IMG/VR virus record: IMGVR_UViG_3300025949_001133
Span: 1-39,515 of that record
Origin: a virus
Length of the DNA: 39,515 nucleotides
Strand: one strand, 5' to 3'
Below are positions 1 through 39,515 of this stretch, one piece after another. The position numbers and the translations under genes are program-made. The notes beneath the pieces were generated by a model. That model did not search any database. It was not told where the DNA came from and saw only the letters and a list, made by a program, of their open reading frames with translations. Numbering within the stretch: the stretch's first letter is position 1; each line of letters begins with the position of its first letter.

Positions 1-600
1 ATGGACGTTACCCAGCTGGCTTTCGCATACAACCAGCACCCGCTCCGGGTCCAACTGATCGACGGGACGGCCTGGTACGACCTAGCCGACCTATGCGCCT
101 TGTTAGGCCGACCTTCGCTTGAGGATGCAGTGGCTTTTGTGGGCTCGTGTCACCCGCAGCGCTTACGCCTTTCGGCACAGGAGATAGAGGGCACATCCTG
201 GACAGACGACGACGGACTTTGGTCGGTCGTGAGCGTTGCCGGTTACCGCCTCGCTGACGACGTAGCTCGGTGGCTGCACCTGAAAGTGGCGCCTGCCGTC
301 CGCCACGCCATATACGAACAGGCTCCCAATGGGAACTCCGCCGAGGTGCGCGAGCTATGGCACGTGATTGACCAGCTCCTCGACATCGGCGCGGCCAAGG
401 ACTACGGCCGCGGCACGGATGTGCTGGCCATCAATCTGATCGATACGCAACTCGCCGCGTTCCGCCGCGACCTTCCGATGCCCGGCAAGACAAAGACGCA
501 CCGCCTTCTCACCTGTTCCAAAACCCCGCAGTATCGCGGACAGATGCGCATTGCCCATGGTGGCCGCGAGATCCTGTGCTTGGCCTTTGATCGCCCGTGA
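1..600 (+). CDS. Bro-N domain protein, antirepressor-like
   Basis: A 199-residue protein whose first ~105 residues resemble the BRO family N-terminal (Bro-N) domain of phage antirepressors. It opens with a strand pair ending in a short LIDGTAWYDLADLCALLG segment, then an SVVSVAGYRLADDVARWLH stretch leading into a VAPAVR motif, which corresponds to the usual 'W...EVLPAIR' end of the domain. The remaining ~95 residues show no second domain I can name, such as KilA-C or ANT. Bro-N proteins bind DNA and in phages often act as antirepressors or regulators. That role here is inferred. The ATG is the first base of the window, so an upstream start cannot be excluded. It lies apart from the early operon and could be phage or host. 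Confidence 0.6.
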   Translation: MDVTQLAFAYNQHPLRVQLIDGTAWYDLADLCALLGRPSLEDAVAFVGSCHPQRLRLSAQEIEGTSWTDDDGLWSVVSVAGYRLADDVARWLHLKVAPAVRHAIYEQAPNGNSAEVRELWHVIDQLLDIGAAKDYGRGTDVLAINLIDTQLAAFRRDLPMPGKTKTHRLLTCSKTPQYRGQMRIAHGGREILCLAFDRP

Positions 601-733
601 GGTCATAGATTCAGCCCTAGCGCGCATCAATCCGCATCACGTAGCGCCTGCTTGAAACCGGCCACCACGCCTCGTAAACCGCGACCGGGCGCTATCGCAT
701 CAATCGCATCAAAAATGAGGGGCGAAGTGCGCA

Positions 734-752
734 GGCGAGGAGGGGGGACGAC
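734..752 (+). other. Candidate cos-like core (better of two)
   Basis: The 19 bases start GGCGAGG-A-GGGG and end in AC. They agree with the recalled P2 cohesive-end core (GGCGAGGC followed by GGGGAAAGCAC) at about 14 of 19 positions. The site is in non-coding DNA on the portal side of the phage, the side where P2 carries cos, although the RHS module lies between it and Q. G-rich DNA makes chance matches likely, so this is only a candidate. Confidence 0.25.
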
Positions 753-781
753 CGCGCGCGCCGAGGGTGACGAGCGTTAGC

Positions 782-798
782 TGGTCAAATCTTGACCA
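782..798. promoter_or_regulatory. Inverted repeat TGGTCAA-ATC-TTGACCA
   Basis: A perfect 7-bp inverted repeat with a 3-bp spacer lies in non-coding DNA about 500 bp before the RHS start. The short spacer suits a dimeric regulator binding site better than a transcript hairpin. No cognate regulator can be named. Confidence 0.35.
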
Positions 799-1114
799 AC
801 CGCAATGGCCGCGCCACTATTTTCATACGGACGAAACGCATGCTTTGGACTGCAGTGCGCGGCCGATGCTGCGTGGGAGCGCCCTCAAACCGACGTTCTG
901 AGCTGCGCCCCGGAGGGCCACTGCAAGCACCCTCTATGTCAGATGCTCGACATTAAGCGATGCCAATCTGAGTCGCGCCGGGATCGTCGGCCTGTCTCCG
1001 TACTTGAGAATGGGACTTCGTAGGCTGTCCGTCGCCTGGTGCGGGCGACAAATATCTATGCCACGATCATTAGGTCACCACATTGAACATCGGCTAGGGA
1101 CAGACGCGCCGCCA

Positions 1115-1133
1115 GGCGCCTAGGGGAAAGCCA
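1115..1133 (+). other. Second cos-like motif
   Basis: The motif reads GGCG-CCTA-GGGGAAAGC. It shares the GGCG and the GGGGAAAGC blocks with the P2 cos core but differs in the middle four bases, about 13 of 19 overall. It lies about 165 bp before the RHS start. It competes with the 734-752 site, and at most one is likely to be real. Confidence 0.2.
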
Positions 1134-1297
1134 TGGACGGACCGGATTTGAGCGTCACCTCGACGCGAACCTCAATGCTTCGTACTTATATGCATCGGGT
1201 CGGCGGCCACCTCGGCCGAAGCGGCCTCAGTTGCTGGTCACGAAAAAACCAAGACATTGCGTCTTTGCTTGGACTCGACACTTCAAGGGAACTGTGT

Positions 1298-4200
1298 ATG
1301 AAGCGTTGGTTATTTGCGCTGCTTTGCTGCCTGCTCGTCCTGGCACCTTCTGTGCACGCTCAGAACTGGAATGCCTTGGCGTACGGCAACTATCACAATT
1401 ACGTCAAATGGTCGGAAGCTGACGCAAAGTCCTTTTTGCAGGCCGCCGCCACATCGACCGCGCCCTATGGAAGTCCGACTTGTGTAGCGACTGGGTGGCG
1501 GATGCAGCCTTACCCCAATTCGCATTACAGCGCGCATCAATACACGCGTGAAATGGCTGCCGGCTCCCTCTGCACTTATTCCAATGGGAAGGCAGATTGG
1601 TTCATGCAGGGCGTATACGACGTGTACACCTGCGACAACACCACGTCATGGGTTTACGACAAGTACTACGGCAACTGGTACTGCGAAGCAGGCTACTTCT
1701 TGGCCTTGCCGAGGCCCCCGGCGAGTGGCGGCGACTGCGATTGCGATCAAGGCCGCGTCGCTACGGCCCATCCAATCGAGGTGGGCACGGGAAATATGAC
1801 GGAGTCAGCCCTGGACTTCATTAGCGGCGACGGCAGGCTGACGTTCGCCCGCCACTACAACAGCAATCCATCGCTGCCTGACGTCGGAGTGACGGGTTGG
1901 CAGAACGAATACGCCGGAAGACATCTTTATCCTATAAGCAGGGGCTCGATGCGTCCGAACGTCGTTGCTGACGATGGCTCGTCGACGTCCTCGGTGTATT
2001 CGTCGGCGGCCGCGGCCTGTGTGCAGGGCATGACGGATATTGCACAGGGCCTCGGTGGAACCGCAGGTAACAGCGCCTATACCGGAGTAACCGCCACGTA
2101 CCTTGGGAGCGATCAATGCATGCTCTCCAATGGGAGCGTCGTTCCGATTCTGAATACCGGCACGGCGCAGGTCATGGTCGGAGGTATCGCTGATGCGGGC
2201 ATCGGCGTGACGGTGCTTCGTCCCGATGGGGCTTCCTATCATTTCTCTTGCAAGCCCGGCACCTGCGTCTCGTACGGACAGAGCAAGATCGCTCTTGTGA
2301 TGAACTCCAGCGGTTATGCGCTCACCGCCGAGAACGGAGACGTTGAAAGTTACGATGCTAGCGGCAATCTGCAACAGATCGTGGGGCGCGATGGCTACAC
2401 CCGGACGCTGACCTACAACACCAGCAGTGACAGCGATGTCGCCTCGGTCAATACCGTGACGGACAGCCAGGGGCGCGTGCTTTCGTTTACCTACGACTAC
2501 AACGGACAGCTGAGCCAGCTCACGCTGCCGGATGGCACATGGGTGAAGTACGGCTACGAGCCGCTGGGAAGCCTTGCTTCGGTCGGCTATGCCGATGGCA
2601 GTTCCGTGGGCTACAAGTACGAGAACGCTAATTTCCCAAGGGCTTTGACCGCATGGGTCGATGAAAATCAGCAGACCTATGCCACCTGGACTTACGACAA
2701 CACCACTGGAGCGGCCACTGCCAGTGCATTGGCCGGCAACGTCGATACCAGCACGCTGGTCTACAGCGGTAACGCAACGACGCTGACGGACAATCTCGGC
2801 GCCCAGCGCACCTACAACTTTCAGACCATTGTCGGCGGCACTCGCCTGGTGTCGGTGAGCGGCCCGGTCTGCCGCGACTGCATGGGTCAGAACATGACCT
2901 ATGACGCCAAGGGTTTCCTGAAGACGACTCAGGATTGGAATGGTGTCACCACCAACTACAGCTTCGACGCGACAGGGATGCTGCAGCAGAAGGTCGATGG
3001 CGTGGGGACAGCGACGCAGAGGACCACAAACTTTACGTGGAATACCGCTCTGCGCGTCCCTCTGACGCGCACGGTCAGTGACGCCAATAACAGTGTGGTC
3101 AGCAGCTCCAGCTGGGTTTACAACAGCACCGGTCAAGTGCTTGCCCGTTGCGAGATCGATGCTTCGGTGGCTGGCAGCTACGCCTGTGCCGCTACAGGAT
3201 CGACGCCTGCCGGCGTGAGCCGCTGGACGTATGCCTATTGCAGTGCGGTGGATGGCACGCAGTGTCCCATCGTTGGCTTGTTGCTGAGCGTGACCGGTCC
3301 TCGTACGGACGTCACCAGCACGGCGCATTACAGCTACTACATGAGCGCCGATGAGTCCGGCTGCGGCACGGCCGGTGGCGCCTGCCACCGGGCCGGCGAT
3401 CTCTATCAAGTGACCGATGCTTTGGGCCATGTCAGCACGATGGTGGCCTACGACAAGAACGGTCGGGTGGTCCGGGTCCGCGACACCAACGGCGTCGTGA
3501 CCGATTCGACCTATCACGCGCGTGGCTGGCTGCTGACCCGTACCGTCCGCGCCAACGCCGACGGCACGCCCTCGTCAAACGACGCCACCACCCAGATCGG
3601 CTACACGCCGTATGGTGCTGTCGCCTCGGTGACCGATCCGGACGGCGTCCAGGTCACCTACACCTACGATGCCGCCCATCGCCTCACCGACATCACCGAT
3701 GCCCTGGGCAACCGCATTCACTACACGCTGGACGGCGCGGGCAACAAGACCAAGGAGGAAACCTTCGACGCCAGCAATACCCTGCGCCGTTCCCTGGCCC
3801 GCAGCTACAACACGCTGGGCCAGCTGACCGGCATCAAGGACGGCCTCAACCGCGCGGTGTTTGATGCCAGCTTTACCGACAGCTACGACGCCAACGGCAA
3901 CCTGGTGCGCAGCGCCGATGCCTTAGGGATCCAGCGCAAGCAGGGCTACGACGCCCTCAATCGCCTGGTCAGCACTCTCGACAACTACAACGGCACCGAC
4001 ACTGCCACGCAGAACACCCAGAGCGTGTTTGCTTACGGTCCGCGCGATGAGTTGCAGGGCGTGAGCGACCCGGACGGTCTCAACACCACTTACGACTATG
4101 ACGGCTTAGGTAACGCCACGGCGGTGCATAGCCCCGACACGGGGACGTCGAGCTTTGTCTATGACGCCGCCGGCAACCGTATCCAGGCCACGGATGCGCG

Positions 4201-5968
4201 CAACGTTGTCAGCCATAGCACCTACGACGCATTGAACCGCATCACGGCCACGACCTATCCGACCAGCGCCGAGAACATCAGCTACCGCTACGACGAGGCG
4301 GACAGCGTCACCGGCTGCGTAGGCTCCTATCCGGTCGGTCGCCTGACCAGCCTGGTGGAAACCGCCGTCACGACGGTCTATTGCTACGACGCTCGCGGCA
4401 ATGTAGTGACGAAGCGCCAGACCCAAGGCACGAACGTCGACACGGTCAGCTACACCTATACCCTGGCCGATCGCCTGGCGAGCATCCATGCGCCGGATGG
4501 CACGGCGACCCAGTACGGCCGTGACGGAGCGGGCCGCATCAACGCTGTGACCGTGCTGACGCCGGGCACCGGTGGTGCCGGTGCCGGCAACGTCGTCACC
4601 AACGTCACCTACCTGCCGTTCGGCCCGATCCTCAGCTACACGCTGGGCAACGGCCAGACCATCACGCGCACCTACGATGCCAACTACGCCGTGACAGACG
4701 TCGTCAGTCCGGCCCTCAACCTGCACTTCGCCCGCGACGCGATGGGCAACATCACGGCGCTGGGTAATGCGTCGGGCGCCAATCCGGCGATCGAGACCTA
4801 CAGCTACGACCCGCTGTATCGCCTCACGGGCCTCAAGGATGCCCAAGGCCAAGCCGTTGAGGCCTACACCTACAACAAGACGGGCGACCGCCTCAGCAAG
4901 GCGAGCAATGGCCTGGCGACCGGCGCGTATGGCTATCAGACGGGCACGCACTGGTTGACCAGTATCGGCAGCAGTGCTCGGACGTACGATGCCAACGGCA
5001 ACACCACGGGTAGCTCAACCGGTGGCGACACCTTCGGCTACGGCTACGACGACCGCAATCGCATGGCGGTGGTGCAGCGGAACGGGCAGACCGTTGCCAA
5101 CTATGTCTACAACGCCATCGGCGAGCGCGTGGCCAAGGCGGCCACAGCCAATCAGCGCTTCGCCTACGATGAAGGCAGCCAGCTCATCGGCGAGTACGGT
5201 ACGACTAGCCGCAGCTATGTCTGGCTAGACAACTTGCCTGTGGCGATGGTGGATACGAATGGCACCATCAGCACTGTGAGCTATGTGCACGCAGACGCCC
5301 TGGGCACGCCACGTACAGTCACTGACGGCACGGGATCCGCGGTTTGGCAGTGGGGCTATCCGGTAAATTCGTTTGGCGAGAAACCTCCTTCAACTTCTGG
5401 AATGGTCCTCAACTTGCGCTTCCCGGGCCAGTACTACGATGCCGAATCGGGCCTGCACTACAACGTTCAACGACACTACGATCCGGCTGGTGGGCGTTAC
5501 GCTCAAAGCGATCCGTTGGGTATCGAGCCTGGCCTGTCTACGTATTCCTATGTTAATGGAGATCCGATTGACCACGTCGATCCTCTTGGGCTGCAAGAAG
5601 TACTCATGAGGCCGGCGCCGTGGCTTGAACCACTCACCCGCGTCATTGGTTCCGATAACAGTAAGATTCCTTGGGCTGAGCGGCCTCAAACGCGAATATC
5701 TCCGCGCACGAGCAGCGGAAGCAAGATGAAAAATGACGTGCCAGATTGGGCGCGTGGCTTCGTTCCAAAAAACGGTGAAACGCCCAATGAATTCGCCAGA
5801 CGGGTATGTGCCGAAAGAGGACAAGAGCCAGGCAAAGGCCCCGGATCTAATTTGAGTAAAATTAGTAAATGGGGTAACTCAAGTTTTCAGAAGACACCCA
5901 AGCCATCTTTGCTCGACATACTCCATCAATTATTCGATCCGCCGAGACAAGACCCAGACATGATTTGA
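1298..5968 (+). CDS. Secreted RHS/YD-repeat polymorphic toxin
   Basis: The start at 1298 is preferred over the in-frame ATG at 1133. It has a Shine-Dalgarno AAGGGA 7 bases upstream and opens a clear Sec signal peptide (MKRWLFALLCCLLVLAPSVHA), giving 1556 residues. After an N-terminal Cys-rich region comes a DUF6531-like segment around GTGNMTESALDF. Many YD/RHS repeats follow, of the types YDANGN, YDALNR and YTYD. The RHS core ends in the diagnostic block RYAQSDPLG ... DHVDPLGL at about residue 1432. RHS shells encapsulate a C-terminal toxin released after this block. The tail here is about 124 residues, with A+T content higher than the core, and contains a W-x-RG..PKNGE ... GKGPGS ... KWGNSSF stretch seen after other RHS cores. 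Its enzymatic activity is not known to me. The next gene is probably its immunity protein. Confidence 0.92.
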   Translation: MKRWLFALLCCLLVLAPSVHAQNWNALAYGNYHNYVKWSEADAKSFLQAAATSTAPYGSPTCVATGWRMQPYPNSHYSAHQYTREMAAGSLCTYSNGKADWFMQGVYDVYTCDNTTSWVYDKYYGNWYCEAGYFLALPRPPASGGDCDCDQGRVATAHPIEVGTGNMTESALDFISGDGRLTFARHYNSNPSLPDVGVTGWQNEYAGRHLYPISRGSMRPNVVADDGSSTSSVYSSAAAACVQGMTDIAQGLGGTAGNSAYTGVTATYLGSDQCMLSNGSVVPILNTGTAQVMVGGIADAGIGVTVLRPDGASYHFSCKPGTCVSYGQSKIALVMNSSGYALTAENGDVESYDASGNLQQIVGRDGYTRTLTYNTSSDSDVASVNTVTDSQGRVLSFTYDYNGQLSQLTLPDGTWVKYGYEPLGSLASVGYADGSSVGYKYENANFPRALTAWVDENQQTYATWTYDNTTGAATASALAGNVDTSTLVYSGNATTLTDNLGAQRTYNFQTIVGGTRLVSVSGPVCRDCMGQNMTYDAKGFLKTTQDWNGVTTNYSFDATGMLQQKVDGVGTATQRTTNFTWNTALRVPLTRTVSDANNSVVSSSSWVYNSTGQVLARCEIDASVAGSYACAATGSTPAGVSRWTYAYCSAVDGTQCPIVGLLLSVTGPRTDVTSTAHYSYYMSADESGCGTAGGACHRAGDLYQVTDALGHVSTMVAYDKNGRVVRVRDTNGVVTDSTYHARGWLLTRTVRANADGTPSSNDATTQIGYTPYGAVASVTDPDGVQVTYTYDAAHRLTDITDALGNRIHYTLDGAGNKTKEETFDASNTLRRSLARSYNTLGQLTGIKDGLNRAVFDASFTDSYDANGNLVRSADALGIQRKQGYDALNRLVSTLDNYNGTDTATQNTQSVFAYGPRDELQGVSDPDGLNTTYDYDGLGNATAVHSPDTGTSSFVYDAAGNRIQATDARNVVSHSTYDALNRITATTYPTSAENISYRYDEADSVTGCVGSYPVGRLTSLVETAVTTVYCYDARGNVVTKRQTQGTNVDTVSYTYTLADRLASIHAPDGTATQYGRDGAGRINAVTVLTPGTGGAGAGNVVTNVTYLPFGPILSYTLGNGQTITRTYDANYAVTDVVSPALNLHFARDAMGNITALGNASGANPAIETYSYDPLYRLTGLKDAQGQAVEAYTYNKTGDRLSKASNGLATGAYGYQTGTHWLTSIGSSARTYDANGNTTGSSTGGDTFGYGYDDRNRMAVVQRNGQTVANYVYNAIGERVAKAATANQRFAYDEGSQLIGEYGTTSRSYVWLDNLPVAMVDTNGTISTVSYVHADALGTPRTVTDGTGSAVWQWGYPVNSFGEKPPSTSGMVLNLRFPGQYYDAESGLHYNVQRHYDPAGGRYAQSDPLGIEPGLSTYSYVNGDPIDHVDPLGLQEVLMRPAPWLEPLTRVIGSDNSKIPWAERPQTRISPRTSSGSKMKNDVPDWARGFVPKNGETPNEFARRVCAERGQEPGKGPGSNLSKISKWGNSSFQKTPKPSLLDILHQLFDPPRQDPDMI

Positions 5969-5977
5969 GGAGGAGAG

Positions 5978-6478
5978 ATGGAAGTATTTCCTGTCGAGAT
6001 TGCCTTAAGGGGTGAGACTATTTGGCTTGGCTGGGTTTCCCTAGATGATGGCGATGAGTTCTTCTTGACGAATAATGGATGCTTAATTTTTTCGTGTAGC
6101 GGAAAAAATGGCCTGATGCAAGAAGCCCTAAAGGTATTTCCTGATGCCAAGTTTGACGTTGAGAGTTTTTTTGATTTTGATTCCATTATTGAAGGATTGG
6201 ACGGGAGCGTTGTTCTTGAGGATGATTTCGCTCTAAATGTATGGAATCTGCTGACCGATCTTTACCACACGTTTGGCGGTGAAGATAAAATGTTTTTTGA
6301 ATCTCATCTAGAGGTGTATTCCCGACTATTCTCTCAAAGCGAAGTTGCGCCGTTAGTTGATGTGCAAAAGGTCCAGTTGTCGAAGCATGACAAAGAAGCA
6401 GTGCGAGAGGTTCTTCTGGAAGGGATTGAACTTTTGACTCAAAAAATCAGGATTGCAAAGGCAGCTCAAAGTCACTAA
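5978..6478 (+). CDS. Probable immunity protein for the RHS toxin tail
   Basis: A 166-residue acidic protein that starts 9 bases after the RHS stop, with a very strong Shine-Dalgarno (GGAGGA at 5969-5974). The spacing and orientation are those of a toxin-immunity pair. Its base composition is strikingly A+T-rich next to the phage genes, which is common for exchangeable RHS tip/immunity cassettes. The N-terminal half is rich in aromatic and acidic residues (for example DDGDEFF and ESFFDFDSI) and the C-terminal half is helical and charged. There is no signal peptide, so it would act in the cytoplasm. I do not recognise the family. The immunity role is inferred from position only. Confidence 0.75.
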   Translation: MEVFPVEIALRGETIWLGWVSLDDGDEFFLTNNGCLIFSCSGKNGLMQEALKVFPDAKFDVESFFDFDSIIEGLDGSVVLEDDFALNVWNLLTDLYHTFGGEDKMFFESHLEVYSRLFSQSEVAPLVDVQKVQLSKHDKEAVREVLLEGIELLTQKIRIAKAAQSH

Positions 6479-6523
6479 GGAGCCTCACGTGTGCGGATAT
6501 TAAGATTCACTAAGTCATCTCGA

Positions 6524-6540
6524 CAGACCAATTTGGTCTG
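6524..6540. promoter_or_regulatory. Perfect 17-bp palindrome CAGACCAA-T-TTGGTCTG
   Basis: Two 8-bp arms are separated by one base, in the 163-bp gap between the immunity gene and portal Q. With no room for a loop it looks like a protein-binding site rather than a hairpin. No nearby gene start explains it, since both neighbours end here. Confidence 0.4.
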
Positions 6541-6607
6541 GCCGATTGGGGTGACCACTCGACTGCAGCCATTAAGCCTTTCTCCTAGCTAACTTATTCA
6601 GCATCGA

Positions 6608-6648
6608 CACGTAGAAGAGGGCGGCCAACGGCCGCCCTCTTCTACGTG
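6608..6648. terminator. Perfect 19-bp hairpin between immunity gene and Q
   Basis: The arms 6608-6626 and 6630-6648 are exact reverse complements around an AAC loop, and the stem core is G+C-rich (GGGCGGCC). On the minus strand it overlaps the Q stop codon. On the plus strand it follows the RHS/immunity unit. A convergent, bidirectional terminator is the natural reading. The T-run is weak on both sides. Confidence 0.75.
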
Positions 6649-7652
6649 AATGATCTAAAAATAAAGACTTTTGCTGCCAGAACATCATTCAGTCCGAGCA
6701 TACGAACCATCATCGGTTCGATTTCGTTTTCTCTGAACACATCTCTCGCTTTGCCTACGTCGCCGAAGCCCCCGGCATTCGTAGGAATCATCCCCAGCAG
6801 CTGCGGCGGCACGCGATGCGCGGCAAGGATGTCATCCCGGCTCGCATTCTTGATCGACGCAAAGTCATCTTTCGCCGCCACCTCGCTGATCGGGATCAAC
6901 TGCAAGCCGTCTTTCTTGCCGCTCGGCGCGTACATGAATAGATTGCGGAAATTCCCCGGCCCTTTCGCGCCTTTGAGCGCCTTCCGCAAGTTGTCCACGT
7001 CGTCGGGATTCTGCGCCGGGTCCGTCATGTACAGGATGAAACCCGCATGCGACCCGTTGTCGTAGTACTTGCGCCGGAACAGCGTGGCCGAGCGATTGAG
7101 TTGCGCCGCATGCAGCGCACTTAGGTATTCGGGGATGCCATAGATCTCTTGCCGCACATCCGGCGCCTTCATCTGCACCACCGGCCGTTCGAACTGGAAC
7201 GCCTGCCCGTTCAGCGGCGCGAACCAGAACGCCCCCTCTTCCACACCGCGCCGGGTGAATAGCGACGGTGTGTGCTTGGTCCGCAGCAGCCTGCCCGACA
7301 GCGCCTTCTCGCATTCCAGATACGCCTGGCCAAAGGTGAGATAGTCCATGGCAAACGCCTCGAACTCGGCTACCGACAAGTAGCGCGACGGCTGGAACGC
7401 AGAAACCAGCAGGTTCCGCTTCACATAGATGGCCGACGAGTGATGCGGCGCAATCTGCAACATGTTGGCTAGACCGGTCAAACTCACCGGTGGCTCATAC
7501 CATCGACTGTTGTGCCATACCTGCACGTAATCCAGAAGATTGGACCGGTCGATGGGTTCCGGATCGCCGAAGGTGAACGCCTCGAACCGTCCACCGGCCG
7601 TAGTGTCCTTGATTATCTCGCGGTGCTCCACGCGGCGCTTGCGCTTGCTCAT
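6642..7652 (-). CDS. Q: Phage portal protein (P2 gpQ family)
   Basis: Portal subunit of the capsid vertex through which DNA is packaged and ejected. The start is ATG at 7652, overlapping the terminase stop as TAATG with GGAGA upstream. This gives 336 residues, close to the 344 of P2 gpQ. Family features are an N-terminal RxVEHREI...FTFGDPEPID segment, the LANM..APHHSSAIYVKRNLL block, the YLTFGQAYLE block, and a C-terminal HRVPPQLLGMIP..AGGFGDV..AR.VF..NEIEPM region. The last residues end within the perfect hairpin, but the length suggests the C-terminus is complete. It forms a two-gene leftward late operon with terminase P. Confidence 0.95.
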   Translation of the reverse strand: MSKRKRRVEHREIIKDTTAGGRFEAFTFGDPEPIDRSNLLDYVQVWHNSRWYEPPVSLTGLANMLQIAPHHSSAIYVKRNLLVSAFQPSRYLSVAEFEAFAMDYLTFGQAYLECEKALSGRLLRTKHTPSLFTRRGVEEGAFWFAPLNGQAFQFERPVVQMKAPDVRQEIYGIPEYLSALHAAQLNRSATLFRRKYYDNGSHAGFILYMTDPAQNPDDVDNLRKALKGAKGPGNFRNLFMYAPSGKKDGLQLIPISEVAAKDDFASIKNASRDDILAAHRVPPQLLGMIPTNAGGFGDVGKARDVFRENEIEPMMVRMLGLNDVLAAKVFIFRSFT

Positions 7653-9412
7653 TAGAAAATCTCCATGACGTTGTGGCTGTGGGCCGCACGGCCCTCCAGC
7701 GGTTCGTAAATGAGGGAGTGCATGACCGACCACGCGAGGTCTGCGTGCCCCACGTCTGCCGAGCGACTGGCGTCATAGGTCACATGGCGACCGCTGGCCG
7801 TCATCGTCTTGCGGATGGCCATGAAGGCCGCGGCGAGATCGGTCCAACCGGCATCCCACTCCAAGCGGCCCTTGCCCATGACGTCCTGGGTCTTCATGAC
7901 CATCTGAGCTTTGGTTTCCGGGGAGTACTGGATCGCCCGCGCCATCGGGAAGAACTGCTTCACCAGCTGATAGACGCCGGTGCCCATGCCGGTGGTGTCG
8001 ATGGCGATGTCCACGACGCGATAGCGGTCGCACAGCTCCTTGATGTTGCCGGCCTGTGCATCGAAGTCCTGCCCCGGCCATTGGAACTTTTCCAGCACGC
8101 GGAACAGGTCGCGCTGCCGCGTGGGCAGCGCATTGACCGTGCAGCCAGAAGGATCGCCGCCCGCCGCGCCCTTCGACGGATCGAAGCCAATGGATACTTC
8201 GGCATCGCCGACCGGCCGCGGCGCGTACACGCGGAAGTCGTCCCAGATGTCCCAGCTGTCCACCATGCAGCGTTTGACCAGGTTGAACGGGAACACCGAC
8301 GCGCTGTCGTCAATGAACGCACACATGAAGAGCTGCTGGAACTCGTCATCGCCGTACTCCAGCCGCAGTTGGTCGATGTCGAAGAGGTCGCAGCCGCCGG
8401 CCAATGCGTCGATCACCGACACGATCTGGCGCCACTGCCCATCCGCACAAAAAAGGCCCGTAGCGAGCGCCGCGTGCGAGATATCGATATCGACCCGGTC
8501 GGCTTTCGCTCGCCCCTTGTTGAACTGCGCGCCCGACCAGAACGGGTAAGCGTCATGCGTCAGGGACGACGGCGTAGAGAAATAGGTCTGCCGCCACTTC
8601 TTGTGGCTGGACATGCCCGACGCGACCTTGCGCAGCGTCTGGAAGCTGTGGACCCAGAAGTATTCGTCGAAGTACAGGTTGCCGTGATAGCTCTGCGCCG
8701 TGCGTGAGTTGGTCCCCAGGAAATACAGCGTGGCATCGTTGGGCAGGATCAGCGGATCGCCCTTGAACTCGATCTCGGCCGCATCTTTGGCGAACTGCGC
8801 CAGGTACTGCCGGAACACGTCCGCCTGCGCGCGGCTCGCCGACAGGAAGATCTGGTTCCTGCCCGTCTCCATGGCATCGACCAGTGCTTCGCGAGCGAAG
8901 TACCAGGTCGCACCAATCTGGCGAGACTTGAGGATGTTGCGGATGCGCCTTTCCAGGCCTTGTTCGTGCCAGGTGCGCTGGTAGGCGAACAGCGAATCGA
9001 GAAAGGCTTCCCGTAGCCGCGCGGCCTGCTCCGGGCTGTACTCGTTGCGTACCGGCTTGCGCCGCGGCTTGGCGTTGCGGTTGACCACGGCGGGGTTGAG
9101 GTCACCTTCGTGCCCGCCTGGCGCTTCGTAGCGGCGCACTCGCGCCAGGCGCTCAATCTGCCGCGTGAGCAGATCGATTTCCTTGTAATCGCCGCCGCTC
9201 TTGGGCTCTTTCATGATGAGCTGGCACAGGCGCACGTCCAGCTGCATTTCCACGCGATCGATGGAGCGTGCGGACGCCCATGCGTCGCGCTGCTTCCACG
9301 ATTCCACCGTGGCGCGGGGCAGCACCAGGTGCTGCGCAATCTCGGTTACGCCCCAGCCTTGAAAGAACAGGCTGCGCGCGTGTCGTCGGGGGTCCATCGT
9401 CGGCATGAGCAT
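7652..9412 (-). CDS. P: Terminase large (ATPase/nuclease) subunit, P2 gpP family
   Basis: Packaging motor protein of up to 586 residues (P2 gpP has 590). In order there is an N-terminal helix-turn-helix (about residues 20-45, GVTEIAQ...TVESWKQRD), the ATPase with its Walker A-like loop SRQIGAT (163-169) and Walker B LYFDE (246-250), and a nuclease domain opening with an Asp in GFDPSKG. Three in-frame ATGs cluster at the start (9412, 9406, 9397). The outermost is given here. The 9397 start (MDPRRHAR) would align best with P2 and leave a short leader after the predicted late promoter -10 (TACGCT, 9425-9420). It is transcribed away from O. Confidence 0.95.
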   Translation of the reverse strand: MLMPTMDPRRHARSLFFQGWGVTEIAQHLVLPRATVESWKQRDAWASARSIDRVEMQLDVRLCQLIMKEPKSGGDYKEIDLLTRQIERLARVRRYEAPGGHEGDLNPAVVNRNAKPRRKPVRNEYSPEQAARLREAFLDSLFAYQRTWHEQGLERRIRNILKSRQIGATWYFAREALVDAMETGRNQIFLSASRAQADVFRQYLAQFAKDAAEIEFKGDPLILPNDATLYFLGTNSRTAQSYHGNLYFDEYFWVHSFQTLRKVASGMSSHKKWRQTYFSTPSSLTHDAYPFWSGAQFNKGRAKADRVDIDISHAALATGLFCADGQWRQIVSVIDALAGGCDLFDIDQLRLEYGDDEFQQLFMCAFIDDSASVFPFNLVKRCMVDSWDIWDDFRVYAPRPVGDAEVSIGFDPSKGAAGGDPSGCTVNALPTRQRDLFRVLEKFQWPGQDFDAQAGNIKELCDRYRVVDIAIDTTGMGTGVYQLVKQFFPMARAIQYSPETKAQMVMKTQDVMGKGRLEWDAGWTDLAAAFMAIRKTMTASGRHVTYDASRSADVGHADLAWSVMHSLIYEPLEGRAAHSHNVMEIF

Positions 9413-9457
9413 GCGCGACAGCGTAGGGACGCCCCGTCAGTGCTTCGCGCTGCCTTC

Positions 9458-9481
9458 GTTCTGTTGCATGGCGTGCAGAAC
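9458..9481. promoter_or_regulatory. Late activator dyad GTTCTG-N12-CAGAAC (P/O)
   Basis: Perfect 6-bp arms lie 12 bp apart in the 148-bp gap between the divergent P and O genes. The same 6-12-6 dyad occurs in front of V (19664-19687). P2 late promoters are activated by Ogr, which binds a TGT-N12-ACA dyad centred near -55. On the P side a TACGCT hexamer lies 47 bp from the centre, matching that geometry. On the O side the equivalent hexamer is GATGCT, and a better TATCAT is found at 9537-9542. One site could serve both operons. Confidence 0.7.
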
Positions 9482-9560
9482 AAGCGCGCATTGCCGCGCT
9501 TTGCGTGCGTCCCGATGCTGGCCGCCTACCGACTCCTATCATCTGCACCGAGGTCCACCC

Positions 9561-10385
9561 ATGCCGGCACCGACCAAGAAGTCCAAGAAGTTCCGCATCT
9601 TCACCGAGGGCGCCACCGTCGATGGCCGCGTGGTCGAACGCGGTTGGATCAGGGACATGGCCGCCACCTATGACCCGGCGAAGTACCGCGCCGGCATCAA
9701 CATCGAACACATCCGCAGCGCCCTGCCCGACAGCCCGTTCAAGAACTACGGCTTCGTGGATGCGTTGGATGCCACCGAGAACGCCACGGGCAAGCTGGAA
9801 CTGTTCGCCACCATCACGCCGAGCGATGACCTGGTGAAGCTGGTCGGCTCCATGCAGAAGGTGTTCACCAGCGCCGAGGTGTCGCCGAAATTCGCCGACA
9901 CGGGGCGCGCCTACCTGGTCGGCCTGGCCGTCACCGACACGCCGGCCAGCCTGGGCACGGAAATGCTCAAGTTCACGGCCCAGCATCCGGAGTCCAGTCC
10001 GCTCACCGCACGCAAGCAACACCCCGACAACGTCTTCGGCGAAGCGACCGAGACGGTGATCGAGTTCACCACGGAGGACGCGCCCAAGCCGAGCGTGCTG
10101 GCGAAGGTGCGCGAGATGTTCCGCCGCAAAGACGCATCCGACGACGCACGCTTCACCGACCTGGCCGCCGCCATCGAAGAAGTGGCCGAGCATGGCGAAA
10201 CGCAGAGCACCCAGACCGCGCAGATGTTCCAGACCGTGGACGCCATCGTGGCGCAGCACAAGCAGCGCGTGGATGAACTCACCCAGCGCCTGGATGCCAT
10301 CGAGCAAAAGTTCCACACCACGCCCGCGCCGGCCGCCAATCGCCCGCAGGCCAACGGCCCCGGCCTGGTGCTGACCGAGTTCTGA
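9561..10385 (+). CDS. O: Capsid scaffolding protein/protease (P2 gpO family)
   Basis: The start at 9561 (MPAPTKKSKKFRIFTEG) is where family similarity begins. The open frame upstream runs through the promoter region. The 274-residue length is close to the 284 of P2 gpO. The N-terminal half is the serine protease that matures the capsid. The family signature ERGWI.DMA..YDP..Y.A.IN.EHIR carries the likely catalytic His (H50), and the Ser lies in TSAEVSPKF (S104). The C-terminal half is a charged, coiled-coil scaffold (EEVAEHGETQST ... QRLDAIEQ). It is followed directly by the major capsid gene, as in P2. Confidence 0.93.
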   Translation: MPAPTKKSKKFRIFTEGATVDGRVVERGWIRDMAATYDPAKYRAGINIEHIRSALPDSPFKNYGFVDALDATENATGKLELFATITPSDDLVKLVGSMQKVFTSAEVSPKFADTGRAYLVGLAVTDTPASLGTEMLKFTAQHPESSPLTARKQHPDNVFGEATETVIEFTTEDAPKPSVLAKVREMFRRKDASDDARFTDLAAAIEEVAEHGETQSTQTAQMFQTVDAIVAQHKQRVDELTQRLDAIEQKFHTTPAPAANRPQANGPGLVLTEF

Positions 10386-10421
10386 TCGCCGCCCCTGCGC
10401 CCTCCATACCAAAGGACACCC

Positions 10422-11447
10422 ATGAAGAAACACACCCGCTTGGCCTTCAACGCCCTCGCCGCACAGATCGCCAAGCTCAACGACGTACCGAGTGCCACCG
10501 AGAAATTCGATGTGCAGCCCTCCGTGCAGCAGACCATGGAGAACCGTATCCAGGAGTCCAGCGACTACCTGCGCCTGGTCAACGTCCAGCCGGTCACCGA
10601 GCGGATCGGCGAGAAGCTGGGCCTCGGCATCAAGGGGCCGTCGGCCAGCCGCACGAACACCAGCGGCGGCAAGCGACGCAACCCGCGCGAAATGCACGAC
10701 CTGGACGCCAAGCCGTACGAGTGCTTCCAGACCAACTTCGATACCTCCATCCGCTACGCCACTCTGGATGCCTGGGCGCACTTTCCCGACTTCCAGCCGC
10801 GCGTGGCGGGTGAGCTGGTCCAGCAGCAGGCGCTGGACCGCCTGATGATCGGCTGGAACGGCACGAGCGTGGCCGCCGATACCGACATCGACAAGAATCC
10901 GTTGCTGCAGGACGTCAATAAGGGCTGGCTGCAGGTGCTGCGCGAGCAGGCGCCGGCGCAGGTGATGAAGGAAGGCAAGGCCGGCGCCGGTGAGGTGCGT
11001 ATCGGCCCGGGCGGCCACTACGCCAATCTGGATGCCCTGGTCTATGACGCGATCCAGATTCTGGCCCCGTGGTTTCAGGAAGACACAGGCCTGCGCGTGC
11101 ACGTGAACCGCAAGCTCCTGCACGACAAGTACTTCCCCAAGATCAACCAGGAACAGCGCGCCACCGACGAACTGGCCACCCAGGTACTGGTGAGCCAGAA
11201 GCTGATGGGCGGCCTGACCGCGCTGGGTCTGCCGTACTTCCCTGGCACGTCGCTGCTGATCAGCCGACCGGACAACCTGTCGATCTACTACCAGACCGGC
11301 GGCCGCCGTCGCCTGCTCAAGGACGAACCGGAATACGACCGTATCGCCGACTACCAGTCCAGCAACGACGCCTACGTGATCGAGCGTCTGCGCGGCGCGG
11401 TGTTGATCGAGAACATCGTGCTCGGCGACTGGACCCAGGCTCCGTAA
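10422..11447 (+). CDS. N: Major capsid protein (P2 gpN family)
   Basis: A 341-residue protein (P2 gpN has 357) with Shine-Dalgarno AAAGGA before the ATG. Family blocks are the N-terminal LAxQIAKLN..PSA..KF.V.PSVQQTLE-type segment, F..NFDT.I.Y..LDAWAHFPDF, RLMIGWNGTSVA.DTD, the NPLLQDVNKGWL block and the late NLSIYYQ..G.RRR segment. It assembles the icosahedral shell with O as scaffold, and the first ~30 residues are probably trimmed on maturation, as in P2. It is in the O-N-M-L-X unit. Confidence 0.95.
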   Translation: MKKHTRLAFNALAAQIAKLNDVPSATEKFDVQPSVQQTMENRIQESSDYLRLVNVQPVTERIGEKLGLGIKGPSASRTNTSGGKRRNPREMHDLDAKPYECFQTNFDTSIRYATLDAWAHFPDFQPRVAGELVQQQALDRLMIGWNGTSVAADTDIDKNPLLQDVNKGWLQVLREQAPAQVMKEGKAGAGEVRIGPGGHYANLDALVYDAIQILAPWFQEDTGLRVHVNRKLLHDKYFPKINQEQRATDELATQVLVSQKLMGGLTALGLPYFPGTSLLISRPDNLSIYYQTGGRRRLLKDEPEYDRIADYQSSNDAYVIERLRGAVLIENIVLGDWTQAP

Positions 11448-11458
11448 GGCCCGCCAGG

Positions 11459-12163
11459 ATGCCCTCACCCGCCATGGAACATCTGATGCGCGTGCAGGCG
11501 GCCCAGGCGACCGCGAAAGCGGCGCCGGGCGCGGCGGTGGACAGCGCCACCTCCCAAGCCCATGCCCTGATCCGCGCCAAGCTGGACACCGACCGCCGCC
11601 GTCTGAAACTCCTGCAGTCGGTGGAGCGGAAGATCGAGGTCAAGCGCGAGCTGCTGCCCGACTACGAAGCCTATGTGGACGGCGTCTTGGCCGGCGGCCA
11701 GGGTGTGCAGGACGACGTGCTCGGTTATGTGCTGTGCTGGCGTATCGACGTGGGCGACTTCGCCGGTGCGCTGCCCATCGCGCGCTACGTGCTGACGCAC
11801 AACCTGTCGATGCCCGACCGCTTCCAGCGCACCACCGCCACGCTGGTGGCCGAAGAACCGGCCGAACAAGCGCTCAAGGCCTACACCGCTGGCAAACCCT
11901 TCGACGTGGCGGTCCTGCGCGAGGTCATGGACGTGACCTTGCCCTACGACATGCCCGACCAGGTCCGCGCCAAGCTGCACTTCGCACTCGGCCGCCTGCT
12001 CGCCGAGACCGAACCCGGCGAAGCGCTGGTTTACCTGCGCCGCGCCGTGGAGCTGCACGACAAGGTCGGCGCCAAGAAAGACATCGAGCAGCTGGAACGC
12101 CAGCTGCGCCGCCTTCCCGGCGATAGCGCCGCCACCGAACCGCCGCCGCAAGGCGGCCCCTGA
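11459..12163 (+). CDS. M: Terminase small subunit (P2 gpM family)
   Basis: A 234-residue protein (P2 gpM has 247). The start at 11459 (MPSPAMEHLMRVQAAQ) aligns with the P2 N-terminus (MTSPA..HMMRV.AA). Open frame further upstream lies inside N. Conserved blocks are KRELLPDYEAYVDGVL, QDDVLGYVLCWRIDVGDFAGAL and MPDQVRAKLHF. The C-terminus is a charged helix (KDIEQLERQLRR). The small subunit recognises cos and recruits the P subunit. It lies 11 bases after N. Confidence 0.93.
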   Translation: MPSPAMEHLMRVQAAQATAKAAPGAAVDSATSQAHALIRAKLDTDRRRLKLLQSVERKIEVKRELLPDYEAYVDGVLAGGQGVQDDVLGYVLCWRIDVGDFAGALPIARYVLTHNLSMPDRFQRTTATLVAEEPAEQALKAYTAGKPFDVAVLREVMDVTLPYDMPDQVRAKLHFALGRLLAETEPGEALVYLRRAVELHDKVGAKKDIEQLERQLRRLPGDSAATEPPPQGGP

Positions 12164-12258
12164 GCCTCCCCCCTGGCGCCGCGGCGGCACGGGTGGCGAG
12201 GGTCGCCCACGGGCGAACACCGACCCACCCGTCCACCGCCGCATTTGATGAGACCCCT

Positions 12259-12738
12259 ATGGGCACCCTGACTGGCAACGGCGGCACGGCCGCCACCCCT
12301 CCCTCCGACGACGGCCCGCCGATCCGCAACGACGGTTTCTGGCCCGATATCGACCTCGGCACCCTGCGCGCCTCCACCCGCCTTACCGGCAACGTCACGG
12401 CGGCGCGCCTGCGCACCGCCGCTGTCGCCGCGGTGCTGTTCATCAATCCGCAGCTCGCCGCGTTCCGCGCCACGAAGATTGCACAGGGCTGGGTGTCGGC
12501 CGCGGACATGGACGAGACCATCGATGGTAAGTCGGTGCTCGTGCAGCGCTACCTGCGTGCCGTTGCCTGCAGCGTGCAGGCGGACCTCGCCGAGCATTAC
12601 CGCGATTGGGATACCACTCGTGCCGGCGACCACCGCGCCGAATCGGAAATCGCGGCGGCCGACGAGTTCCGGCGCAACGCGCAATGGGCGCTGGCCGACA
12701 TCCTGGGCCGCGCGCGCAACGTCGTGGAGCTGATCTAG
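12259..12738 (+). CDS. L: Head completion/stabilisation protein (P2 gpL family)
   Basis: A 159-residue protein (P2 gpL has 169). The start at 12259 begins the Thr/Gly-rich leader before the conserved core NDGFWPDIDL...R...GNVT..RLR.A...A. A later block VLVQRYLRAVACSVQADLAEHYRDWDTTRAG..RA follows. It completes the filled head before tail joining. The 95-bp gap after M contains only G+C-rich sequence without a gene. Its stop overlaps the start of X by one base. Confidence 0.9.
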   Translation: MGTLTGNGGTAATPPSDDGPPIRNDGFWPDIDLGTLRASTRLTGNVTAARLRTAAVAAVLFINPQLAAFRATKIAQGWVSAADMDETIDGKSVLVQRYLRAVACSVQADLAEHYRDWDTTRAGDHRAESEIAAADEFRRNAQWALADILGRARNVVELI

Positions 12739-12953
12739 TGCCTGCGGTGCGCTCGCTCCAAGGCGACACCGTCGATGCGCTGTGCTGGCGGGAGCTGGGT
12801 GCGACCACGGGCGTGGTGGAAGCCGTGCTCGAACGCAATCGCGACCTCGCCGACCTCGGCCACGTCCTCCCCACCGGCACCGTCGTGCAGCTCCCGGAAC
12901 GCTCGGCCGCGACGACGACACCGACCCTCCCCACCCAACAGCTATGGGACTGA
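12738..12953 (+). CDS. X: Tail protein X (LysM-like, P2 gpX)
   Basis: The GTG start overlaps the last base of the L stop codon. The product has 71 residues (P2 gpX has 67) with the family pattern LQGDTVDALCWRELG.T.GVVE.VLE.N..LA.LG.VLP.GT.V.LP, a single LysM-like fold. It acts in tail assembly. Overlapping starts and stops suggest translational coupling. Confidence 0.92.
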   Translation: MPAVRSLQGDTVDALCWRELGATTGVVEAVLERNRDLADLGHVLPTGTVVQLPERSAATTTPTLPTQQLWD

Positions 12954-12955
12954 CG

Positions 12956-13309
12956 ATGACGGAACCCGCCAGCGCTTATCTCACCGCCGCCGCGATCACC
13001 GCCACAGCCGCCACCACCGCGATGCTACCCGGCATCGATGGCGACGCCCTGGTGGGCGCGCTGGCTGGCGGCACGTTGTACGTGACCAGCGCGCGCGACC
13101 TGCCGCCGCTGCGCCGTGCCGTCTATCTGCTGGTAAGCACCGCCGCGGGTTACTTCGGCGCGCCGGAGTTGCGCGGGTTGCTGCCGCTGCAAAGCAACGG
13201 CCTGGCCGGCTTCCTCGGCGGCGCGGTCGCCGTGACAGTCGCCACCCAAGCGATCGAGCGCGTGAAGACCCTCGATCTCTCCTCCCTGTTCACCAAGCGC
13301 GGAGCCTGA
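12956..13309 (+). CDS. Putative holin (P2/HP1 holin-like)
   Basis: A 117-residue protein with about three hydrophobic segments (around residues 5-25, 45-65 and 80-100) and a basic C-terminus (TKRGA). It sits at the P2 gpY position, directly after X and in the lysis cassette, and resembles the HP1-type putative holin family. A start at 12944 is possible but would lack a ribosome binding site. Holins permeabilise the inner membrane to release endolysin. Its role is inferred from position and topology. Confidence 0.75.
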   Translation: MTEPASAYLTAAAITATAATTAMLPGIDGDALVGALAGGTLYVTSARDLPPLRRAVYLLVSTAAGYFGAPELRGLLPLQSNGLAGFLGGAVAVTVATQAIERVKTLDLSSLFTKRGA

Positions 13310-13312
13310 CCC

Positions 13313-13636
13313 ATGTCCCAGCTCATTACCCCAAACGCCTGGCCGCTGATCCAGCTGATCGCATGCCTGGTCATCGCCTGGCAGTTGGGCATGTACCGCC
13401 GTGGCCGCTCGCCCCATCGCCGCGGCGTGGCCTGGTTGGCCTGGCTGCTGGTGGTCGGTTGTCTGATGACGGCGGTGAAGCTCCTATGCGGCGTGCGACC
13501 GCCGCCGGGGCCGCTGGAAGCGCTCGGATGTGCCGCGCTGGCCGTGCTGCTCACCGGGCACCGTGGCGACCTGGCGCATACCCTCCGCGCCATGCGGGAC
13601 GCCGCGCGCGCCGTGCATCGTCGGGTGCGCCGGTGA
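13313..13636 (+). CDS. Phage holin family 3 / second holin-like membrane protein
   Basis: A 107-residue protein with three predicted membrane segments (WPLIQLIACLVIAWQLG, GVAWLAWLLVVGCLMTA, ALGCAALAVLLTG) and an Arg-rich C-terminal tail. It resembles the three-TM phage_holin_3 family. With the preceding gene it makes a two-holin arrangement, which may be a holin/antiholin pair (inferred). The endolysin GTG overlaps its stop codon. Confidence 0.75.
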   Translation: MSQLITPNAWPLIQLIACLVIAWQLGMYRRGRSPHRRGVAWLAWLLVVGCLMTAVKLLCGVRPPPGPLEALGCAALAVLLTGHRGDLAHTLRAMRDAARAVHRRVRR

Positions 13637-14193
13637 TCGCGCTCGCCGAACAGCGCATCGAGCGCCTGCTGTCGGACCTGATCGACGTGGAAGGTGGCTA
13701 CGTCCACGACGCGGCCGACCGCGGCGGCGAGACCCGGTGGGGCATCACCGCGGCGACGGCGCGCGCGTACGGCTACACCGGTCCGATGGCCGCGCTACCG
13801 GAAGCGACCGCCCGCGCGATCTACCGCACGCGGTACGTGGACGCGCCGCGCTTCGGCGAAGTGGTGGCGATCGATCCGGACCTAGGTGCCAAGCTGGTGG
13901 ACATCGGCGTCAACATGGGACCGGCCATCGCCGCCACCTTCCTGCAGCGCTGGCTCAACGCCTTCAACGACACCGGCACGCGTTACGCGGAGCTGGTGGT
14001 CGATGGCCAAGTAGGCACCAAGACGCTCGACGCGCTCCGCACCTTCCTGCGCTGGCGTGGCCCCATGAGTGCTACCGCCCTGCTCAAGGGCATCAATAGC
14101 TCCCAGGGCGCACGCTATCTCGATATCACCGAGGGGAGCCGTTCGCAGCGACGGTTCGTGTTCGGCTGGATGACGAACCGGGTGGGGATGTAG
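13633..14193 (+). CDS. Endolysin, glycoside hydrolase 108 (N-acetylmuramidase)
   Basis: The GTG at 13633 overlaps the holin stop. The product has 186 residues. The GH108 signature is clear: an IDVEGGYVHD..DRGGETRWGIT block with the catalytic Glu at about residue 20, followed by a C-terminal PG_binding_3-type domain (VDGQVGTKTLDAL, RY...). It cleaves peptidoglycan glycan strands. There is no signal peptide, so export depends on the holin. P2 itself uses a different endolysin family (gpK). Confidence 0.92.
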   Translation: MIALAEQRIERLLSDLIDVEGGYVHDAADRGGETRWGITAATARAYGYTGPMAALPEATARAIYRTRYVDAPRFGEVVAIDPDLGAKLVDIGVNMGPAIAATFLQRWLNAFNDTGTRYAELVVDGQVGTKTLDALRTFLRWRGPMSATALLKGINSSQGARYLDITEGSRSQRRFVFGWMTNRVGM

Positions 14194-14196
14194 ACC

Positions 14197-14691
14197 ATGC
14201 GCTACCTTCTCGTCGTCTTGCTTGCCCTGCTCGCCCTGGCCGCTGGCGTAGCGCTCTGGCAGCACCACCACATCCAACGACTGGACATCGACCTGACCAA
14301 GGCGCAAACGCAAGCGGTCATCGCGGGCTTCGAGGCCAGCGCGGCCCGCGCGGACGTTCGAGTGCTCACCAAGTATGTGGACCGCGAGCGTGTGGTCCGC
14401 CAAGTCATCCACGATATCCAGCGCGAGACGCCCCGCTATGTCACCCCCAGCACCGATGCTGCTTTTCCTTTGCCTGTCGGCTTTGTCCGCCTGCACGACG
14501 CCGCCGCCGCGGCCGACCTGCCCGGCCCTCCCGGACCTGCTGATGCGCAGGCCTCCGGCGTTACAGCCTCTGACGCCGCCAGTGTCATCGCCGGCAACTA
14601 CGGCACCTGCCACGCCATCCGTGACCAGCTCAACGCGCTGATTGATCGCTTGCGGATGCCGCCCTATCGCGAAGCCGCGACGGATGAATAA
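14197..14691 (+). CDS. lysB: Inner-membrane spanin (Rz/LysB-like)
   Basis: A 164-residue protein with one N-terminal membrane anchor (YLLVVLLALLALAAGVALW) and then a periplasmic helical segment (RLDIDLTKAQTQ). The typical Rz-like motif follows (ERVVRQVI ... ETPRYVTP..DAA..LP.GFVRLHDAAA). It spans the periplasm and works with an outer-membrane lipoprotein to fuse membranes in the last lysis step. The partner is encoded inside this gene in another frame (14438-14641). The R start overlaps its end by 8 bases. Confidence 0.88.
   Translation: MRYLLVVLLALLALAAGVALWQHHHIQRLDIDLTKAQTQAVIAGFEASAARADVRVLTKYVDRERVVRQVIHDIQRETPRYVTPSTDAAFPLPVGFVRLHDAAAAADLPGPPGPADAQASGVTASDAASVIAGNYGTCHAIRDQLNALIDRLRMPPYREAATDE
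14438..14641 (+). CDS. lysC: Embedded outer-membrane spanin lipoprotein (Rz1/LysC-like)
   Basis: It is read in the +1 frame inside the Rz-like gene. From ATG 14438 (or 14456) the product has 67 (or 61) residues. A hydrophobic signal ends in a lipobox LSAC. The mature protein is Pro-rich (TTPPPRPTCPALP, LQPLTPP), as in Rz1-type o-spanins. Embedding of Rz1 in Rz is well known. The start is uncertain because neither ATG has a good ribosome binding site. Confidence 0.8.
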   Translation: MSPPAPMLLFLCLSALSACTTPPPRPTCPALPDLLMRRPPALQPLTPPVSSPATTAPATPSVTSSTR

Positions 14692-15091
14692 GCCTGGCAG
14701 CCTGCGCGACGCCCTGATTAAGGGATTGCCGGATCTCGCCCTCGATCCGCAGAAGCTGCTGATCTTCGCCGAGCGTGGCTCGGTGGTGGCTACCGGTGAA
14801 CCGGGTGAGAGTTGGGAATACGCCTATCAGTTGACGGTGATCGTGCAGGACTTCGCGGGCGACATGGACGCACTCACGGCCACCGTGTTGCGCTGGCTCG
14901 CCGTGGAGCAGCCGGACCTCCTGCTGAGCACCGAGAACCGACGCAACGGTATCCGGTTCGAAGCCGAGCTGATGACAGCCGAGCTGGCCGACGTGCAAAT
15001 GCAGTTGGACATCACTGAGCCGGTGATGCGTCGCGGTGAGGGATTTGAGCATCCGGCCCCGCCGCCGGCGGATCCGACGGCACTGTGGTGA
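14684..15091 (+). CDS. R: Tail completion protein R (P2 gpR family)
   Basis: A 135-residue protein (P2 gpR has 155) starting with ATG inside the last codons of the Rz-like gene (MNKPGSLRDALIKGLPDLA). Family pattern: L..DP..L.IF...G.V.A.G....SWEYAYQLTVIVQDFAGD.D.L. . It joins or completes the tail tube end for head attachment. Its stop overlaps the S start. Confidence 0.9.
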   Translation: MNKPGSLRDALIKGLPDLALDPQKLLIFAERGSVVATGEPGESWEYAYQLTVIVQDFAGDMDALTATVLRWLAVEQPDLLLSTENRRNGIRFEAELMTAELADVQMQLDITEPVMRRGEGFEHPAPPPADPTALW

Positions 15092-15546
15092 GCACCGATC
15101 CGCTACGGCAGTGGGAAGGATGGGCCGGCGCGCTGCTGGCCAAGCTCGAGGCGCCTAAGCGGCGTGCCCTGGCCGTCACCATCGCACGGGAGCTGCGGCG
15201 CTCCCAACAGCAGCGCATCGCCGCGCAGCACGATGCGGAGGGCTCGCCCTTCGTGCCACGCAAGCCGCGGCTGCGTGATCGGCGCGGGGCCATCCGGCGG
15301 CGCGCGGCGATGTTCACCAAGCTGCGCACTGCGAAGTGGCTACGTATGTCCGGTACCGCCGATGCCGCCGAAGTGGGTTTCGTTGGCCGTGTCGCGCGCA
15401 TCGCGCGCGTCCACCAGGAAGGACTACGCGACCGTGCTGCGCAAGGCGAGCCTCAGATTCGCTATCCCCGACGCGCAATGCTCGGGTTGACGCCCTCCGA
15501 CCGCGAACGTGTCCGCGACCTTCTGCTCGAACACCTCACCGGTTAG
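15088..15546 (+). CDS. S: Tail completion protein S (P2 gpS family)
   Basis: About 152 residues (P2 gpS has 150). Two adjacent GTG codons at 15085 and 15088 could start it. The 15088 one gives the GTGA overlap with R. Family features are L..PKRRALAVTIARELRRSQQQRI..Q...EGSPF.PRKP.LR...G.I.R.AMFTKLRTAKWLR and RIARVHQ.GLRDR. Its stop codon overlaps the stop of the oppositely oriented SIR2 gene by 3 bases. This is the last gene before the cargo insert. Confidence 0.92.
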   Translation: MSTDPLRQWEGWAGALLAKLEAPKRRALAVTIARELRRSQQQRIAAQHDAEGSPFVPRKPRLRDRRGAIRRRAAMFTKLRTAKWLRMSGTADAAEVGFVGRVARIARVHQEGLRDRAAQGEPQIRYPRRAMLGLTPSDRERVRDLLLEHLTG

Positions 15547-18500
15547 CTTCGCTCAACAAGATCGATAAGACGCAAATAGCGTGGATCTGAGGTCAAATCT
15601 TGCTCAGCTTCCGCAATCAGGGCCAGCACCTTAGGCAATTCGTACGATGTAAAGGTGGGGACCTGAGGCGTAATTCTGCTCATCAAATCCAGCACCGCCT
15701 CAGGAAAAAGAGTGGTGATCGGCGTTTCGTCATTGAACTCCCGGGCGAACCGGTAGAACAGCTGGTCTTGCACATCCAGCGGCACCAAGAATTTTTTAAC
15801 CGATTCATAGACAGCTGGGAAACTATCGCCCGCATCATCAAGGAGGCTAATCCAAGCGCGCGTCGCTGCAGATGTTCTGTACCGACGCTCTCTGGGCCAG
15901 TCCTCGTTGATTAAGGGAATGACATGCTTGACCCAGCCGTTTTCGTTGCCCTGTCCAACATTCACTAACCAGGAAATGAATCGATTCCGGGTACCGTCGG
16001 ACATAGCTCGAATGACCGAACGCATTTCGCTCGATGAAAGACCTCTCGATTCATTCGCATGTGCCAACCGCATGAAGCCCAGCCATTGGGCGGCCACCAA
16101 TGACATATCACGATCCCACGAAAACCCTTCGATCCACGGAAAAAGATCAAGCAATAGCGGTTTGATGACCTCTAACAAGGAGTCCGAGCACACTTGATCG
16201 CTACGAAGGAACCCGTTCCAAGCGGGCTCGGAAGCTTGATGTTCGAACGCCAACATTGGAACTAGACGCCTTTCAGTCCAAACAGGGTCAACGAACATGA
16301 GCCAGTTAAGGTTTGCACTCGCTATCGACACCGCATGATCTGAACCCTCACCCGACGCCGTAAAGAGGCGCTCGACACGAGACTTGATATGATCTGGAAT
16401 TAGTGAGTGAGCCTCCCGCCCCTCTCCTGGCATCGCATCGAAAAGAGCCAGAGCACACATACCAATGGGACTGTTGATCGCATGATCGAACGTGCGCCGG
16501 GACTGTTGAATGACCTTACCCCCCTGACTGACTTCGCCCAGGCCACTCCTCGCTGCATCTTCTCCACCACTAAAGATGCCATCAACAATGTGATCGTAGA
16601 CCGTCCAACCAAGATCATTATCAAACTCAAGAACCGTGGCCAATTTTTGTTCGAGCCAGCGACTCAAAGCGTGGCGTAGATCAGCAACAACCGCATGCGG
16701 GAGTCTCGCCAATCGGTTCAGGAATACGCGTCTCAGCCTGGGCGTAATGTCTGCGGGAAGGTCATTAATCATGGACGACCAGAACGCCTGGGGATAGTCG
16801 CCAGCCCTGCCAGCAATCGTTAGCGCCGATAACGCTTTACGCGGATTGGCTTTCACCAAACCTGTGAAGGGCCGTTTCTCGGTGAAGCTGCCAAAGTCCC
16901 GCCCTAGGTCCTCCCTTGCCCTGGAGACTACTTCGTTCACAGGAATGTCCAAGACGGAATCTGGCTTCTCGTCCGTACCCACCCAGCCCGTTCGAGAGCC
17001 CCTTGTGACTACCGTGGAGTTCGCCCAGTCATCGCTCCAATCAGAAATGCCCATGATCATCCTTGCGAGCAGCTCACTGCGATCTGTCTCCAGTTCGCAA
17101 CCCTGCAGTTCGAGATATCGGGCATACCGGGCGGCGAAACCATTCCGCAACCTAGGAAACTCCTCCTCTGACAAGTGAGATGGCCGATCAGGACCACAAA
17201 GAATGCGGTCGGTAAGCTGGCCCCGATTCTCTTGAGAGAACTCCGTCCACCGATCCGCCAGCAAGAAAAGAAGCTCACGGACAACATCAGAATCCCAAAA
17301 TGCCTGCTGATCCAAGGACAAGACTTCTTTGGCGATATGGTTGGCGTCGAAGATGCCCACTTTGTTGAACGCATACAACTTTAGCTTTCGAAAGAAGAAT
17401 CTGTCCGTCGCTGGCCAACTCGCTGCATGCGCCCTCGCCAGCCCTGGCCAGATGGCGGCCATTCGATCAAAAAGCTGGACAAACCAAGCCATGATCTTTG
17501 CGGCTTGCGTGATTTGTTCTCTCCCATCGACCTCACGCCCCGGATAGCAGGTCGGTGCACGAAAGTAGACGGTCTCGATATCTACTAATAGCCCAGATGC
17601 AACGTTGAGCTGAACCTCCAGGACGCGAAGTGCTTGTGGCAATACGTCATCCGAGACGTCGAAATCTTGATTGTGTCTTTCAAGAAAGACCACTTCGAAC
17701 TGACCAAGGTCACGAAGATGGACTTCGTCCCAAGATACCGATGGCGGCTTAGACTGCCCCAATCCATACGGTGAACTAATGTTCAACCGTGGTGTTGTAG
17801 CCCTGCGTAATTCTCGCATGACACTCGCCGTCCACCCCTCCGCATCGACCCGCCTCTTCAAGTCGAACCATTCGCCATCCCATTGACGACTGCGAGGGTC
17901 TCGATGATGTTCAAGGATGAGATTCCAGATATGACGAGCACGCTCTCCAAGAGCCCTCGAATGCTCTACTTGCCACTCGATCTGCTGCTGTAGTCGCGGA
18001 TGCAATCCTTTCTGCCGAATGGCCCACCAAGCCAGCACAGGACTGTCAATGGACTTACCAACCCAATTAATAAGATGGCCAAGCCTTATCGGCACCGCCT
18101 CGAAACCATCCGCCTGCCGGCCACCCAGCCGATGAGATGCATGTGGATTGTCGTCTTCGACGCGCCAGACTAAGAGATTGTCGTTATTGATACCCTGTCT
18201 GTGATCATCGTCAGATATGTCTCTCAGATCGTCATCGAGTCCGTAAGCGGCCGAGGGGTCGAAGACCTCTGCATCATTACCATAGCTGCGACTCTCCTTG
18301 CCCGACCGGACATTCGCATCCATTACGCAAACCCATTCTGGATGAGGTGTCGGATTAGCCTCCGAGAATAGTCTCGCCCCCTGCACTGAGCGAAGGACAT
18401 GAGCAACCTGACCACGCTCATAGGGAGCGAGATCCTTCGGATTCTGCTTGCTCTTATCGATTATGCGAGCACGCCACCCCCGGGGATCGTCAGCGCGATC

Positions 18501-19352
18501 TGCCCAAGCCTCCATGCTTTTCCAGAGATCCGAATGATCGGAATAGGCTATAGCGGTAGCACCACGGTCACGCCACTTGGCTTCAATCTCCTCGGGAAGA
18601 CCGCGATCAAAGGCATAGAGCCTAGATTTGTCATACTGACCGTCATGGTTAAGGCCCTGAAGAAGATACTTGATTGGTGGGTCTTCGGCCTGATAGCCGA
18701 CCAAAACGACGGTATATCGTTCAAGAAGGTGTTTGATGAAGTTGGTGGCCCATCCCTCAGAGAGGTACGCACGTCCAAAGTCTGCGCTGCTCAACACGTA
18801 GGGATGACTTTCGGAAGCCGGCCCCACCAGTCTCCCGTGGAGATATGTGATTCCCTCGATCTTTGAACCGAAGTTCAGATCAGGAAAAGCTGGGGGAACG
18901 TGCAAGGCCAAATGCCCGCTGCCACCCCCGATCTCAAACAATTTGTCGAAGTTCGTCGTGACAATCTGCGGCATACCGGCCGAGCTCGAAGATATCCGCT
19001 TAATTAGACGATGCTCGCGCCCAAGATCTTTGCCTTCTAGAGGGGTACTCAGCCGCTCCGTGACCAATGCGTTAACTTCATCCTTGCCGTATTCAAGGTG
19101 AAGGAGATTGAAGATTTGATCGAGGGGGACATTCGCTGCAGATTGACCGTCGAGCCATGGCTGAAATGCAGCCATGATTTCCGAGTCGGCTGACGGACCA
19201 AAGAACTCTATGACGTACCTAGCAAGGCCGAGAAAAGTCGGCATCCCAGATGGGAACGAAACTCCAGCTCCGCATAGAAATACAACGCGACCAGCATCAC
19301 AGCGCTCCAGAAGAACGTCTGGCAAGGAAGGACCATCGGGATGAAATCTCAT
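15543..19352 (-). CDS. SIR2-domain protein, probable anti-phage defence effector
   Basis: A 1269-residue protein. The N-terminal ~270 residues are SIR2-like: VVFLCGAGVSFPSGMP (about 23-38, NAD-binding), VTTNFDKLFE (131-140, with the Asn/Asp of the NAD pocket), YLHG with the likely catalytic His (about H172), and VVLVGYQAEDPP (215-226). Sirtuin-like defence proteins (DSR1/DSR2, Thoeris ThsA) use such domains to deplete NAD during infection. The remaining ~1000 residues are mostly helical with no motif I can assign. The whole resembles SIR2 proteins carrying a DUF4020-type C-terminus, with low certainty. Base composition is clearly less G+C-rich than flanking phage genes. It lies opposite to the late operon at the P2 orf30 cargo position, with its own upstream region. 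The defence role is inferred. Confidence 0.85.
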   Translation of the reverse strand: MRFHPDGPSLPDVLLERCDAGRVVFLCGAGVSFPSGMPTFLGLARYVIEFFGPSADSEIMAAFQPWLDGQSAANVPLDQIFNLLHLEYGKDEVNALVTERLSTPLEGKDLGREHRLIKRISSSSAGMPQIVTTNFDKLFEIGGGSGHLALHVPPAFPDLNFGSKIEGITYLHGRLVGPASESHPYVLSSADFGRAYLSEGWATNFIKHLLERYTVVLVGYQAEDPPIKYLLQGLNHDGQYDKSRLYAFDRGLPEEIEAKWRDRGATAIAYSDHSDLWKSMEAWADRADDPRGWRARIIDKSKQNPKDLAPYERGQVAHVLRSVQGARLFSEANPTPHPEWVCVMDANVRSGKESRSYGNDAEVFDPSAAYGLDDDLRDISDDDHRQGINNDNLLVWRVEDDNPHASHRLGGRQADGFEAVPIRLGHLINWVGKSIDSPVLAWWAIRQKGLHPRLQQQIEWQVEHSRALGERARHIWNLILEHHRDPRSRQWDGEWFDLKRRVDAEGWTASVMRELRRATTPRLNISSPYGLGQSKPPSVSWDEVHLRDLGQFEVVFLERHNQDFDVSDDVLPQALRVLEVQLNVASGLLVDIETVYFRAPTCYPGREVDGREQITQAAKIMAWFVQLFDRMAAIWPGLARAHAASWPATDRFFFRKLKLYAFNKVGIFDANHIAKEVLSLDQQAFWDSDVVRELLFLLADRWTEFSQENRGQLTDRILCGPDRPSHLSEEEFPRLRNGFAARYARYLELQGCELETDRSELLARMIMGISDWSDDWANSTVVTRGSRTGWVGTDEKPDSVLDIPVNEVVSRAREDLGRDFGSFTEKRPFTGLVKANPRKALSALTIAGRAGDYPQAFWSSMINDLPADITPRLRRVFLNRLARLPHAVVADLRHALSRWLEQKLATVLEFDNDLGWTVYDHIVDGIFSGGEDAARSGLGEVSQGGKVIQQSRRTFDHAINSPIGMCALALFDAMPGEGREAHSLIPDHIKSRVERLFTASGEGSDHAVSIASANLNWLMFVDPVWTERRLVPMLAFEHQASEPAWNGFLRSDQVCSDSLLEVIKPLLLDLFPWIEGFSWDRDMSLVAAQWLGFMRLAHANESRGLSSSEMRSVIRAMSDGTRNRFISWLVNVGQGNENGWVKHVIPLINEDWPRERRYRTSAATRAWISLLDDAGDSFPAVYESVKKFLVPLDVQDQLFYRFAREFNDETPITTLFPEAVLDLMSRITPQVPTFTSYELPKVLALIAEAEQDLTSDPRYLRLIDLVERS

Positions 19353-19383
19353 GTTTTTAGCTCATCCGTGTTGTTGGTACTTG

Positions 19384-19506
19384 CTACCGATTGATTTGTG
19401 CACCCTGTTCGGCAACACCCATCGGTAAACTCATGGCTCCGAAGATAGTGAGAGCACCCAGTTCATCTAGAGCTGAGATCTTCAGGCGTTCTTTGATGAT
19501 CGACAT
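19384..19506 (-). CDS. 40-residue micro-ORF leading the SIR2 operon
   Basis: ATG at 19506 has a strong Shine-Dalgarno (AAGGA, about 8 bases upstream). It is open for 40 codons and stops 31 bases before the SIR2 start, on the same strand. The N-terminal half is charged (MSIIKERLK), and the middle is hydrophobic with Gly and Met (ALTIFGAMSLPMGVA). It could be a small partner of SIR2, a leader peptide, or a remnant of a larger gene. The family is not recognised. Its quality as a gene rests on the ribosome binding site and placement. Confidence 0.5.
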   Translation of the reverse strand: MSIIKERLKISALDELGALTIFGAMSLPMGVAEQGAQINR

Positions 19507-19663
19507 CCGTTAGTCCTTAACGTGATGGAATGTCCGTCTCGGGTCGAAAGCGTGCCCTCTCAGAATATACCCCTGACAAGGTCGTAGAGTACCGAGCCAT
19601 CGAGCGCTCAGCCCGAGCACGAGGTCAAGTGCCTGCGTGAATGCCGGGCGGAATCCGCCACCC

Positions 19664-19687
19664 GTTCTGAACTGCTCTCGACAGAAC
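19664..19687. promoter_or_regulatory. Late activator dyad GTTCTG-N12-CAGAAC (V operon)
   Basis: It has the same perfect 6-12-6 dyad as between P and O, with unrelated spacer sequence. It is placed 37 bp before the V ATG at 19724 and should serve the long V-to-D tail operon. With the centre near -55, as in P2, the -10 would fall at 19720-19725 (CAGCAT) and the start point next to the ATG at 19733. The leader would then be almost absent. Confidence 0.7.
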
Positions 19688-19723
19688 GGCTTCTGGGTGC
19701 ACAGCAAGACGGCCTTCCGCAGC

Positions 19724-20314
19724 ATGCACTACATGCACGAAGACGCCCTCGTCAACTTTATTCGCTACGGCACCATCCGCTCGGTGGATGTGAGCCATGC
19801 ACGCGTGACGGTCGCGGTCGGAGATCTCACCACCAGGCCCATTCCCTGGATCACGCCGCGAGCCGGCGCCACGCGCACTTGGTCGCCGCCCTCTCCCGGC
19901 GAGCAGGTTATTGTGCTGTCGCCTGGCGGCAACCTGGGCGCCGCGATTGCACTGACGGGCATCTTCTATGACCGATACACCAAGCCCGCCGAAGGCACCG
20001 CCGACAACGTGCTGCTAGCCTTCGGTGACGGCGCGGTGCTGCTCTATGATCACGTGGCTCACCTGCTCAAGGGAACGCTCCCCGCCGGCGGCCGCGTAGA
20101 ACTCACCGCGCCCGACGGCTTCCGCCTGGTCGGCGACGTCGACGTCGATGGCGCCCTCCACGTGACACAGGCGGCCACGTTCGACCAGACGCTATACGCG
20201 TCGCAGGACATCACCAGCGATGCCGACATCAAGGCGGGCGACATCAGCCTGCGTCAGCACCCGCACGACCAGGTGCAGCCCGGCCCTGGCCGCACCGGCA
20301 AGCCGCAGCCATGA
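19724..20314 (+). CDS. V: Baseplate spike/assembly protein V (P2 gpV family)
   Basis: About 196 residues (P2 gpV has 211), starting at 19724 or 19733. The core is IRYGTIRSVDV..ARVTV......PIPWITPRAG.TRTWSPPSPGEQV.VLSPGG.LG.A..L.GI, the OB-fold of the baseplate spike. The C-terminal end has HPHDQ, the HxH-type metal-binding tip seen in P2 spikes. The spike punctures the outer membrane. It is the first gene of the second late operon. Confidence 0.93.
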   Translation: MHYMHEDALVNFIRYGTIRSVDVSHARVTVAVGDLTTRPIPWITPRAGATRTWSPPSPGEQVIVLSPGGNLGAAIALTGIFYDRYTKPAEGTADNVLLAFGDGAVLLYDHVAHLLKGTLPAGGRVELTAPDGFRLVGDVDVDGALHVTQAATFDQTLYASQDITSDADIKAGDISLRQHPHDQVQPGPGRTGKPQP

Positions 20315-20667
20315 CCGGCATGTCACGCATCACCGGCGCCGCGCTGCCGGAAATCGATCACATCGCCCAATCCGTCGCCGACATCCTGACCACGCCGCTG
20401 GGTAGCCGCCTCGCGCGACGCACCTACGGTAGTCGCATCTTCGACCTGCTCGACGCGCCGGCCAACGCTTCCTCCCGCGTGCGCCTGTTCGCCGCCACCG
20501 CCACCGCGCTCATGCGCTGGGAGAAGCGGCTCACCGTGCAGCGCGTTGCGCTGACGGCCATCGACGGCTTGCAGGGGAAGTTCGCCCTCGACATCGGCGG
20601 CCGACTCGCCACGACCGGCGCCGCCGTGGCGCTGAGCGTCCCTTTGAACCGAGGCGCCGCCGCATGA
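20311..20667 (+). CDS. W: Baseplate protein W (gp25-like lysozyme-fold family)
   Basis: 118 residues (P2 gpW has 115), with a 4-base overlap with V (ATGA). Family pattern: I..SV.DIL.TP.GSR..R..YGSR.FDL.D.P.N...R.R..AA...AL.RWE.R. The W protein nucleates the sheath at the baseplate, like T4 gp25. Its stop overlaps the J start. Confidence 0.93.
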   Translation: MTGMSRITGAALPEIDHIAQSVADILTTPLGSRLARRTYGSRIFDLLDAPANASSRVRLFAATATALMRWEKRLTVQRVALTAIDGLQGKFALDIGGRLATTGAAVALSVPLNRGAAA

Positions 20668-21680
20668 CCAGCGCCATCCAGCTCGACCGCCTGCCGCCGC
20701 CGGACGTGGTCGAACCGCTTCACTACGAAACGATCCTGGCGAAGGCCAAAGAGCAGTTTGCGGCGTTGTGGCGGCAACAGCGGAAGCGCGACGCCTCCCT
20801 GCCGGATATCGACTTGAGCCTTGAGTCGGAGCCGGTCGCGAAGATCCTGCAGACCGTCGCCTACGTGGCCATGGGTCTGCGTCAGCGCGTTAACGATGCG
20901 GCGCGGGCCAATTTCCTGGCGACGGCCCAGGGTGCGGACCTCGACCACATCGGCGCCTGGTACGGCGTCGAACGCCTCACGCTGAGTCCCGCGAGGCCGG
21001 AGCTGGCCATTCCCGCCGTCATGGAATCCGACGACGCCCTGCGCGAGCGCATCACCTTGGCGCCGGCCTCGTTCTCGGTGGCCGGGCCGGAAGCGGCCTA
21101 CGTCTTTCACGCCCGCAGTGCCTCGGGCGACGTGCTCGATGCCAGCGCAATCAGCCCGCAGCCGGATGACATCCGCGCGGTGGTGGCCGACGTTCTGGCC
21201 CGCCACGACGCGACGCCAGCCCTAATCGCCGACATGCAGACGGCCCTGGCCACCGCGCGCTGGCCCGGCGAGGTGATCGTGTCGGTCCTGTCGCGTCAGG
21301 GCGATGGCCAGGCCGATCCCGCTCTGCTCGCCGCCGTGGCCGACAACGTGAGCGCCGACAACGTGCGCCCCCTGACCGACTTCGTCACCGTGCAGTCCGC
21401 CGACATCGTGCCTTTCCAGGTGCGCGCCACCCTGTGGACCTACGCCGGCCCCGATGCCGATATCGTCCGCGCCGCGTCGCGCGCAAGCCTCGATACCTAC
21501 CTCGCCGAGGCCAAACGCCTGGATCGGGATATCACGCTCTCCGGGCTCTACGCCGCCTTGCAGGTGGCCGGCATCCAGAACGTGGAGCTGGAAGAACCGC
21601 GCGCCACGCTGGTGATCGGCCCGACCCAGGCTGCGCACTGCACTGGCGTGGAACTGGCCTATGGGGGCATCGGTGGATAG
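20664..21680 (+). CDS. J: Baseplate assembly protein J (P2 gpJ family)
   Basis: A 338-residue wedge protein (P2 gpJ has 302). Conserved blocks are DLSLESEPVAKILQTVAYV...LRQRVNDAARANFLATA.GADLD.IGA.YGVERL, DDALRERI, and the C-terminal AL.VAGIQNVEL. The extra length is mainly one insert of about 35-40 residues (PQPDDIRAVVADVLARHD through ATARWPGE). It lies before the VIVSVLSRQGDG block, where P2 has a short loop. It is translationally coupled to W. Confidence 0.93.
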   Translation: MTSAIQLDRLPPPDVVEPLHYETILAKAKEQFAALWRQQRKRDASLPDIDLSLESEPVAKILQTVAYVAMGLRQRVNDAARANFLATAQGADLDHIGAWYGVERLTLSPARPELAIPAVMESDDALRERITLAPASFSVAGPEAAYVFHARSASGDVLDASAISPQPDDIRAVVADVLARHDATPALIADMQTALATARWPGEVIVSVLSRQGDGQADPALLAAVADNVSADNVRPLTDFVTVQSADIVPFQVRATLWTYAGPDADIVRAASRASLDTYLAEAKRLDRDITLSGLYAALQVAGIQNVELEEPRATLVIGPTQAAHCTGVELAYGGIGG

Positions 21681-22218
21681 CCTCCTGCCACCCAACAGCA
21701 CACCGCTGGAGCGCACCCTCGAACACGTCACGCTCAACGCCCTGGACGTGCCGGTGCCGCTGCGCACGCTCTGGAACGCCGACACCATCAGCGGCGAGCT
21801 GCTGCCGTGGCTGGCCTGGTCGCTGAGCCTCGATAGCTGGAAGAGCTATTGGTCCGACACGGTCAAGCGCAACCGCGTGCGCCAGGCCATCGACATCGCG
21901 CGCCGCAAAGGTACGTCGCAGTCGGTGCGCGATGTGGCCGCCGCCTTCGGCGGCGCGATCAGCATCCGGGAGTGGTGGCAGACCGAGCCCAAGGGCGTGC
22001 CCCACACCTTCGACGTGGTGCTGACGCTGACCGGCAATGACGGCGCCGAAGCCAGCGCCGCCTACGTGGACGACGTCATCGCCGAAATTCGCCGCACCAA
22101 GCCGGCCCGATCGCACTTCACCTTCACCCAGGGCTTGCAGGCTCGCGGTCGCCTCGGCGTAATCGCCGCGGCCCGGCCCGTCGCCTATGCGCATCTGCAA
22201 TTCACCGGAGCCGCCTGA
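21673..22218 (+). CDS. I: Tail protein I (P2 gpI family)
   Basis: About 181 residues from GTG 21673, which has GGGGG upstream. ATG 21661 is an alternative with a 20-base overlap with J. Family blocks are SLLPPNSTPLERTLE, LW....I.GELLPWLAWSLSLDSWKSYW, KR..VRQAIDIARRKGTSQSVRDV..AFGG.I.I.EWW. It completes the baseplate wedge. The tail fibre gene follows after one base. Confidence 0.9.
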   Translation: MDSLLPPNSTPLERTLEHVTLNALDVPVPLRTLWNADTISGELLPWLAWSLSLDSWKSYWSDTVKRNRVRQAIDIARRKGTSQSVRDVAAAFGGAISIREWWQTEPKGVPHTFDVVLTLTGNDGAEASAAYVDDVIAEIRRTKPARSHFTFTQGLQARGRLGVIAAARPVAYAHLQFTGAA

Positions 22219-22219
22219 G

Positions 22220-24031
22220 ATGGCCCTCACCCTCACGATCACGCCGGCCGGACGCGCCGCGCTGGTCAGCGCCCAAGCCGATGGCACCCAGGCCGTACGC
22301 ATTGCCCGCGTGGGAGTGACTGCCACCGCCTTCGCACCCGGCCAACCGCTGCCGAACGAGATCAAGCGGCTGACCACCGTGGCCGGCGGCGCGACCGCGA
22401 AGGACACGGTCCACGTCACCGTGACGGATGCGGGCACGGACGTGTACACGGTGCGCGGCTTTGGCTGGTACCTGGACGACGGCACGCTGTTCGGCTCCTA
22501 CGGCCAGGCCAACGTGATCGTGGAGAAATCCGCGCAGTCCACCATGTTGCTGGCCACCGACGTGCAGTTCACCGAGGCGGACGCCACGCGGATCACCTTC
22601 GGCGATACCACGTTCAATAATCCCGCGGCCACGCTCGATACGCTGGGCGTCGTGAAACTGGCCGGCGACGACGACGCCACCACTGGCACCGATACGCAGC
22701 GCGCCGTCACGCCGAAATCGTTGCTCGCCTCGCTCAATGCCCGCCTGGGCACCGGCGCGCCGACCGCGTTCGTCAAGAAGCTGCTGGGACTGGCTACGGC
22801 CGCCGCCTTCCGGCTGGAGCTGGGCCTCAAGAGCGCCGCCCTGAAAGACGACGGCCCGGGCAATGGCCTGGATGCCGATACGCTCGACGGTCAGCACGGC
22901 GACTACTACCGCGCCTGGGCCAACCTCACGGACAAGCCCACGACGTTCACGCCAAGCGCGCACGCGCATCCGTGGTCGGACATTACCAATCCGCCCGTGC
23001 AAGCGAGCCGCTGGCCCGCCTGGTCGGAAGTGACGGCCAAACCCGACACTTTCACCCCGGCGCCGCACTCACACACCTGGTCGGACATCAACAACCCGCC
23101 CATGCAGACCCAGCGCTGGCCGGCGTGGAGCGAGGTCACCGCCAAGCCCACCACCTTTGCGCCGTCGGCGCACACGCACGCCATCGGCGATGTAACGAAC
23201 CTGCAGACCGTGCTCGACGCCAAGGCGCCGACGCAGAGTCCCGTGTTTCAGGGTTCCGTCGTGGCCGCCGGTGGCGCGGTGCAGATCGGCGCGACCGGCG
23301 GCGCGTACGCCACCTTGAAGAACGACGGCACCCTCGCCTTGAACGGCGGCACCGCCTATGCCTTGCTGCGCGCCGGCGCGAGCAACACGTCCGTTGGCAC
23401 GCGGCTGACCAACGGCCTCATGCCGTCGATGGACGGTATTGCGGGAACGGGCCTGGAAGGCTCGCCGCCTCTGCTCGTCGGCAACGGCGGCAATGCCTCT
23501 GCCTCGGCATTGATGGCCTTCCTGCGCGACGGCATCGCCGGTGGCTTCCTGGGACTGGATACCGACAACGTGCTCAAGTGGGGCGGCTGGACGATGGGTC
23601 CGGCGCGGCGGGTGCTGCACGACCGCATCCGCGACGCCGCCCTCGATGGCACCACCTGGGTGGAAGACCTGCGCGTGGTGGGCAATCCCGTGTGGCACAG
23701 CGGGCAAATCTCGTTCGCCGCCCAGGGCAACGGCTGGATGAAGTTCCCCAACGGCTTCATGGTGCAGTGGGGGATGTATCTCTCCGACGCGCCGTGGAAC
23801 GAAGGCACGGGCCCGGCGCTCAGCTTCCCCATCGCGTTCCCCAATGGCTGCCTCTCCGTGCAGGTCAGCGACTACCTGACCAACGTCGGTGGCGCGGGCT
23901 GGTCGCAGTACGACGACAGCGCCCAGCTCACCGGCTGGGACCGCACGCACTTCACCACCTTCATCCAGTTCCCTGGCGGTGCGAACGCCAACCGTTGGTG
24001 CGGGCTGACTTACTTCGCCATGGGGTACTGA
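22220..24031 (+). CDS. Tail fibre (receptor-binding) protein with repeated HxH motifs
   Basis: 603 residues at the P2 gpH position. The N-terminal ~150 residues resemble the P2-type fibre attachment domain (MALTLTITPAGRAALVSAQ...). A short shaft (KLAGDDDATTGTDTQRAVTPKSL) and two full plus one partial copies of a 35-residue repeat follow (residues 239 onward: KP.TF.P..H.H.WSDI.NPP, RWPAWSEVTA). The C-terminal ~110 residues (WMKFPNGFMVQWG, SFPIAFPNGC, WCGLTYFAMGY) look like a gp53-like C-terminal receptor-binding knob. The HxH motifs probably bind metal ions along a trimer, as in short tail fibres. It differs from P2 gpH in length (669). Confidence 0.85.
   Translation: MALTLTITPAGRAALVSAQADGTQAVRIARVGVTATAFAPGQPLPNEIKRLTTVAGGATAKDTVHVTVTDAGTDVYTVRGFGWYLDDGTLFGSYGQANVIVEKSAQSTMLLATDVQFTEADATRITFGDTTFNNPAATLDTLGVVKLAGDDDATTGTDTQRAVTPKSLLASLNARLGTGAPTAFVKKLLGLATAAAFRLELGLKSAALKDDGPGNGLDADTLDGQHGDYYRAWANLTDKPTTFTPSAHAHPWSDITNPPVQASRWPAWSEVTAKPDTFTPAPHSHTWSDINNPPMQTQRWPAWSEVTAKPTTFAPSAHTHAIGDVTNLQTVLDAKAPTQSPVFQGSVVAAGGAVQIGATGGAYATLKNDGTLALNGGTAYALLRAGASNTSVGTRLTNGLMPSMDGIAGTGLEGSPPLLVGNGGNASASALMAFLRDGIAGGFLGLDTDNVLKWGGWTMGPARRVLHDRIRDAALDGTTWVEDLRVVGNPVWHSGQISFAAQGNGWMKFPNGFMVQWGMYLSDAPWNEGTGPALSFPIAFPNGCLSVQVSDYLTNVGGAGWSQYDDSAQLTGWDRTHFTTFIQFPGGANANRWCGLTYFAMGY
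22934..23203 (+). repeat. 105-bp in-frame tandem repeat in the tail fibre gene
   Basis: Units are 22934-23038 and 23039-23143, followed by a partial unit from 23144. Each encodes 35 residues with KP.TF.P, an HxH pair, WSDI.NPP and RWPAWSEVTA. DNA identity is clearly lower than protein identity. That points to an old, selected repeat rather than a recent duplication. Confidence 0.8.
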
Positions 24032-24574
24032 ATGGCCTACTTCTACGACATCGCGCACGGCGGCTTCTACTGCGATGCCGTGCATGGACCGCGCACGATC
24101 CCAGTCCGCGATCCGGACTGGACGCCGGGCGGCGATGACACGCTCGCCGCCCCTCCGCGGGTCGAGCAGGCTAATCCGCACTGCACGCTGCCGCCGGCTG
24201 GTGACTTGGTCGTCTTGAGCGAGGACACCTATCACGCGCTGCTGGAGGGCCAGAGCCGCGGCAAACGGATCGTCGTCCGCGATGGCGCGCCCACGCTCGC
24301 GGATCCGCCGCCACCCACCATCGAGCAGATCGCCGCACGCCTGCGCGCGCAGCGCGATGCCTTGCTCGCCCCGATCACCGATGCCCTGCAGCGCCACGTG
24401 CTGCAAACCACCTACGCCCAGCCGACCACGCTGACCGACGCCGAGGCGTCGGCGCTGGCGGCCTATGCCCAGGCGCTGCGCGATGTGCCGCAGCAGCCGA
24501 ACTTTCCGCACACCGTGGTCTGGCCGGACGCACCGGCGCTGACCGACGCCATCCCCGCCACTCCCGAGGTCTAA
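24032..24574 (+). CDS. Tail fibre assembly chaperone-like protein
   Basis: 180 residues starting with ATG directly after the fibre stop. The N-terminal FYDIAHGGFYCDAVHG motif is typical of fibre-associated chaperones that begin with the same 'Y.D...GGFY' sequence. The middle (PPPTIEQIAARLRAQRDALLAPITDALQRHV) resembles the phage tail assembly chaperone family, which has an R..LL...D element. It corresponds in position to P2 gpG. It should fold or trimerise the fibre encoded next to it. Confidence 0.75.
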   Translation: MAYFYDIAHGGFYCDAVHGPRTIPVRDPDWTPGGDDTLAAPPRVEQANPHCTLPPAGDLVVLSEDTYHALLEGQSRGKRIVVRDGAPTLADPPPPTIEQIAARLRAQRDALLAPITDALQRHVLQTTYAQPTTLTDAEASALAAYAQALRDVPQQPNFPHTVVWPDAPALTDAIPATPEV

Positions 24575-24577
24575 ACC

Positions 24578-25759
24578 ATGTCCACCGCCTACCACCACGG
24601 CGCGCGCATCCAGGAAGCCAGCGATGCCCCGTACGCGCTCAAAACCGTCTCTACTGCCACCATCGGCTTCGTGGCCACCGCCTCGGATGCCGATGCGGCC
24701 GCCTTCCCGCTGGACACGCCGGTCCTGCTCACCCAGCCCAAGGCCGGCCTCGCCAAGGCCGGCACCAAGGGCACCCTCGCCCGGGCGCTCCAAGCCATCG
24801 CCGACATCGTGACCTGTCCGGTCGTGGTCGTGCGTGTCGCCGAAGGCGTGGACCCGGCGGCGACCACCTCCAACGCGGTGGGCACCGTCAACGCGGAAGG
24901 GCGCTATACCGGCCTGCAGGCGTTGCTCACTGCGGAAGCGCGCACGGGTGTGCGGCCGCGCATCCTCGGCGCGCCGGGCCTGGACACCAAGCCGGTCGCC
25001 GACGCGCTGGTCACGGTCGCCAAGCGCTTGAAGGCCTTCGCCTACGCCACCTGCGACGACTGCGCCACTCTGGCCGACGCCAAGACCTACCGCGAAGGCT
25101 TCGGCGCGCGCGAGCTGATGCTGCTGTGGCCGGACTTCACCACCTGGGACACGATGGCCAACCGCGGAGCCAAGGCACTGACGGTGGCCATGGCGCTCGG
25201 CCTGCGCGCGAAGACCGACCAGGTCGCCGGCTGGCACCGCGTGCTCTCCAATATCCCCGTGGACGGCGTGATGGGCATCAGCGCCGACGTCTACTTCGAC
25301 TACCTCACCGAGGGCACCGACGCCGACCTGCTCAACGAAGCGGGCATCACGACCCTGGTCAAGCGCAACGGCTTTCGCTTTTGGGGCTCGCGCACCTGCG
25401 ACACCAGCACGTACGTGTTCGAGTCCTACACGCGCACCGCCCAGGTGGTGGCCGACACCATCGGCGAGGGCGTGTTCGAGTACAGCGACAAGGCCATGCA
25501 CGCGAGCCTGGTCCGCGACCTGATCGATGCGATCAACGCCAAGCTGCGCGCGCTCACCCGCGAGGGCGCCCTGCTCGGTGGCCGCTGCTGGTTCGATCCG
25601 TCGTTGAACGAGACCGCTGACATGCAGGCAGGCAAGCTCGCGCTCAACTACGACTACACGCCGGTGCCGCCGCTGGAAGACCTCACGCTGCGTCAGACCT
25701 TCACCGACGTCTACATCGCCGATCTCAAGGCGGCGATCACCTCCACCAACAACGCCTGA
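24578..25759 (+). CDS. FI: Contractile tail sheath protein (P2 gpFI family)
   Basis: 393 residues (P2 gpFI has 396). Family blocks are YHHGARIQEA..A...L..VST..IGFVATA.DAD...FPLDTPVLLT, LLTA...TG..PRILGAPGLDT, the GFGARELMLLWPDF block, and the late NEAGITTLVKRNGFRFWGSRTCD. Sheath subunits polymerise around the FII tube and contract at infection. P2 has a separate promoter and the fun(Z) gene in front of FI. Here FI follows the fibre chaperone after 3 bases with neither. Confidence 0.96.
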   Translation: MSTAYHHGARIQEASDAPYALKTVSTATIGFVATASDADAAAFPLDTPVLLTQPKAGLAKAGTKGTLARALQAIADIVTCPVVVVRVAEGVDPAATTSNAVGTVNAEGRYTGLQALLTAEARTGVRPRILGAPGLDTKPVADALVTVAKRLKAFAYATCDDCATLADAKTYREGFGARELMLLWPDFTTWDTMANRGAKALTVAMALGLRAKTDQVAGWHRVLSNIPVDGVMGISADVYFDYLTEGTDADLLNEAGITTLVKRNGFRFWGSRTCDTSTYVFESYTRTAQVVADTIGEGVFEYSDKAMHASLVRDLIDAINAKLRALTREGALLGGRCWFDPSLNETADMQAGKLALNYDYTPVPPLEDLTLRQTFTDVYIADLKAAITSTNNA

Positions 25760-25779
25760 TCGCCGCAAGGAACGGAACC

Positions 25780-26292
25780 ATGAAGCTCCCGAGCAAACTG
25801 AAAAACTTCGACCTCTTCCAGAACGGCGAATCCTGGCTGGGCCTGGTACCGAGCGTCACGCTACCCAAGCTGACCCGCAAGATGGAGGACTACATCGCCG
25901 GCGGCATGGCTGGCCCCGTCGACATCGATCTCGGACAGGAAAAGATCGAGCTGGCCTTTACCGCAGGCGGCATCCTGCGCAGCGCCCTCGAACAGTACGG
26001 CGCCACCGCGGTGGATGCGGTGCAGTTGCGCTTCGCCGGGGCGTACCAGTCCGACAGCAGCAGCGGCTACAACGCCGTCGAAGTGGCGGTACGCGGCCGC
26101 TACAAGGAGTTCGATCCGGGCGACGCCAAGACGCAGGCCGACACCGAGCACAAGTTCTCCGTGTCGTGCGCCTACTACCGCCTCAGCATCGACGGTGTGC
26201 CGGTGATCGAGATCGACATGCTGGCCAACAAGCTCGTCGTCAACGGCGTGGATCGCATGGCCGCGCAGCGCGCCGCCATGGGCCACTGGTAA
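25780..26292 (+). CDS. FII: Tail tube protein (P2 gpFII family)
   Basis: 170 residues (P2 gpFII has 172), with AAGGAA before the ATG. Family pattern: LP..LKNF.LF..GESW.GLVPSVTLPKL.RK.EDY..GGM.G..DIDLG.EK.E.....GG. and a C-terminal YYRL.IDGV.VIEIDM.N...VNGVD. Tube proteins of this kind are the known trigger for some SIR2 defence proteins (DSR2), which makes the SIR2 cargo of this phage notable. Confidence 0.95.
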   Translation: MKLPSKLKNFDLFQNGESWLGLVPSVTLPKLTRKMEDYIAGGMAGPVDIDLGQEKIELAFTAGGILRSALEQYGATAVDAVQLRFAGAYQSDSSSGYNAVEVAVRGRYKEFDPGDAKTQADTEHKFSVSCAYYRLSIDGVPVIEIDMLANKLVVNGVDRMAAQRAAMGHW

Positions 26293-26324
26293 CCCTCTCC
26301 CCAACTTCACCCAGGAAATTTCCC

Positions 26325-26618
26325 ATGAACGACACCACCATGCCCGTCATCACGCTGGACGAGCCGATCCGCCGCGGCGACCAGACCCTCACCGAAGTGC
26401 GCCTGCGCAAGCCGAAGGCCGGCGAGCTGCGCGGCACCCAGTTGGTGAACCTGCTGCACATGGACATCGCCGCGCTGGAAATCGTCCTGCCGCGCATCAC
26501 CGTGCCGACCCTCACCAAGCACGAGGTCGGCCAGCTCGATCCCGCCGACATCACGCAATTCGGCTCGGAGCTGGCCTCTTTTTTGTTGACGAAGGCCAAG
26601 CGGGAGGGCTTCCCGTAA
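26325..26618 (+). CDS. E: Tail assembly protein E (P2 gpE family)
   Basis: 97 residues (P2 gpE has 91), with AGGAA before the ATG. Pattern: ITLDEPI.RG...L.EV.LRKPKAGELRG..L.......D...L..VLPRIT.P.L...EV..LDPADI..FG.EL. The gene carries a heptamer T TTT TTG at 26579-26585 in the correct phase for a -1 slip. It therefore also encodes the longer E+E' protein. Both products assist tape-measure assembly. Confidence 0.93.
   Translation: MNDTTMPVITLDEPIRRGDQTLTEVRLRKPKAGELRGTQLVNLLHMDIAALEIVLPRITVPTLTKHEVGQLDPADITQFGSELASFLLTKAKREGFP
26579..26585 (+). promoter_or_regulatory. Programmed -1 frameshift slippery site T TTT TTG
   Basis: The site is in phase with E codons (tcT TTT TTG). A -1 slip continues at 26585 in the E' frame for 54 more codons to the TAG at 26747-26749. 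P2 is known to use the same kind of slip to make E+E'. The frameshifted protein would have about 141 residues, nearly the same as in P2. Confidence 0.85.
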
Positions 26619-26749
26619 CCGTCGAAGACGCCATGGCCGACATCGCGGTGGTGTTCCATTGGCCACCGCCGACGATGGATGGCATGGACGTGAGCGAATT
26701 GGTGCAGTGGCGCGAACGCGCCCGATTGCGGAACGGCGGCGAGGACTAG
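26585..26749 (+). CDS. E': E' extension (GpE+E' frameshift product)
   Basis: A frame -1 relative to E, open without its own Shine-Dalgarno. It contains the P2 GpE' family signature MADIAVVFHWPPPTMDGMDV and then LVQWRERARLR. The ATG at 26633 is not thought to be a start. The segment is made as a C-terminal extension of E by slippage at 26579-26585. It stops one base before the GTG of T. E/E' proteins are tail assembly chaperones equivalent to lambda G/GT. Confidence 0.85.
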   Translation, partial: VDEGQAGGLPVTVEDAMADIAVVFHWPPPTMDGMDVSELVQWRERARLRNGGED

Positions 26750-26750
26750 C

Positions 26751-29567
26751 GTGGATCTCAAACTCAGTGTCCTGTTGAACATGATCGACAAGGTGACCGC
26801 GCCCTTGCGCGGCATCGCCGGCAGTTCCGCCGCCACGTCCAAGGCGCTGCGCGAGACCCGCCAGCGCCTGAAGGACCTGCAGAAGGCGCAGGACGATTTG
26901 AAGGGTTTCCGCCAGCTCAAGGCCGGCACCCAGGCCCTGGGTACCCAGCTAGCGGCGGCACGCCAACGCGCTACCGAGCTGGGGCGCGCCCTCGCCAGCA
27001 CCACGAACCCGACCCGGCAGCAGACCCGGGAATTCGCCGCGGCAAAGCGCCAGGCCGACGCGCTGGGCGGGCAGTACCAGGCCAACGTCCGCCGACTGCA
27101 ATCCCTACGCGAAGGCCTGGGCGCCGCCGGCATCCACACGCGCCACCTGGCCGGCCATGAGCGGCGCCTGCGCGACGACATCGCCGCGGCGAACGCGCAG
27201 CTGGGCGAACAGCAGAAGAAACTCGGCGCGCTCACCCAGCAGCAACAGAAGATGGCTGCGGCGCGGCAGAGCTTCGAGCGCAACTCGGCGACGGCCGCGC
27301 ACCTGACCGTCGGCGGCTACGCCACCCGGGAGACGGGCAAGCACCTGCTGGACGCGATCAGCCCCACGGTGACCGAGGCGAAGGCCTGGACGGCGCAGGT
27401 CGCACAACTACGCGCCATGGGTGTCGGGGATGCCTTGGTCACCGATGCGGTGAAGTTCGCGCGGGCGCAGGACATCATGGGCACGAGCGCGACCGAGACG
27501 TTGAAGCTCCTGAAAGAGTCCTACAGCGTCCTGCGCGACATGCACGAAGCGGAGGCGGTCACGCCCTACCTCGCGCGGATGAAGTTCGGCATCGAGACCG
27601 TGATGGCCCAGGGCGGGCATGGCGAGGGGCACGGCGAGACCGCCGAGACGATGTTCATGGACCTGCTCAAGGTGGCCGAATTGCGCGGCGCCGCCAAGAG
27701 CCCGGAAAGCCTGAAGCGCGTGCTGGACTTCGCCACGCAGGCTTACGTCGCCTCGGGCGGCCTGGTGAAGTCCGAAGACCTGCTCAACATGATCAAGACC
27801 GGCGGCGTGGCCGCCAAGCAGTTGGACGATCAGTCGTTCTTCTTTGGGCTGCTGCATACCGTGCAGGAAATGGGTGGTCACCGCGCCGGTACAGGTCTTG
27901 CGACGGCCTACCAGAACTGGGCGGCCGGCCGATCCACCCGGCAGTCCGCCGATGAGCTGTTCCAGCTGGGCCTGCTCAAACCCGGCGCCATCGAAGTCCA
28001 TGAGAAGACGGGCCACCTCAAGAAACTGCTGCCCGATGCACTGAAAGAGGGCGACCTCTATCGGAGCAACCCGTTCGAGTACCTGATGACGCGCGTCATC
28101 CCGAAGCTCAACCCGGACGGCCAGCTCTCCGACCAGCAGGTGGTGAGCAAGATCAACGCGCTGTTCTCGGGCCGCAAGGGCGGCGACCTGTTCGCGTCGC
28201 TGTTCATGGAGCGCGCCAACATCGCCAAGCACCTGGCCGCGGCACCGAAGGCCTACGGCGTGGACGCGCTGTACAACCTGGCCGGCCAGAACGCCGCCGG
28301 CCAGGAAGCGGAACTGCTGGCTCGCAAATCGGACCTCTATCGCGAGCTGGGCGAGCAGTTGCTGCCGCTCTACGTCGCGTCCTTAAGCAAGCTGGTGGGT
28401 GTGCTGCGCGCCGTGAACACCTGGTCGCAGCGCCATCCGATGCTGGCCAAGGGCATGGGGGTGGTCGCAGGCAGCGCAGGCGTACTGCTAGCCACGGTGG
28501 GCAGTCTGATGGTGGCGCTGGGCGGCCTGCTCGGTCAGTTCGCATTGCTGCGCTACGCGATGCGCCTGGGCGGCCTGCGTCTGGGTGCGCTCGGAGGGGA
28601 AGGCGGGCTGCTGTCACGCCTGCCGATGCTCAGCCGCCTATTCCCCACCCTCGCTACTGGCGCTCGTGCGGCGATGCTGGCGATCACCGGCGTGAGCCTG
28701 CCGGTCGCCGCGCTGATCGCGGCAGTCATCGTCGCGGCGCTCGCCGTGCGTCGCTACTGGCAGCCGATCTCCGCCTGGTTCGCTGGCGTATGGGAAGGCA
28801 TCGGCCAGGCGGTGGGGCCGGTGTTCGACGAGATCGGTCGTGCGCTCGCGCCGCTCAAGCCGGCCTTCGACGTGATCGTCGGGTGCCTGGTCAGCGTGTG
28901 GCGCTGGATCTCGCAGCTGTTGGAACCCATGCAGGCCACCCAGGAGCAGATGGCCGGCGCCCGGGCGGCCGGCGTGGCGTTCGGGCAGCTGGTCGGCGCC
29001 GCGATCCGCGGCGTGGTACAGACCGTCACCTTCGGCGTGCAGATGTTCGTGGCGCTCGGCGAAGCCATCGGCACGGCGGCGGGCTGGGTGGTGGTGCATT
29101 GGGAGCCGGTCAAGGCTTGGTTCGCCGAGATGTGGCAGAGCGTGGAGAACGCCGCGCGCAAGACGCTCGACTGGATCGCCGAGAAGCTCGGCGCCGTACG
29201 CGAGCTGATCGATCGCATTCGTCATCTGGGGCAGAGCAACCCGGTGGCGCCACCGGGCACCACGCCTATCGACTGGATCACCGGCGATGACCAGGACAAG
29301 GCCCGCAAGATCGCCGACGCCATCGCTCGCACGCCCCTGGCCGGCGGCGAGGCGACGGGCCAGGGAGCCAGCCTGGTCAGCTCCGCCCCGCCGATGGGCG
29401 TGCGCTCACCGAAGACCATGGTCATGCAGGGCGACCAAGTCACGATGCATGTGGATGCCCGCGGTAACGATCCGGACGCGGTGCGCCGCCAGGTCGCGGA
29501 TGCCATGGCCCGCCACGAACGCAGCAAGCAGGTGCGCGCACGCTCCGCCTTTAGCGACGAGGATTGA
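26751..29567 (+). CDS. T: Tail tape measure protein (P2 gpT family)
   Basis: 938 residues (P2 gpT has 815), GTG start. The N-terminal ~200 residues are coiled coil (LRETRQRLKDLQKAQDDLKGF..., QLGEQQKKLGALTQQQQKM). A central phage-tape domain follows (MGVGDALVTDAVKFARAQDIMGTSATETLKLLKESYSVLRDMHEAE). Hydrophobic membrane-active segments come next (GMGVVAGSAGVLLATVGSLMVALGGLL; LPVAALIAAVIVAALAV), then a W-rich region. Its length sets tail length, so tails slightly longer than P2 are expected. Downstream genes U and D close the operon. Confidence 0.94.
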   Translation: MDLKLSVLLNMIDKVTAPLRGIAGSSAATSKALRETRQRLKDLQKAQDDLKGFRQLKAGTQALGTQLAAARQRATELGRALASTTNPTRQQTREFAAAKRQADALGGQYQANVRRLQSLREGLGAAGIHTRHLAGHERRLRDDIAAANAQLGEQQKKLGALTQQQQKMAAARQSFERNSATAAHLTVGGYATRETGKHLLDAISPTVTEAKAWTAQVAQLRAMGVGDALVTDAVKFARAQDIMGTSATETLKLLKESYSVLRDMHEAEAVTPYLARMKFGIETVMAQGGHGEGHGETAETMFMDLLKVAELRGAAKSPESLKRVLDFATQAYVASGGLVKSEDLLNMIKTGGVAAKQLDDQSFFFGLLHTVQEMGGHRAGTGLATAYQNWAAGRSTRQSADELFQLGLLKPGAIEVHEKTGHLKKLLPDALKEGDLYRSNPFEYLMTRVIPKLNPDGQLSDQQVVSKINALFSGRKGGDLFASLFMERANIAKHLAAAPKAYGVDALYNLAGQNAAGQEAELLARKSDLYRELGEQLLPLYVASLSKLVGVLRAVNTWSQRHPMLAKGMGVVAGSAGVLLATVGSLMVALGGLLGQFALLRYAMRLGGLRLGALGGEGGLLSRLPMLSRLFPTLATGARAAMLAITGVSLPVAALIAAVIVAALAVRRYWQPISAWFAGVWEGIGQAVGPVFDEIGRALAPLKPAFDVIVGCLVSVWRWISQLLEPMQATQEQMAGARAAGVAFGQLVGAAIRGVVQTVTFGVQMFVALGEAIGTAAGWVVVHWEPVKAWFAEMWQSVENAARKTLDWIAEKLGAVRELIDRIRHLGQSNPVAPPGTTPIDWITGDDQDKARKIADAIARTPLAGGEATGQGASLVSSAPPMGVRSPKTMVMQGDQVTMHVDARGNDPDAVRRQVADAMARHERSKQVRARSAFSDED

Positions 29568-29569
29568 GG

Positions 29570-30037
29570 ATGGATGGGATGGTCTTGATGGCCTTCGGGC
29601 CGTTCGTGTTCGGCATGCGCACCGTGGCCTACGAAGAGCTGCAACGCCAGATGCAGTTCAAGCACGCCGCCAATGCGCGGCTGGGCAAGCGCGACGCCTA
29701 TCAGATCGTGAGTCCCGGCACCGAAATGCTCACGCTGTCGGGTGTCGTGGCGCCGGAGGTTTCGGGCACGCTCGCCTCGATCACGCAGCTGGAAACGATG
29801 GGCAGCGAGGGACGTGCCTACGTCCTGGTCGATGGCGCCGGCCATATCTACGGCGTCTACTTCATCGACAGCCTGCAAACCACGCAGAGCGCGATCCACA
29901 GCGATGGTACGCCGCGGAAGGTGACCTTCTCGCTCACGCTGTGCCGCAGCGACGACGAGCCCGCCGATGAGGCCAGCGACGACCTGGCCGGCGGTCCCTC
30001 GCCCGAGGCGCAGGAGCGCACTCGAGCCACCGCATGA
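29570..30037 (+). CDS. U: Tail protein U (P2 gpU family)
   Basis: About 155 residues (P2 gpU has 159). It starts with ATG 29570, or 29579 which also has GAGGA upstream. Pattern: MVLMAFGPFVFGMRTVAYEELQRQ...RH.ANARLG.R.AYQ..GPG.E.LTLSG...PE, IYG.YFI.SLQTT.S.....GTPRK. The C-terminal ~30 residues are acidic and variable. It sits with the tape measure at the tail hub. Confidence 0.92.
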   Translation: MDGMVLMAFGPFVFGMRTVAYEELQRQMQFKHAANARLGKRDAYQIVSPGTEMLTLSGVVAPEVSGTLASITQLETMGSEGRAYVLVDGAGHIYGVYFIDSLQTTQSAIHSDGTPRKVTFSLTLCRSDDEPADEASDDLAGGPSPEAQERTRATA

Positions 30038-31083
30038 TCGTCCAGCCGACCAATCCGCTGCTGCGCCCCACCTGCCAGATCACCATTGACGGCAAGGACC
30101 GCACCGCGCGGATCATGCCGCACCTGATCCAGCTGACCGTGGAGTCCCATCGCCAGGATCACGCGGACACCGTAAGTTTGAATCTGGACGACAGCCAGGG
30201 GCAGATCGCCCTGCCGCGCCGCGGTGTGGAGATGCGGGTGATGCTGGGCTTTGAAGGGCTCGGCATATCGCTGCAAGGCACCTACCACGTCGACGAGATC
30301 GAACACAGCGGCACGCCCGACACGGTGAGCATCGTGGCGCGCAGCGCCAAGCTGACGCGCGAACTGCGATCACGCAAGGAGCGCAGTTGGAATCAGACCA
30401 CCGTCGGGCACGTGGTGCGCGTCATCGCGGGCGAACATCAGCTCACGCCGCGCGTGGCGGAGAGCCTGGACCACCTGCCGGTGCAGCACCTGGCGCAGAC
30501 GGAATCCGACGTCGCGCTGCTGCGCCGCCTGGGCAAGATGTGGGATGCGGTGGCGACGGTGAAGGCGGGCAATCTGCTGTTCATGCCGGTCGGCGCCGCC
30601 CAGACGGCCAGTGGAAAGCCGCTCGAACAACTGGTCTTGCAGCGTGCGGATGGTGATCTGCATCGCTTCCACGAAGCCGACCGGGACGCCTACACCGGGA
30701 TCCGCGCGCGCTGGCACGACGTGGGCGCCGGGCGCGGTCGCACGGTGCTGGCTGGCACCGCTGGACATGTGAAGTTTTTACGCGGCGATTTCGCCAGCCA
30801 GGAGGACGCCGAGCGCGCCGCCGAGGCCGAGCTGGCCCGCGTACGCCGCGGCGCGTCCACCTTCTCCCTGGACATTGCTATTGGACGTCCGGACCTCTAC
30901 CCCGAAATGCCAGCGCGCACGCGCGGATGGAAACCGGAGGTGGATGCCATCGACTGGATCGTCGTCAAGGCGACGCACAGCCTCACGCCGAATAATGGCT
31001 ACACCACCAGCGTGGAGTTGGAAAGCCGGGCGACCGCTAGCGAAACCGCTGCAGCGAATGAAAGCGACGAGAAACCGGTGTGA
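30034..31083 (+). CDS. D: Late control/baseplate hub protein D (P2 gpD family)
   Basis: 349 residues (P2 gpD has 387), with a 4-base overlap with U. Conserved: L..TV.SH...HADTV.L.LDD..G.I.LPRRG......LG.....L..G.Y.VDEIEHSG.PD...I.ARSA, the R...W..TTVG.VV..IA..H.L.P...... segment, and the C-terminal V.AT.HSL...GYTT..ELE. gpD forms the hub on which V is mounted. It is the last gene of the late operon. No obvious terminator hairpin follows before the convergent small gene. Confidence 0.94.
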   Translation: MIVQPTNPLLRPTCQITIDGKDRTARIMPHLIQLTVESHRQDHADTVSLNLDDSQGQIALPRRGVEMRVMLGFEGLGISLQGTYHVDEIEHSGTPDTVSIVARSAKLTRELRSRKERSWNQTTVGHVVRVIAGEHQLTPRVAESLDHLPVQHLAQTESDVALLRRLGKMWDAVATVKAGNLLFMPVGAAQTASGKPLEQLVLQRADGDLHRFHEADRDAYTGIRARWHDVGAGRGRTVLAGTAGHVKFLRGDFASQEDAERAAEAELARVRRGASTFSLDIAIGRPDLYPEMPARTRGWKPEVDAIDWIVVKATHSLTPNNGYTTSVELESRATASETAAANESDEKPV

Positions 31084-31143
31084 GCAGGCCAAAAGGAGTG
31101 CGGTAAGTTAGGCACATCGCACCACCACAAGTTGCCAAGCACG

Positions 31144-31344
31144 CTACAAAGTGACGTCGATGTAGAAACGCGTCGGCGCGTCACCCGGCCGATACACACC
31201 GATATTGCAGGTAGTTCCATCCGTGAATTGGATGAAGACCTCCTGGTCATGGGTCATTGCTTTTTCCACGACACAGGCTTTCTCAATGGTTTTTCCTTCG
31301 ATGTCAGGGCAGCGGTTAATAGCGACTTTCTCTGGCATTCGCAT
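31144..31344 (-). CDS. Small conserved-looking unknown protein
   Basis: 66 residues. The start at 31344 (MRMPEKVAINRCPD) has GGAGG seven bases upstream and is preferred over the longer frame from 31368. It contains a VVEKAMTHDQEVFIQFTDGTTCNIGVYRPG segment, a compact beta-rich pattern with the FTDGT motif of many small phage proteins. I do not recognise it as a named family. It is A+T-rich upstream (31378-31420), where its promoter probably lies. It converges on D with 60 bases between. Confidence 0.6.
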   Translation of the reverse strand: MRMPEKVAINRCPDIEGKTIEKACVVEKAMTHDQEVFIQFTDGTTCNIGVYRPGDAPTRFYIDVTL

Positions 31345-31439
31345 CTGTTTGACCTCCGCATTGTGCAAAGCGGAAGCATTATTTTAATAATAGTTACGTT
31401 AGATAAAAATAAAAGCTACCAAGTAGCGGCGCCATCGAG

Positions 31440-31574
31440 TTACCTGGCCAATTGATCGCCAATGAGGCGATGCTCCGTGCATGCATTTTCATGACGCTTA
31501 GCCATCAAGGCATATAGCTCCCGACGGAGCACGCCAAGGGCCTCTATTGGAAGCGAACGAATTGTCATGGTCAT
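31440..31574 (-). CDS. Doubtful small ORF behind the repressor
   Basis: 44 codons from ATG 31574 (MTMTIRSLPIEALGVLRREL...), helical and charged, following the repressor on the same strand. A longer frame from 31709 overlaps the repressor and looks spurious. The ribosome binding site (GGAG, 13 bases away) is poor. It is listed because otherwise this stretch is empty. Confidence 0.3.
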   Translation of the reverse strand: MTMTIRSLPIEALGVLRRELYALMAKRHENACTEHRLIGDQLAR

Positions 31575-31636
31575 CGCTAGATCATGCTCCAGCGTATGGT
31601 CGTCCTGGGCCCGCCAGACGTGCCACGTATTCGATG

Positions 31637-32023
31637 TTATGCCGAGGGATGATTCGACAACCACTCGGCGTATTCGGGAACGGCGCGCTTCATCTGCTGT
31701 TCCAGCCACACCAATTCTTCGGCGGGCTTGCTTTGCTCCCAGGCGAGGATGAACTCGACCAGACGCTTGCCCTGCGTGGTGGTGGCCTTGGGAACGACGG
31801 CATCACGCCGTGCGCTACCGGCATCGAAAAGCAGCCAATCCATCGACAGCCCCTCTTGCTCGGCAATCTCGCTCATGATCTGGACCGGCGGGGTGTTGCG
31901 CTTGATCCAGTTGCTGATGGCGCTGGGCCCCACCCCCAGGCGCTCGGCAAGCGCCATATTGGTGGGCGTCCCCAGGACTTCGCCTAACCGCTGAATAATC
32001 TGGTCGGTCTTCAATCGGGCCAC
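31637..32023 (-). CDS. CI-type lysogeny repressor (Phage_CI_repr-like)
   Basis: The GTG at 32023 is chosen because similarity starts there (VARLKTDQIIQRLGEVLG) and an AAGGGG ribosome binding site lies upstream. The longer frame to 32161 runs through the operators. The product has 128 residues. The N-terminal helix-turn-helix (TPTNMALAERLGVGPSAISNWIKRNT, about 19-44) has the Phage_CI_repr fold pattern with the NWI..N.P recognition segment, followed by a ..MDWLLF motif. The C-terminal ~65 residues are helical. There is no S24 peptidase domain, so it should not be RecA-cleaved. It is transcribed away from the early operon, and its likely operators lie just upstream. Confidence 0.85.
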   Translation of the reverse strand: MARLKTDQIIQRLGEVLGTPTNMALAERLGVGPSAISNWIKRNTPPVQIMSEIAEQEGLSMDWLLFDAGSARRDAVVPKATTTQGKRLVEFILAWEQSKPAEELVWLEQQMKRAVPEYAEWLSNHPSA

Positions 32024-32026
32024 TCC

Positions 32027-32047
32027 AATTTCACCCCTTATGAAATT
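32027..32047. promoter_or_regulatory. Repressor operator O1, AATTTCA-N7-TGAAATT
   Basis: A perfect 7-bp inverted repeat with a 7-bp spacer right in front of the repressor start. Together with O2 it defines the shared ATTTCA-N7-TGAAAT pattern. Its position over the repressor leader implies autoregulation (inferred). Confidence 0.75.
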
Positions 32048-32062
32048 TGAGCGAAATACCCG

Positions 32063-32091
32063 TTGAAATTTCACTCTGTGTGAAATAGCAT
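32063..32091 (+). promoter_or_regulatory. Early promoter (rightward)
   Basis: -35 TTGAAA at 32063-32068 and -10 TAGCAT at 32086-32091 with a 17-bp spacer. The start point would be near 32098, leaving a leader of ~25 bases before the first early gene. Operator O2 lies inside the spacer. Confidence 0.7.
32068..32086. promoter_or_regulatory. Repressor operator O2, ATTTCA-N7-TGAAAT
   Basis: The same dyad as O1, with a centre-to-centre distance of 40 bp (about four helical turns). It fills the spacer between the -35 and -10 of the early promoter, so a bound repressor would block RNA polymerase. Confidence 0.75.
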
Positions 32092-32123
32092 CTTCGAAGT
32101 GCTCAACTTCGTGATCGTAACTC

Positions 32124-32375
32124 ATGCGCATAGCTAACTCCCTTGCTGGCCCCAAGCCCACGACCTATGCGCCTCGCAGCCAGGAAAAGCGGCCGCGGGT
32201 CAGCGTGGGCTTGCCTCCCGACCAATTCACCACATGTGTCGCTCTTTCACGAGCGGACCAGTGCAGCGTGGCGTCCATCGTGCTGGCGGTGTTCCAGCAC
32301 GGACTGCCTAGCTATCTGTTATCGCGGGAGGCTCAGCGCGAGGAAGGATGCGTAGCGCCGGTGTACGAGGGTTGA
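32124..32375 (+). CDS. First early gene, small putative regulator
   Basis: 83 residues. The region KRPRVSVGLPPDQFTTCVALSRADQCSVASIVLAVFQHGL looks like a small ribbon-helix-helix-type or Cox-like DNA-binding protein: a basic strand, then two helices. The match is weak. As the first gene of the early operon it is in the usual place for a Cro/Cox antirepressor that favours lytic growth (inferred). No good Shine-Dalgarno is seen before the ATG. The stop is 4 bases before the Ogr-like start. Confidence 0.55.
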   Translation: MRIANSLAGPKPTTYAPRSQEKRPRVSVGLPPDQFTTCVALSRADQCSVASIVLAVFQHGLPSYLLSREAQREEGCVAPVYEG

Positions 32376-32378
32376 ACG

Positions 32379-32705
32379 ATGACCTCGAACAGAAATTCCA
32401 TGCCCTGCCCCGAATGCGGCGGGCGGGTGCGCACCCTCACCTCCCGTCTGCTGAGCGACAACGTGCGCGAGATTTACTTCGACTGCGTCAATGAGAACTG
32501 CCTGTGCCGCTTCGTCGGCCATCTGGGCATCGTGCGCACCCTGATCCCGCGCCTACCTCCTTCGGACGACGTGTCACCACCGATGGTGGAACGGCGAGCC
32601 AACGACATCGTCATGCCGTGCACCGCCGAGGTCACCGCACCATCCATCTCGGTGGCGCCACCGGCTCCCCCGGATCACACCCCCGTACTGCCTGCGCTCC
32701 ACTAA
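32379..32705 (+). CDS. ogr: Ogr/Delta-type zinc-finger late transcription activator
   Basis: 108 residues. Cysteines at 10, 13, 36 and 41 give the C-X2-C-X22-C-X4-C spacing of the Ogr/Delta family. They sit in the family context MPCPECGGRVRTLTSR...VRE.YFDC.NENC...FV.HL.IVRTL.P. Such proteins bind P2-type late promoters upstream and contact RNA polymerase. The C-terminal ~50 residues are a Pro-rich tail not present in P2 Ogr (72 aa). Its targets here are probably the GTTCTG-N12-CAGAAC dyads. In P2 ogr is after D in a late operon, whereas here it is the second early gene. Confidence 0.88.
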   Translation: MTSNRNSMPCPECGGRVRTLTSRLLSDNVREIYFDCVNENCLCRFVGHLGIVRTLIPRLPPSDDVSPPMVERRANDIVMPCTAEVTAPSISVAPPAPPDHTPVLPALH

Positions 32706-32719
32706 CCCCAGGAATTCCC

Positions 32720-33112
32720 GTGCTCACCATCAACACCGATCACCACAACACCGCCGAGGCACGCTTCCGGGTGGCGTCGGCCTTCATGGAACAGCAGGCC
32801 GCGCAATATCTAGACGAGCAGCAGCTCGTCACTCGCTGCGCGGCCGAAGTGATGGCTCGCTTTGACGTCAGCCAGCGCACCGCCACGAACGATGCGATGC
32901 ACGCCTTGGCGGCCCATCAGGCGCGCCGTGTGCCCGCCTACGTCGACGTCCAACACAGCACAAGTGCGGTGGTGTACATCACCAACCCGCGCACCGGCCG
33001 GCTGGTCGCCTTCACCGCCAGCGAACTGCTCACCCTCGCCGATGAGCATCGCGCCACCACGCAGGACGGCGACCTCGCCACCGCGCGTTGCGGACGCCGC
33101 GCCGACTTCTAA
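32720..33112 (+). CDS. Unknown early protein
   Basis: 130 residues from GTG 32720, which has CAGGAA upstream and follows ogr after 14 bases. The longer frame from 32504 overlaps ogr. The N-terminal half is helical (ARFRVASAFMEQQAAQYLDEQQLVTRCAAEVMARFDVSQRTATN), ending in a helix-turn-helix-like FDVSQRTATNDA segment. The C-terminal half has a beta-rich SAVVYITNPRTGRLVAFTASELL. No family is recognised. Operon membership suggests a regulatory or replication role. Confidence 0.65.
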   Translation: MLTINTDHHNTAEARFRVASAFMEQQAAQYLDEQQLVTRCAAEVMARFDVSQRTATNDAMHALAAHQARRVPAYVDVQHSTSAVVYITNPRTGRLVAFTASELLTLADEHRATTQDGDLATARCGRRADF

Positions 33113-33147
33113 GCGGCGCTTCACCCCTCCCTCTCGATCACACGACT

Positions 33148-33165
33148 GGCAGCCCCCGGGCTGCC
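33148..33165 (+). other. Hairpin in early-operon intergenic gap
   Basis: GGCAGCC / GGCTGCC arms (7 bp) with a CCCG loop in the 74-bp gap between two early genes. There is no T-run, so it may be an RNA processing or pausing element rather than a terminator. Confidence 0.4.
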
Positions 33166-33186
33166 GGCACGGACACGGCTTGCCTC

Positions 33187-33471
33187 ATGAATCTTCCCCG
33201 GTCGCCGCGCCTGAGCGCGGACCTCATCCACTGCGTCACCTGTCTCTTTCATCAGCGGTTCGCCGGCAAGGTGCACCTGTGCACGCTTCCGCCGCACTGC
33301 GCGCCGGTGATCACGAGCCGCGGTGAGGAACGCTCGCTCGACCATGCTGACGGCGGGACCGAGTACCTGGGCACCGCGTGCGATGTCATGCGCCGTCAGG
33401 ACGCCGCGTGCGGCCCGGCCGGCACGCTGTGGCGTCCGATCCCCAGCCATGCCGCGGAGGCGCGGCCGTGA
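33187..33471 (+). CDS. Small Cys-rich (zinc-binding-like) early protein
   Basis: 94 residues from ATG 33187. It contains HCVTC near residue 14, then LC.LPPHC, and later ACDVMRRQDAACGPAG. Six or so cysteines and several histidines suggest a structural zinc site. It overlaps the primase start (GTGA), so the two are translationally coupled. The ribosome binding site is weak. Function unknown. Confidence 0.65.
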   Translation: MNLPRSPRLSADLIHCVTCLFHQRFAGKVHLCTLPPHCAPVITSRGEERSLDHADGGTEYLGTACDVMRRQDAACGPAGTLWRPIPSHAAEARP

Positions 33472-36125
33472 ACTACGACCTGCTCGCCGATATCCGCCGA
33501 CAGCTGCAGCTGGATTTCGGCCTCAAAGAGACCACCGACGGCCGTTGGCTACAGGATGGCACCTGCCCACAATGTGGCAAGAAGGAGCTGTATGCCCATG
33601 CCCCGGCGCCGTGGGTGGTGCGCTGCGGACGCATCAACAAATGCCGCTGGGAAGGCTATGCCAAAGACCTCTACGAGGATCTGTTCCAGTCCTGGTCGGA
33701 TCGCTATCCCAGCACCAAAGAGGCCCCCCTGGCCGCTGCCGACGCGTACCTGATCCATGCGCGGGGCTTCGCCATCGAGAAGCTCAAGGGTGCCTACACG
33801 CAGGAATGGTTCCACGACCGCGACCTCAATATCAGCACCGCCACCGTGCGCTTCGCCCTGCCCGGCGGCGCGTATTGGGAACGCCTGATCGATCAACCCT
33901 CTCGCTTCGGCAAGAAGAAGGCGCGCTTCCAGCCGGGCAAGTCCTACCGGGGTCGCGCCTGGGTACCGCCGACTACGCTGATCGACCTGACCGACATCAA
34001 GGAGTTGTGGATCGTTGAAGGCATCTTCGACGCCATCGCGCTGTGTCTCGCCGGCATCCCGGCCATCTCGGCGATGTCCACCAACAATTTCCCGAACTAC
34101 ACGCTCGCGGAGCTGTTCCCCGAGGGTGCGCGGCGTCCCCGGTTGGTGTGGGCGCTCGACGGCGACGCCGCCGGCTTGGAATACACCCAGCGCTGGGTGG
34201 AGCGTGCCCGCCAGGAAGCCTGGATGGCCGGCGCCGCGGTCATTCCCCAGCACTTCGAAGATCGCAAGATCGACTGGAACGAGGCCTACCAGCGCGATCG
34301 GCTGACGGCCACGCACCTGGACGAGTATCGCCACGAGGGCGCCCTGGTGATCGCCGGCTCCGTCGCGGAGAAGGCGCGCCTGATCTACAAGCGCAAGGGC
34401 TACAAGAGCTTCCCGCTGGATTTCAGCGACAAGCTGTATTGGTACGCGCTCAACGAAGCGCGCTACGACAAGGCCATGCAAGCGCTGGAGGAAAAGGCCG
34501 ACGAGCTGGACGAGGAGGAGCGCCGCGATAAGGCCTTGCAACAGGCCGGCGCGATCGACCTGCTCGCCCCCTGCCATCCCGTGCCGCTGTACTTCCAGCG
34601 CAACGCCGTCACCGAGGAATCGCAGTATTTCTTCCGCGTCACTGCGCCCTCGCAGAAGACCGTGAAGGCGGCGTTCAAACCGGAACACGTCGCCACCGCC
34701 TCGCAGTTCGACGTGCGCCTGCTGTCGATCATGTCCGGCGCCTCGTGGATGGGCACCAAAGAACAGCTGACCCGCACCTACGGTGAGCGGCTATCACGCC
34801 TCAAGCACGTGGAGACCATCGACTTCATCGGCTACTCCAAGGAACACGGCGCGTACGTCTTCGGCGAGGTCGCGATCAAGGACGGTCGCGTGATCGACAT
34901 CAACGATGAGGACTACTTCGAGCTGGACAAGCGCTCGAACATCAAGACCACCAGTTCCGTGCATCACCGCATCAACACCGATGCCAACCGTTTCAATCAA
35001 ATCTGGCCAAGGCTGCTGTTCGAGGTCTACGGCCCCAAGGGCATGGTCGCGCTGACGTTCTGGTTCGCGTCGCTGTTCGCCGAACAGGTGCGTGCCGTGC
35101 AGGAAAGCTTTCCGTTCTTCGAGATGGTCGGTGAAGGCGGCTCGGGCAAAACCTCCCTGGTGATGTTCCTCAACCGCCTGCTCGGGCGTCCGACCTACGA
35201 AGGCTTCGATCCGGCCAAGGCCACACCGGCCGGCCGTGCGCGCACCTTCGTGCAGGTCGCGAACCTGCCGGTGGTGTTGATGGAAGGCGACCGCGGCGAG
35301 ACGTCCACCAAGACCGTCAAGTTCGATTTCGACGAACTGAAATCGCTATTCAACGGCCGCAGCACCCGCACGACCGGCGTCAAGAGCGTGGGCAACGACA
35401 CCTACGAGCCGCCATTCCGCGCCGCCATCGTGATCGAACAAAACCGTCCCGTGAAAGCCGATGACGCCGTGATGCAACGCATCTGCCACGTCTACATGAC
35501 CCGCGAGGGTCACTCCGACGAGGGCAAGCGCAAGGCGGACCTCTTGAACGCCATGACGGCCGATGAGCTGAGCTATTTCGTCATCGCCGCCGCGCGCGCC
35601 GAGGCGAAGGTCATGGCGTGCTTCATCGAGCGCATGCCCGTGTACGAGCGCCAGTTGCTGGACAACCCGAAAGTAAAGAGTGTGCGCCTGGCGAAGAACC
35701 ATGCGCAGCTCATGGCCATGGCCGAAGCGTTGGAACTGGTCGTGCCAGGTGTCGCCCCTTACCGCGAGGCGACCCTGCAGAAGCTCGCCATCATGACCGA
35801 AGAACGCCAGAGGGTCATTACGTCCGACCATGAGGTAGTGGTCAGCTTCTGGGAGCGCTTCCACGAACTGAACGGTCGCGGCGACCGCCCTTACCTCAAC
35901 CACAGCGCTGACAAAAGCCTGATCGCGGTCAACATCCACGAATGGCTGGAAATGGCCACCGAGCGTTGGCGCGATGTGCCGACGTTGGCGGAATTGCGCG
36001 AACACCTGCCGACCAGCAAGCGCCACAAATTCCTCGAATCCAGCCGCGCCGTCCGCAGCGCGATTCGTACGAATGGGCCGGCCACCGTCCGCTGCTGGAT
36101 CTTCCGCACGTCTCCGGACGACTGA
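33468..36125 (+). CDS. TOPRIM primase-helicase replication protein
   Basis: 885 residues from GTG 33468, which overlaps the previous stop and has GGAGG upstream. Domain order: a zinc-binding primase domain with Cys 33, 36, 53 and 59 (CPQC...VRCGRINKCRWEG); a TOPRIM domain (about 179-285) with the catalytic Glu in IVEGIFDAI and an Asp motif in LDGDAAG; a linker; and an AAA/SF3-like ATPase with Walker A GEGGSGKTS (555-563) and Walker B VVLMEGD. This arrangement recalls P4 alpha and other phage primase-helicases. It probably initiates and drives replication. P2-type gpA (rolling-circle) is not found anywhere in the window. Confidence 0.9.
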   Translation: MNYDLLADIRRQLQLDFGLKETTDGRWLQDGTCPQCGKKELYAHAPAPWVVRCGRINKCRWEGYAKDLYEDLFQSWSDRYPSTKEAPLAAADAYLIHARGFAIEKLKGAYTQEWFHDRDLNISTATVRFALPGGAYWERLIDQPSRFGKKKARFQPGKSYRGRAWVPPTTLIDLTDIKELWIVEGIFDAIALCLAGIPAISAMSTNNFPNYTLAELFPEGARRPRLVWALDGDAAGLEYTQRWVERARQEAWMAGAAVIPQHFEDRKIDWNEAYQRDRLTATHLDEYRHEGALVIAGSVAEKARLIYKRKGYKSFPLDFSDKLYWYALNEARYDKAMQALEEKADELDEEERRDKALQQAGAIDLLAPCHPVPLYFQRNAVTEESQYFFRVTAPSQKTVKAAFKPEHVATASQFDVRLLSIMSGASWMGTKEQLTRTYGERLSRLKHVETIDFIGYSKEHGAYVFGEVAIKDGRVIDINDEDYFELDKRSNIKTTSSVHHRINTDANRFNQIWPRLLFEVYGPKGMVALTFWFASLFAEQVRAVQESFPFFEMVGEGGSGKTSLVMFLNRLLGRPTYEGFDPAKATPAGRARTFVQVANLPVVLMEGDRGETSTKTVKFDFDELKSLFNGRSTRTTGVKSVGNDTYEPPFRAAIVIEQNRPVKADDAVMQRICHVYMTREGHSDEGKRKADLLNAMTADELSYFVIAAARAEAKVMACFIERMPVYERQLLDNPKVKSVRLAKNHAQLMAMAEALELVVPGVAPYREATLQKLAIMTEERQRVITSDHEVVVSFWERFHELNGRGDRPYLNHSADKSLIAVNIHEWLEMATERWRDVPTLAELREHLPTSKRHKFLESSRAVRSAIRTNGPATVRCWIFRTSPDD

Positions 36126-36162
36126 TTCGCCGGTCACCCCGGCTTACCCGTGGCGGGGGCCG

Positions 36163-36184
36163 GGGGAGTGTTCGAGCACTCCCC
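36163..36184 (+). terminator. Hairpin after the primase gene
   Basis: GGGGAGTG / CACTCCCC arms (8 bp) around TTCGAG, 37 bp after the primase stop. There is no T-run, so it could be a weak or Rho-assisted terminator or an RNA-stabilising stem. Genes continue on the same strand. Confidence 0.45.
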
Positions 36185-36218
36185 ACGCACCGCCTGATAC
36201 CCACCGAAGGAGCACACC

Positions 36219-36392
36219 ATGCACACGATGCGCATCCGGCCGGCACTCGGCCCCCAATCGCAGTCTACGCGACACCCAGCGCCCGGCGCGTGCCGCTCGG
36301 CCCGCCCTTACGGCGAGCCTGAGCTATTCGTCGCCTTTTTGGCCGGCCTGCTGCTGGCCGCCTGCACGCTTCTCCCCTTCCTTCCCCGCTGA
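36219..36392 (+). CDS. 57-residue membrane protein
   Basis: ATG 36219 with Shine-Dalgarno GAAGGA 9 bases upstream. The N-terminal ~35 residues are basic and Pro-rich, and the C-terminal 20 form a single membrane segment (ELFVAFLAGLLLAACTLLPF). It would be an inner-membrane protein with its N-terminus probably inside. No family is recognised. The gene is easily missed because of its size. RdgC follows after 8 bases. Confidence 0.6.
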   Translation: MHTMRIRPALGPQSQSTRHPAPGACRSARPYGEPELFVAFLAGLLLAACTLLPFLPR

Positions 36393-36400
36393 GGTGCCCG

Positions 36401-37303
36401 ATGTTTCCCCGTAACTTGTCCCTGTTCCGCTTCGGCCCCGTGCCTTCCCACGACATCGTCGCCGACCTCGCGCGCCACCGCGTGCGTCAGCCTGGCCCCC
36501 AGGAGCTGACCACGCGTGGCTTCGGCTCACCCTATGGCCTGGCCGATGACCGTCTCACCGTCACCGCCAACGGCTGCACCGGCTTTGTGTTCGTGCAGGC
36601 CGAACGTGTGCTGCCGGCCGCATCGGTCCGTGATGCGGTCATCCGGAAGGTGCAGGCCATCGCCACGGAGGAAGGCCGCAAGGTTGGCCGCAAGGAGCGC
36701 AAGCAGCTGCACGAAGATGTGGTGCAGATGATGCTTCCGCAGGCGCCGGTGACGTCCCGGCGCATTGCCGGCTGGATCGACCCCAAGCACGGCTGGCTGG
36801 TCATCGACACGCCGAGCCGACGCTATGCGGAGCTGACCCTGTCGGCGCTACGCGAGGCGTTTGGTTCCTTCCCGGCCGTGCCGCTGGCTCCCACGGAGGC
36901 GCCGCGCTCGCTGCTGACCGACTGGCTGGCCAATGACACGCTGCCAGCGTTGCTGGGGCTCGGCGACGAGTGCGAACTGCGCGATCCCGCTACGGCCACC
37001 GGCGCCCTCGTGCGGTGCCGCCGGCAGGCGTTGGATGCGGACGAAATCAAAGAGCATCTACGCGGCGGCAAGCAGGCCTTTCAGGTGGGCTTGGTGTTCG
37101 ATGACCGACTGAGCCTGGTGCTGTCGCATGACCTGGTCATCACGCGCCTGCGTCCGCTCGACATCCTCACCGCCGACCAGGCCGATCCGGAAAGCTATGA
37201 AATGCAGGTGGAAAGCGATATGGCCCTGGCCACGTTGGAGGTGCGGCGTCTGCTGGCTTTCATCGAGACCACCTTCGCCCTCGCCCGCCCCACGGAGGCC
37301 TGA
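36401..37303 (+). CDS. rdgC: RdgC, recombination-associated DNA-binding protein
   Basis: 300 residues, the same size as E. coli RdgC (303). Family features: an N-terminal F.NL.L.RF segment, GF..P (RGFGSPYG), an ...ER.LPA..VRDAV..KV..I...EGRKVGRKE...L.EDV...LLP.A-type helical block, W.D...G.LVIDT.S...AE, and a C-terminal L...HDLVITRLR.LD. RdgC forms a ring on duplex DNA and limits RecA-driven exchange. In phages it may shield replicating genomes (inferred). Confidence 0.93.
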   Translation: MFPRNLSLFRFGPVPSHDIVADLARHRVRQPGPQELTTRGFGSPYGLADDRLTVTANGCTGFVFVQAERVLPAASVRDAVIRKVQAIATEEGRKVGRKERKQLHEDVVQMMLPQAPVTSRRIAGWIDPKHGWLVIDTPSRRYAELTLSALREAFGSFPAVPLAPTEAPRSLLTDWLANDTLPALLGLGDECELRDPATATGALVRCRRQALDADEIKEHLRGGKQAFQVGLVFDDRLSLVLSHDLVITRLRPLDILTADQADPESYEMQVESDMALATLEVRRLLAFIETTFALARPTEA

Positions 37304-37306
37304 GCC

Positions 37307-37768
37307 ATGATCGACGATCGACAAGTGGAAAGCCCCGGTGCGGGCACGATCGATCAGCCGAACGTAGAGGGCATCGTGCTACGCCAGGCCGAAGCACTGG
37401 CCCGCGACTCCGCACAGCATCCGCATGCCTTTCCGAGCCACTTGGCCTATTTGACGGGCGCCATCGGCTTGGCTGTCACCCTAGGCTATATCTCGGACAT
37501 GCAGGGGGTCCGCCTGCGCGAAGCGTGCCGAGGAAAGCTTGCGAAAGCCGCATCGCCCCAGGCGACGACGAAGGCGGCCGATCTGGAATACGCACGTCTG
37601 CTGTTGGCCGTGCTTCGGTACGGTGGCGCCTCGCTGCGTATCCCCGTGGAAATGATCCTCCTCGGCCCCGTCAAGGCGCGCCGCATGCTCGCCCGAATGG
37701 AGCGCGATGGTCTGCTACACAAGGCGAATGTTTGGGGATTTCATGCCGTCCGTGCGGGGGAGGCCTGA
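37307..37768 (+). CDS. Unknown early protein with C-terminal helical domain
   Basis: 153 residues with GGAGG ahead of the ATG, starting 3 bases after rdgC. The middle is hydrophobic (HLAYLTGAIGLAVTLGYIS) and could be a helix or membrane-associated. The C-terminal half (LEYARLLLAVLRYGGASLRIPVEMILLGPVKARRMLARMERDGLLHKANVWGFHAV) resembles a winged-helix DNA-binding domain, though weakly. No family is recognised. Confidence 0.65.
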   Translation: MIDDRQVESPGAGTIDQPNVEGIVLRQAEALARDSAQHPHAFPSHLAYLTGAIGLAVTLGYISDMQGVRLREACRGKLAKAASPQATTKAADLEYARLLLAVLRYGGASLRIPVEMILLGPVKARRMLARMERDGLLHKANVWGFHAVRAGEA

Positions 37769-37770
37769 GC

Positions 37771-38079
37771 ATGTTTCAGCAACACGTACGTGAGCCGGCA
37801 GGACGTTTCTGGCCTTGCACGGAGTGTCATAGCGAGCCGCGACATATCGAGTGCCGCGGCCGCACGCGCCGCGAAACCATGCAGCACCTGGCGCCCACGC
37901 TTCGGCACAGCTTGGAATGTGTCTGTGGCCGTAGCACTGGCATGCACGCCGAGCTGGAAACCGCCGAGGCCGAATGGGGCCGGAAGTTCACGCAGATGTC
38001 GCTCGCGCTACCGGTTCCTTCGCCAGGCAGGGCGGCGCGTATTCGACATAAAGACGGAAAGGAGGCCGGCCATGGCTGA
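37771..38079 (+). CDS. Small zinc-ribbon-like early protein
   Basis: 102 residues starting 2 bases after the previous stop, with GAGG upstream. The N-terminal half contains CTECH...RHIECRGRTRRETMQH...HSLECVCG, a pattern of paired Cys and His fitting one zinc site. The C-terminal half is charged (EAEWGRKFTQ, RIRHKDGKEAGHG). Short Cys-rich proteins are common in phage early regions. Function unknown. Confidence 0.6.
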   Translation: MFQQHVREPAGRFWPCTECHSEPRHIECRGRTRRETMQHLAPTLRHSLECVCGRSTGMHAELETAEAEWGRKFTQMSLALPVPSPGRAARIRHKDGKEAGHG

Positions 38080-38125
38080 GAGGTCACAGGGCAACGCCAT
38101 CCAAGGAACGGTGGTCACGTGCTAG
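38072..38125 (+). CDS. 17-codon leader-like ORF before the Xis-like gene
   Basis: A very strong ribosome binding site AAGGAGG precedes ATG 38072. The frame is open for 17 codons (MAERSQGNAIQGTVVTC). It overlaps the stop of the previous gene by 8 bases and the start of the next by 7. It looks like a translational coupling leader rather than a functional protein. Confidence 0.4.
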   Translation: MAERSQGNAIQGTVVTC

Positions 38126-38346
38126 GAGGCGACGCAAGCAAACACATCATCCTGCCCGAGATGCTTAAGAAGCTTTCGGGCAAGTCCTCGGCAGCTGCGG
38201 TACGCCGATGGGCGCAAAGTCAAAACATCCGCATCAAGGAGGGCGGCGATGGCCCCTGGACCACGCTCGAAGCTGTCAATGAATCGATGGGCGTGGGATT
38301 AGCGAACAAGCGCGTCGGCGCCTATCGACCGGATGACGTGCTATGA
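38119..38346 (+). CDS. Excisionase-like small DNA-binding protein
   Basis: 75 residues from GTG 38119 (AAGG upstream), or from ATG 38161. The core LPEMLKKLSGKSSAAAVRRWAQSQNIRIKEGGDGPWTTLEAVNESMGV looks like a helix-turn-helix of the excisionase/MerR-like type. It overlaps the integrase start by four bases (ATGA), the normal place of an Xis or integrase-associated protein. Excisionase function is inferred. Confidence 0.65.
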   Translation: MLGGDASKHIILPEMLKKLSGKSSAAAVRRWAQSQNIRIKEGGDGPWTTLEAVNESMGVGLANKRVGAYRPDDVL

Positions 38347-39515
38347 ACAAGGGCCGCAAACGGAAACACGACCCCAGCATCCCAGCCCACATCCAGCAGT
38401 CCTTGCTGCCTGCTGGGTGCTACTGGAACCGGCGCGACCGGTATTGGTACACGATGGTGGAAGGAGAGGCGCCGCGCTTGCGGCGCCTCGGGGGTGAGGA
38501 AGCGCTGTTGTCCGACCTTCACCACGCCATGGAGTGCCTCGCCGGTATCGACCGAGATACGCTCGATTTCCTGCTCGACCAGCACGCGAAGTCGGCGGCG
38601 TTCCACAAGCTTGCGCAGGACACTCAGGAGGACTACATCCGTTGCCGAAAGATCATCAACGGATTCCAGACCAAGCTGGGCGTGCCCTTCGGCAAGCTCA
38701 AGCTCCGCAAGGTCGATCTACCTATAGTTCAGGTACTGGTAGATGCCGTGGCCGATGGCAAGCGGAGGCACGACGACATCGCCGAAAAGAGGACGCCGTC
38801 CAGTGGCGCGCATGTACAGCGCTACCTTTCCGCGGCGTTCGTGTGGGGGATGCCCCGCGGTCTGTGCAAGTTCAATGCAGCGCAGGGCGTGGACATGCCG
38901 TCCGAGGTAGGTGCTCACCGCATGCCTGACTTGGTGACGATGAAAGCTGTGGTGGCCCTATTCAAACGCCGTGGCGGCCTTCCTACCCGCACCAAGGGCT
39001 CACTGGCGCCGTACGTGTGGGCTGTCGCAGTGATCGCCTACGAATGCCGCATGCGTAGCGTGGAAGTGCGCAGCCTGACCGATGCAGATGAGACGAACGA
39101 GGGGGTCATCGTTGATCGGCGCAAAGGGAGCCTGGGCAATGTTACGCGTTGGTCGCCACCGCTGCGCGAGGCGTGGGAATGGCTCAAGGTTCGTCGCCAG
39201 GGCATATGGGCCGGCAAGCGCCTACCAATCCCCCACCGTCCCCAAGATCGCTACCTAGTGGTGGCGGAGACAGGGCGACCAGTAATCAAGAGCACGATGT
39301 CCAGCGCGTGGCGCCGAGCCATCGCTACCGCGATCACTACTGGCGCGCTCGCCCCCGAAGAGAAGTTCGGACTGCACGCAATCAAGCATCGCGCTATCAC
39401 CGATACCAAGGGGAATAAAGCCGAGAAACAGCTGGCCAGCGGACACAAGACCATGCAAATGGTCAATCACTACGATCACTCGCGCCCGGTGGTTGACCCC
39501 GTCTCCGACACCTAA
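38343..39515 (+). CDS. int: Phage tyrosine integrase
   Basis: 390 residues. It has an N-terminal arm and SAM-like core-binding domain (DTQEDYIRCRKIINGF..KLG), then the catalytic domain. The catalytic residues visible are Arg in ECRMRSVEVRSL (about R236 or R238), His in LHAIKHRAITD (H345, with Lys348 in place of the usual Arg of HxxR), GH at 367-368 and the nucleophile Tyr377 in NHYDHS. HxxK is typical for one integrase subfamily, so the enzyme is thought active. It ends exactly at the window edge, and attR should lie beyond. Confidence 0.93.
   Translation: MNKGRKRKHDPSIPAHIQQSLLPAGCYWNRRDRYWYTMVEGEAPRLRRLGGEEALLSDLHHAMECLAGIDRDTLDFLLDQHAKSAAFHKLAQDTQEDYIRCRKIINGFQTKLGVPFGKLKLRKVDLPIVQVLVDAVADGKRRHDDIAEKRTPSSGAHVQRYLSAAFVWGMPRGLCKFNAAQGVDMPSEVGAHRMPDLVTMKAVVALFKRRGGLPTRTKGSLAPYVWAVAVIAYECRMRSVEVRSLTDADETNEGVIVDRRKGSLGNVTRWSPPLREAWEWLKVRRQGIWAGKRLPIPHRPQDRYLVVAETGRPVIKSTMSSAWRRAIATAITTGALAPEEKFGLHAIKHRAITDTKGNKAEKQLASGHKTMQMVNHYDHSRPVVDPVSDT

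Follow-up and report, generated by a model that had tools for sequence, protein, structure and literature searches.

Two conserved dyads as probable operators of an Ogr-type late activator in a P2-like phage

The late promoter regions of a P2-like phage, an IMG/VR virus record of 39,515 bases (analysed over its full length and referred to below as the window), contain two symmetrical dyads that are very probably the operators of the phage's own Ogr-type late activator, a diverged variant of a known switch. This reading draws on the placement of the dyads, their distance from predicted -10 elements, their conservation around freely varying spacers, and their co-occurrence with a distinct subfamily of Ogr proteins. 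The preliminary description had already proposed that these are Ogr-type sites, and the same lines of evidence support that proposal, with binding itself presumed. The elements and genes that bear on the argument are the following:

9458-9481, no strand: putative Ogr-type operator 1, centre 9469.5, core GTTCT-N14-AGAAC, common to the divergent P and O promoters
19664-19687, no strand: putative Ogr-type operator 2, centre 19675.5, core GTTCT-N14-AGAAC, just upstream of V
9420-9425, minus strand: predicted -10 of the P promoter, TACGCT, nearly invariant across 33 unique contexts
9491-9496, plus strand: putative -35-like hexamer of the O promoter, TTGCCG, with a 17-bp spacer to the -10
9514-9519, plus strand: predicted -10 of the O promoter, GATGCT
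19720-19725, plus strand: predicted -10 of the V promoter, CAGCAT, replaced by GAAGCT in three divergent relatives
7652-9412, minus strand: P, terminase large subunit, probably leaderless, with its ATG 57.5 bp from the centre of putative operator 1
9561-10385, plus strand: O, capsid scaffold/protease, with a leader of ~35 nt that carries a Shine-Dalgarno-like CGAGG
19733-20314, plus strand: V, baseplate spike protein, probably leaderless, with its ATG 57.5 bp from the centre of putative operator 2
24578-25759: FI, tail sheath
31637-32161: CI-type repressor
32379-32705, plus strand: Ogr/Delta zinc-finger activator, C-X2-C-X22-C-X4-C, motif ERRANDI, the presumed binder

The gap between P and O contains GTTCTGTTGCATGGCGTGCAGAAC (9458-9481), and the region upstream of V contains GTTCTGAACTGCTCTCGACAGAAC (19664-19687). 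These are the only two perfect matches to GTTCTG-N12-CAGAAC in the 39,515 bases, and their spacers are unrelated, so that this part of the preliminary description stands as written. Judged from one genome alone, the repeat is weak evidence and only mildly unexpected; there are 22 perfect 6-12-6 dyads of any sequence in the window, and some 6-12-6 arm is repeated in 13.5% of 200 order-1 Markov simulations. The case for non-randomness stems from the place of the dyad and from its conservation. No copy lies upstream of FI (24578), which is separated from G by 3 nt.

The surrounding genome also encodes tail tube FII, hub D and integrase, along with several less typical genes. An RHS-repeat protein of 1611 residues (1133-5968), an unusual cargo for a P2-like phage, is encoded near the portal and terminase genes and is followed by a small ORF without a Pfam match (5978-6478). 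The early region encodes an RdgC-family protein (36401-37303). The variable accessory slot between S and V is occupied here, immediately upstream of the V dyad, by a minus-strand gene (15543-19352) for a protein of 1269 residues, with a SIR2 domain, that matches the anti-phage defence family Dsr1 (PADLOC, 304 bits). No RNA family was detected in the window with Rfam.

Promoter spacing was taken from alignments. At all three late promoters, a -10-like hexamer (nAnnnT, which places A and T at -11 and -7, respectively) is found 44.5-49.5 bp from the dyad centre. This geometry predicts starts 56-57 bp from the centre, at ~9413 for P, ~9526 for O and ~19732 for V; the P2 starts that serve as the yardstick lie at 55.5-56.5 bp. 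The P and V promoters lack a good -35, with V retaining only a TG at that place. A poor -35 is expected of an activated promoter, and its lack at P and V removes one internal check on the predictions.

In each of the 17 unique V sites, 57.5 bp separate the dyad centre from the V start codon. Most P sites show the same distance to the P start codon, and in a few it is 1 bp shorter. Because the start codons lie so close to the predicted starts, about 57.5 bp from the centre, and no Shine-Dalgarno sequence fills the space left before them, the P and V messages are probably leaderless. A leaderless V message is not new, given that the P2 record annotates the V start point at the V start codon. In more distant relatives with TTGT-type sites (L107-L152), a -10-like hexamer precedes the P start codon by ~6 nt, from which it appears that leaderless terminase messages may be widespread.

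The preliminary description had suggested scanning relatives upstream of P, O and V, and it is the relatives that decide against chance. In a wider set recruited with the terminase (loci not de-duplicated), GTTCT-N14-AGAAC is present at P/O in 59 of the 62 loci with terminase identity of at least 65%, compared with 1 of the 106 loci below that level. The three exceptions comprise one record that appears twice and has a single mismatch (L010 and L079) and one fragment (L085). The close IMG/VR relatives all retain the dyad with differing spacers, with one mismatch in L010 and L011. Altogether, there are 33 unique P/O contexts, all with terminase identity of at least 68%, and 17 unique V contexts, and the spacers are free to vary. 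Among 22 related records scanned whole (~515 kb), 21 contain the 5-14-5 core; a pattern of ten specified bases would be expected to match ~0.5 times over this length, and a reversed control pattern gives zero matches in the same records. The longer of these records have two core matches each, at P/O and V, and every record of the clade longer than 35 kb carries one or two dyads. Outside the IMG/VR records, the genome contigs scanned for O yielded distant relatives only (Pantoea, Halomonas), and a class-wide genome sample yielded distant terminases only, the best being 58% identical.

The same comparison changes the definition of the motif. Among the relatives, the innermost G-C pair of the two 6-bp arms is not constant, and the right arm reads GAGAAC, AAGAAC or TAGAAC; the 6-12-6 dyad of the preliminary description is real in the window, but the conserved motif is GTTCT-N14-AGAAC. 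The invariance of these ten letters in the collected sites arises by construction because the pattern itself was used to collect them, and accordingly it is the counts of presence and absence that carry evidential weight. A divergent relative, G400 (L209), has one GTTCT-N14-AGAAC dyad and a V operator that is one base shorter (GTTCT-N13-AGAAC), so that some drift in the spacing of the half-sites seems possible.

Frequent occurrence elsewhere in phage genomes had been named as an observation that would speak against an operator; in the related phages, the core matches reported in the scanned and Ogr-recruited records are all at P/O or V. Satellites and other elements that might share the operator were sought with a 16-base form, GTTCTGTA-N8-TACAGAAC, over IMG/VR, which returned 26 stretches. 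Some of these have P2-like genes, and there the matches are confined to P/O and V; the remaining stretches have no P2-like or Ogr gene (tblastn) and are about as numerous as expected by chance, so no such element was retained as a candidate.

The presumed binder, encoded at 32379-32705, matches PF04606 (Ogr_Delta) with 52.1 bits against a cut-off of 26.3 and has the cysteine spacing of an Ogr/Delta activator, C-X2-C-X22-C-X4-C. After the zinc finger, the Ogr proteins of the dyad clade share an RRxNDI motif that the other aligned Ogr proteins lack. Every record above 20 kb with an Ogr of this subfamily also has the dyad, and this includes the records of that length recruited only via the Ogr protein. 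The association is not independent evidence of contact because operator and protein are both inherited with the structural genes, and common descent alone could account for the linkage. A search of a PDB copy turned up no solved structure for an Ogr protein that might account for the proposed recognition of TTCT.

Several other explanations of the dyads have to be weighed. It is quite improbable that they are operators through which a CI-like repressor, or another DNA-binding protein of the phage, silences the late promoters in the lysogen. Repressor sites also take the form of symmetric dyads beside promoters, and a CI-type repressor is encoded in the window (31637-32161), but this gene has candidate operators of its own, ATTTCA-N8-TGAAAT at 32027-32046 and 32067-32086, a pair that is likely to represent the repressor operators and differs from the late dyad. 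The late dyad is not repeated beside the repressor gene, stays clear of the -10 and -35, and lies at the distance at which the activators of P2 and 186 act. An equally low probability is assigned to a binding site for a host activator, rather than Ogr, that was co-opted by the phage clade. The tie between dyad and Ogr is indirect, and the 4.7 Mb of a Pantoea genome include the 6-12-6 pattern three times; nevertheless, phages with other Ogr subfamilies have TTGT-N12/13-ACAA at the same position, and a fixed host factor would not predict a site that switches together with the Ogr subfamily.

Less probable still, and close to negligible, is a recombination or insertion landmark, which is brought to mind because the V dyad borders on the variable S-V slot: upstream of the dyad the relatives do not align, and in this phage the accessory Dsr1-like gene is found there. 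The P/O dyad, however, has no adjoining accessory genes, recombination leaves the fixed distances to the -10 and the ATG unexplained, and an essential promoter beside a variable slot would leave just such a boundary of conservation at V. A chance repeat, for which the simulations on the single genome left some room, is just as remote; it is refuted by the counts in the relatives, with conservation in the unique P/O and V contexts despite free spacers.

Under the preferred reading, that of an Ogr operator, an Ogr dimer (or two Ogr domains) encoded at 32379-32705 would bind the two GTTCT half-sites of a site centred ~56-57 bp upstream of the start points and would recruit the host sigma70 RNA polymerase to weak promoters with the -10 at 44.5-49.5 bp. 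From the P/O dyad, this would activate transcription of the terminase and portal genes leftward and of the capsid genes rightward, and from the V dyad, transcription of the whole baseplate-tail operon, so that Ogr would switch on the head, packaging and tail genes. Compared with the TTGT-N12-CCA or similar sites of P2 and 186, the predicted operator has a TTCT half-site and a spacing two bases wider.

A further step, which we regard as possible rather than probable, is that the DNA specificity of this Ogr subfamily is orthogonal, i.e. the protein reads GTTCT half-sites with a spacing wider by two bases and fails to activate late promoters of the TTGT type. If so, these phages would be isolated from satellites and helpers that exploit P2-type activators, the activator position would be tied to the start codon, and the terminase and spike messages would be leaderless across the clade. 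The analysis provides a predictable operator for an Ogr subfamily whose targets are not described in the literature searched, as well as three promoter predictions at near single-base resolution. The occurrence of TTGT-N12, TTGT-N13 and TTCT-N14 at one homologous site, along with diverged Ogr proteins, offers a set for mapping the residues that read the half-site.

The closest yardsticks are P2 and 186, in which the genes occupy the same positions, P and O are served by a single site, and the zinc-finger activator belongs to the same Pfam family as that of the present phage. In P2, one activator site lies between P and O; measured from the centres of TTGT-N12-CCA-like sites, the P and O starts are annotated at 55.5 bp and the V and F starts at 56.5 bp; in 186, one B site serves both promoters and the pJ start is 57.5 bp from the site centre. 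The suggestion that the single P/O site could drive both directions fits the arrangement but describes nothing special to this phage, being annotated in both the P2 and the 186 records. In P2 and 186, the half-site is TTGT, the spacer is 12 and the second arm, CCA or CAA, is imperfect, whereas here the half-site is TTCT, with a spacer of 14 and perfect 5-bp arms. P2 also has a 23-nt P leader and a separate F promoter with a further Ogr site; in the window, V to D follow one another as a single gapless run of genes, so that this promoter has no counterpart here, and the late layout departs from the four promoters of the P2 type. The exact TGT-N12-ACA does not occur in the regions of P2, 186 and Smp131 searched, and on these sequences the P2 and 186 sites are better written TTGT-N12-CCA/CAA.

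Less related P2-like phages have TTGT-N12-ACAA (34 contexts) or TTGT-N13-ACAA (11 contexts) in the same place upstream of P (L112, for example, has ~55.5 bp between the site centre and the P start codon), with another half-site letter, another spacing and an Ogr of another subfamily. The Ralstonia phages phiRSA1 and phiRSY1, P2-like phages with an Ogr homologue, have a published late motif, TGTTGT-N13-ACAACA, which resembles the present sites in being a long symmetric dyad upstream of late operons and differs in its TTGT-type half-site, its spacer of 13 and the four late promoter regions (PMC5694545). Thus, the longer symmetrical arms emphasized in the preliminary description hold in comparison with P2 but are not unique, as both of these groups demonstrate. 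For Stenotrophomonas phage Smp131, TGT-N12-ACA-like late sites were reported, with a predicted site common to P and O and an Ogr homologue (PMC3931495). GTTCT-N14-AGAAC is absent from the Smp131 genome, and its Ogr lacks the RRxNDI motif.

With a GTTCT half-site and a spacer of 14, the dyad departs from the TGT-N12-ACA consensus and its TTGT half-site, which makes it a variant, not a standard member, of the Ogr/Delta-dependent late promoters. Given that sites of the P2/186, TTGT and phiRSA1/phiRSY1 types occur at this same place, the dyad appears to take the place of the usual Ogr site, with one letter of the half-site changed and the spacing widened.
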